Source: Gorsachius magnificus (taxonomy: Eukaryota; Chordata; Aves; Pelecaniformes; Ardeidae). From it: DNA of 64,000 nucleotides. The notes below the pieces were generated by a model. That model was not told the origin of the DNA. It saw nothing but the letters and a program-made list of their open reading frames with translations, and did not search any database. This document shows positions 1 to 64,000 of the stretch, piece by piece. Position numbers and translations under genes: made by a program. The number at the start of each line of letters is the position of its first letter. Positions within the stretch are counted from its first letter, which is position 1. The stretch lies in the NCBI GenBank assembly GCA_034008185.1, contig CM067087.1, positions 44,224,590 through 44,288,589 of the forward strand. Reading direction: 5' to 3'.

Positions 1-3000
1 CTCAAAGGTAAAACAACTCTTCATCAGCCAATGCAAGACCAGATGGGCTAATTCCCCCCAGGAAGTGCCCTGTGAAGTGTTTGTTCTGCACGTAAGCAAG
101 ATTCATTTGGGATTTGACAAGGGGACTGTATATGGAGGACTTGCGGGGATTTATCAGACCTGCCCTTCAGGTGGTGACAAGGCCAGAAGGCAGCAGGAAT
201 GATGTGAATGCAAAATTGCCCTCTGAATATATTGTGGTTTATGTGATTTTTATTTTTTTTTTTTTTTAAGGTATTAAGGTCTACCTTCCCAGTGGAAAAT
301 TCAGTAGAAGGAACTGTTAATTATCTCCATACTCAGTTGAGATCGAGAAGGAGCAGAATGATGCCTGCGTGTTACTTGTGCAAGTACTTCTTCCCTGGGG
401 GATCGAGGTTGCCCTTAAAAAGAAGTGGGGTACAGCACAGGGTTGATAATTGTAAAGGCACCCCCACCCCAGTCCCCAAATCCATTTGGTATTACTCAGA
501 GGAATTCAGCTATGTAGAGGAGGACAGAGGGAAACATTGACACAGCTCTTTGCCAGACAGAAATGATTAAAAAATGAATCATGGTCTACACTGTGTGAGC
601 TATCACCGGTAATTCCCTAAAGAAATAGGTTAATAAAGTTGTGGCCTAATTAAATCACAGATCTTGTTTGTCGTCTTGCCCGTTTGAGACTGACATCTTC
701 CAGACTTTACCTTGACACCAGCCAGAGGCTTCCGTGCCTTGTGCAGGACAGTGCAAGCAGGTGAGATGCTTTACACATCGAGTCACTGAAGTATTCCCCT
801 TTTGCACTAGGTGGGGACTTGTATTGCTTAGTTTATTGTTTACTAGTTGGGGTTGCAGATAGTTTATGCCAGGCATCAGGCCATCATCTGTGTGATCTTT
901 CCCGAGGCTTTTGTCATTACTATACTGTCTAGTCTTAATTCTCTCCGATTATTTTGGCGATCGTGCAGTCTCCCTCTACTGCCAACTTTGGAGGCTTCAG
1001 TAAATAGAAAATTAAATGTGTAACCTGGGTGTATGAAAACCCTATGTATTGTAAAGGCCCTGCTTCGCTTTGCACTGCATGACTCCTTCTTACAGCAAGA
1101 GGAAGATGACCAGTGTTAGAGAGGGTTACGCAAGGTTTACTTCGGTGCCAGCTGCTAGTTATTCGTAATTCTGTGTTCTTGGGGAAAGCAGGCGGGTTGC
1201 ACACCCTGTGCTTGGTACTGGTAGGTTGTTGTTGCCCACCCCAGGTTTGACACTGGTGGAGTCTGGAGTGGGCTCCCAGTAATGTTCTGTAACAGTTTGG
1301 TACCAGAAACCAAAGTAGTTTCTCATTCCTGGCATCAAATGGGGCTCATTTGAGAAATAAGAGTGGTGAAATACTCTATCATGCTGTATTGTGCAGTTTG
1401 GATATACAGTGGGGAACGCATGTATACTATTTGGGCTTCACCTCTTACCCTTCTATGGCTTCACTAGGGTTAAGATGCGAATCGAAACGTTATGTGTGTC
1501 CCCATTGAGTATATATTCACCAGAAAGTAAATCTGACCTTTTGAGATTTTATTTGCTGCTTCAGTTTGTAAGCATATGGTGTGTATGCTTTCATCCTGGG
1601 TTAGGCTTTTATTTTGAGTCAAGCTCACTGATAGTTGTCAGTGGAGGATGTGTGGCTATGAAATTCAAGAAGCCGCTGATACAACGATTATAACAGCCTC
1701 AACAAATAGCTGTGACATCCATTCCTCACGGAGCTGGATTTTTGATTCTCATTTGTACCTAAAGAAGCACTAATGGGAACATTTTGGACTAACTTCTATA
1801 ACTTTCACTGCTTTCGTGTATAAGAGTTGGAGGTTTTGTTTGGATTTGTAAGCCAGCTTTTTTTAAATAACTCCAAGTGGATGAGATTTTTTCTATAGGT
1901 AAACATCAAGGGCTGCAAGGATAAGAATGACAAAAACACATTGGAGATGAAAATAGATCAGTATTTGGCACTTCATGCTGTTTAATTAGGAAAACATTTA
2001 GTTCTTTTTACTTTATTTCGTTGATGTAAAGAACTTTAAGGATTTTGCCGTTAAAGATCTCATTTTACATCAATGTACCCCCTGGCTTTTAGACTAGTTT
2101 GGCACCAGGCATGTTTTTTCCAATATATTCCCAGTGCAGACCCATGTGTCCCAACATTTGTGCCGGTCTATTTGACGAAGGGGTCAACTGCTGGGACCTT
2201 CTGACTCAAGGGGATCCAGCCTCTCCTTGGTAGGCTATTGCCTTAAACTAAGGACTTAGGAACTGAGTAAGGAAACATATTTGGCGATGGGTCATCCTGT
2301 CTTAGTGCCACAATGCAAACTGTGTTAAAGAATAAACAAAGAAGTGTCTTGAGCTTAGAATGTTATCGCTTGGATGACAAACTTATCAGTGCATTCCGAG
2401 TTGCCTGTAGGTGCTATGTCTTAACTCTAAATTTGGAACTCATTGTGTTTAAGTGTCAATACCAAATGATCCTTTTTTTAACCTTAGTGGTAATTAAATC
2501 TATGCAATTTAATTCTGGTGGGTTTAAAACTTTACTATCTAAGTATTAATGCAAATTAACCAATTCCATTTTTTCATTGCCAAGATGACACACAGTTGTC
2601 TTGCATCTTGAAAGGGTAGGGTTTCCTTATTTTCCTGGAGTCCTCAGCCCAAACTTGCTGTCACAGAAATGTTCTTTAGATTTAATTTTAAAAAGCAAAT
2701 AATGAATGGAAAAAAAACCCCTTCAGTTGCTTTAAGAAATTCAAATAATTCATAAGGGATACAGATTGCAAACTACTGACTTGAAATTTTTAAGGGACAT
2801 TCTCAAAATTTATGCTATAAAAGAGCTGTTCCTTCCTCTCCCTCATACTGTCCCTTGCATCACAACTCAAATTAGGTCTCTTACCAGCCTGCAGCAAGGA
2901 CTACGGCCGTATCTCCAGTACCCCGCAAAAAAGAGGGTGCCACACAAATATGGGGGAAGTGGCAGTACTTCTATTGATTATGAAGTGTATGACGAGAAGA

Positions 3001-3900
3001 AATAAGATTGTTTCAGAAATGAAGGACGATCCTTTCAAAATCTCACGCCGGGGAAGTGAGTGTTTCTCTGCGCTGTAGGACTGGTGACAATTGACAATTG
3101 AGTGGATTAAGGAGAATAACGAGCGTCTCTTCTCGTGTTGTTCTGCTACCCTGCTCTCTAGCTTCTTCAAGGCCCTCGCTCTGGGTGTCTATTATATACT
3201 TCATTGATAGAAGACTGTATGAATTTGTCCTCTAGGTAAACACATTTCTGTTTTAAAGGGTGGTGAATTGCTCCAAGATACAAGTAAATGATCAAAATGT
3301 GCTATCGGCTCCAGGTGTAATTTTTGGCTTATTGATTTTGTCTGTGGTTAGCTACAGTATGTTTAAAACCAGACAAGTGAGGCAATGGAAAACAGGGAAA
3401 TATCCTACAGTGGCATGGGCTGGCCAGACGATGCAACAGTTTTTTCTGCTCTAAATCCGGGTCTTGTACAAGTTTACATTAAAAGGGAGACTTCATTTAA
3501 TGTAAGTAGCCAGGATACAATGCACAGCTTCAGAATAAAACGGCAGAAATACAGTATTAACTATAGGTATTCAGTGTTAAGGCTCCTGAGATGCTGTTTG
3601 ACTAGGTTATTCTTCTTCTAAATTTAAATACACAGTAGTACTTTTTGAAAATCACTTGTACAGGCATGCTATTTCTCTTTGAGTAATAATGATTTACCAC
3701 CTTTCATTTTATCTTTTGAGGGCCCAGGATAGGAGCATTACCACACTGAAACTAAATCGTATTTCTTAGATCCTATTTCATTCTCTTTAGCAGCATTTGA
3801 CAGGAGAACTACGGAATACTCGTACTTCCTTAGGAGAATATTATAAAACTTAAGTTATGAGGCACATTTTAATATCTTCAGTCACATGTGCTCAAAGCAG

Positions 3901-4088
3901 GCATAAGCAAAATATTAACTAATATAATATATAAGGGAAGTGTTGGTATTTACTGTGTAGCAAGGACTTAGGATCATTTTATGGAGATTTCTAGGCATAA
4001 GCAAAGTATTAACTAATATAATATATAAGGGAAGTGTTGGTATTTACTGTGTAGCAAGGACTTAGGATCATTTTATGGAGATTTCTAG
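3901..4088. repeat. Recent 94-bp tandem duplication (two copies)
   Basis: Copies at 3901-3994 and 3995-4088 begin gcataagcaaa and end atttctag. By eye they differ at one base only (a at 3912, g at 4006). The near identity implies a recent local duplication. The unit is AT-rich and carries no recognised element. Confidence 0.95.
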
Positions 4089-7000
4089 ACCCTGAGACTT
4101 AATAATCTTTTTGATTTGTCACTCTGATGGAAGGAAAGTGCTCATGAATTTACTCTAAGTAGAATTTTCTAATCATCCCTGGGAAAATTAGAAATATATG
4201 GCAGATTAACAAACCAGCCATTCATCTGTTGGGTTAAACGTACTAACATGATCTTAACAAGCCATGCCGTTTTTTAACACATGCAAAGGACCAAATTATC
4301 TGCTGAAAGACTGACATAATGTAAATGTAACATTTGCTGGACCTCTAAACCCTGTGATTAAATTACTGTCTAAATTATTCTGCAATATGAACGTCGCCTA
4401 CAAAAAGAAAAGCTGTAAAAGAAAGGACTGTGACATCTTCTGGCTTTGCAGTATTTCCATAATGAGGATTTGAAATGAACAGTTTGTATATACAACTCAA
4501 AATCTTAATGAAATAATAAGAAAGAAAGTGGAGGATATGACATGAGGAAAAACTTACTCTACAAAGAAGCAAATTTATCCCAGACTTTGTTAGCAGAAGC
4601 AGCATGGCTCAGTTAAGAGGGGAATTTCATCCACAAATCAAACCTCGTCACAGGAGAGACGCTTCCCCTACCTTCCCTCTGTGGATGTGTCGGGCAATCG
4701 GTGGCAGGTAACCTACTTTCTCTTAGGAGTCTGGGTCACACACATCTATAAAACAGCACAAAATAAAAAGGGAAGAGTGTGCTAAAACACTGGTATTGCA
4801 AGTAATTATGTCCCTGAAAAGCTGCATATAAATTGTTCCCTGCAAATAGATCTCTCCTCATGCAGAATAACTGATGGGTTAACTTGTACTGTATCAGTAA
4901 CTCATGTACATTATCTTACTCGTATTTCACTCATTCAAAAAACTAAAAACTAGCAGAACAAATGTGCTTCAGCAAAAGGTGGAATCGAATGTTTTCTTAA
5001 TTGGCTACTTAGTAAGCTATAACAGCAACAGCGGAGAGAGGCAGTGCTTTGCTTTAATTCATTAATAATTCATTAATGGAGCTTTCTGGTACACCTGCGA
5101 GGTGGGGTGACTGACGGATATCCCTGCTCTGATTACACAGCACTGGAGTCCATGGTGATGGAGAGTTAATGTTCCCCTGAAAATCCATAAAGGCCAGGTT
5201 TTTTGCTCCTTTAGTGTCTCCTTGAAGCCTCAGGTAGAAATTCAGCACAGATGGAAAGCAGCAGAACAGAGATACTCCAGGGTAACAACTTGATACCCAC
5301 CTTCGCTGGGAAGTTAAAGATTTTTCGAAAGCTCGACTTCGTTTTTTTGGAGCTTCTACTCTTTTTCTCTCTGTCCTCTGTGCCTCTTTCTTTGGGGAAG
5401 GATTTGGGGAGGAGGAGGGAGGCTGTGGGAGGGAAGGGCAGCTCCGAGGCCTTGGAGTGAGAGCGCTCCTACTCCCCTTCCATTCACTGATGGGTAAATG
5501 TGTACTAATAGATAAAAGGAGAAAAATATGTGTTCATCTAGCTGAGGCAAGATGTGTACATGATTGCTTTTAGACTGATTAATTTGAGCTTCTGGTAAGG
5601 TAGACTGACAGAGAAATGAGGATTTAAAAAGGGTGGTGGGGGGAGAAAGGACAGGTATATAAGCAAACCAGCGTCGAGCAGACAGTATTTTTATGTTTTC
5701 AGGCCTTCCCAACCAACTGAAACATCTAACTCGGACTTTCTCCCCAAGAACATCTTGTAGTTTGTAAGACATCTTCTTTCGTTTGTCCTGCTAGCTTTTC
5801 TTTCTGTCTTTCTTCCAGAAAACAGGCATGGCAAATTTTGTTTTACCCAGTAATACTACGCCCTCTCTAGGGAGAATTTTTGGAGTATTCATTCACACAT
5901 CTTTATTAGAAAAGACGGCCAATATGGCCAGTGCTGTTTCTCAGCAGATGGGTTTGCAGGGTCCTTTTTTGCATGAATCTTGCATTCTTCAAGGTTTGTT
6001 GTTACCCTAAGGGAAGCTGGTCCAGATCTCCACCGTCCCCGGTGACGTTTTGGAATCAAGCGAGAAGAGAGGTTCCAACACATGGGAATCCCTCCTTGTT
6101 TTCTCAGCAGCTCAATGGGACTTCTTGACTCTTCTTATACATTTTTGTGGTTGTAAGTTGTAACGACTAGAAAATTTCATGTAAACTCTTTACCTGTGAT
6201 GTCTACGTGCTACCTTTTCTCAGCAAAGTTTCCTCTCAGACAGCGATGTTTTCCTGAGGCCCTTATTCACTTGCTTGCTTCGTGTGCCAAATCCTATAAT
6301 AGGAGAATCAGTTGTATGTTTTAGATATAACCAGCTTATTCAAATTCTGGGGGAATCCAGCAGTAATTTCCATATTAGTTCGCGTTTCCACAAGCTGAGC
6401 AATCGTGGTCCTATTTTCAGATGTGAAACAAATCTATCTCAATCCTACAGATCGCTCATAAAAATGTGCCTCTTCTCCCTGTTCCCTCCGTGTGATTTCA
6501 TTCAGTGAGAGCCCGAATGAAAAGGGGGTTAATTCAGGTGATTTTGTAGTGATGCTACCTGTTTCAGTGTACTGCTATCTGCCGCTTAAAATGGGATGTG
6601 ATGGTTTATTTCTTTTTGGTGGAAAAAGGTTGTTGGGGGTTTTTTTGATAAAAAAGCCTGCAGGTATCCTACTGTTTTCCCTTCATCCAAACCCTTCCTG
6701 TTGTGCGGAAAGAAAAGCAGAAAAAATACTGTGGGGGGTGGGGAGATAAAAATAATAAAATAAAAATAAACACTCTAAACTGACCCCCCTCCCCAAACTA
6801 TTTACAGGTTCAACCAAAATGGCATCTTAATGTTTGAAACTTCCTTTTTATTTATGTCTTGTCCTCACCATCACTTACTAATATGCCATGGCCCCTACAC
6901 AACTGGGAGAAGACTGGGCAGAGTGACTTGCTGGTTTGTTGTATTTTCTCTTTTGAAGTGAAAATACCATTTTCTTTGCAACTGTACCAAAGTTACCTCC

Positions 7001-8702
7001 ACGAGTTGCTTCACTTTTTGGTTGAAAAGGAAATATTTCTGGTTTTCCTTTCTCCTCTCCCTGTTTGGTTGGTGTCCTGTAAATACATCTGAAAATAGCC
7101 TCTGCTCCAAGCAGTTCAGTTTGTAATGCAAAATACGAGGAAAATAGGTAAGCACGAAAATCAGTGGTGTGTATGCTCCCTGTTTTTCCAATTTATTCAA
7201 ATTCTGGAGGAAATGAGAAGCACAGGAAAATAGACGGGTTAAGTGTTTTGAGGGTGAGGGCTGGTCTTCTGTTTGATTATCTCTGAAATATATATTCTTC
7301 TTAGTTATTCCATAATCTCTGGTACTTGAGAAATGCAGTTGTTTCGGGCGCAGACGTAAGTACTTTTTCAATATCTTGCATTTAGTTTAAATTACCACAG
7401 GTTTACACTTGTGTAACTATAAACTGAACTTTATCATTAATTTTTCCACGTTAAAAAGAAAAAGTAGGCTAAACTTCAGCTATAGATGAAGTATTTAAAA
7501 TAATTTCCCAAAGCCCTTCATAAATATGACATTGATTCATTGATATACAGACCATTAGCAGTTAGTCTCCTCTCTTAATCTATCATTTCAATTATCTCTA
7601 GACTTCCCCAGGGTCTTTGACAAATGGGAGACAATTTGCATTTTGTACATTAATGACCTTGGTTGAATTTGTAATTTTATTCCCCCCACCTTATAATTAT
7701 ACTCCAGCATTTGAGGGGAAAACCCCACAAAACTATAGTGAGCCAGTTTGTAATTTAATCAGAAGCATACAGGTGTGGAGGTGGGGGAAAAGGAAGGAAT
7801 AAGGACAAAATTACATACAAGTATTCTGCACTTTGCGAAGAACTTTTACCTGAGGACGGAGAAGACTATTGTACGTGAAGTGTGAGGAATGGTACCCGCT
7901 GGGGTCGCAGACTGAGGAGACCGGTTAAAAACACAGCCTAAATCTTGGCCTTGCAAGGATTGTTGATCTTCTCCCAAATCAACTGATCTTTTCCTGGAAA
8001 TGCTGTCTCTTGGTCCCTGCTTTGACAGTCATGCACAAGAGGGATTTCAGAAAATGATCCGTTAAAAAAAGGGAAAAAAGAGGAAAAAGAGCCGTGTCCC
8101 ACCACATTGTCTCCTTCGTGCCACATCTACCCCTGGTTTGCTGTTTTAAGCTCCTGTTCTCAGCACAGTTCTTACAGATTTGAGCTTTTCTTTTTTTTTT
8201 CATCATTTGAAGTGTGAAATTATTTTCAGCAATACCAAAGTATTCATTAAAGGCATCTTCTGGTAAGCATGTTTATTAACACTGATTTTTGTGAGGTTTT
8301 CCTACTGGGTCGTCTTGGACGATGCACGTCAGACAAGGCAGGGCTGCCTCTGAGCGTCAATATTGTCATATTAGATCAGGGGCCGGTATGTTTTGGTTTA
8401 AGTACAACTTTTCATCCAGAAGTGTTGCAAAGCTTTTCTTGAGTAGCACATAGGCAGAACTTCTGCAGGTTTCTGGAGCACCGCTGATCCGGCTGTAGGG
8501 AGGCTGCACGGCGGTGCTTAGCACGGAGGACAGAAGGGAGGGAAATGAGCCCGTTTCCCTGTAAGCCCAGCTCTGCCTGGCTGTTTTCCCTGCCATCTCT
8601 CCTCCCTGGGCTGCTGCTGTCCCCTCAGCCTCCTGACCGCTCATCCACACTGGTGCAAGGACTGAGAGCATCGTCTGGACCCTGCGACTGCAATGCAATG
8701 GG

Positions 8703-8843
8703 GATCATAGAATCATAGAATGTTCTGGATTGGAAGGGACCCCTAGAGGTCACCCAGCCCAACCCCCCTGCAGGGAGCAGGGGCACCTTTAACCAGATCA
8801 GGTTGCTCACAGCCCCGTCCAACCTGGCCTTGAATGTTTCCGG
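8703..8843 (-). mobile_element. CR1 LINE 3'-end fragment
   Basis: On the + strand it begins with the reversed CR1 terminal octamers (atcatagaatcatagaa). It continues as the reverse complement of the last part of CR1 ORF2 and the 3' tail; read on the minus strand, residues resembling FKARLDGAVSNLIW are visible. The element is heavily 5'-truncated, as is usual for CR1, and its left boundary is approximate. It lies antisense to MEGF6. Confidence 0.85.
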
Positions 8844-10371
8844 GAATGTTTCCTGGTGACGTCTGACCTGATCCTGTATGGAGCCAGCACGGGTCCAGCA
8901 GAGGTGTACACTAGGGCAGGTTTTGGGAGTTGTCACCAGAAAATATTTTACTAAAACCCCTGTAATTTGCAGTGGGAAGGTGAATGGTGGCCTATACTGG
9001 CACCATGGCTGGCTACTAGGTAAAAAGGCCAGTTGCTAAAACAATTTCCATTAATAATTTTGGGTTGTCTAAAACTCCCAAATAATTGCCTTAGCTTTAT
9101 GTTATATAGATGATTGCCTATTAAGCTAAACTATTAATTTCCTCCTCTCTGATCTTTGAACCTGTGGTCTTTTGCTCTAATGGTGGTGTAGTAACCAGGT
9201 TTTGGTGTTATGTGTGTTGGTCTCTATTCACACCTTTCCCACATTTAAAAAAAAAAGTGCAGGAGTATCAGCTCTTTTTGCTGTTGGTTAAAGTTCATAA
9301 TGTGGGATACCCTGGAGAACAGGTATAATAAATATTTAGTAGAATTCAGCCTTTTAAGCTTCTAGGTGGGCCAATTGGTACAGTGTACATAGAAAAAGTA
9401 AAATTCACAACTTAAGTATCCTGTAACTGAAGATCAGCTTGATGGCCTCACTGCATCAGTTCCTTCACTGGAAAGCTTCCCGGCCAACTTTCAGGATTTT
9501 GGGATGGTGTGGTGGTGTTTTTTTTAATGCAGGGACATGTGTGCATTGAACGCATCCCATGTGATGAAGATGATTGCCGCCTTCTCTAGAAAGGTTCTCC
9601 AGTTGTTAAAATTCCACCATTGCCATCAGTAACGGCAGTGTGGCATCTGAGATACCAGAGTCTTCGCCTTTTCCTTTGAACATGAAATCGCTGCAATCTC
9701 TCAGACAACGCTAGGTGGTAACTGTTGGCAACAGCTACGATGTTAGGAGCGACGTATGTTTCTGGCTTGATTTTCAGAACCATCCATAACATTATACTAC
9801 ATGTACTCCGCTCATATATCACACTTTCCTTTTGTGCGTCAGAATGAATTTGGCTGTCTCTTCCATGCAAAAAAGTAATTAGCCTGGGTTGAATGTGAGG
9901 AATTTATTTTTTGATTGGAACAGAAGGGTGAAATTCCAAATGTGGAAACCTGAGCTGTGAACCGGCATCGACCTACGGCCCTGGCACCGCCGCTCTCCTG
10001 CATAGATGCTGGCACTTGGGGGGGAGGTGTGCATATAGCAAGAAAGGTCTTGGTTTTAAATAGTGCTCAATCCAGTCTGGAGTAAGTTCGGGCCAGGCTG
10101 TTCAGCCTTGGATTCTTCTGACATACGTTGTACAACTGGTTTTCCATGTGCTGAAAAGCCAGCAGCACTTGGTTTGAAGAGGTTTGGTTAAATTGGATGC
10201 TCTGAGTGGTCTGTAAGAGTGAGCTAAAGATCAAGGTAAACATATTTATTGATTTATTTCCTCAGTCTTCTGAAAACAGGACTCGGACTCCAAACAGCAC
10301 ACGTGTCTGTGGAATATACTTGTCTTTGCCTAAGTTACGTGCGCTGCATAGAAGTGCCGGGTAGATACATC

Positions 10372-10398
10372 TTTTTTTTTTTTTTTTTTCTTTTTTTT
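10372..10398. repeat. Poly-T tract
   Basis: A nearly pure T run interrupted by one C. It is a simple low-complexity tract in an intron with no attached retroposon body that I can recognise. Confidence 0.8.
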
Positions 10399-10736
10399 CC
10401 CTGCACAGCCTGTATGGCTACATTTGGATTTTTCTCCTCCTAATAGTGTTTGCCCTTTGATGTCTGTTTTTAATTTACTGAACATCTACAATAGATCTTA
10501 TGAACTCTAAATTTATTTCTAATACATGTTCTGTTTAAGAGCATTACATTTAATACCTTAACCTTACTGCTGCTCACAGAAAGTCTCAGTTGATTATCCT
10601 AAACCCAACAATTTTATAAGAGTGTTGTGGTGTTTAAGATTTTACAATGGTGTACCCTTTGTCACCAGCGAGGAACATAAGTGTGTCTGCCGTTTGCAGG
10701 GAGAGGGGTAGAGGAACGCGTGTTTTAAAGTGTACA

Positions 10737-11265
10737 ATCACAGAATCACAGGATCCCAGAGTGGCAGGGGTTGGAAGGGACCTTGGGAGATCACCCAGTC
10801 CCACCCCCCTGCTCAAGCAGGCTCACCCAGAGCAGGGGGCACAGGACAGCGGCCAGGCGGGGGTTGAAGATCTCCAGAGAAGGAGACTCCACAGCCCCCC
10901 TGGGCAGCCTGGGCTCGGGCACCCTCAAAGTCAAGAAGTTTTTCCTCATATTCAACTGAAACCTCTTATGTTTCAGTTTGTGCCCATTGCCCCTTGTCCT
11001 GTCACTGGGCACCACTGGGAAGAGTCTGGCTCCGTCCTTGTGACAACCACCCTTGAGATATTTGTACGTGTTGATGAGATCCCCTCTCAGCCTTCTCTTC
11101 TCCAGGCTGAACAAGCCCAGCTCCCTCAGTCTTTCCTCATAGGGGAGATGCTCCAGTCCCCCCATCATCCTTGTTGCTCTCCTCTGGACTCTTTCTAGGA
11201 GTTCCTCATCTTTCTTGAACTGGGGAGCCCAGAACTGGACACAGTACTCCAGGTGGGGTCTCAAA
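10737..11265 (-). mobile_element. CR1 LINE, 5'-truncated, with open RT C-terminal frame
   Basis: Read on the minus strand, 11264 to 10791 is an uninterrupted frame for the C-terminal part of the CR1 reverse-transcriptase polyprotein. Visible motifs include [40 protein letters not shown] and [13 protein letters not shown]. The 3' end, at the low-coordinate side, carries the terminal repeat motif (atcacagaatcacagga). The element starts abruptly inside ORF2, which is the normal result of incomplete reverse transcription. It is antisense to MEGF6. The lack of stop codons over about 157 codons suggests a fairly young copy. Confidence 0.93.
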
Positions 11266-13204
11266 GACCAACTGATGGAGTAACTCTGAAGTTTGAAATA
11301 ATTTATGCCATCTCACCGAAGCCTTGCTGAAAACACAAATGCAGGTTTCTGTTTGGCTATACCCCTAAAAAAATTTGGTATGACTCTCCATCAAAACCAG
11401 ATGCCTGACATCCAGATAGATTTAAAAGGCAAATTTAGTTTGTGTTGGGAACCAGAGTGTAAAGTTTGGGTTACATAAAACTGGCTCTTTCTGGCTCTGG
11501 TATGAATCAGTTTGAGCAATGTAGGATTAACATTTTCAGCCCTCTAATTTCTGCCTGTGATCACCTTTGACATTTGATGGTTTAAAACCCTTGAGATCAC
11601 ATATTTTTATAATCAGAACTCCCAGGCTGTAAAACTAAGCCTGCTACCTCTGCTAAGGACAGCCGCGACACATGGTGAGCACATGTGCTTGCAGAAGCAG
11701 TGAAGGACCCAGGTTCAAATGCCGGTGTCAGGCCGAGGGAAAGTGCTGCCAAATTGTTCTTTCTGCAGAGCGTCTGACTTGCACCATCACGCTGAGCCTG
11801 ATTTATTTGTTTTAAAGGAGACCTCTGTGCTGTTCTGCTAGGAAAGGCCCCGAGAAATCACAGCTGTTCTCTGCTACTTGTTGGTAATTTAACTGGGAAA
11901 AGAAAATCTTACTTCTTCCATTCTTTGCTTCGAGCTTGATACTGGCAAAAACTGTATTCAAGTTAATGGTTCGTACATCTCTATCAAGCTTGATATAACT
12001 CCCTATCTAAGTTTAAGTGTCCTGCTTGAATTCCTTAGTGGGAATTCCCTTCCAGTTAAAGGATGCTCACCTCGCTGCCGTTTCTGGCGGGAAGGATCCA
12101 GACCTCTCTGAAATATTTAGCTCCCGTTTAGCACTATATGGAATAGCTGCCGTTCGGGAGCACCCGGCGGCTCCCTTTCACAGAGGTGCTCGGCACGGAG
12201 CAATGCTGCTTTTTGGACATGTGCTCCTTGGCAAGCCTGCCCTGCAGTCGCAATCAGCAATAGTTAACAAGCACCCACTGGCATCCGATAACTTAGAAGA
12301 ATTCAGAAGACAAATTAGGCAATGAAGTCTCTGGGAATAATGACTTCCCTTGGGTTTCTTTACAAATTAAACTGATGAAGATTTAATCTCTTTTTTTTTT
12401 TCCATGGGTTCCTTTGCCCTTGACACACAAGATCGCTTACTAGAAGGCAGAGTGAGTGCAGCTAAGTGGTAATGGCATATGTCTGTGTAAACCAAATAAC
12501 AAGTTCTCATTTATGTCTCTTGTAAAGGAGTGACCTGGTTATATGGCTCTGTTTCCGGGAACTTACAGGAAAGTTATTTTCTGTAGTAGAAAGCGAGATG
12601 ACTTTACAGCTATAGTTAGCGCAGGATTTTTGTCAGGGCAGTGAGTAATTCTGCCCACGTAACTGTTAGGAAGATCTTCCAGAAATGAAAAACAAAAGAT
12701 GGGAGAGAATATTCAGGAGTACATAGGAAGAAAGAAATATTTAATCCATTTGAGTTAGTAGCGGAGGTGTGCTGTTCACTGCTCTTTGATCTAATCCCAG
12801 GCTATATCTGTTGATGAGTAGAGCCTGTTCGGCTGGTGATTGACATTGACTGGCAAGGACAGCTATTATGAAAAATAACAGAAGAAAATAGGAGCTTCCA
12901 CTTAAATCTCAGTAATGAATTCCACTTCTAATCCAGAAGCCGGGCACACATCATCCTTTCTCTGCTGAGAAATCTTTTACATTCATTTCAGTTCGTAATG
13001 GCCTTGGACAAAAAAAGAAAAAAAAAAGTTTTCATTATTCATGTGAAAAATGAACTAATTTGTTCACATGCTTAGTCCTGGGGTTAATTATATTATGAAA
13101 AAGAATAGTTCGTAAGGAACTGCCTTATTACAATAGGGGTGCCCTGAAATTTAAGCTCCTTAATTTGTTAGCTTGCTCTGACTGTACTATTGCAATACTC
13201 AGCC

Positions 13205-13460
13205 TGTTCTTAGGTTAAGCAGCGACTTCTGGGCTCGGGGCTTCGGTCCCGTACCGGGGGCTGTGGGCAGGCGGGGTGGGTTGATGGGCTCTCTGCTGGG
13301 GGCTGCTCCGGCAGCAGCACCGGCCGCTCTGCGCCTACGGATCCGGCCACGCTGCTGGCATGGCACCAAAGCGTGGTTTGTACCGGGTGCGAGCCTGCCC
13401 CAAAGTGAATCAAAGTACCAAAATTGGCCATGGAGTGCTTCAAGCGTCCCTTTTCCGTAG
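13205..13460. other. GC-rich intronic patch
   Basis: The base composition shifts sharply to GC with several CpG dinucleotides, against an AT-rich intron. Short open frames on both strands appear to follow from the composition. It could be an unmethylated regulatory island, but nothing in the sequence proves this. Confidence 0.3.
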
Positions 13461-16400
13461 CGTTGCAGTGGAAGCAAGGATGCTTCTGGGTTTGAGACGT
13501 TTATTTTAAAGGCTTGGAGAAAAGGAGCCGCACACTTGGTTAGATTGATCAGTTCTTTTGCTGAGCACAGGATAAAGACAGAGAAAGAGATAAAGCTAGA
13601 ATAAAAACTTACTTTGTTCTACACTTATAATAGCACTTTTGTTGTTGTCTTTTCTGCAACTAGAAGCTAAAACCGTGATTTGAGTTTCCTTTACTTGAAT
13701 GTTTGGGAGCCAATTTCCCAATAAGCCGTTCTTGTAGCGCCCAATTCCCTGTTCCTGCATCCTGCTGGCTGGAGCTCGCCCTGCTCAGACTCCTGCTGTC
13801 ACAAATTCAAATTGCTGCTATACATAGATTTTCAAGTAATAGTATAGCAGAGCTTTTAAATATCCCACGTTGCACATGGGTACCAAAGCATGCCAGCACT
13901 GAATTGGTGGAATCTGACCCATGATTACAGGTTTTACCTGGAGCAAGCATATTTATTTCTCTTTGAAATTGTTCGTTCACCTTTTATCCTGGTGAGTCTG
14001 AAAGGCGTCAGCAATGTACAGCTCTGTCTTTATCTCTGCTTTTGTTATTTATGTGTTGGACTATTGCAGTGCTCGTCATAGGAGGTGGCATCTTAAATCT
14101 CTTAAAAATACAGGTTGAGCGGAATTCGTCAGCTGCTGCCTTCGTTTCCTTGCTGTGCTCTTTTGATGCCAGTGCTGTATGTCTCTGAGCTTGTGTTTGG
14201 TCCTGAAGATGTTGGCACTAGCTGTTCCATAGGTGCCTTCAGGTTATTTACACATATATATGGGCTGTCACTCTTGAGCTATCTTGGCCTGAGAACCTCC
14301 ATAATTTTGCATGGAAGCGATTAGTTCTTACGGAGATTTATAAAAATTAATGGCTGTGAATGCTAAGCTTTTAGAGACAACCTAGCATTCCTGGGTTTTT
14401 TATATCCTTTTTCAATTCAGTTCTGATGACCTGATTTATAGGAGATAATGGGAAGCTGGAGGAAAGGCAGAACTTCTGTGTGTAAGTAATTTCTCGAGAT
14501 ACAGGAGCAAGAGAGGGAAGTTGGACATCTTGTTGGGAATAATAGAAAATACTGAGCAAGAGCCAGCCTTAGTTTGAGACCAAATGGCTGATATCTATAA
14601 TGATTTTCTTACCCAGGAACGCAGGAGGCAGCAAGCTGGAAGCCTGTCCCGGGGTCAAGGTTGTGAACTCCCCTTTCGGCACCGGGACTCGGCTCGGCTG
14701 CCAGTCAACCACCCGGCTGGTGCTCGCAATTTGTGCTTGGGATTTAGCACTCAAAGCGTAAAAGAAATCTGGTTGCCAAAAGTCCTGAAGTCTTGCTAAT
14801 AAGCGCTGCTTTGGAAATGATCTTTAAAGAATGTTTACCTGCCTGTAAAATATGTAAGGGTTTATATTGTGAAATCAAAGTTTCAAAGTTGGAAGTCTTC
14901 TGTTTGCGTGTGCCTAACCAGCGCTTGTCGGTACTTGGCAGTTAGATATACCCCAAAAAGGATGTGTTTTTAGGGCAAAAGCAAAGGCTTTTATGGATGT
15001 CACTGCAGAGTCCTGAATTCCTTCTTAAAAGGCTCTATTTTGTTGCATAAAAAGTCAAAGCAAAAAGAAATCCATCTTGGCAGAGCTCTGATGGAAGGAA
15101 AGGTGCAGCACAGCAAATGATGCTTTATGTTTTGCTCATAACCAGCGTAGCAGGCAAAGGCAAACACTTGTCTAATTTGATAAAATATCTTTAATTGCAG
15201 CAACGATGCTTGAGCTTTGGGCTGGATGCATAAGCTCTGTTTGTAATCATAGCTCTAGCCGTACTCCGCAATCATCTCCAATCATTGCCAATTAGCAGCC
15301 GTTAGTCTGTTGTTGCTTAATTCAGATGTTCTGAGATGTTCAGTTGCATTATTCATACCTTGTCTGGGAAAATGTATTTTAAAAAATGAGTACTGTTACA
15401 GGATCTCATTGTGCTGTGTTAGCCATGTCCGCCCCCCCCACTGTTTTAGTTATTCTAGCTGGAGTAGAAAGGAAAACTATGTGCATGATTTAGGTCCTAC
15501 ATTTCACTGTTAAAAAATAGTTGTTCCTGCTTGACAGAGAATTTTAGAGAGAGATAAAAGAAAAAAACCCAAAGCTGGTATTTTTTTCACATAACAGTTT
15601 GGTTTTGGAAGTCATTGTTGCCAAATGTCATTGATGCTCAGGACATTAGGAAGGAAAAGAAGGAAAAAAAAAAAAATAAAATAGGCAGCCATGTATATGG
15701 TTAGGGATGACTGCCATAACCAGTGACAGAGATCTGACAGGGACTTTTAAATGCTGGTTTTCAGAACTGAGCCCAGTCTGTAGTTGATGGAGAGCAGGAG
15801 GAGAGCTTGGGGTGGCAGAGGCCATCTCTGTGCCTGCAGCGGGGCGCTGAATGCTCGCTGCTATTGCACGAGATCAACTCCAGGCCTAATCTAACACAGC
15901 GGTGCTTGCCAGCATCTTGGGATTTAAGAGCTTGTTGTTTCACTTATTTAAACTTTGGGCCTGTTTTTCCCTCTATAGAGTTTTATTCTGACTTCAAAAG
16001 AGTTATATGTGAGCAAGTGCAAATGATTATTGAATCTGGATTTTTCCTTCAGAGGATGATTTTAATAAGGAAAAATTAATACTAGCGAAGCATGTTTAAC
16101 AAGGAGCTTTGTTTGATTATGGTTTTGCATTTAAGTTTCATGAAATAGAATTATTTTAAGTGCCCTAGGAACAAAAGAAAGCAACCCATGGCAGAGACCC
16201 ACATGTCCAGGGAACGTGGGCCACGCACGCTTTTGTCATACGGCCGATGTTCTCTGTGGATATGAACATGCTGTGGGGATAAAGAGGAATGAGTGCAGCA
16301 GTTATTTCTTTAAAAAAAAAAAAAGAAAAGAAAAAAACCCAGAGGTGATAACTTGTGAAAGCACAAGTTCTACGGCTGCCAGTGGAGGCAGTGGCAATGA

Positions 16401-18674
16401 TGGGTGTTTCTGGGAGTTCAGGCACGAAGAGTCTGTGCCAAACGCTCAGCGAAGTTTGCTCCACTAATCAGACACATGTTAATAACAGCTCAGATTTACA
16501 ATACTTCATAACAGCGCGAGAAGAAATATTCATCCTGTTATTGACTTTGTGGAGGAAGAAAACCTAATAAAGCATTAAGAGTGCTTAATCAATACACGTG
16601 TAGGACTATCAGAATGAGCGGCTTTGTTTGCTATTCAGGCAGATAATTTATGGTTAGCGCTGGAAGTGATGGATGTAATTTATGTTATAGAGATAATTAC
16701 TGTTCAAAGACGACTGTTACAAAGCTCTTGCACAAAACGAAGAAAAAGACAAATGCAGTTTCGGGGGTGCGGGCACTGTGCTCGCCAGCCTGTCCAGTGT
16801 ATCTGCTCATTACGTTATATTTACATATAAGGTTGCTCCGATGTACGTGCGTTTGTGTTAGTATGAACTGCATTGCGTCACAGCAGTGAGTGGCCTTTAA
16901 AGTTCAAATCCACTTTCTCAGGTTTCACGATTTTTTCAGACATATGGTTTTGGTTGCAGACCATCTGGGCCATAATTTTAAAAAACAGTGTCTAAACCCG
17001 TAAGTGAGTTAAGGAGCTACCTATTTACCGGATCTTGAGCTCTTTTAAAAAACTGAATCAAATTATTTAGATGTAGAAATGAGAAGTCGTCAAGTGTGCA
17101 TTATGATTTGCAGGCACTTGCCTCCTTATAAAAGCAAACTGTAATGCATTGCATATATCCTCCTTTGTTCGTGTACCAGGCACTCAGCTGCATTAAGGTA
17201 CACATATAGGTGTATTTAAGTTGCACGTTATAAGCTATATTTAGGCTTTGAGTCTAACCATGATGAGGGTTTTGTACCTGAAAGCATTTGAGTTATGTTT
17301 TCTGAGTTAGGAATTTACATGTCTAAATTGCTATTAAAGTCAATATAAGTTGCCAGTGCCTGTTAAAGAGAGTAATCAAAACTCTTTCTTGGATAAAGAT
17401 ATTTAGATTCCTGAAATCAGACCATCTTCATCGTAGCCTTCAGGAGAAATTCCCAACGGGGAAGAAGCGTTATTAGTGAAATGCTGTCTTAAATAAGATG
17501 TCTTAAATAATGTCCTAAATAAGTATGTTCTCGTTACTTTGACCCCTAATTGAAGCACGGTGTGTTAGCCTAACATTTTTAAACTAATCAAAATAACCTC
17601 CCCTCTCCGTGATGATGGGCTTTGCTCATGTGGTATTGCAAAACCAATGTGAATGATTTTACAGATTTTATTCCATTTCAGTGATTTATTACGAGTCCAG
17701 CGAGCTCCGACATGCACTGAAGTCAGCGGCTTACGGGTCAGAGCACGGGTTAGCCCCGAAGGCTGGTCACTGAGATGGCAAGTTTGCATGTGGTTGCATT
17801 AAATAAATAAAGTTGTTGCTCATATACAGCTGATAAATATAGAAACCTTGGAAAATAGGTTTTAAATACCGGGCTCGGGTGATGAGATTTTTTGGTGTTT
17901 TAAAAATGAATTTTTATGTTAATACCTATTGCATAAACTCGTTATACAGTTAAAATATGCTTAGAAATACTTTAACCTGTAGGCACTGGGTTTGCTGGTA
18001 TGTCCTGTAGATCTGAACATACAAACTCCTGCCAAAATTCAGACCTTGCAGGGTCGTTCCTGCTCAGGGCAGATGCGTTCTCCTTCAGCCAGTCTGCCCA
18101 GTCGTGTAGTCAGGGTGGGCTTCATCCCTTGCTGGTTTTTAAAGATGCTGAGTTCAGCTCCATGCAGAGGACCTGCAGGGCTGCAGCCCTCGCCAGCAGC
18201 TCAGCACCAAGAGAAGATTTCTGCCCTGATGTATTTCTGCTTTTCAGCAAGGGACTGGGTTGGGTTTTTTTTTTCCCTTCATCTGCTTGCTACATTTGGA
18301 AGCTACGAATAGTGCAGGCCACTTAGGTTAGATTTAAAATTGGAATTACCAACAAAAAACACTTTGTCCAGTGTCTACTTTTAAATAAAATTTTCGTTTA
18401 TTTGTAGGAAATCTGAAATCATCTGGACTTGCATGAAAACTTGGTGAAGGGTGGTTTCCCTGGAGCCAGGGCCGCCTCTGACTTGCGCTGCAGTGTGATA
18501 TTGTCAGGTGGGGAGCGAGTAGCATTCAACAGCAGAATTAAACAGAACTGAATGGATTGCAATCAGTCCTTCTTCATTTAGCATATAGCTCCTAGGCATA
18601 CTCAGCTGGGCAGAGGTGGTCCCTTTCATGAACAAAAGGTACGCTTCCCTACCAACCAAATATTGGATGGGATT

Positions 18675-18885
18675 TCATAGAATCATAGAATCATCTAGGT
18701 TGGAAAAGACCTTTAAGATCATCGAGTCCAACCTTTAACCTAACCCTGCCATCCCACCACTAAACCCTGTCCCTATGCACCTCATCTCTCCTTCTTTTAA
18801 ATACCTCCAGGGATGGGGACTCGACCCCTTCCCTGGGCAGCCCCTTCCAGAGCCTGACAACCCTTTCTGTGAAGAAATTCTTCTA
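18675..18885 (-). mobile_element. CR1 LINE 3'-end fragment
   Basis: It begins tcatagaatcatagaatcat, the reversed CR1 tail, followed by the familiar antisense segment (ggttggaaaagacctttaag, then the ccatcccaccactaaaccctg segment). It breaks off near gaagaaattctt. The copy is 5'-truncated and antisense to MEGF6. Its sequence resembles the copies at 34.6 and 47.0 kb, so all three probably belong to one subfamily. Confidence 0.92.
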
Positions 18886-19089
18886 TATTTCTAGAATTTT
18901 CTAGAGAAAAGAATACCTTTTTATGTAGTGTAGTCCTATAATAACACAGGACATAGGTGCGTGTCTACAATCCATGTTTTTGAATACTGGTGGATTTAAA
19001 ATACACTGTGGATTTATTTTTTCCACGTGCATGGTAGACAGGTCATCTATAAAGCTAATTTCAAGTTAATCTAGATGAGGGGGTTTTCA

Positions 19090-19108
19090 TTTTTTTTTTT
19101 TTTTTTTT
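19090..19108. repeat. T19 homopolymer
   Basis: A run of 19 T within the intron. Its length is prone to sequencing and assembly error. Confidence 0.85.
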
Positions 19109-20808
19109 GGTCCTTAAGACTTTGCGTGGCAGGATTGAAAGCTACATGGAGTCTGTCCTGTGGATAATGTTTTTGTGTCGCAACATTGGCTCTATAAATA
19201 AACGTAAAGCATTGCAGTAGCAAACATCACATTTATTTTTCTGAAGCGCCCACAGTATGTCATTACAGATGGATTGATAGTCTTGATAACGCTGAACTTT
19301 TGTCAGACCTAACCTGGCAGACTTGTTACATGTCAGAAATTTTCTGTCATTTTTCATGCTATTCAAAAGGCAAATATATTTGCAACCTTGAATGACACTG
19401 AATATGGAAAGCAGAGAGAAATTTATCATTTGACAGAATTGTTTGTGTTCTGGGGTTAGGGTTTTTTTCCCCTCTTTTTTACAGTGGCAAATCTGTAATC
19501 AGATTTTAAGATTCTGACTACTCTGTGGTTTAGGAATATAGAACAGCTGATTGCAGCTACAGGAACCGTCCTTTTACCAATGTAAAATACATTCTTTATT
19601 ACTTCGCATTCAGATCATTTATTTTATGCTGCTTGGACTGAGGCAACTTCTGACCTTTTTTACTGGGTTGTACAAAACAGCTTGGCACGGTACAGGCAGG
19701 GGAGAAGGGCTTGTGCAGGGATGGTACAACGAAGGATGCAGATGCTTAGAGAGTAAATTTTCATAAGCCTAAGGTTAAAACTAGTACAGGTTGTATCCGG
19801 TGAGGGTATGCCTTCAAATGCAAGTGCTGGGTAATAGGGATAAACCTGTATCAAAAAGTTTATATGGTGTCTTAAAACAAACTATAATTTAGTTCTGAGT
19901 TACGCTGGTTAGCTTTAAGTGAGGTATTTGTTTTAGAGAGACATGTGGATGAAAAATCAGGTTTTCTGCATATAATAGAAAAAAAACAAAAACAAACCAG
20001 TGGATTTCTGGCGAGAGAAGCGGCAAAGAAATGGATGAAAGCATTCCATCAAAGGATGAAAACAAGTATTAAGGCAGGGACAAGGAAATCCTGGACAGAG
20101 CATTAAGACAACAGGGAGCTGGAAGAAGATGAGGTTATCAGTCATAGAGCAGCAATACTTTTTCGGGGGCAAAATTCATAGGTGGACCACAGCACTTTAT
20201 GCTGAACAAGAAAGAAGATTTCTGATTGCTAATAGAAACACGCTGCAATCAGAAGGAGAAACATTCTATACATTAGTATGCAATAGCACCATACACTTGC
20301 GAAAGTATTATACCCTAGTGAAATCAAGAGGATAATGATTAGCTCCTCAGCTAGAAAGCTTTTCTTCCAATGTTTTGGTTCAAAATACAGAACCACTTAA
20401 TATTTTATGCGAGGAGCTCATGGAGCATTGTAGGTACCAAATACAATGTTGAAGAATAAAGTAGTTCTTCCCATTATTTTGTTTAAAAAATAAAAAGAGA
20501 CTTCATTAGTTTTCAATGCTGTCAGTATAAATAGAAGTCGAAGCTGTGGAGCAGGATTATTATGTGGCTTATTCCTGGTTATTACATCAAGAGATCTGCT
20601 AGGTAGAGGGAGTAAATAATTTGGAATACGCCTGTTTTGTTGAGCTCCTGCAGGATGCTCAGCGCTAGCGTGCCTTCTTCCAGCGCTTTGCGGAGTGTGG
20701 CTAAAATCTGTCGCTTGTCATATGTTCTCTCCGTCTCTTGCTGAAGAGAAGTGAACAGACGAATGTCTTATTTTGGTATGATTTGTTTTTGCATTTTGGA
20801 GCTGGAGT

Positions 20809-20821
20809 GGGGGGGGGGGGG
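20809..20821. repeat. G13 homopolymer
   Basis: A run of 13 G. Its length is probably polymorphic or imprecisely called. Confidence 0.85.
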
Positions 20822-22337
20822 AAGTGTTTTTCACTGGAAAAGTTCCTGTCTAAATCGTGTTCCCATGAAATCAGGAGAAGAGCCGTGACTTCACACGAGT
20901 TAGGATTTGGTTTGTTTTGTAGCTCTGAGATAACTGATTTTTTTTTTTATATGGCTTGCCAGTGTTTTTCAGTATCACTGAGGACAAAGCAAGTTTTGTT
21001 GTGTCGGTTATCGCACTCAATTTAGAGCCATGGAGAAACGGGGTGGGTTTAGTGAGTTTGCTGCACTTTAGTAAATGTTTGCTTGTCATGATACACTTTT
21101 CTTTTAGCTTTTTAATACTCTGAAACCTCCCAAAAAATGTCTTTTACCCTCTGGTTTTTAGCCAGGATCAGAAATGAGCTAGTAAAGTCAAGCTCAAGCT
21201 CATGGAAGAACTAACAAACCTTGGTAAGTCTTAGACTTTAACAGCTGAGGATTGCAGTTGAAAGGCTCTCATCTCTCTTGCATGAATGTGAAATTCTTTC
21301 TTTTTTCGATTTGTCTGTACAGCACTTTGTGTTTCTTTTGTCCAGAGTCTCATAAGAAGGTTTTTAAAAAGCTGCGTGTCCCCATTGGAGATGCAGAGTG
21401 CCGCTAACGTGAAGTGACTCCCTGTGATTTTTACAGTCATGATGATGCTTATCTTCTGGCTTAATCTTCCTCCTCCTCCTTTTCTTGCTCACTAGCCTGG
21501 ATGTAATCTGTGATCTCTGCCAGTGCCACAGGCCTTGCAGATGTGAGATCTGTCACCTGCGTCCTTGTGCCAGGCTTTGAGAGCGTGGCGTGTCCCCTTA
21601 GCCCTGCCTTTCCCCTCACTAACGTGCCGAGGAGGTCTGCTCTGCCTCCGAGCCGGTTCAAGACATTTGCCAACAAATTGAGAAAAAGTCACTCACAGCC
21701 TGTTAGTCCTACGCAGGTTCGTTGCCGTCCTGGTTTACCCCTGCACTGCTGGATTACGTGTGTCTGTGTGGCATTAACGCTTCAGAGTACGCGTTCCAGA
21801 ATACCCGAAATCAGTGCAACAAATACCTGCTGGTTTTCTTATATTTACTGTCCCCTTTGACAAATTTTCTAGTTTGGAAATGCTTCCTACCATCTGTTGT
21901 CTCTGATCCTGTTCAGCAGAGCAGCATTACTGGTCTGATGATTTCTATCACACTTCTTCAGAAATTCTTACGCAGGATATATAAGTACACTGGTTAAAAA
22001 ATAAAATTTCTTCACTATTGATTTTTCTCCCCTGTTGGCTAGTTTATTTACTTACTTACTTATGTGGTTCTTTAATGTTCTTCATTTATGTGTAAAGACA
22101 TAATTTTTCCTATTTAAAGTCATGGAGGCAAGCACAAGCTTGGTCAAATGAATTCGTAAGGTGTGTAGTGCACACATATCCGAAGGAAAGGATGACCTTA
22201 ATTGATTTACATCTTCCAGAGGGTTTTCATCTCTGCCATGACTTCTAGAAGCAACCTAATGCACAAATGGAAAGGACAGTATAAAGATTGTTCCTGATCT
22301 TGTTGTACTGGTGTGGGAAGCTGGTGCCTCGGCTCAA

Positions 22338-22361
22338 GCTGGAGCTGGAGCTGGAGCTGGA
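22338..22361. repeat. (GCTGGA)4 hexamer repeat
   Basis: Four perfect copies of gctgga in tandem, about 250 bp upstream of MEGF6 exon A and not within a recognised exon. Confidence 0.9.
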
Positions 22362-22613
22362 TGGACCTCGCAGCTTACCTGGCACAGGAGTGGGGAGGAA
22401 AAATCCCACCGTTGCACCACTTGGTCAAGTTGAGGGGTACAGCAATATAGCTGGGAGTCACTGCTCCTGTGGTTGCCTTCAGGGTCCTTAGCTGAACATC
22501 TCGGTAACATTATCACTTCATCCCATCAGAATCATATGCGATTGTCCTCAAATAACCAGGTAATGTGGTCAATGCCCGCTCTTTACTGACAGCCATATAC
22601 GTTCTTCCCACAG

Positions 22614-22736
22614 ATGTAAATGAGTGCACCACTGAGAACGGTGGCTGTCACGACCAGTGCTGTAATACCATCGGCAGCTACCACTGCAAATGTCCAGCTG
22701 GCCAGAAACTGGAGGAGGATGGAAAATCATGTGGAG
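22614..22736 (+). CDS. MEGF6: MEGF6 exon A: calcium-binding EGF-like domain
   Basis: This is a 123-bp exon in phase 1-1. The acceptor is ttcttcccacag (AG at 22612-22613) and the donor is gtaata from 22737. It encodes one EGF-like repeat that begins [12 protein letters not shown], the D-x-N/D-E-C opening of calcium-binding EGF modules, and contains the [10 protein letters not shown] core. Such modules are extracellular, held by three disulfides (C1-C3, C2-C4, C5-C6), and give MEGF6 its secreted rod-like form. The oddity is a seventh cysteine directly after C3 (HDQCCNT), where Val is usual, so one cysteine would lack its normal partner. As I recall human MEGF6, only one DVDEC-type repeat precedes the AINSC repeat; here there are two (A and B), so A may be extra. 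Assignment to MEGF6 rests on strand, phase and the downstream exons. Confidence 0.88.
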
Positions 22737-24159
22737 GTAATACTTTGTACTGTGTCTCGCTGCTATTAAGAAATCAGAGAAGACATTGGAAAGGAAGAGG
22801 AAATGTTGGCTTTTATCTGGAGCCAGCTGAAGAGCGTCTGCTCAGAGTTGTCAAGAGTGCAGATCTTCTCATGTCTGGATTATGAAGATGTAACTGTAAG
22901 AACACTTCAAAGGGTTAGGGTTTTGTTTTCTTTCTCTGAAAAAATGTTATCACTTAACCTGGATTGCCTGTGCCATGTTCTGATTATGGAATTTCCATCA
23001 TCAATTTAAAAACCTGAAGAAAGTGTATGTGCTTGATAACATTTTGTCTGCCTCCAAAACAAAATGGTTCTTATCAGAAAATTCACATACATTTTTGCAT
23101 TTCAATCACAATTCCACAGCTAGAGATTAACTGAATAAAAAAAAGGATTTAAAACCACATGCTACGTAAACCCATTTGTCTTCTTCCTAAGGGACATATA
23201 AGTCTAGTTAATGGATTATGGGGTAAAATTTGTTCTTATGCAAAAGCTTGACTTTGTATAGAAGCAAAACATCATATAAGCTTATGTTCGAACAGATGAT
23301 GAATTATGATCAGCCTTCTTAAAGATGCACTAGTAAACATAGAGTGGGTGTAAACAAGTCCATCTGATCTGTTGACCTACAGTTGCTACACCTTTTGCGT
23401 CATTAGATGCAAGAGGTAGAGGAGGTCAGGTGTACAGTAGCCAAGGTGTACCGTATCACAGGCCAGAGCAGCTCCTTCTTCATGGACTCTCCTCTAAAAC
23501 AAGTAATGAATGTTCACTGCCATATGATCCTGTGTGCACTGGCTGTGTGCCTGGATTGCACCCTTGATTGCATTTCGTTGCTGCAGCAAGTATATCGTTG
23601 ACATTTTTTTATTATCTCAAGATGAAAGGTGCTAGGTAGGTTTTCATGAACTGTGTTATCATCTTCTCACAAGAAACCATCTTCTCTGGCTTTTCCTTGC
23701 ATAGCCTCTCACAAATTCCTTTCTTCCAGGATTTCATTTTACCATTGTCCTTCGATTCCTTTCTTAAGGTTTGTACAAAGCAATGTATTTCTTAGCTATG
23801 GTCATATTCTTTATCCTAACTTTATAATTTATTTGGCTGCACGCCTTTTTTCACTAGAAGATTGTAGAATTATTTTCCACAGCAAGCTATCATTTGATAC
23901 CCAGCTTGACAGTGTAAATAAGCTGTAGATGATTATTTTGTTTTGATTGAAGTTTTTCATTACGGCCCTCCCTGCTTTCATTTTGGCCTTCTGAGAGCTC
24001 CAGGCAGAGCTTCTATGCATGATTCACATACATATTCCTGCTACTTCACCTCTGGTTTCTCTTTCCTCTTTTGGGGACCAGTTTGTAATGCACCCAGGAA
24101 CCAGTGTATAGGTCTGTACGCTGATGACTACTTACTGCTTCCAGATCTGCATACATTTT

Positions 24160-24183
24160 TTTCAAAAACTTAAGTTTTTGAAA
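24160..24183. repeat. 24-nt perfect palindrome
   Basis: The arms tttcaaaaactt and aagtttttgaaa are exact reverse complements with no spacer, centred on CTTAAG. It could extrude as a small cruciform or be a chance product of A/T-rich sequence. No function is implied. Confidence 0.9.
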
Positions 24184-26155
24184 GCAGGAGTCCCACTGAT
24201 TTGTAATCCTAAGTTGCTTAGCATGCGAGAGTCCTGTTTCCGTTAAAATAGTTTTGTGTTAGTGAGTTAGTTAAATTAGTGTTCCTTCTGCACAATTCAG
24301 CTATTTTTAAAATATACTTTAAATTCTAGTATTTTGACATTCTTTAAAAACTCCAACAGAGCTTAAGGTACTTGATTCTTGTATTACATATTATCTAACC
24401 AGGAATTATAGGAGAGGATATTATTAGCCATTTTGAAGCCGCTTTTTGAAATCTTCAGACAAAAATGGAAACGTACGATATACTGGAAACACTCAAGTCA
24501 TCAAACAGAAGTGAACGTAGCTGTGACACCTGAACTTCTATGGGGATAACGCCAACGAGCATATAGCTTGCAACATGCCAACTTGCAAGATGGCTTCTTC
24601 AGCCAAATTCTAGCCATCAGATGTTACGATACAAGTAACTTGCTGGTTGATTACTACGTATAGGAAAAGAGAGCTTCCAAACAAAACTCTGCGTGCTGCT
24701 GGAAGGTGCTGGTCTTCCAGGGTGCTGAATTGATGTTTTATTGATGCCCCTGCATTGCTCAAAGGGGCCGTTTTGCAGATGAGAGTAAAACAGTTTCTCA
24801 TTCAGGTTAGCCAGCGTTTTTGGAGGAATAAGGACCATAGTTGTTCTGGGTAGTTACATTCTTTCTTCCTTTAAAGCACCATCATGCTATATGTTACCCC
24901 TTGGTCTAAACTCAGGCATTAAATAGATGTGTACTGTTGGTTCTGCTCACATCGGCCGTCTTCATGGTTGGTTTTATTTCACTGGTGGCTGAAATGATCA
25001 ATTGGTGTACAGGTTGGTTTTTATAATCCAAGGTACGAATAGGGTGTATCGTTAGAAAAGTGGTACAGATTTTATTCAGTAAGTCATTATTAGTGCAAAG
25101 ATTGATCATGTTTTTCAGAAACAAAGTAGAGCATCCTTCTGACAAAAAGAAAAGATGTCAGGAAATAACCATATATTTTAAAAAAAAAAGTTTTAGCCAT
25201 TGGTAGTAGTTTGATGCTGAGGAAGGGAAAGTGGATAAAAATTTACTAATCCAACAACATAATGAAGTGTACTGCTGATCTGATCAATAATAGCTGGGGG
25301 GGCTGTGAGCAATTTTAGGAGACCCAAAGGCCTAATTTCACAGCTAGAATGAGCTGGGGATGCTCAGCATCTCTGCATTCTACGGTGTCAAAGCTGTGTG
25401 CAAGACACAAGGCTCCATGAATACGAACAAGACAACAGCACAAAATAGGCAAGAGAATCTTAAAAATACATTATTACTGTCAGCATTAACTGAATGTTCC
25501 CTTTCTTGGGTGGTTCTGTGGCTGGTTAGAACCACATGGGGAAGGGGAACAAGTAGCACAGCCTGGGACACCCCATGCTGCGGGCTCCGTGCTCCTTCCA
25601 AGGCCTGTAAGGAACTTTTCTAACTAACTGGAGGCTCTTATGGCAGGATAGATCAGAGTATATGCTACGTAAAGTCTCACTTCACTTCGTTAAGGCATCC
25701 TTCCCTCAAGAGGCAAGTTGTCGTCAGGTGAAGGCACGTGCATCTATATAGAAATGCCAGCCAGAACAGTGAACTGATTAGCCTTTCGAAACTAATTATC
25801 TATGTGTTGTACTGCAGATTTTGCTCTCCAGTGTTCATGGGCAGAACTTCAGTTTTCTTACCTGACAGAGAAATATTTTCTGCCAGATAGTGGCGTAGGC
25901 ATTACAGATTTTGACATAAAGCTCATGCTTACTTCTCGCTCTTCATGTGTCTGAGGGAAATTAATGATGAGAAGGGATTTGGATTTAAACCACTGCACGA
26001 ATAATACAATAAATTAGTATTTGACATTTATTAGTATACGACTGTCAGCCTGATTCTGTGCCCTATGCATCTGTACCGGCATTCAGTGTTTCTGGGGCAG
26101 TCTGATTAATGTCCATGGGTGGGTTTGCCCCAAAAGCCATATGGGAGAGGAAATA

Positions 26156-26170
26156 TGTGTGTGTGTGTGT
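26156..26170. repeat. (TG)n microsatellite
   Basis: About seven TG units. A short dinucleotide repeat in the A-B intron. Confidence 0.85.
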
Positions 26171-27160
26171 ACGTGCAAATCAGCGTTACCTTTGTGCAAT
26201 AGCTCCTTACTGGTTAAGCAGAGGTACCACTGACTTCTCATGTGATACCCTGCGAGACGTGCAGATATTCTCATTTTAGTGTTTGTATTCATGCAAGACA
26301 ATTCTACTCAAAAATCTCAGAAAGCAAAAATTATATTTTCCAAACTTAAACACCATTTTAAAACTCAATTATTGGCACAAGTCCGGATCTGTAAGGGACG
26401 CTGAGGCTACAGCTACAAAAGTACGCTTTCACACATGAATAAGCTCCAGAAGTCGAATAAAAAAAGGTCATGACCTTATGTTAACCTTCTTTGGTAAACT
26501 GTCATTTCTTATTTATATTACTGTGCTCTCATCTGTCAAGGCAACTGAAGGAAGTCAGAGACAAATGAAGTCCTATGATTAGCTGTTGATGAAAAGAAGC
26601 TTTTATTTTACTGATTAGAGTAATATTGCAATCACCGCAACCCCGTCCCTGGGGGTTTCAGTCAAACCTTGGAGCCCTGGCAGGTCTCCTGACCTTTGCT
26701 GGAGGAATTTTCGGAGCGGCCACCTCCAGAGCCAGTGTGTGACTTTGCAAGGCCACCGCCATTTACCCCGGTAATGTAATAGTCACCGCCGCCACCAGTT
26801 CAGCCTGATCTCCAGTCGGATGGGAACTCTCCAAACACTGTTGCCACAGAAGGTTTAATAGCTGGGCTAAAAGGAATACTGAGGGATTTGTCTAAGAGAA
26901 AGAAAGTGTTTATTAAAATGACCGCAGCATTTATTTAGTCTGCAAGGTTTGAGGTGTCAGTCCTAACTTATTCTTGTCAAATTCTGTGGGTTTTTGCCAG
27001 AGACACGTGCGAATTCTGCATTTGGACTGTTTTCCTTGCCCAACAAATCAATGCATCAGCCTTCTTCTACATCCCATGAAAAAAACCGAGGGACTTAATA
27101 CCATGCACCTCTAGCAAAATGCCAAGGAAGTTTTGGAGTTTTTTAAAGTTTTTAAAATGC

Positions 27161-27178
27161 TTTTTTTTTTTTTTTTTT
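27161..27178. repeat. Poly-T tract
   Basis: A run of about 18 T in the A-B intron, with no recognised retroposon attached. Confidence 0.8.
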
Positions 27179-27968
27179 AATAGAAGAAGAGGAATTAGTC
27201 CATTGGAGGAATTCAGGATGCTTTTGCGTTGTCTTATCTCAGGAAGTTGCATTTCACTCGTAACACTATGGTGTGCCATGACACACGGTTAGTTATTTTC
27301 AAGAACACTTCAATACAAGGAGAGTAAGGAAAATAAATTATATTTTACAAAAAGAAAAATACGCCAGTTCTGACCATGCTGAAGGCATTCCTCGATGAGG
27401 TGAAGCCACCCAGCCTTACCCATCTTTCTCTATTTCAAAACCTTCTCTTGAGATATGGAAATAAAACCAGTTGCAGGAATTGTATCGAAGTTACTGCGCC
27501 CACTTAATGTCCACCTCAGAGAATTAGGGATACGGACAACTCCACCTCATGACCTTAACAGACCCTGGGTGAATGATCTTGGTAACTAAGTTATTTTAAT
27601 GTATTGGTTTTATAGAAAAGGAAGAGAAATAGAGTAGGCAAAAGAAAAAGAATTGTGAGAGAAAAGAGGACAAACCCTAATTTCTACTATTTCCAACCCT
27701 GTCGTTAGGTGCTCTCAAGTACCCTGGGACTCTTATAGCAGAGTCATAAAACTCCAAGTATTTAAGTTTTGAAATATAAAAAAAGCTGCCAAGCACTCTG
27801 TCAGAGGCTGAAGAATAAAAATTTTCTTCTCCATTAGTTTGTACATCCAGAATGCTGGTTGATGTCTCATCATCTGAAGTGAATTTAACAAGAAGCAATA
27901 GCTGGGTTTACATTTAAATATTGTTTATTTACGGTTGCTCATAACTGTCAAATCAGTATCTTTAGTCG

Positions 27969-28001
27969 CAAATCAAAAGCATAATTACTGCTTTTGATTT
28001 G
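27969..28001. repeat. Hairpin: 13-bp perfect stem, 7-nt loop
   Basis: The left arm caaatcaaaagca (27969-27981) and right arm tgcttttgatttg (27989-28001) pair perfectly around the loop taattac. The stem is too short for a microRNA precursor. A cruciform-forming site, a paired binding site or the remnant of a small inverted-repeat element are all possible. Confidence 0.9.
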
Positions 28002-29430
28002 AGATTCCAGTTGGTAAAAACCAAGGGTTCCCTCACTCCTCTTTTAAAGGGAAATATATTAACTAAGATTAAGGATTAATTGTGCATTTTAAAGACTATT
28101 TAGCATTATGCGGTCAGACTTCCATGCTTTTCTAGAGACTATTGAATTTAGGCAGGAGAACTGCCTGATGTTTGTGCATGGCTGCAGAGAAGATCTGGGC
28201 AGAAACTGCCGTAAGACATTCATAGCTGTATTTGCAAGTCTTATTGGGAATTTTATTTCTACTCCTGAGTAATTCTTTTGGAAATTACCGATTCTCATTT
28301 TTAAGCGTTTGTCTCTGGTTCTTGAGAAGAAATGAAGGCTGGAGGATGTTTGTGTGACCTTCCTTATGCACTCCTGTGCCGCGTCCAGAGCCAGCTGGGA
28401 TCAATAGCTGCAAGAAGCTGTTGTCCTCTCCGAGGCAAATGGTGTCGTCTTTCTGCATTTGTCTCCTCGTGGTAGCACTACGGCACATAACGTGCCCAAA
28501 ATACCTAGTAAAAATTACAGCAGATCCACAGTAAAGGGAACGTAAACTTTAGGTTGTTGGACTTTTAAAATGAATTACCTGAATCCTGATTAATGGCAAG
28601 CCCAAGGTAGGCAGGAACCTGAGCTGAATTTTGGCGGGCTCGTTTCAGGCTTGCCGCGGCTGTCGGCACAGAGCGGATGCCACGGGTTGGTTTGGTCGGT
28701 CCCCTCTCATTTTGTGCGCCCTCCCAGGCCTAATCCACTCAATTACCTGCTGGGGATGCATGAACCCGTTCAATCTTACTAAAATGTATCATATACTAAA
28801 CTCAGCAAAATCAGGGTCCTCTGGGGTCTGACCTGTTTCTCTTCAGTCAGAGAAGGGCAGACGCATCACACTGACCAGAACAGACACTTCCAACCTGCGT
28901 CTTGAGCACTTACGTGGCAGTCTTAGCCAAGAAGAGCATCTGATGCTCTGATAATTGATTTATTTTTGAATTTTAATTGCACTCGTTTAGATTTTTTTTT
29001 TTCCTGATTCATGCTTGACTATTGCTAAAGTCTCCCCGCTCCGCTCTTGCATGCTGAGCAAAGATGGCTGTGAGCGTAACCACGTCATTTCTCACATCTG
29101 ATATCTGGGTAGATGAACTAACAGTTGTGACAGCTTCCTCCAAAGTGAATATCACCATTGAAGAGTGCGCTCGTTTATCCCGCATGCGTGTCTTTATCGA
29201 TTGGAGCCGAGGTCAGGAACAGTCAGTTTTTAGTCACTTTTAAAGCAGAAGTTTTATGCAGATGAGTTGGGTAGAAAAGGCTGGTGTCAAGAGCGATATC
29301 CTGATCTGAGGCTCCCAAGCAACAGCTGAAGGAGTCCTCCTTGCTTTGCAGCCTTGGCTCTCTGGACAGACTGGGACCGCTTATATTTCAAGAATTCAAC
29401 GACTATTTCAAGATAATGTTGGTAAAGCTC

Positions 29431-29460
29431 TTTTTTTTTTTTTTTTTTTTTTTTCCCCCC
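29431..29460. repeat. T24C6 tract
   Basis: A run of 24 T followed directly by 6 C. Two further T-rich runs follow by about 29.5 kb. The lengths are likely to be unreliable in an assembly. Confidence 0.85.
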
Positions 29461-30263
29461 AGGGAGGAAAAATCTTTTTTTTTTCTTGTTGAGTTTTTTT
29501 TTTTGGTGTACAGATTTTTCTCTTTGAATGTCTTAATTCAACTGCAGCATTTTAATAGCAGCCTTTTGCATAAGCAAGCCTTGTAACTGGCAGTTTAATT
29601 TTCGGGTTAAGGATTACACGGGGTTGGGTGTAGCACAGCGTATCGACATGTCATACATTTCCTGCAGCACATCTTCTGCTGTGTTCCAAAGCGGCATGGT
29701 TTTATAAAGCGTGGTGTTATTCATAAACCACAGAAAACTGGCACCCCGTTCTGCATTTCAGTTAGTAGATGAATTATTGATCACTGATCTGACAGACTGA
29801 ATGGGAAAAATGGTTTCTGGATGTCGCAGGCCTCCCAGGTATCAACAAACGAAGAGTCCCAGCTCTACGGCGTCTGCTGGTCTAGTCCATATGGCGCTCG
29901 AACGCTCACCGTGCGTCACAGCTGATTATAGACTCTGTACATGGGCTGCTTCCCCGAGGCTTCCAGCTCCTGCGTCTTCTCCCTGGGATCTGAAAAGCCT
30001 CGCATGGGCTCTACCAGCTGGAAGGAAAAACTAAGTGGGAACCATAACTTGCTATTATCTTTGGAAAGGAGTGGTTGCGTGAAGTGCAGGGGGAATGATG
30101 GTCATCCCCTTCGTGGCTTCTCTGCATGCATCTCCAGCTCTTGCAGTTGTGAATTTGTGCAGAAAGTTGGGCATGAGCAAACATACTGGCCTGAAAAGTT
30201 TCCTCTGTCCATGCTACTTGATGCATAAAGCTTTACCGATGAGCTTTTGACAACAAAACATTT

Positions 30264-30305
30264 AAGGTTTGGAAATATTATAGTAAGGTTTGGAAATATT
30301 ATAGT
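30264..30305. repeat. 21-bp tandem duplication
   Basis: Two exact copies of aaggtttggaaatattatagt, at 30264-30284 and 30285-30305. A small, recent-looking local duplication in the intron. Confidence 0.93.
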
Positions 30306-33300
30306 ATTTGTTACACCAGCCAGGGATTTAATGTAGTTTAATTAATGCAAGAGCTTTGAATAGTTAGGTGAAAAGCACTATATAACTATAAGAAAAGGAC
30401 TAGTATTGTCCAGGCAAAATATAATATTTCAAAATAAGATGACAAGTGATAGACTGCAGTACAAATATGTTTTGAGCTATTTCTAGGGCTCTGATTAGTT
30501 TATATTAACTAGCTTCTAGCATTTATGACTACCTCTGAAAGGCAGGTTATGGAGAATGTTAACATTCCACGGGGCTGATTGACAATAATTAGTTTATTTT
30601 AAAGGGAAGGAAAGGAGCATGGTATTGTTGCAGCTGACTTCTGTGAATTAAAAGCTAGGTAATCTTTTCTGCAATTACAGAGATATGATGATTGCCGTTG
30701 TCAGAGAAGAAAATACACTCGTACTTTTAAGAACCATTGTGTAGGAAGAGCTTTGCAAGCCTGAAATTGAAGCTCTGGTCATGGTCTCCAAAATTACGGT
30801 TAGTAGTAATTTTATGCAGAAGCAAGACTTTTGAATGCTTAAATTATAGCTTGTTTGTAGCAAGGTATTTACCAGCAAATATAAGCATCTTATAAACAGC
30901 CCATGAGTCATCTTGGTGTTCATTTTCAGCACATGGAAGATGTAAATTGCCACTGAATTACTCTTGTGTAGAGAGACGAGGCTTGGAAACCTTCAATTCA
31001 TACTTTAAATGGAAATTATGAGAGGAAAAAAATGTGCACATTTGCCTTTCAGTGGAGAGTATTGTGCAGGGTAACTACTGCTTTTTCTATAGCTCTGCCT
31101 CCAGGCTACGTAAACAAGGACCAACCGCAGATACCGAGATAGGAAGAAGTACAACTCCTGAGCAGTGTTTATATCCCTCTTTAGAAGCATTTAATTTTAG
31201 TCTTTACTCAGATGACTAATAGAAATCCCATTTTTTATTGATATGCCCGTGGATTTTACGAGCCATCTGATATAGCCTTAAAAAGCTTTAAAACAATTTG
31301 TGATAAAATCTAAACCAAAGAGAAATCTGTCAGCTTCTCTGTTCAAAGCATTGGCCCAAAGGAAGCCATCCAGACATGACTGTCAGCGAGATAGCAACTG
31401 CTGGGAGGGCTACAGTTCTTTATTAAAAGATCAGTAGTTTGATCAACATCATATTGGATTACTCAAACTTCAATTACATGAGTACCCCAGGGCTTTAACT
31501 GGGATTTATTAGATGACCAACTGGAAATAAACCTGCCATTGTTGCATACCAGATCTTTGAAAGACCCACCTGAGGACCTTCTTAACAGTTACTATCCCAA
31601 AAGAGATTCAATGTCAGCCAAAGAGTCCAAAACCAACTAATAAAAATGGAGCAATAAGTGATTAATTTGATGTCTTTTTTAGTCTCAGTAAGAGGAAAAA
31701 TAAAGAAGAAGAAAAAAAAAAAAAAGGGAATCCTCTGTGCATGGTGACATTGTTTATTAGGATCCGGCTCTGGAAGTTGGTATGGACAGGTTTGGGATGT
31801 GTTGATGTCACTTCTCTCATGGATGAATCTCTGCAGCCTCACGGTTACTATATGTCATAAGGAAGCAGAGCAAGAAAACCTGTGTAAGATGCTGTCTTTT
31901 GCTTGCTGGTGATTACGATGCAGATCGGCCTGGAGTTGCGGTAGCTCCGGTGGCGATTGACACTCGTGGCGGCTTCTTGAGAAGGTGCCATGTGAGCTGA
32001 CGGCTGCAGAGCAATGCCACTGAGCCAGGTTTTACAGAAAGGGAGTGGGCTGTGCTGAGGTCTCATCTAGGTGAGACTGGCAGAGATGTGGAGCTTGGTG
32101 GCCCCACGGTGGGGTTTTGCCCCGTGTTTTCCTCATTCTGCACAGTCTTGTCACTGCAGGTATATTCCCAGCATTGCAGGAGTTTCACATGTTGGACAAT
32201 AACGCTCCTGACTGGCGATTGCTCCTCCCAAACCCATTATACCAGTTATTACCAAGACGGGTTTGTGTTGCTGTCAGTTTGCGTGACGAGCCTGTCCATG
32301 TGACATCTTCAAGCTTTTAACCAGCCCAAGTGGGACGTTTGTCACAAAGAGCACTCGTGGTTCCGACCAGCAGCATGTATGTACTGTAAACTGGAAACAC
32401 CAGATTATGAAGGTATTTGCGTGATTATCATTTTCTTTTGCATATTTTACCTACTGTGTGTGGAAAAGACATTTCTCAATGCATCCTGCTGTAGTAAAGA
32501 CCCTGAGCTCAGCAAGTGGGCATTATTATTGCTGCTAACAAAAACCAGATGTTCTCATCAGATCAGTCCTTTCTTTCTCTCTCTCTTTTTTTTTTTTTAT
32601 TCCGTAACTGTTTTTTCAAACCGTCACATCCTGCTGAGAGAAGATGCTGATGGTCCAACATATGAACCTCCATAGTACATCTCAGATTTGAATCTGTGCA
32701 AGGACTTTGGGCTGTATCGTACTGATGCTTGTTACGTACGTCTCCTTGTAGAGATCCTTTCCTCCTTTGCCACCCTCCTGCCTCCCAGCATGGCCTAACT
32801 GAAGGTGCCGAGGAATGGTATTTAAAAATTGAGAGCCCCATAACAAATTTTCCTTCTGCTATTTTGCCCCACATCAGAAAAACTTGCGGGAGCATTGTGG
32901 TGAAGCTGCTGCCACTAGTGATGTCAAAGCCTTCCTCCGAAGCAGAAATTACATAAAGCTTTAGTTATTGTGTTCCAGCCCGCACAGGCAAAACATCCTC
33001 ATCCAATTTCGCTGTTTCCAGCCGGTACATTCACTTCATTTCTACAGGAAACAGTAAAATTCATGAGGCTGTTTTCTTCAGTATAGAAACATTTTTAAAG
33101 ATCCTAAGTTACACGTTTGTCTGGATTGTTGTTCTTCGGTTTTTACTCCCGTGTTATTTCATGTGGCCATTCACTTACCCTGGCACCAGTTTTCCACCGA
33201 GAGTTTATGTCCATCTGTGTGGGTTTCATATTGATGCGAACTGGAATCGTCAAGGGTGTACAGTTGCCAAAATATCTGTTAGTTTAAGCCCACTGTGGAG

Positions 33301-33585
33301 GCTGGTAACCCTATCAGTCTTCCTTCTTGGCTTTCCTTTGCTGAGATGCTGTGTACTACTCCGAGATTCAGAAATGGATCATTCTTTGGTTTTGTCTTAA
33401 GGACTAAGAGTGGAGAAAAACGTACAGGTCTGCTTTGTGAAAAGATAGAGAAAAGAATTTCTTCCCGGCTGTGTGAAAACATCACAGTGTTCTCTGAGGT
33501 CGGTCCATGAAATTATCATGTTCCTTGCTTTAATTCTATATCCTGATTTTCTTGCAAATTATCTGGCCTCAATAATTGCTTAAAA

Positions 33586-33586
33586 C

Positions 33587-33623
<37 letters not shown>

Positions 33624-33644
33624 TATATATGTCTGTGTGTGTAT
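33586..33644. repeat. Compound (AT)n(AC)n(AT)n(TG)n microsatellite
   Basis: The tract passes from an AT run through an AC run of about ten units, back to AT, and ends in a short TG run. The flanking AT and the AC/TG arms are partly self-complementary. It is probably length-polymorphic. Confidence 0.93.
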
Positions 33645-34619
33645 TTAATGAAGAATGCCTTGAAACTCTAATTAGGGCTGCTTGACTCCAAAGCAGTTTA
33701 CATATCACAGGCTTACACAGCTATCAAACAGATGCTTCTCCTTTTTTTCATTCAACTGACATTTTCATTTTCTCTGCATATTTTGAGGACTGAGCAGTGA
33801 TGTGTTTTGACTCCTGAGGCTACAGACGATATCAAAATGAGGATTAGAAATGAAGCTTTACCTGTCAATTATGTTGTTAAGCTTGTCCTCCACAGCGTCT
33901 GCGCTTTCAAATGGCCTGTTTATTGAATTTGAAATAGTTTTCATTCTTGACCTTGTTTAAATTGAATGGACAGTTCTAATTATAATCTTCAGAGTTTTCA
34001 ACTACGACATATGGTTTGCATATAGAGTTGTGGATGTGGGGCTCTTGGCTGTTTATTGAGCTAAACCAGTGTTAAATATCTCAGGAGAGATTGACATGTC
34101 AGGCATTGAAAGTAAGCAGAAATCGGCAGTACAGATATTGGCCATTTTTGTCTTTTCACATTGCTCTGTCCAGGAGATCTGCTCTTGAGGGACATCTGAG
34201 TAATGAACTGTGATTGCGGGATCCGGTCATTGGTGAGGAACAAGTCACCGCATTCAATGGTTGCGTTGTGCCAGTCTTCACGTGAAAGCAATATTTAAAA
34301 AAAGAAAAGTAAAAAAGAAAAAAAAGTCTTAGAGCATGTCTTTCCCTGATATATTCCTCCCCCATCCCGACAATGAATTCAAATTGTCAGGGTCTTTGGC
34401 AAAACAATGTCGTTCTTTCTAATCATCTGTGGTCCCCATGAACAGGGTTGCGTGACATCTCACAGCAGTTTATTCATGTATTTACTTTCCAGTAAGGCCA
34501 GTGACAGATCTGGAAATTAAATCCAGGTCTTTAAGACTTGATCAGGTGGATTGCCCCTTTCAATGCTTATAGATGTCTGCTCCCCAAAAGCGATTGCTGA
34601 GCCTGTCCCCTGGAGCTGT

Positions 34620-34780
34620 AGAATCATAGAATCGTTGAGGTTGGAAAAGCCCTTTAAGATCATCAAACCCAACCGTTCCCCTAACCCTGCCATCCCACCA
34701 CTAAACCCTGTCCCTAAGCACCTTGTCTGCCCGGCTTTTAAATCCCTCCAGGGTCCCTAAGCACCTCGTCTGCCCAGGGT
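34620..34780 (-). mobile_element. CR1 LINE 3'-end fragment with internal duplication
   Basis: It begins with the reversed CR1 tail (gaatcatagaatcgttgagg) and follows the same antisense segment as the copies at 18.7 and 47.0 kb. After ctccaggg it jumps back and repeats tccctaagcacc-tgtctgccc: copies at 34711-34732 and 34754-34775, offset by 43 bp. The element then ends. The partial duplication may come from template slippage during insertion or from a later event. It is antisense to MEGF6. Confidence 0.9.
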
Positions 34781-37700
34781 AGGGCTGCTTGCGCTGGGCA
34801 CGCCTGCTGGAAGCAGCTCTCTGACTTTCCTCCACGCTTCTGCCCCCAAAAGCCATACCTCGGAGATTCCTCTGTCCTCTTCCCTCCTTGAAAACAGTCA
34901 TCAGGAAATGCATCTCCCTTCAGAGCTGGACGTAAATATTTATTACCCAACACAGACATAGTCCCATAGGTGTCTGCTGTTCAGCATTTCACATTTCTGC
35001 CCCTGTCCTTTGGTGTTCTCAATATAAAGACGGATAAACCAGGGATGAGAGAAAGGAAACCTGACCTAGGCACAGCCAGAAGTTGTCGTAGCTACCTGGA
35101 AAACATCTGAAATCTAGGGCAAGGTGACAACTACAGGGTAGGAAATTCCTCTCTGCAATGTGACAGAGTGAGCGGGGAGGTCTGAAGGAAGGTGATGGAC
35201 TGAAAGACGGCGAATTCCGTACAAAAAGCTGTGGGTTTTTGTTGCCATCGCTTTTCAGGGGAAGGTAAATAATCAGATAACTTGGAAAGCCTGTTTCTGT
35301 GCATGGCTAATTGGATGGCCCTGCTGAAATAGGTGCCGGTTAAAGCTGCTTTGTCCTTAATCCCAGGCAAAGAAGAAACGTAGTGGAAAACTCACTGCCC
35401 TAACAAGGGTCCTCTTTCACTGTGGAGTCGTTTTGCAGGCCTAAATTGGGTAAGGAATCTCTTAACCATGCCTTTTACCCAATCTCTTATCAGATGTGAC
35501 ATGGTCCTTTCAGCACGGCTTGCTGAAGCTCTTCCGTTAATTAATTTTGTTGTAGCAGGCTTGCCTCAGACACCTGTGACTTACTGAAATTTAAGCAAGC
35601 TTCAGCGGCGATTGGAGCTAACCTGGCTGACTTTGAACCGGAGCGGACAATGGATGCTCATATAATCCATCGGAGGGGCCAGGAAAAGGCAGAAACAAAT
35701 AGCCGAGGAGCAAAAATAAAAGCCTAAGAGCACTAACAGTTCAAAATGACCCAGCTGGCTCCGCAGGAGCACATTTATCTATGCTGAAAGCTATTTCACG
35801 AAGGTGTTTTAACATCAAGTTCTAGTAGACCACTCAAAAGAGCTTGTAGCATATTTATGGGGTTTTTGTGAAGCATAAAAAACCCCTGGGCAAGGGATTT
35901 TGCAATTTAAAATCACACAGCTATCAAAAATTGCTCTTTTCCCTCTTTGCTGCTAAGTTTGGTTCAATGAAACAGAAATACATTTTCTATTAACATGAAC
36001 AGAAATTCTGCTTTTTCTTGTTGAATTTTAGGCTTTGGTTTTGTCCAGACTTTAAACTTGTATTTTTCTTCCTAGAATCAATACTAATATCAAACTTCCT
36101 TCATTGTGGAAAAATGGGACAAATATTTTTCTAGCAATAGGAGCTTCAAAACGCCTCCAATCAGACTTTCAAACCTTGAAAACCACTTTAGTGGTAGTAA
36201 ACCAGGAGAGAACGTTTTAAAAACTTCTGCTTCCAGAGCAAGTTGTCATGCTTAATAGTGAGCACATTTGTGAGTGGATTCACACTGGCTGTCGAATTAG
36301 GGACATTTTCAGACTCAGGACTTGGGGAGAATATGTGATTTAAAGGAAGCTGTGAGTTGAATCTGTCATAAATTTATCTACTTACAGCAATAGCTGTTCC
36401 TATTTTATGTTTCACTTTTATAGAAATAATTTCTGACTTCTGTGATCAGCTTATGAATGCCTGGGAACCAGGCCTTCCTTCCCTTAACTATATAAACTAT
36501 TTAATTTAGAAACACACTGAATTAATGTGTAAAATGCACCATGTAAATTAGTGGGGAAAGACCATATGATATTTTCACTTCATAACTTGTGTGAGGTTTA
36601 AACATCCTTTGGAATGTATAGAAGAGACTAATCACAGCGCCGTTATGGATAACAGAAGGGAAAGCGCTGTCGTACGTCTTTGTTGATTTTAAATATAGCC
36701 TTAAATTGCAAACAATGAGAGTTTTCATGTCAGATGTATTAAACGATCTGCAGCTGAAGAGCCTAGGCGAGCTAGTCAGGGCAAGGGAGTGGTAAGGCAG
36801 ATTTTTGTTATTTTATTTCCAGATAAATACTTGAGTTGAACAATTTATCCACTTGCAATAATTTTAAATGTAGCCACTTAAGGTTTCTCCTTGTGGTTCT
36901 TTGCATAAGATCCAATCTTCCTTTGCCTGTTTCTCTATCACCACTGTCACTGACTGTTTAATCCTTGCAATATTGTGTGGGGACCAACAACCCACAGAGC
37001 TCCCTGGGTAAAGAAGAGGCAAACCCCTGAATTTTAAGATAAAGCTGCAAAGAGTAGACTGCTTCCTCTTTCCGGTCATGATTATTTTATAAATAATTAC
37101 TATAATTATTTTTCATTAATTTATAATCTGACTTTAAACCATCAACATAAAGCATCCTCTAAGTAAATGCAAGTAGGGTTTTGTGTTCGTCTGCTTGTTG
37201 TGTGCTTCTGCTGGTTGCATCCTTTCTGTAGTGAGCTGGGGGGGGATCGTGGTGACTGGAAAATGGAAACGTGCATGTGGCATTCATTTCAATTTTAAGT
37301 AGTATTTTTTAGGCATCTGGTAAAAAGGGTGTGTTTATGCTTCTGTGAAAGTCATTTGGGCCAGATCCGCAGATGGTATGGTGGTGGCGACGGTTCTAGC
37401 GTGTACCCAGAACGTGCTTCTCACATCAGCTCCCAGCTGGATGGAAATCTTTTCATCCATATGATACGGTGTTTGGTATGGCCTCTGGTGTTTCTGGGGT
37501 GGGTGATGCTCACAACTATTTGGTCTCTGCCTCTCTCGTGTTGCTCTTTACTTGCCAAAGTATAGAGTTTTTGCCAAAACTAAAAAAAAAAAATCCTCAT
37601 GATGAGGTCCATACTGTCCAGTTCTGGCTTCTTTCTCCAGAAGTACTTTCTGATAGATAAGCTGAGGCACTGGCTTTGAACAGTTATCAGTCTCTGCATG

Positions 37701-39539
37701 TTTTTACGGTCAAGGGAGAGAAGGCCTCTTCGTTTGTCACCCAGAAGAAGGGCCACTGGCTGTGCAAAGCTAGCTGAGAGGTAAACCTTGCTCTGCCACC
37801 CTGCGCCTGCTGAGCCCTCCCGTTGTGCTCTTGCAAGGTGTCCTCAATGTGAACACCATCCCTGGGATGCCCTTGGCACAGCATCTCTCCTTCCATTCGG
37901 GAGTCTCAAAAAGTTTGTAGCATCGTTTGCTTGGCCAGCCCAAGGAAGGAGCTCAGGTGTGCAGTAGAGGCTGTATTTTAAATAACCTTATACCTTTCAT
38001 TTTACTAAAAACATGCAAGCAGGAAAAGCGTGCAATAAACGTCCTATTAGAAGACCATTTCATCTTGTACTTTCAGAGCAGCTGCACACACGTGCACAGA
38101 AGGAAGGTGTGTGAAAAGCGATAAAAGTTGCAAATAATGACCTTGGGAGGAATGCGGTGCTTAAAAAAAGAAATTGAATTAGGAAGAAAAGCAGGTCTGC
38201 CTTTCAGTGTTTCTGCAGGCACTTTGAAATCCGAAGTGGCAGCTGTCCTGCACCAGAGCCCAAATATATGTGTATGCCTCCATTGCAGACCTACGGGAGA
38301 GTGGGTGGTACACTGATGTGGGAGTAGTCACTGAAGAAATTTTGCTAGGCAGGCTCTCTGGGAAAAAAAGGATTTAGAAGCAAAGAGGACTTGCGTTTGC
38401 ATGAAGTGCCTCTCCAGTCTTTAAAACAGGGACAAACGTTTCCAAGTCCTTTTGGAGGCTCATGGCCCTTCAGGTATTTGTTATGTGGAGGTTTAAGGAC
38501 ATACCTGGTTTGCAGCGTAAGCATGGGGGCCTTTGGCAACACCGGCTCCTCTCCGTTCGGAGACGTGGGAGCTGTGGCTGCCGCCTGCTCTTGACCTGCA
38601 AGTGGTGCTGGGGTGTTGCAAGTGGAGAACTTAAAAACTAGGAGTTGAAAAATAGACCACCCGCTCACAACTCTGCCTTGCACAATATGGCCAGAAAAGA
38701 GGGGAAAGATGATAAACGTGGAGAGGATACTGCAAATGTTCAGTCCTGCTGCCATCAGAGCTAGGGTTTTTTTCTTCTTTTAGGGTTTAGTTTTGCATGT
38801 TGTTTACTTTTCTTAGGGTTTAAAAAGCTAAGCTGTTTGTTAGTAGGGAATTGATCTGGCAATATCTTGATTTTCTTGCTCCCCCTCCTTAATAAAAACA
38901 TGATTGCAGGTTTACTAATTATCTGTGTTTAATGATGCTGTCAGTTTATGTTTAAGGATCTGATTGATCATAGCTGTTCCTAAATGTTTTAGTAAGGATA
39001 TGAGAAAAGCCACTGATGTGATGACCCTGAATTCCAAACAAGCAATCACCCAGCTCTGTATTTAAAACAGGTTTTGGGCAGGGAAATCTCTGTTGCCAAC
39101 GTGGCCCATCAAATCAACCGGGGACAAACTTCCTTGAAGATTAGCAGACTGCCCAGTTCAGGGTTATAGAGGACTTCAAAATCTGTAACTTCCTCAGTAG
39201 GATCTGCCTTTGGAAAGGGCACGGTGCTGGCAGCAGCTTGTGCATTGGTACGGTGCATCCACTTTTCCCGTGCTTGGGAGTTGAGATGTGTGTCCTCTCG
39301 GGATGCGGGAAGGGTCAGGGTGCAGCCATGATGCACAGAGCTCAGGCCAAATGCACACACCTCAGAAGCATGAAGAGCTAAAAAAATCTTCCTGTCATGG
39401 TGGCTGAAATAATTTACATCCTGGAAACACCTAGGATCGACTTTTGGTTTGTATGACTGTATGCTTTTGTAAGGCAGTAAAAAGTTCACTTAATGATCTT
39501 ACTGGTGTAGCAGTGGGCTCCCCTCTATCCCGAGGGTCT

Positions 39540-39935
39540 GTGCCCCCTGCCCCATATGCTACTTGGGTGTAATAGAGTGCAGTTCAGTGTTAGGGGCTGG
39601 TCCCTCATTCAAGAACACCCCTGGTCCCCAAAAGCCATCTGCTTCGCCTTGATCTAACAAAATCCAATCTCTTCCAGTTAAGGAGAGATGCCACAGATAT
39701 TCAATCTCGCTCTCATCAGGCTTCCACAAATATTTTTCGTGCAGATTGGCCAGCTGAAGGGGTTTCCTTGGAGTGGTCTTTACGGTATTTCTCCGGTTGC
39801 CTCCTTGAGCGCCGACACATATCTCAGTTTTAATAATAGGGGCTAATTCTGATTCATCTAATTGACTCTCATTGCTAAGTTCTTGTTTGGGGTCCTCCCA
39901 GATATCTCCATCCACATCTTCCAGGGAAAGGATTA
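39540..39935 (-). mobile_element. Endogenous retrovirus gag-like fragment (relic)
   Basis: The minus strand from about 39915 to 39559 is an open frame of roughly 118 codons with no ATG at its left edge. It has an acidic N-terminal part, then EIEYLWHLSLTGRDW followed by EADGFWGPGVFL. I recognise this spacing and wording as belonging to Gag-like proteins of avian endogenous retroviruses. That is pattern memory, not a search result. No LTRs, primer-binding site, protease or pol segments were found beside it, and the frame stops soon after, so this is an isolated, non-functional remnant. It is antisense to MEGF6 in the A-B intron. Confidence 0.6.
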
Positions 39936-40017
39936 GCTTACAAATTTTTACAGGATTAGGGGGGTGGGGGTTGTGTTGGGGGCCTGAATTATCATGAGTT
40001 CTAGTTTATTCTCTACC

Positions 40018-40064
40018 TTCCTTATGGTTGAACTCAATGATTTTAAAGGTTTTCCAACCCAATG
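40018..40064 (+). mobile_element. Possible CR1 3'-end remnant
   Basis: The string ggttgaactcaatgatttta-aaggttttccaaccc resembles the last stretch before the CR1 terminal octamers in sense orientation. The octamers themselves are missing. It is short and degenerate, close to the retroviral relic, and may be an unrelated match. Confidence 0.45.
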
Positions 40065-42429
40065 AAAAGTGGGCAAGTGGGGACCCGATCCCTGTACCTC
40101 CTCGGGTACGTGATGCGGCACGTGCTGCGTATGGACAGCATGGAAAGCAGAGACGCCTTTGGTGGGGAATCTCTTGAAATCTTTTGGAGGTGAGGAGGAA
40201 GGTATTCACATACCGACTCAGCTCTCTTCACCCAGCAGCATAATCCCCTTCGCGAGATCACCATGGGCCAGCACCCTGCTCGCGTTTTGCTTCTCGCCTC
40301 TCATCTCAGCAGATTGCTTTCCCTCTGTTTTGTGGGAACGCAGTTGCCTTCATCACGGTCTGACTTGTGATAAGCAAGCCATAAATGGCTTGAAATTCGG
40401 GTTATTCAGATAAGTGTCCTAAATTGTGACTATAGAAAGTTGAGCACGTAGGTGTTTCAGTTTGATCTACAGTGGAAACTAATCCAAATTTAATTATAGT
40501 GTATTGTTAAACAGATGCAATCTACCATAATCCCATAATATTCTAGAATTACAATATAATGACTTTCTACTTCTAGAATATTTTTTTATATTTTTACAAC
40601 TTCATAAGTCTAGAATAATTTTACATCCCTACAGTTATTTCCATGTAGAAAAAGAAATGGCTACTTCTGTACCTAGAACAGAGTAAGCTGTTGTTTTCCT
40701 GGTATATATGTCCTTTACTAGTATAGCAATTTAAATATAGAAGTCCAAACTCGTTAGACTTTTAAAACTTTGAAGCGCAGTTCATGCATTTAGATTAGTG
40801 TCTACTTTGCAGACTGCTCCCCAGACAAAATAATTAAGGCATTTTTCTTCTGTAACTGGGGGCAAAGTTGCTTCCTGGCCTTGAGATGTAGGAGACGTTG
40901 AAAGGCGACTGCACGTTACATTTTTCTTGATTACTTCTGTAGTACGTGAAGGAATCTTTCGACATATAATCCTTAAAATATTGATCTTGTAGAGAAAGCC
41001 CAAGACCAGAAGGGATCGCCTGTCACCAAGCTTGCCGCTCAGGTGGCATCCCGGGAAGGTGGCTATGGGGTTGCGTTGCAGACTCATCCATCTCACCTCT
41101 GGTTTTTCCCAGCTTGCTGCAGGGAGTCTCAGGGTGGGGTTAGGTATCACTATATGCAAGTATTATAGAGTTTTTTTATTTTTCATTTAATTATGTTGCC
41201 TTTCAGCAATATAATTGCCTTACAGACTTTCAGGATGTGCCAGCACAAGGGAAATGCCTTTGAAAGAAGAGCTGGAGCAGGAGCTGCTGGGTGCGGAGCT
41301 TCCCCATAAACCAAGTCACTTCTTCAAACATTCGAACAGAGACTAACAAATCGAGCTAACTCCAAGTGCTCGGTTTTTATTAGCTGGACCATTTTTTTTT
41401 TCTCCTTTCTAAGTGCTGATACCCTAACTTAACATTTTATGGGGTATATTAGAGAAATTCTGCAGCTGATTGTAGCCTATAAAATTAATGTACTGATGCT
41501 CCCAGTATTTGAGTTTATTGAGGTATAAATACTAGAACATGGTGTACTATATAGTTCAGCTGCTTCCTTGTTATATTTTTCTGAGCCTTTTTGCTTATTT
41601 TATTTCTGTGATACTCAAGACAAATGGTTTCCTGGTTTTGATTTTGTCCTGGCATTTTTGAGCAGGCTGTTTCTTAACAGTGTAGAATTCAACAACATGA
41701 ATAACATTTTCTGTTTACTGCTCACATTTTAAAAAGCATAACTTCTTTTTGAAAAGAGAGTATTCCAGATGTCTCCGAGCAGTAGGAGATGTATGGAGTA
41801 TACAGTCTAGTAAAACAGCAAATAGAGCAGAAGGATTAAAAAGTGGTGCGTGTTAGCAAATGGTCCAAATTTAAACACTAGTCAACACCAGGACTTCATT
41901 TTAGGTAAGTGAAATTCACATGTGAAATATTAAATTTTGAACTTTATAAATACATTTCCTTAGGTCCAGGACATCGTGTGTTTCCAAGTCATCTTTAAGA
42001 CTTCCTTTTTCATTTAATTTTGATTAGGCTTTCTAAAACGGAATAAACATAAAAGCATAAAAAAAAAAAGTAAACCATGAAAGCTAAATGCAAAGCAGAT
42101 ATATCAGCAGCAAAAATAGGAAAGCCAGACTGCTTGTTCCTTAAGTGCAGTATGGGGGGGAAAACCCCTCTTTGTGTTGCTCCCCCTCAGCAGCAATAGC
42201 AGACTTGCCTTTCGTTGCAGCCACTCTTTTATTTCTTGAAATCCCAGTCTCCTCATCCTCACCCGCTTGGGTGGGTAAATCCCTTAGATGGTTTGAGAAC
42301 GTGATCTAAAGAGCAATTAAGTCAACGAGAGCCTTTAATATTGAAAGGAGGGTTCTTTATAGGTGCCTGTTGCACAAGGGAGGTTTGGCTTCGGCGGTCA
42401 GGATAATTTGGTACCAGTGTCGCCCCTGG

Positions 42430-42575
42430 GTGAGATGGAGGGACATGGAGTTGCCATCCCTGGGGGCTGTTAAGGAAAGGACAGACAAATTCTAGGCAAA
42501 CATCTACTGGGTGAAATTTTGTCAGGGAATGGACTAACTGACCCTTATTTCCAATTACTTCTGTGTTGATTTTTA
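42430..42575 (+). mobile_element. Possible old CR1-like remnant
   Basis: Sense-strand phrases such as gagttgccatccctggggg, gttaaggaaaggacagac and, further on, atggactaactgaccc followed by ttccaattacttctgtg have the order and feel of a decayed LINE/CR1 3' region. Many bases differ, so this is a weak call. Confidence 0.35.
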
Positions 42576-43546
42576 AGGTAACGGTGTCAACATGTCAATC
42601 GAATGCTATTTACAGTAGCCCGGTGTTACTGTAAAAGATGCAAAAACTGCTTATGTGGTACTTCGGGAAATTCAGTTTTGTGGGTCTGTTTTAAACCATC
42701 ACCTGTTTACTTAAACTGTTCTTGATCTCTTTAGTCCACCATTTTCCATCATTTTCAGATGAAACTTTACAGCAGCATTCTCAAGCCAGTTTAATGCTAG
42801 TTTCCCTCTTCATTTGACTGAATGTAATCCCCTAAAATGTGAAATATGGAAAGATACCTGCTTAGATCCAGAAAAGGTATCATCAGGAAATCACATGATT
42901 TTTCTGGGAGGTCATCTGAGAAGCTGCTATGGAACGTTCAGGTGAACACAAGGAAGCCCAAGAGACAGAGTCACGGAAAACATGGCACAAAATCATCATT
43001 CTATTTAAATGGAATGTCTAAGCTCTCGGTGTATTCAGTGGTTGAAAATGTAACGTCGACTGAGAGCACGGGCTCTGCTGTTGCATGGCTTTTTCCCATT
43101 TATGTCAGTTGTATGTGCTTGTACCCTCAAGAGCACCTGCTAATAGGATTAAATGCCTGATGCAAAAAGAAATCTTCATACAGCAAACTTTTACAAATGC
43201 CAAATGTTTGACCAGTGGTACCTACAAGCTCAGATGTGTTATCTTACCCTAATTCTTTCCCTGTATTTTTCTCTTGGTCCCAAAGAAACAGCCGTGTCAC
43301 AGATCACTCTAATTAATAAGGGCTTTAGAAGTGGAGACGACAGAGGCAGCGCCTGTGGGAACTTTGAAAAACACCATAAAATTTCAATTTTCTTTGCTCT
43401 GTTTGCAGTGTAGAAGCGAAGTAAACAAAACCCCAGTCTGAGTGCAATGGTTGCATTCTGTCTGAGCTACGTGCCCTCCAGGAGAACCAGGGTATGTTTT
43501 TGCCGAGGCTGCCTTCTAATTCCCATCATCTGCCTTCCTTCTCCAG

Positions 43547-43669
43547 ACGTGGACGAGTGTGCGGTGGTGAACGGTGGCTGCCAGCAAGGCTGCGTCAACA
43601 CACACGGCTCCTTCCACTGCCAGTGCCGGGCAGGACACAGGCTCCATGCTGATGAGCGCACTTGCATAG
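43547..43669 (+). CDS. MEGF6: MEGF6 exon B: calcium-binding EGF-like domain
   Basis: This is a 123-bp exon in phase 1-1. The acceptor is ccttctccag (AG at 43545-43546) and the donor is gtaagt from 43670. It encodes an EGF repeat opening [12 protein letters not shown], with six correctly spaced cysteines and the [11 protein letters not shown] core. The calcium-binding signature (D-x-D-E-C plus the Asn and the aromatic residue between C3 and C4) is complete. It ends TCI with a split codon that joins exon C to give TCI-AVNPC, paralleling the human TCL-AINSC junction as I recall it. This fixes the exon as the one directly before exon C. No lesions are visible. Confidence 0.93.
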
Positions 43670-46600
43670 GTAAGTAAACGTTTAACAAGCACTTCACGTA
43701 CTTCAGGACGTGTTCTCCTCTGCTAAACCTGTCTCTGTGTAAGAGCAAAGGTTTGTAGGCTCCCTCAGTCTGTGTTTTGCCTAGTTCACAGAGGATGCCG
43801 GGATCCCTTCCAGTTCAAGTTGTTTGTCAGAATTCACGTGTTTCCAAATTTGTTCTTTCTTTGAGAGCAAAGCGGTGATGGCATCCCATGTTTCTGTGAT
43901 GCCGTCTTGTGAAAACGTCTTTTGTTTCGCAGCAGGCATTAAGGAAACAGGAGGTCTTCATTTCCAGTGAAAATGTGATTCCAATTCTGAGTATTTTTTC
44001 TTTGTGTCCCATCCCCCTCCGTGTTCCAGCTGTGTCCTGGGCTTTTCTGCCCCCATTACTCTTCCTCTCACTTAGTTTTTTTGCCTGCTTGTTCTGAAGA
44101 GGTGCAAGCAGTGGATAGTGAAATCTCCTGCCCACGGGTGCCTGGCAGAACACTGCCCTTCCAGCCAAGCAGGCCCAAAGTGCAGCTTGTGTCTTCAGTG
44201 ATAAAACCAAAATAAAAGCTTGTGGTTGCCACCCTGAAGTTGGATTTAACCTTACAGTAGGTGACCACCTCCGTCAGAATGCCCGCACTGGGACCCTGTA
44301 GGCTTTCCTGGGTCGTGGCAGGAGCAGAGGCAGGAGGATGTCATTAACTGGGTTGAGGGGTGAGATGATGAAGGAAAATCTCTGCGACTGTGCTGCAGTG
44401 AGCAGAGTAGAAGATCCTCTTGGGAGGATCAAGAGCAGAGGCCAAATTTGTGAATTACTAAGATACATTTGAGAATTTGGTGCTATGGACGGGTAGCTAG
44501 AGAGGGAGCTCTAAAAGGCTAATGAAATATTTAAGGATACACTCAGAGGTCTTCTCTGGTTTTCAGAGAGTGCAAGAAGAGAAAAAGCCCTACCCTTCAT
44601 CTCTTCAGCCTTTGCTGTATGTTGAATTTTTTAGGTAAAACAGGAATGCAGAATTGTCTGCTTGGGTCTGTTTTACATTTTAGTTGTTAGGCACAGTGAG
44701 AAGTATGGATGTGGTGGGCCGAAAACTCTCCTCCGAGGCATATTACATGAATGTTTAGTTTGTGCTAATCCTTTCCTCACGCAGGAGGTGCCTATGCGTG
44801 TGAAGCTGAGAGTTTTGAGCACTTTTCCTGAGATTCTACTCCTGCGGGGGGCTGATAATTAGGGTGCTATAGATTTGCAAAAGCCCCTTGTTCCTACAGT
44901 GGTCCTATGCCCTTTGATCCATTCCCTTATCTACATCAGTCTTAAAAGGTTGCACCGCTCCTGTACCTCGGGGGTGCATCTTCATCTGCTGCAGTCCTGT
45001 TTGCAACATCTCCGTTAAAACTGATGCTGAATGTCCCTTGCTCTGGCAGCAAAACCTGTGCTGTGCTCCGTGGCACACCCAAGCAAAGGGCAACACATGA
45101 AAGAAGCTCTTCAGTTCATGAATGCTTGCTTGTGGATGCGTTCCCCTTTTTGCCAACATTTAATATAGAGCATGAGTTGGCTGCAGGTCTCATCTGGGCA
45201 ACTGCTCTGCTAAGCGGAACGATGCTCGCAGTTGTACTGACAGGCGTCTGCTGTTGGGCAGAGGAATCCCATTCCAAGAAACAGGTATTAGAAAACAGTA
45301 GGAAGAGGGGGGATATGATCCCAAAGGCTATACACCCTGTTTTTCAGATTTGGGTGAAAATCCACTGATTTACGGTATGGAGTTACCCTGTGCATGCTTG
45401 TGTACATGAGAGCACCGCAGAGCTCGGCAGTTCAGCCCGTGACACAGTGCCCGTTCATGTGCTTGTGGAGAGGATTAGCAGCTCTGCCATTAAAAATAAA
45501 CCCGGTGTTGCTTAGATTGGACTCCGAGCCCTGAAACAAGACATGCAGAGTTAATTCTGCACGTTGCTGAAAATAATAATAATAATAGTAATAAAAAAAA
45601 ATACTGTCCTTGTGTTACATTTAAATCAGTACAAAAGTCAAGTTGCTGAATTCTGCAAAAAGGATTAAAATGTCCTGTTATTTGGGGAGAAGAAAAGGAC
45701 ATAATTTGTTTAAATTTTTAAGCCTGATTTTAGGTAATGTGAGAACAGTCAAGTGTGGTCAGACCACATCTGCAGAATAAGTTCACTCACAGTTTGGTCA
45801 TTGTCTTGGTTCTTGCACAAAGTCCCTTGGTTGTGCTTAACATCAGCCAAAAATGTCATCAGTCATTTCTGGTATTATCACAGCAATAAATTTACTGATG
45901 CAACTAGAACACAAGACGTACCAGTGCTCAAGCTGCGGGAAAAATGGTTTTTATTTAAAGAACTTACCCTTTTAGGTTTGTTGGGTTTACCACATACTGA
46001 GACTTTCAGTGGGTTTTGAAATTAACTGCAATTAAAAATACAGTGAAGTCTCAGTCTTTTCTCGATCCTCTTAGTTGGAGGAGGGATGGGTAAGGAAACA
46101 CTAGTGTAAGAGAATTAATGTAAAAGCAGTGTGGTTCATATTTAACTGGAAACACTAATGTTTTTCTGTGAATTAAAACAAAAGAGAGAAATTCATCTCT
46201 GTCTGATCAGATCTGACCAAGGAAGACCCAGAAGTGAAAGATGTTTTGTTTGAGTTAGATTACTCCCTCTTAAATAGTCTAATTTTTGGCTGTCGTAGAG
46301 GGGGAATTTTATACAAAAAAGGACTAAAGTGGCTTTGGGGAAAAAGAGTGAGAGAACTGAATAATAAATGCAAAAAGTATGTATTACGGTAATTAAATGA
46401 ATTTACCTGTGTAATATGTAAAAACTCCTATGGACATAGAATAGCCAAGTTTTCTCATGGCACAGATAATCAAGAAGCTCAGCTTGGAGTTGTCCTAACC
46501 ATGAACATTATCAGAAAGCAAGTTTTCATTTCACAAATGTACATATTCACAAGAAGTTATTAAAAATACTTAATACGGTGCTCAGTTCTGTTTTCAGTAT

Positions 46601-47043
46601 CTCAGAAATTATCGAGGAGAAACAGAAATAAATCCTAAGAGGAGAGGCAGGACTAAGTTTCAGAGAGAGCTGCTACCATGATAATGGATATACACAATAC
46701 TGAGCGGAGGATATTGAGTTCTGTTTCAGCTGTTTAGACAAGACACCAAAATAAATGGGTATAATAAGCTCTCATGCGTTGGAGCACAAGACAGTTACTA
46801 ATTGACGAGGACGGAGAGAAGCATTTCATGTAAACCAATAATCCAGGCATGCCGAGCACCGGGATTTGGGCACTAACTGCTTGCACTGACCATTGGGGAT
46901 GGAGAGTTTGCCTCTTCTGCTGCACCAGTTTATATGTTCAGGTTTGAGCACTCATCTGGTCACAAAGTCGACCCAGTAACACCCCTCTCTCTCAACCTAG
47001 TGCAGCTAGGCGGAACATCTAGCGTTTCAAGTAGGGCTTGCAT

Positions 47044-47410
47044 TAGAATCATAGAATCATTTAGGTTGGAAAAGACCTTTAAGATCGTCAAGTCCAACCA
47101 TTAACCTAACGGTGCCATCCCACCACTAAACGCTGGCTGTAAGCACCTCGTCTGCCCGGCTTTTAAATCCCCCCAGGGATGGGGACTTGAGCACTTCCCT
47201 GGGCAGCCCATTCCAGTGCCTGGCAACCCTTTCGGTGAAGAAATTTTTCCTAATGTCAAACCTAAACCTCCCCTGGCAAACTTCAGACCATTTCCCTTCG
47301 TCCTATCACCCATTACCAGGGAGAAGAGGCTGACCCCCAGCTCGCTACAGCCTCCTGTCAGGCAGTTGTAGAGGGCTAAACAGCCCCAGTTCCCTCAGCT
47401 GCTCCTCGTA
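47044..47410 (-). mobile_element. CR1 LINE, 5'-truncated
   Basis: It starts with tagaatcatagaatcattta, the reversed CR1 tail. It then continues as the antisense 3' UTR and end of ORF2, through ccctgggcagcccattccag and gtgaagaaatttttcctaat, to about cagctgctcctcgta. Among the antisense copies in this window it matches those at 18.7 and 34.6 kb best. Its frame is broken, so it is probably older than the copy in exon C. It is antisense to MEGF6. Confidence 0.94.
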
Positions 47411-48844
47411 TTAATAATATTTCTTCTGTGGATACTTTAGAGGATCTAAGAATCTCTCCCACATACTAAGAATAAAAAGGGACTCCGTTCTGGAAGTGAG
47501 CTGTTTACGGAAGGTGGTTATCTCAGCTTCAGAATGAGAAACAAGCATCCCTTTGGACAGGCTTTTCAGATGAACCCAGCCCAGATTTCTGTTATGTTCA
47601 TTCTTTCCACGTCGTCTTTTTCTTTTTGGCAACCCTGTGTTTCTGGGAGCAAAAGTGCCAAAATCACTTGAGGGGAAGCAGATTTTGCAGCCTGGATGGC
47701 TTGGAAGTCTCCCATACATAAGGAAGTGGATCTATCATCTTATAAGATATTCAACTTACATCCAAAGAGTCAAAAACATGGGATAAGCTACTTTCTCGGG
47801 TGGTTGCACAGAAGATTACTGAATTTCTGTCACAAGATTTTTCCGGCAAGTCCGTTTCTCCTACCACATCATCACAGTGACTAACCACTGGTGGTCCATC
47901 CCTCCACCACTAGTGGGATCGTCAAAATACATGGTTTGAAGAAATCTGTTGTTTGTCATTCCTCCTACTCTCGAAACTTCTGCTGGCACTCTAAAGCAAC
48001 CAACCTCTAAAATGGGTTGGCTTGTTCAATGAAAGTAAAATGCTTTCTTCGTGAATCCTTTGATGGTCTCTGATACTTTGTGCCATGCCAGAATCCCATC
48101 TTTTTCAATGCTCCTTTTCTTTCTTAGCTTTTTGGTCCCACAGATTTTGTTCAATATTAAATTCATTTTTAGATATATGTGCCAGACTGAATGTTCACTA
48201 CAAATTAAGTAATTAGAATAACCAAAGGTAACATTGCCCATTATTTTGTTTTGTTTTTAATGCCTTGATTTTGATAATGTAATGAAATTAACTTTGTTAA
48301 ACTTTAACTGACTGGTGTCTGGAAAGCAGAAACTCAGACAGATAACATGTTTATTGTGGTATCGGGCTGTGGTTTTGGATTGATGTAAATTCATTGTCTT
48401 CCCTGGAATTTATTCTTGTTTGAACTCCTGGAACTGACAGCAGAGCGTAGTCTTTAGAGCCTGGATTCATCTCTGGTGCCAGCTGTTATGTCTGATGTCT
48501 GCCTTATGTAGAAAAGCTGTTGAGATGTGGGGGTTTATGGAGACTTTCACACACCAAGGCTCTTAATAGAGGAAGCCACAAAGAAATTATCTCTACACAT
48601 CTATAATGTGAGTTTTTCCACATAAGTGATATGTCTGGAGTTACATTTCTTGTCATTGATAAGGTTGGACTTGAGGTGGTGGAAAGCATAGGCTCAAAGA
48701 GACTGTGTGTTCTAACCCCATGGTTGCTACGTATACATCCAACTATGGCTTCATACTCAGGGTTTTCTGTTCAGATGTGAGCACTATTATTGAAAATAAC
48801 CGGTTGAGAAATGTATGTTTCTCAACCACCAGCAGAACTTTGTC

Positions 48845-49400
48845 GTTGCTGCTTGCTGCCTCCCGCCGCCACCCCCCTTCCTGCGATGCTGTCGGCATCG
48901 CCAGGGGTTATCCCCCGAGCCGGGGCCGGGCACGTACCGCCGTGCCTGCCAGGGCTTGCCAGCGGGGCTGGTTTTCTACCAAACTTCAAGCGTAAATCTT
49001 TGAAAGTGTAGGGCGTGCCGTATTTCTGCCATAGCCCCACGCATGTACTCAGACCTCTAGCCACAAGCCCCTTTAGGAGAGGTGGAACGTGACTCGTGAC
49101 ATGCCAGATTGCTCCCTTTTTCTGACCAAAGATGCGTTGCCAGCACCTGGCAGCACAAACACAACTCATCCTGTTCCTTCCCTGTCTGGCACCTTCTCCC
49201 GGAGCCCTTGCGATGCCTCGGCAGCAGGCGGTGACAAACCTGGCCATGACCGCTCCGGCGTGATCCCTCGCTCCCCAGCTGCCGGCAGAGCCCCGTGCAG
49301 GGCCAGGCAGCTTGGCCCCGCCAGCACAAGCTCTCGGCGCAGGAGTTTGCGCCCATCCCCTTCTGGCTTCAAAGCCTCCAAAAATCTCAGTGTGGCAGGT
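48845..49400. other. GC- and CpG-rich intronic segment
   Basis: Two dense patches (about 48850-48990 and 49190-49380) contain many CpG dinucleotides against an AT-rich background. Several overlapping frames on both strands stay open here, as expected from GC-rich sequence with few stops. No splice-bounded exon, TATA element or recognisable protein domain is seen. An intronic CpG island or enhancer is possible, as is plain composition drift. Confidence 0.35.
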
Positions 49401-50818
49401 TGCTTCTTATCTCCCCTTGCATCCAATTTGGCTTATGCCCAGAAAAGGAGGGAGAAGATGGCACTTTCAAAAATTGAGATGTGTATTCTGTCGCTCGGAG
49501 CCGATTTAAGGCGTTTTTCATCTTCTGAAATATTTTCATCTTATTTGAATATTCTTGCTGAAAAACAGGTCTTGGGATACAAATGTGCAGCGAGCAGGGA
49601 AGCTCTGAGTGTATTGGGTCTGCTGTCTCCCACGTAGAAATCGAGCTGCTTTCAAGTTACATTGCAGGTTTGAAGGCATGGGTGGAGATCAGACACCAGG
49701 GTCGGGTCCAGTGTGCAGCGAGGTGTCTCCTGGCTGCTGCTGTGTATGCATCCATGACAGTGTAAAAATCTGCTTTTCTTTTTGTCTTTTTAACACAGAT
49801 TTGACTGCACAAGCCAAGTAGTTGCTAATTGGTAGCGTAGGGTGAAATGCATCCTCCAGCAGCTTTTGTGGCTAATGTTTTCTTAATGTCAGTTATGGAT
49901 AAATGAATTAATATTAATATTCCTAAAATAAATATCAAAGCTCTTTGCTGACTTCCTTGGGTCCAGAGTTTCATGCCTTCCACGAAGGAGCAAATAGTCT
50001 TCCCAGCTACTCATGGAGAACGTAACACATCCCTGCTGTTAAAATATATATAGATGCAGTCATGCGCACGCTCACGCTTACGTACGTGCCGCACAATAAC
50101 AGGTTCAGACAGTCGGTCTTATTTTTATATGCAGCGTGTGAATAGGTGTGGGTGTCTGTTAATGTATTTTGGCAGGAGCAGAAATGTTTCTGCAGAGGCC
50201 AGGGATATACGTTGAACAACAAAAAAAAATAATATTAATTTGCCTGGGTGAAAGCAGCAGCGTCTTTGGAGATGTACTAAAGATGTACTAAAATGTTCCT
50301 TGCGGTTTGCTTTGTAAGTCTGGCCTGCGGAGCTTGTGGCTCCTGTCGTTTGCAGCTTCCTATGCATGAGGCCGAGGAAATCAGCCTGAAAGATAATTTT
50401 TTTTTATTTATTTATTTAAAATCACTGATAGCAGGCACAGAAAAAAAAAAAAACCAAACCCAAAACAATGGGAAAGTGCCAGTGGGGCCGGGCTATTTTT
50501 TTTTTTTTTTTCCCCTCCTTAGCTCAGTGGATTCTCAAGTGCTTTGCTGCTGTCAGATCAAAGGGTGGCTGTACTTCAGTCAGCATCACAGCTCTTAGAT
50601 CTCACCCGACTCTCACTGGAATCACAGGCTTTCGCCGGCGCGGGACGCTGTGTCAAACAAGCACCGCGAATGCCAGGCAGGGTAACAGGGACACAGGTGC
50701 ATTTATGAAAGCCGTTTGGCAAGGTTCGCATATTTTTCCTGTCATTTATGTATTTAAAATAGGAAATAAGTTTCTTGGGCGGTTGACGTGCGCTCCTTCA
50801 ATGTTTCCTCAGCTCCAG

Positions 50819-50886
50819 CTGTCAATCCCTGCAGCGTTACCAAGGGGGGCTGCGAGCAGGAGTGCGTTCAGCTCGGGGGAGACCAC
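50819..50886 (+). CDS. MEGF6: MEGF6 exon C, 5' half: EGF-like domain cut by CR1
   Basis: The acceptor is tttcctcagctccag (AG at 50817-50818), and the exon enters in phase 1 to read [16 protein letters not shown] then VQLGGDH. This carries the first three of six EGF cysteines and matches the human repeat beginning AINSC, including the unusual VQL after C3. After His the frame meets TGA at 50887-50889, the first codon of inserted CR1 sequence. Read as genomic DNA, the protein would therefore stop in the middle of this EGF repeat. The alternative acceptor AG at 50811-50812 would add six bases and keep frame. Confidence 0.88.
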
Positions 50887-51791
50887 TGAGCACCAAGCTG
50901 AGTGGTGCGGTTGACACACCAGAAGGACGGGATGTCATCCAGAGAGACCTGGACAGGCTGGAGAGGTGGGCCTGTGTGAAGCTCATGAGGTTCAACAAGG
51001 CCAAGTGCAAGGTCCTGCCCCTGGGTCGGGGTGACCCCCAGTATCAATACAGGCTGGGGGAAGAAAGGATGGAGAGCAGCCCTGCCGAGAGGGACTTGGG
51101 GGTGCTGGTGGATGAAAAGCTGGACATGAGCCGGCAATGTGCGCTGGCGGCCCAGAAGGCCAACTGTACTCTGGGCTGCATCAGGAGAAGCGTGGCCAGC
51201 AGGTCGAGGGAGGTGATTGTGCCCCTCTACTCTGCTCTGGTGAGACCTCCCCTGGAGACCTGCATCCAGCTCTGGAGCCCTCAGCACAAGAAGGACATGG
51301 ACCTGTTGGAGCGGGTCCAGAGGAGGGCTACTAAAATGATCCGAGGGGCTACTAAAATGATCCGAGGGCTGGAGCCCCTCTGCTCTGAGGCCAGGCTGGG
51401 AGAGTTGGGGGTGTTCAGCCTGGAGCAGAGGAGGCTGCGGGCAGAGCTGAGTGCGGCCGCTCAGGGCTTAAAAGGGGCCCATAGGAAAGGTGGGGACAAG
51501 CTTTTTAGTAGGGCCAGCTGGGACAGGACAAGGGGGGATGGCTTTAAACTAAAACAGGGTAGGTTTAGACTGGATCTAAGGAAGAAATTCTTTCCAGTGA
51601 GGGTGGTGAAACCCTGGCAGGGGTTGCCCAGAGAGGGGGTGGAGGCCCCATCCCTGGGACCATTCCAGGCCAGGTTGGCCGGGGCTGTGAGCAACCTGAT
51701 GTGGTTCAAGGTGTCCCTGCTCCTGCAGGGGGGTTGGGCTGGGTGGCCTCTGGGGGTCCCTTCCAGCCCAAAACATTCTGTGATTCTATGA
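50887..51791 (+). mobile_element. CR1 LINE inserted inside MEGF6 exon C
   Basis: About 905 bp, in the same direction as the gene. It begins inside the reverse-transcriptase region (caccaagctgagtggtgcgg, giving [14 protein letters not shown]). An open frame then runs to its own stop at 51789-51791, with motifs [42 protein letters not shown] and [17 protein letters not shown]. The 3' end is attctgtgattctatga, the expected CR1 terminal octamers. There is no poly-A and no obvious target-site duplication, which is normal for CR1. The uninterrupted frame of about 300 codons points to a young insertion. The breakpoints are uncertain by a few bases because of flanking matches. A 21-bp in-frame duplication lies inside at about 51326-51367. 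Confidence 0.95.
51326..51367 (+). repeat. 21-bp in-frame tandem duplication within CR1
   Basis: The unit ggctactaaaatgatccgagg occurs twice with a 21-bp offset, so the translated frame repeats seven residues ([14 protein letters not shown]). The frame is preserved. It may mark a CR1 subfamily or be private to this copy. Confidence 0.92.
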
Positions 51792-51849
51792 TACAAGTGC
51801 CGGTGCCAGCCGGGCTACCAGCTGAAGAGGGATGCCAAATCCTGTGAAG
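51792..51849 (+). CDS. MEGF6: MEGF6 exon C, 3' half: rest of the EGF-like domain
   Basis: Directly after the CR1 tail the sequence resumes as YKCRCQPGYQLKRDAKSCE, giving EGF cysteines 4 to 6. It ends in phase 1 at a good donor (gtaagg from 51850). Together with 50819-50886 this makes 126 bp or 42 codons, the same length and cysteine pattern as the human repeat as I recall it. The insertion therefore neither deleted nor duplicated exon bases by this reckoning. The splice donor is intact. Because the inserted length is not a multiple of three and begins with a stop, this half cannot be translated in frame from the first half unless the insert is removed. Confidence 0.88.
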
Positions 51850-54800
51850 GTAAGGCCCTTGCTACCTGCCTGGAGGCGCACATTGAAGGCAATTTTAAAA
51901 GACCCCAGGAATAGAGCTTCGGGTCACGGTATTCATTCGTATTTCACCCTGTTTGCCAAAAGCAGCTTCAGGAATGGCTTATTAACAGGATTAAAACGCC
52001 ATGTGTTTGAGGTGTGAAGTCTACCACGGTTCACAACTTTGAACAAGATTTTGACCTCGTAGACTCCTGGCTGTTTGTTGCCCACTGACGATGATGACAT
52101 AGGTTAGGAACTTAATCGGGTTTTAATTCTAATGTTGTATTCCTCACCAAGTTTTATAGAGAGTTGGCCTGTAGAACATGTTTTATTCTACAGAAAATCT
52201 TTTCTTTATCTGCTTTTGGCTTACGTTGCTGCTAATCGCAGTGTGATTCATTCATCCTCCTCTTCAGGTTTCAAAGCAAACACTGTCACAAGCGGAACAG
52301 AAAAGCTACCTTTGGGTTTGATTACTAGGGTTGGGGTTTTTTTCTCATATATCTTAATGTATTCATCAGTTTTTAAGGCAAATCCCCCCCTTCCCCAACA
52401 CAAGCGCACACACATGGTACCCTGGAATATGCCAGAGAAAGATAAGGCCAAATTTATGGATTTATTGCGCGAAAATTCCTGTCACAAAACCGTTTCCATA
52501 TGGCTCCTCTTCTGCTGAGAGATTTTATATGCTGTGTATAAAGTGTAAGTAAATCCTGCTGTTCAGCTTGCTTCCAACTCCTGCTGTGTGCAACGAGTTC
52601 TTGGCCTTCAGTTTTGGCCTCCCCGAGTCCTGCCCTCCGCAGAGCCTGCGCACGCTGTGCTGCAGCGAGCACCCGCAGCCAGCTCACCTTGCCGTCCCTC
52701 ACGGTGTGGCTGCGTTTTGTCCCTGAGATGGTCATAAGAGTCAGAAAAGGGGAGCGTTAGTGGGGGGACAGGGCGTCGGAGACCTTCCTTCACCATTCTC
52801 CAGCCCATTTCCAAACTTCTCCTGGGTCCTCTGCTGCCTCTGGCACTCGAGATGTCCTTGGCCAAGCCAGCTGGGCCTGAGGACCACTGCGCACTTTCTG
52901 GTGTTTTTTATGGTGGCGTGGTGGGACAGAGGTTGGATCAGCAGGGTCTGAGTGTGGCGATGCCTGGTCAGGAGGGAGTTGTCCCTTGAGCGGTCACGGA
53001 GCAGTTCAAACCTTTGTGTGCTCACTCAGCAGCAAAATGAGCAGGCTCGTCCCCGAATTGATGAGGGTTTGCCACCGCACTGGCAGATGTGGCCGTTCGC
53101 TCCCTGGCGTCATGGGGCTGATGAGGGTCGGCCACCCACTGAAGGCAGCAGTTTGTCACCAGCCAGTAATTACTGAACAGTGGAGAAGGGGCAAGGTCAG
53201 CTTTGTCTGCAGGTGAGACCTTAATGTGGAGTTCGTGTGTATGCCTGGTTACCTGCATTCAGGGTGGTGGAAATCAAAATATAATAGCGCAGCCCCACTA
53301 GAATGACAGCTGTGGTCCGAGGAAGGAGAATCTGTCTCACAAGGGGAGCTCAGCTGGCAAAACGAAGACTGAGTAGGATGCTTTTCTCCCATAACTACCT
53401 TAGCAAATAAACACCTGGGAGAGAAAAGCGCTAGTTAAGCCAACGGACAAGATTTTTATAGGAACAAATGAGCATAAAGTGGCCGTGAATGCATTTGGTT
53501 GGCGATTAGAGATGTTTTAAGTAGAAAAGGTGGGAGGAGGTGAGCCTGGCTGCTTTTCATTTCCAACCAGAAAGGGTGGCTGCTGTAGCGCTAGTTTGGA
53601 TGGAGAAACTCCAGCGTCATGAGGGTATTTACTACAGCAGGCATCGCTGCGCTGCAGGTGCGGAGTCATCCTCACTGACTCCCTGGGCTGTACAGAAACA
53701 CGCAAGCCTAGCCGGTGGTGCAGCCATCAGCGTGGGGGCAAAGGGGATGGGATAGAATGGTGTGACATCAGATGAAGAGGTGAGATTGCTGCTCCGGGGG
53801 TGAGAAGTGTATGGATGTGGCTAGCAGTGGCTCTGATACTTGTGTGAGAAAATGGGCTCTATAAGATGTCTGCTAGAGTGAGTTCCTTATTGGGTTATCC
53901 AGGGATGGTAAGAACAAATACCTTTCTCAACCCACTTTGAGTTTCCCTTCTATAAGTCGTTGCTATTTCTACCCCAAACCTTCCCTGACATAAGAAGGAA
54001 ATTTTACTCCTTACGACTTCATATTGTCTCCGGTGTAAAGTCACGGTTGCTGTGAGGAAGAAAATGGACTCGGTAAGGCCCAGTTCTGTACTTTTAGGTG
54101 CTCTAGAGTTCACGGCAGATAGGACTGGAGACCCTGTTCTTTGCAACCTTGCAGTGAAGGTCTGGAAGGTCCACAGCACATGTGGAGCCCATACTCACAC
54201 TTCACCAAGAACATTGCTGCCGTGGCAGATCAATGCATCACCATGGCTTTTTCAGATGAGCTTCCTGGATGTCCTGGGATATCTGGGAAATAAAACAGTT
54301 CCAGAAAATTTTTTGCCATAGTGTTTAACAGCTTGGAATAGAGCTCCGTAGGATGGAGTCTATTATCCACTGAAGTTAAGTCAAACAATAAGAGCCAAAT
54401 GTGTAGGAAAAAGAACACTAATGAGTTACTTCTAGCTTTTCCTGAAACCTGCCTAGAACAGGAAGGAACAGATATGTCAGTGGAAACCAAGTCAATCAGT
54501 GGTTGCCTTATGTCCTGAAGATCTTTCCTCTACAAACTTTTGTCTTGCCTAAGGACTTCCAAGGCTGCTATCTTTATTCAAATTACTACGTGTTACGAAC
54601 ATCTACCCTATAATTTGTTGTTTTCTTGTTGTCATGTCGCAGATTATTACAAGTTTTACTCTATGCTGTAATCATTCTCAAATTAAAGCTTTAGATGCTC
54701 GGAAAACCTTTACAATATGCAGGTTTAACAGATGCTGTTTGATAGTGATTTCATTTAATTTATCCAAATAAAAAAAGAACTGGCAAATAACTCACTATTT

Positions 54801-56490
54801 CATATCGGCAAGGAACGAGTTCTTACTTGAAGCTAAACCTTTTGTCGAGTGGAAATTGTCAAACTGCAGAGCCAAGTTGTCAGCATTGGAAGTGTCATGT
54901 AGGATGAAGTGCTGCTGTCCCTTGGAAACCTATTTGCAACCTATCATATTGAAAGTCCAACAGAAAATTTCAGTTCTACATCCCTAACAGTGTTTTGGTT
55001 TTTTTTTTTATTATTTTTTATTTTTTTCTAATACTGTCAGGTCAAGCTCTCAGCCTGCAGCCTTGAACGGTTATGTTCTTGAGATGCCAGGAGGTGAAAT
55101 GAGGGGATTTGAAGGTGTTCTGGGGCAATGTCCTCCTTTGCCAAACGGTGGCAGAAAATGCCCTGGCTACACAGAAAAGTGAAAATTGGAGGAAATGAAA
55201 AAAAAAAAAACCACAAACCACCCCGTATTTAGATGTATCTCTATAAAATAGAGGTCTTTCACTCCTATTCCCTTCTCCTGCATAGCTCTGTGTATCTATG
55301 TGGTTAGCCACTGGAAGAGCAAAGCAGAAAGGCCTGGAGGAAAACACCTTCAATGCTTCCCCAGGGTTACTGAAACCCTGACTTGTTGCTGTTGAACTGC
55401 TGTCGACTTTCTGCCTGGTGCCCCTGCAGAAGCTGGCTTGTACAGAGCTTGAGATGGCCAGCGAAGGAGATGTCAGGCTGGAGGCGAGTGAGGAATACCG
55501 GCCAAATGTCTCAAATCAGACGCGGATTGCTAAAACTGAATTAGAGCTTGATCTGAAAGGAAATAGGCTTAAATTTTAAAAAGCTTTATTTGACGCTAAG
55601 AACTCCTCTAAAGGACACATTTTCAAATTGGCTGATGGAATGTTATTCACCAGCATGTGGGTGTAACTAGTGCTCCAAACTGAAACCTCAGCCTTGGGCA
55701 GAATACCAGATTTTGGTATGAAAACTCTGGCTCTTAACTCAAATGAGACCTGTCCAAACAGTCCTGGTATGTCTATTTTTGTGTGTGCAAAGTTTTTATT
55801 TGGGCAAATACATCAGTACGCTTCCAGCAGGTACGTGTTCCTGAAATAAACCCATAAAACATGGTGAAATCTTTGAGGTGGAGACTTCGGCAGATGCTCT
55901 ATAAATAGTGTTTCGAAGTACTTGCCACTTAGAGCGGCTTATCCTTGAAAACTTGTATGATATTGTTCAAAAAAAAGAAAAAAAATCTTGATGTACACCA
56001 TGAATGGCGTATGTTTTTTGACTGAAGGAGGTCTTTTGGGGCTCTTCAGCATTTATTTCCTCTTGAGACTTTTAAACACACATTGTTCCAGGGCAAACTC
56101 CGCCGTTGTATGTGTTTATGGGTTCACACGGATTGGAGTGATAATTGCTATTGTTTAGAGCAGCTCTCAAAATCTTCTCAGTTACAGCAAAATAAGGATA
56201 AAATGGACTTTTCTTGTCCTGCTTCCAAGATGTAATGCGAGCCCAGTTTCCTGCTGTTTAAAGCATTGCTGATGCTCTATGAAAAATGCTGTCCAGCACG
56301 AGAGAAAATAGTGGCTAGAAAAACAACGGCTTTACTGTACACCAAACTCTGTCAAATATTTTTTTTCTCTCCCAGTCTAATCTCTTACAGCTACAGTAAT
56401 CTTCATTGTTAGTTGTAACGATGGCAGGTAAGACCATTTTCAGACAAACCCATGACCTTTAAGTTGACAGTGTGCTCTAATTGGTTTCAG
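51850..56490 (+). other. MEGF6: MEGF6 intron between exons C and D (about 4.6 kb)
   Basis: The intron is bounded by gtaagg and ggtttcag. There are several short A or T runs, among them one near 55.0 kb and A-rich runs near 55.2 and 55.97 kb. No named repeat or additional exon was recognised; the open frames near 52.4-53.2 kb fall in moderately GC-rich sequence and show no domain. Confidence 0.85.
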
Positions 56491-56613
56491 TGATAGACCC
56501 CTGCACAAGTGGGAATGGAGGATGCTCACAAATCTGTCAAAATGAGCGAGGAATTGCAAAATGCGAGTGCCATCCGGGGCGTTTTCTTTCTGCAGACAAA
56601 AAGTCCTGTTTAG
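56491..56613 (+). CDS. MEGF6: MEGF6 exon D: EGF-like domain with abnormal splice donor
   Basis: The acceptor is ttggtttcag (AG at 56489-56490), with a weak pyrimidine tract. The exon reads V-IDPCTSGNGGC, then SQICQNERGIAKCEC, then HPGRFLSADKKSCL. All six EGF cysteines are present, and GIAKCEC mirrors the human GLARCEC. The length to the expected end is 123 bp, phase 1-1. The expected GT at 56614-56615 is CT (tgtttag|ctaaga), while the rest of the donor (taag) looks normal, as if the first intron base changed from G to C. Without splicing, the frame continues 13 codons to TAA at 56652-56654. A GC donor one base earlier would shift the frame. The exon body looks conserved, so the lesion is probably recent, or it is a base-calling error. 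Confidence 0.87.
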
Positions 56614-59218
56614 CTAAGAAACTCTGGACTACTTATTGGGAGGAAAGGTGTTAATCAGTGCTCTGGGTTACTGAGGTTTGAATGGAAAGGGATACGTTAT
56701 ACAAATCTATGTATGCATTTTGAAACAGCGGTTCTCTCTGTGATATTTATGTCAGCCGACGGTCTTGAAGGACCATTTTAGAAATGAGAATTCCTCTGTG
56801 ATCTCTTCAATCATGCTTTCTAGCAACTGGATTTGTAGATGCTGTAGTGTTATTCCAGTAGGGTCCCTTTAAAATAATGACCCAGATACAGCTCCTGGAA
56901 AATTGGTTCAAGTAACACTCTGAACCAGGTCACTGATAACCTATTTAGAATTCAAAGGGCTTTTTAGCTGGAGAACTGTTTCCATATTAATAGAGAAACT
57001 ACTGTGAAGGAAGTAATCATGAAGTCTAAGGTTTCCAAAGAGAGGAGCTTAAAAAGTTGAATCCCAAAGTCCTGTATTTAGTCTGGGATTTATGAAAGGA
57101 TCTGAAGCATTTCTGATCCCAAATGTGGGGGAATTAGAGACCAAAATACCCACCTTTCTCTTTCAATATGATGCTTGGAAGCTAGATAGTTTATCAGTTT
57201 TATGAAGCGCAAAGCACCTGTGGACTTCATGGTGCACAGATTTGTACCAGCCTTGTCAGGATCAGGGTGTGTATTCAGGCACTAATTTTAAACTCCTCCT
57301 TTTGACAACTTGGCCAAAATTTTGCCCAGACTTACTTTGTTGTCTTATCTATACAGAGTACTGGGTGCTTTGCAAAATACTTACTTCCTACTCAAAGTAT
57401 TTTACTCGGTTGTGTGGAAGCCCTTCTGCAAGTAGCATTGCACCCCTCAGTGATCCCCCTCTCTTACTGGGATTACTCACGGGTAAGGTTACTGAAAAAC
57501 CGGTGTCTTCAAGTAGCGTAGATGCTTCACTGATTATTAATAGATGGAAACAGCAGTGGGTTTAATACCAGGTTTAGCATGTTACTTGTTTCATCTCGGA
57601 TGCATGTTGACCATTCTGCTAATTTAGGTATAAACTAAAGCATTAGGTAACTCGCAATGTTATGGAACAAATTTTCTTCCTGACCTCATGGCAACAGTCT
57701 TTTGAATGATTAAGCATCAGGTCTTCACCATGGATATGCAATTATTGTTTTTTCTCCTAGAAATTATTCCACATCTTTTGCAGAATTCAAGCTTTGACTC
57801 TTTGGAAACCGAGCTAGAAGGAGAGAGAGGACAACAGCTTTAGCTGTTAGCTGTACTGACAAGATAGGGAGAAACACATGTGGGATGGTGGCTGTGGTCA
57901 GTTTTACAACTTTTCTATTTGAAAAAGCAGAAAAGGAGAAAAGAACATTTACAGCATTTGCCAACATACTCGCAAAGCGACAATTAATTACAGAAAAAAG
58001 AGAAATAACCAATTTTATTCTGAACAGCAGCTACTCGCATTGCTGCTTCAGAGAAGCTGTCATTTATCCTGAAATTTTCATGAGCTGGTGTGTGGTGTTT
58101 GCACTGCCTGGGGCCTCTTTTTGCAAGTGGGCTGATTGCATTCATAAAGCTCCTTGTGCTCAAGTACAAGGGGCTATGAGTACGGCGCTGGTTACAGCAC
58201 GTATGGAGGGGAAAAAAAAAAACCCAACCTGGTAGAAAGTGATTTGCTGTGGTAAAAGGTGCGGAGCTGCACACAGGACTGTTCTTTCCTGACCCAGGAT
58301 CGTGGCGATGAATAATCTGTATTTCACAAGCAAAATGTCAGAACAAGAGAAGGAGCAGAAGGTCGGTCAGGGGTTTGCCGTGTGTAAGGTAAAGCCAGGC
58401 TTTGCAAGGAGGCTGGTGTTTTCTGCAGCTGTGCTCCACAGCAGCAGTATTTAGTGTAAGCTTTTTGTTGTTTTTTTTCCCAATTATTATTCCTTAAAAA
58501 TATTATTATGCTCTTCCACTAAGTTTTTAGGAAGATGGATGCCTTTGGTGACATTTAACTCCAGACTACAGACTATTGAGTTTAAGGCTGAGACGGCTTG
58601 ACAGAGGACTGGGTGAAGAACAGTCTCCCCACCTACAGCTCTTCACCTTCTTCCTTTTCTTACAGGGGGGGTGAAACTCTTTGGATTAGGGTAGGTGCCT
58701 CCCTGCTGGACTTCTGTGGAAGCAGCTGCAGGGTTCAGGGATGTGACAGAGATCTGTCTGCATTGTACCTGCTGAAACCCAGCCACTGCTTAATCCAAAT
58801 CATTTGACATTCAGAAAATAATCAGCTGTTTCCTGCTCCATTAATTTAAATATAATGGCCCTGAGGACCTAGTGATAATTTTAGGGTACGGGCAGGTAGG
58901 ACTTTCTTCCAAGTTCTTCATTCAACTTCTTTTGCCTTTGCTCTTTTTACAGGAATAATAAGCAAGTTGCTTTGGCTGATATGGTAAATACAATATTTGA
59001 GGTTCAAGGTCTACGGTGTTTAGAAAAAAAGAGTGTTTTGGAGAATAAAGTTGTGAGTTCAGTGTTCCTGGATTCATCAGATGCTGTCATTTGTAGACTA
59101 ACATCAGGATGCTCTTTTCAGTGGATGTTTGGAAATGCAGCCCTGTACGCATAGAGCAATATTATTTTTTTATTTTAATACCCATGTGAATGTCTTTGCC
59201 TTTCTCTCTGCTTCGTAG
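56614..59218 (+). other. MEGF6: MEGF6 intron between exons D and E (about 2.6 kb)
   Basis: The intron starts with the non-canonical ctaaga described for exon D and ends in a good acceptor (tctctctgcttcgtag). No repeat family or RNA gene was recognised in it. Confidence 0.8.
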
Positions 59219-59341
59219 ACGTTGATGAGTGTGCAGAAGGGAGAGCCAGGTGTGCTCATCGTTGTGTGAACACTCCAGGATCCTTCACCTGCGTCTGTAA
59301 TCCCGGCTTCGAGCTGGGGGCTGATGGAAAGCAGTGCTACC
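59219..59341 (+). CDS. MEGF6: MEGF6 exon E: calcium-binding EGF-like domain
   Basis: This is a 123-bp exon in phase 1-1. The acceptor is ctgcttcgtag (AG at 59217-59218) and the donor is gtaagt from 59342. It encodes [16 protein letters not shown] followed by [11 protein letters not shown] and [14 protein letters not shown]. Six cysteines and the complete calcium-binding signature are present. The QCY ending plus a split Arg codon shared with exon F reproduces the human QCYR-IEMEIV junction as I recall it. No lesions are visible. If exons C and D were skipped, exon B would join here in frame (the G of B plus AC gives Asp), so E could still be used. Confidence 0.95.
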
Positions 59342-59783
59342 GTAAGTGACACTTCTACAGCCACGCATTTCGGGCTATCTTATCTGCAAACTGCTACGCT
59401 TCATTTTTAATGCAGCTGGATTAGCATTCCCAGCAAAATAAACGTATGCAAAAGCTCAGGCTTAATACTGTTTTCTTCATCATCTGCTACTGCTGGTTTT
59501 GCAGGTTGATACATTCCTAAGCCTGTGTTCACAGATCTTAATTACTGCATTTCAGAGAGCAAATAGCCCTGTTGGTTTGTCTTCAGAGTCTGGTGAATGC
59601 TGTTGCCGAGCTACCAAAATATTGCTATTCTATGAAATATATTCATTCCTGCCCCCCTCCTCCCAATTTTTTTATGTGCTGGATCTGATGCAAAAGAAAG
59701 CCAACATGACGTTCTGCTCTTCTCTTTATCTGTCCAGGTTTACTCAAGTTTCTCCTGAGATTATTGACACTGTTAAGTAGATG

Positions 59784-59821
<38 letters not shown>

Positions 59822-61923
59822 CAGCAAGATTGGGGATGAAAAAAGTATTTGAAAAACTAAAATTTCCCAAACTAAAACTGAGCCCTGCTCTCTTCCCTCT
59901 TGCCAGCGGGGTTTCTTAATCAGCACTACTTTTCTTGAGAAGGGAACAGAATCCCAGCACTGTTAGTTGATAGGTGATCCCTGGGCTGTCCTTGAGGGCA
60001 AATTGAGATTAATAAAGGAGGTGATGTGGAAGAGTTGGTGTTGTTACGGACCTAACATAAGCTCACTGGAATGCAGACAAAAGCATGACCTGTTTTAGCA
60101 AAGAGGTGGGCAAAGATCATTCAGTCTAATAATACTGTGCAAGAACTTTCAGCAGAGTTTCCTTAGGAAAACACGCTGCATGCCAGAGAATGAGTGCTTG
60201 CTTTAAGAATTTGTGTGCAAGAAATACTTACTAAGGATGAAATTCACTTTCAAAGCATTAACATACATTAACAACAAAACCCAAAAAACGTGAGACACAT
60301 ACTGGAGAATTATTTCATAGGTGATGGGGAACTGTGAGTAGTGCAATGGCGGAAGAAATGCAATTAATGTATAGATACGAAGCGATCAGTTATGGGGATA
60401 AAAAAGTGGTTTGGACCACTTAGATTTTATTGTGATTTTCTGATATTTTTTCCTGATGTTCAGCAAATCTCAGGGGATGGTGATTCTCTGTGCCTTATGT
60501 GCGATATTACAGAGCAAACAATAAAAATAAAAACATTCTGCATATATTTATGATCAGGATTATCCCAGTGTTTGAGCAATTTACAGTCTTTGTTTATTCC
60601 TTCATTCCCCCCGTGGCATGGGGAAGAGCTGTTATTCCAGTTTTACTGATGAAGAACTGAGAAAAAGTAAATGATGAAGATAGCGTATGAAGTCAGATTC
60701 TGCATTGGATCATGGGGTTTCCTAAATCCCAGTTTAACACACAGGGCAGGAGGCTAGATTTCTTCTTCCTGGTGCAAATAATCATACCATGCATGAGATG
60801 TAGCCTTCCATATATATTCTCCTAATTTATACCCTCTTCCAGCTAGACTTGTATTTCTTGTTGGCAGGCAGGTTGCTCCCCGGGGGCACAAAAAGGAATG
60901 GGAGCCACTGACATAGATGTGTCCGTGAGCCATGGCAGTGGGGAAATGCCGTCCTTCTGCACCAGACCTGATGGCTGCCGCTCTGAGCTGGGGCATTCCT
61001 GGAAGTATGATGGCTCCATTAGGGACAGTGTCTCTCAGTTCTCATACATAGTGTGGGAAATTAATTCCTCTCTAGCTCTGTAACAAGACAATCTGGCTAA
61101 TTCTTCAAGAGAAACTTTGAACTGAACTTATTATATTTTCTTTTCATCCTAAAGAAATCATTTAACTAAGTACCTTGGTGGGAATGAGATGGACAGGTGT
61201 TCCTTTTCCTCTATGAGGGTTTCCACTGGGCCTGGCCAAAAAGTTGTGAGGATTGCCCAGCGCAACCGAGTGTGGGAGGATGGGGTGGTCTGTCAGGGCG
61301 AAGGAGGCTGGCGACAGCATCATACCACAACCCTGTCTTAATTGAAGGGGGACAAAGTCTCAGCAGAGAAGCTGTCCCCTTGAAGGGACGTCCAAGAGTC
61401 CAAACCTGCAGATTGTTTTGCTTTGTGGTTAGGTGTCAGGCCTGGCAACAGGACTCTGCTATGAAAATTTTACGGCATTTGTGTTTGGTGGATGTTTCAG
61501 AACCCAACTCTTACCCATTAGCATACAAAACTAAAAGCTGCGGTCTGTGTTGAGATGAACCACCCGCGTTCCTCAGATGGTTCCTTTCCTTCTCTGGGGC
61601 AAGGGCAGAACTCACTATTGGGTTCAAAAAAAGCATAAATCTCAGGAAACCCGTGAACGGTCCCGTAGCTTGCAGACTGCTGAAACACTGAGCTGGCTTC
61701 ACATTACCGAAGTCGAGAGCATCCACTGTTATGACACAAGGAGACAAATACCTGGAGTTCAGTGACTCCAGAACAGGCTCTTCTCGGGTGTGCATGGAAG
61801 CCGAGTTTATATTTCCTGCTACAGCAGTTGGCTTATGGATGCTTTTTTACAGAAGGCTTGCTCTCCAGTGACTCTCCCTCCGTGCTTGCTTCTTAACATC
61901 CTTTTGATTTATTTCTCTGCAAG
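59342..61923 (+). other. MEGF6: MEGF6 intron between exons E and F (about 2.6 kb)
   Basis: The intron is bounded by gtaagt and ctctgcaag. It contains the A32 tract at 59789-59820 and otherwise nothing that I can name. Confidence 0.88.
59789..59820. repeat. A32 homopolymer
   Basis: A run of 32 A on the + strand. It could be the tail of a retroposed RNA, but the preceding bases do not resemble any element or gene that I know and no target-site duplication is apparent. Confidence 0.9.
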
Positions 61924-62061
61924 GCATCGAAATGGAAATTGTCGATAGCTGCCAGGACAACAACGGTGGCTGCTCTCATCACTGCGAGCACACGACTGCG
62001 GGGCCGCGCTGCTCCTGCGACAACGGCTATCGCCTCGATTTTGATGGCAAAACGTGCGCAG
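61924..62061 (+). CDS. MEGF6: MEGF6 exon F: EGF-like domain with IEMEIV linker
   Basis: This is a 138-bp exon in phase 1-1. The acceptor is tttctctgcaag (AG at 61922-61923) and the donor is gtaatt from 62062. It begins with the linker R-IEMEIVDSC, which is nearly identical to human MEGF6 as I recall it and is the strongest single identifier in the window. It continues QDNNGGCSHHC, EHTTAGPRCSC and DNGYRLDFDGKTC. Six cysteines are present. The first cysteine is preceded by DS, not D-E, so this is not a classic calcium-binding module. No lesions are visible. The next expected exon was not found before the window ends. Confidence 0.95.
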
Positions 62062-64000
62062 GTAATTCCCAGCGAATGCTGCGGCTCTGCGGGAGGAGGG
62101 AGGAGGTATGGTGGGTCTGCCTGCAGGAGAGCTGTCACTCAAGGAAACACCTTCCCACCCCCTGCCCTTCTCCTGCAAGTTTTAATTAATACTGTCCTCT
62201 GGCGCTTCCTCAGCCGCTGCTCCAGCTTGCCTTGCTCTGCGTGTTTGCTGGGATTATTAATCAACAAAAGGAAGGAGTTCTGTCTCCCAAATGGAAGACG
62301 ACACACCGGTGCATCACCAGGTGCTGTGGCCATATCTCATTGTGTCCAGCCCCAGCATGGCTTGGCTGAATATTTTTTTCCTTCAGCTGGCGGCAGGGAA
62401 GAGGGTCGGCTCTGGCTGGGAGCGGTAGCAGTGCTGTTCCAAAGCGCTTCGTGCGCAAACTCCACTTCGTGGTATGGAAGTTTCTCTATTTCCATCAGAT
62501 TTGCTCAGTGATGAGATTGCACTTCTGGCTGTGAGAAGTCTCACTTAGGAAGTGAAAGCAATAGAGTTAGATTTGTTTTTATTTCGAGAGAAGAGCTTTA
62601 AAATTCCTCCATGTTTTAAACAATTTTACGATGTGATTTTTTTTGTTTACGGCTTTTGCTATGCAAACTGTATCTCATTCTGGTTTAGACGTGCTGTCAC
62701 TATGCCATTAAAATTTTAAAGAATAGCCAAGAAGAGGGGGGGGGGGGGGAAAAAGGAGGCATCACAGAGCAATATAGTCAGGCATGGGGAGAGGCAGAGA
62801 GCGGGAGCTCTGGCGAATCGAGGGCATTACAGACAAGAAGTCTTCCAAGAGAAGAAGCCAAGTGCAGGAGAGAGGAAGGAGCAGGGGAGGAGGGAAGCAC
62901 CGAGGTCTGCCAGGGCGATTGATGCTGGAGCTTAAAAAGCAAAAGAAGAGAAGGTCGGGGAGGCAGATTTGGACCCAGAGCCTCGCCGGGGTGGGATGGG
63001 TGACACGGTCCCGTTTGCGTACGGACGAGAGGAGGCAGAGCCCCAGCTGCTGAAGGAGATTTCGGAGGGAAGCGGTTACTCTGGCCACAGCAAGGGAAGC
63101 AAGAGCGCAGGGGAAGGGTTTGGCAAGGCTGAGGACGTGAAAAGTTGCTCTTAACAGCAAAAATCTCCTTTTTGTTGGATGCACATTCCACATTCCGACA
63201 CGGAGAAGAGACCGTTGCTAGGCCCCAGAGCAAGGCACCGTCTGATGGACTGCAGAGGAGCTCGGCTTGTGACACTTCTGGAAAACACTCCGTGTTCAAA
63301 TAACCTGCATTAATCATTCTCATGCTGACCTCCTCACCTCGATTGATTAATTACATTTTCTTTCCCCTCTTTCTCCTGTCGCTGTTTCCTAATAATGTTG
63401 GTACTCCTTCCAAGGTTAATTGAGACACTGACCTTTCCCATCTGCGGCTGCTCATCTGGGAAACGTTCAGAAGCGTTTTGCAGACTCAGCAGTGACAAGG
63501 TGGCCCTTGAATGGCCACTGACCCCCTCAGCAGGCTGCCAGGGCTGAGATCAGCCGAGAGCCTGCAGTGGAAAGATAAGAGCTCGATTCTGGTATCTAAT
63601 CACCAGAGCAGCGGTGTCGACGATACCAATTTCTGGGTGGACGCAGGGCAGGATAAGGCACTCGGGCAATTAGTTACCAAAAACTACAATTGCACCTAGG
63701 AGGCTGCTGATGCCCAGCAAATGTGTTGTTGGATCAGAGCTTTGTTTCACTCTTCATTTGCATTGAAAAAGGTTGAACGTACAAAGGTGGAAATGATTAA
63801 ATGTAGATTACTGGTAAATCGATGGCATTTGTGGGCTGGGGAGACTTAGTTGTTGTCTGGTTTGTAAATCACCTCGTGGCACCTAAGACCTGCAGAAGAG
63901 AAGCCTCTCCCAGGACATGAAGGGTGTTGGCTGCTGTGGGAGAAGGTAGGAGGTGAAGGGAGTGGAAGACGTGGAAAGGCACGTGCTGAAAAGCGCGGTA
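62062..64000 (+). other. MEGF6: MEGF6 intron downstream of exon F (partial)
   Basis: The intron starts gtaatt and runs off the window. It contains a G14 run and a purine-rich, GC-rich stretch at about 62730-63130. Long frames are open on the minus strand of that stretch because of its composition. No further exon was recognised. Confidence 0.8.
62736..62749. repeat. G14 homopolymer in a purine-rich stretch
   Basis: Fourteen G followed by A5 and a purine-biased region. It could form a G-quadruplex, and its length is likely to be unreliable. Confidence 0.85.

Follow-up and report, generated by a model that had tools for sequence, protein, structure and literature searches.

The closest described systems for the locus analyzed here are the CR1 insertions of bird genomes, the sister genes EGFEM1 and MEGF6, and LINE-1 insertions at a human coding exon. 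Nearly all amniote CR1s carry an octamer microsatellite at the 3' end, according to an extract of one study (PMC8665684). When LINE-1 elements have inserted into MET exon 14 or next to it, the exon appears to be skipped in frame as a result, for which some cases have RNA support, as described in part of a second report (PMC12934576), and human EGFEM1P is, by its name in an excerpt of a third (PMC10097643), a pseudogene. A literature query that combined CR1 retrotransposon, insertion and coding exon returned no match; looser avian-genome wording did match. Here we describe a CR1 insertion that splits a coding EGF exon in Gorsachius magnificus. We analyzed a stretch of 64,000 nt (contig CM067087.1, positions 44,224,590 to 44,288,589, forward strand), hereafter the window, in which six EGF exons (e0 to e5) lie on the plus strand together with the following features:

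22614 to 22736, plus strand: EGF exon e0, 123 nt, phase 1-1, intact; located by tblastn with songbird, lizard and owl proteins; acceptor CACAG, donor GGAG/GTAATA
43547 to 43669, plus strand: EGF exon e1, 123 nt, phase 1-1, intact; donor ATAG/GTAAGT
50819 to 50886, plus strand: 5' part of EGF exon e2, running up to GGA GAC CAC
50887 to 51791, plus strand (sense): CR1 LINE, 5'-truncated, 905 nt, comprising the end of ORF2 and a 3' end with ATTCTGTG/ATTCTATG octamers
51325 to 51366, plus strand: exact 21-bp tandem duplication, in frame, inside the CR1, adding 7 codons
51729 to 51849, plus strand: candidate hybrid exon, 121 nt, from a CR1 acceptor CTGCAG/GGG (CTGCTCCTGCAG/GGG; score 6.3) to the e2 donor (score 7.5)
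51792 to 51849, plus strand: 3' part of EGF exon e2, starting TAC AAG TGC; donor GAAG/GTAAGG
56491 to 56613, plus strand: EGF exon e3, 123 nt, open; donor site 56614-56615 reads CT, not GT
59219 to 59341, plus strand: EGF exon e4, 123 nt, intact; donor TACC/GTAAGT
61924 to 62061, plus strand: EGF exon e5, 138 nt, intact; donor GCAG/GTAATT

The interrupted exon (50819-51849, 1031 nt) consists of 68 nt of EGF exon, the 905-nt insert and 58 nt that complete the EGF domain. The initial annotation placed a CR1 inside a coding EGF exon, and the borders bear this out: once the insert (50887-51791) is taken out, the flanks rejoin to 126 nt, 42 codons and six cysteines, and the joined product matches the Pfam family FXa_inhibition (E = 3.9e-10). 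When the joint was slid by up to 30 nt and only 42-residue products were retained, the original joint and the one a single base to its right gave the best match to the corresponding owl exon (34 of 42 residues), so the position of the e2/CR1 border is fixed within one base. The empty site is clean, e2 having been split with neither loss nor duplication of bases. No target-site duplication is present at the CR1 borders, which have only a 1-nt T in common; CR1 copies often have no such duplication or a very short one. The CR1 opens with TGA when read in the host frame, and its length leaves a remainder of 2 on division by three, both as initially annotated. A second in-frame TGA lies at the 3' border of the CR1, directly before the frame re-enters e2. 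So exact a split of a 42-codon domain is not a product of chance. CR1 is a high-copy element, and an assembler could in principle have joined a copy from elsewhere into the exon; yet a chimeric join gives no reason for exon halves that meet without a base lost or gained and for a CR1 that ends at its natural 3' octamers, and we regard an assembly error as highly improbable.

The insert is 5'-truncated, its 905 nt containing the end of ORF2 only, and its 3' end reads ATTCTGTGATTCTATGA, a run of terminal octamers. A protein search with its open frame brings up bird reverse transcriptases by annotation, which we take to be CR1 proteins, 6845 of the 7999 candidates scored reaching E ≤ 0.001; the details given here come from the best 120 of the 6845 matches. 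Among the matches listed, the frame is colinear with the bird enzymes, up to codons 3-272, and is 69-79% identical to the 40 that rank highest by identity. None of the names of these listed proteins contains "CR1"; we named the insert from its 3' octamers, whose letters we presume to be those of the CR1 octamer, and from general background on the family. The seven codons added by the tandem duplication correspond to an exact 7-codon gap in 117 of the 119 listed relatives that span the site, the other two having gaps of 9 and 12 codons. Residue 273 of the insert frame is Trp, whereas several of the listed relatives end at codon 272. A second CR1 copy is present in the window (8705-8848, minus strand; 88.9% identity over 144 columns). 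It also has TGG where related ORF2 proteins end, possibly a subfamily mark. Searches with the CR1 frame returned no match in PDB and no family in Pfam, an Rfam search over the window found nothing, and neither AATAAA nor ATTAAA occurs in the insert as a poly-A signal.

The host gene had initially been identified as MEGF6, an assignment that the comparison with related proteins does not support. Taken together, e1, e3, e4 and e5 are 92% identical to an owl protein (P0131; 161 columns) and 83-86% identical to three songbird proteins, whereas the six MEGF6 rows from birds and mammals, a second owl protein (P0198) among them, reach only 63-64%. In a tree of 18 rows and 168 columns that included the window, the window stands apart from MEGF6 (support 95/97) and groups with P0131, songbirds, a lizard, fishes and a vole protein named EGFEM1; within this group it joins the three songbirds as their sister, with weak support (83/76). 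In a second tree, computed from the region from e5 on and with the window left out, EGFEM1 and MEGF6 are split with support of 100/100. The vole EGFEM1 falls on the window's side in both trees, each time on a long branch. The EGFEM1-clade rows were hand-picked among the 120 listed matches from each of two protein searches; Prochilodus was left out of the 18-row tree, and its e2 was read by eye. By these trees the host gene is, most likely, orthologous to EGFEM1, a paralogue of MEGF6. Direct identity to the vole protein, a fast-evolving rodent row, counts against this, being only 63% (126 columns) and not above the 63-64% to MEGF6; it is the trees that carry the assignment. Database labels also say otherwise, as the owl protein P0131 ("Multiple EGF like domains 6") and the songbird proteins P0178 and P0197 carry the MEGF6 name. 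The EMI domain, expected before the EGF array, has no credible match within the window, which does not contain the later EGFEM1 exons either, and the gene appears to start upstream of the window. A 94-bp tandem duplication (3899-4088, 98% matches) is found upstream of the EGF exons.

The exon had also been described as conserved, which is true of one clade and only partly of the other. All seven MEGF6-clade rows contain e2, as do six of the 11 other EGFEM1-clade species (the owl and five fishes), but it is absent from the predicted EGFEM1-clade proteins of the remaining five, namely Malurus, Serinus, Cyanoderma, Podarcis and Microtus; the Microtus protein is without e1 as well. These absences were read from predicted protein models. 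In four of the five, the joint fits the exon borders, and in Serinus it is irregular and two residues short (RSCLDPC). Because e2 is absent from the models of these five species, its loss looks tolerable. EGF7 is also missing from songbird and lizard models (P0178, P0197, P0230), so that a common annotation template, as well as real shrinkage of the array, is a possible cause of the songbird and lizard gaps. Compared with the owl, e2 differs at 8 of 42 sites and the other exons at 13 of 161, a weak difference (p = 0.048).

The array carries a second lesion besides the CR1, one that the initial annotation did not mention, as it did not mention the TGA at the 3' border or the 21-bp duplication. 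The donor region of e3 reads TTTAG/CTAAGA, the GT having been lost, and these two are the only lesions among the six exons seen: e0, e1, e3, e4 and e5 (630 nt) contain neither a stop nor a frameshift. In the owl gene model, too, this joint is irregular (SADKK followed by CAEGR), and the e3 donor defect may for this reason be older and common to both birds.

Consequences for splicing were assessed with scores from approximate splice matrices, on which the real sites of the array range from +1.7 to +7.5 (five donors) and from +1.2 to +7.1 (six acceptors). The interrupted e2 keeps good splice sites of its own (acceptor 4.1, donor 7.5). It is symmetric (phase 1-1), and skipping it therefore keeps the frame from e1 to e3, removes exactly one EGF domain and creates the joint RTCIVIDPC, which is also annotated in the songbirds Malurus and Cyanoderma. 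Skipping of both e2 and e3 joins e1 to e4, again in frame. Removal of the CR1 as an intron was considered and rejected: only nine site pairs keep the frame, and the best of them (donor -1.2, acceptor -8.8) compares poorly with the real sites. Within the exon, we found no acceptor that leads e1 in frame and free of stops to the e2 donor. The candidate hybrid exon, of normal exon size, would use an acceptor inside the CR1, and its pair of sites (6.3 and 7.5) scores above that of e2 itself; its inclusion would shift the frame, and translation from the beginning of e1 would end after 80 residues. The second CR1 copy (8705-8848) carries the same CTGCAGGGG motif as the acceptor at 51729. Exons internal to the CR1 can be formed in frame by 177 site pairs, all weak, with a best total of 3.3. 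The idea that skipping of the whole exon is the sole frame-keeping outcome was dropped in view of these pairs and of the strong frameshifting hybrid exon, and both lower the odds of exon skipping and of a trimmed array and raise those of gene loss.

We propose the following course of events. A CR1 LINE, 5'-truncated and in sense orientation, retrotransposed into e2 of a gene that the trees identify as probable EGFEM1. A transcript that retains the whole exon would stop at TGA, the first CR1 codon, and its message would presumably decay. Exon definition is generally poor when a long exon is flanked by long introns. The interrupted e2, with its 1031 nt and flanking introns of 7.1 and 4.6 kb, should be such a case, so that a part of the message most likely lacks it. 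Because e3 has lost its GT donor, the message that survives would most likely join e1 to e4 in frame, minus two EGF modules. The reading we prefer, to which we give a probability of about 0.42, is thus one of CR1 insertion and e2 skipping, in which relaxed constraint lets a dispensable stretch of the EGF array erode and aberrant splicing costs some of the output. The good splice sites of e2, the hybrid exon, and two lesions in six exons, which would fit gene loss too, all count against skipping.

A close competitor is the loss of EGFEM1, complete or under way, in this bird or on the allele seen here, with no useful protein left and with human EGFEM1P as a parallel; we put the odds of a dying gene and of a shortened EGF array about level. 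The CR1 stop and the lost e3 donor, falling together within six exons, and the good CR1 acceptor that yields the 121-nt frameshifting exon are what gene loss would predict, but the 630 nt of the other exons are free of stops and frameshifts, albeit over few bases, and e1, e3, e4 and e5 are still 92% identical to the owl. In addition, both damaged exons are symmetric, and the frame survives their removal. Null allele, exon skipping and relaxed constraint, all put forward at the outset, each stay in play as outcomes. A broader version of array shortening, which we think rather unlikely, is that the EGF array of EGFEM1 has been trimmed independently in several vertebrates and that the stop-bracketed CR1 and the lost e3 donor, which would drop two modules in frame, have caught this process in the act.

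The insertion was initially called young, which is plausible: the ORF2 part is open, without a frameshift. In a decay simulation with unbiased substitution and an indel/substitution ratio of 0.1 (2000 runs), the frame stayed free of stops and frameshifts at divergences of 3%, 4%, 5% and 8% in 6.6%, 2.1%, 0.75% and 0.05% of runs, respectively; with a ratio of 0.05 (500 runs), the corresponding values were 15.6%, 7.8%, 4% and 1.2%. Such low survival of an open frame favors a recent insertion. Two observations point the other way. Of 153 reverse transcriptase positions with a conservation of 90% or more across 79 relatives among the matches listed, 21 are changed in the copy, and in a leave-one-out comparison it is more divergent at conserved positions than 77 of the 79 (median 2.9%). 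CpG is depleted, at an observed/expected ratio of 0.21 in the CR1 against 0.40 in the window. The open frame thus speaks for youth and the changed residues against it, and we assign the insertion no date. Almost all of the conserved-site changes run from A/T to G/C (17.5 to 1, with 3.5 neutral), a bias unexpected for decay in a neighborhood of 44% GC; the changes therefore perhaps come from the source lineage, or perhaps reflect biased conversion or base-call error. The second copy, however, covers four of the G/C-ward sites (258, 261, 265 and 268) and has only 268 in common with the insert. The changes at conserved sites of the CR1 (50887-51702) include many A>C and T>G transversions.

The age of the copy bears on two further explanations. 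The insertion could be polymorphic or the allele of a single individual, the usual e2 of the species being empty, which would be compatible with either a shortened array or a dying gene. This is possible, if doubtful: the open, unshifted ORF2 fits a recent insertion, as does the recent CR1 expansion in several bird orders described in the extract of PMC8665684, whereas many changes at conserved residues would better fit an older, fixed copy. The same CR1 insertion might, alternatively, have caused the loss of e2 in songbirds. The tree, with the window as weak sister of three songbirds (83/76), is compatible with this explanation, which we do not favor, as it is improbable that simple decay at the assumed rates would have left ORF2 open over a time on the songbird scale.

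The e2 insertion represents a familiar type of event in a clean and somewhat unusual form, instructive and not category-breaking. Coding-exon CR1 insertions that reach a bird assembly are worth recording because selection should remove most disabling ones. If the skip product is made, the locus offers a mechanistic example of a repeat-domain protein losing a module; if it is not, it documents the loss of EGFEM1 in a bird, in parallel to human EGFEM1P.

Compared with the bird CR1 insertions described in the extract of PMC8665684, the copy shares the 5' truncation inside ORF2, sense reverse transcriptase homology and the 3' octamer end, but it sits within a coding exon, carries a 21-bp duplication absent from its relatives and reads Trp at the point where several relatives end. 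The host gene resembles EGFEM1 (the vole protein and the human pseudogene EGFEM1P) in the order of its EGF domains, its symmetric exons and its place in two trees, and differs in an e2 broken by a CR1, a lost e3 donor and an identity of only 63% to the vole protein. With MEGF6, its paralogue, it shares the plan of the EGF array, but identity is 63-64%, the two genes separate in both trees, and e2 is present throughout the seven MEGF6-clade rows. As in the LINE-1/MET exon 14 cases, so far as the available part of PMC12934576 describes them, a LINE lies in or beside a coding exon whose skipping gives an in-frame product; unlike the present insertion, those are human and apparently somatic and involve another LINE, and skipping has RNA support there whereas here it is predicted from sequence.
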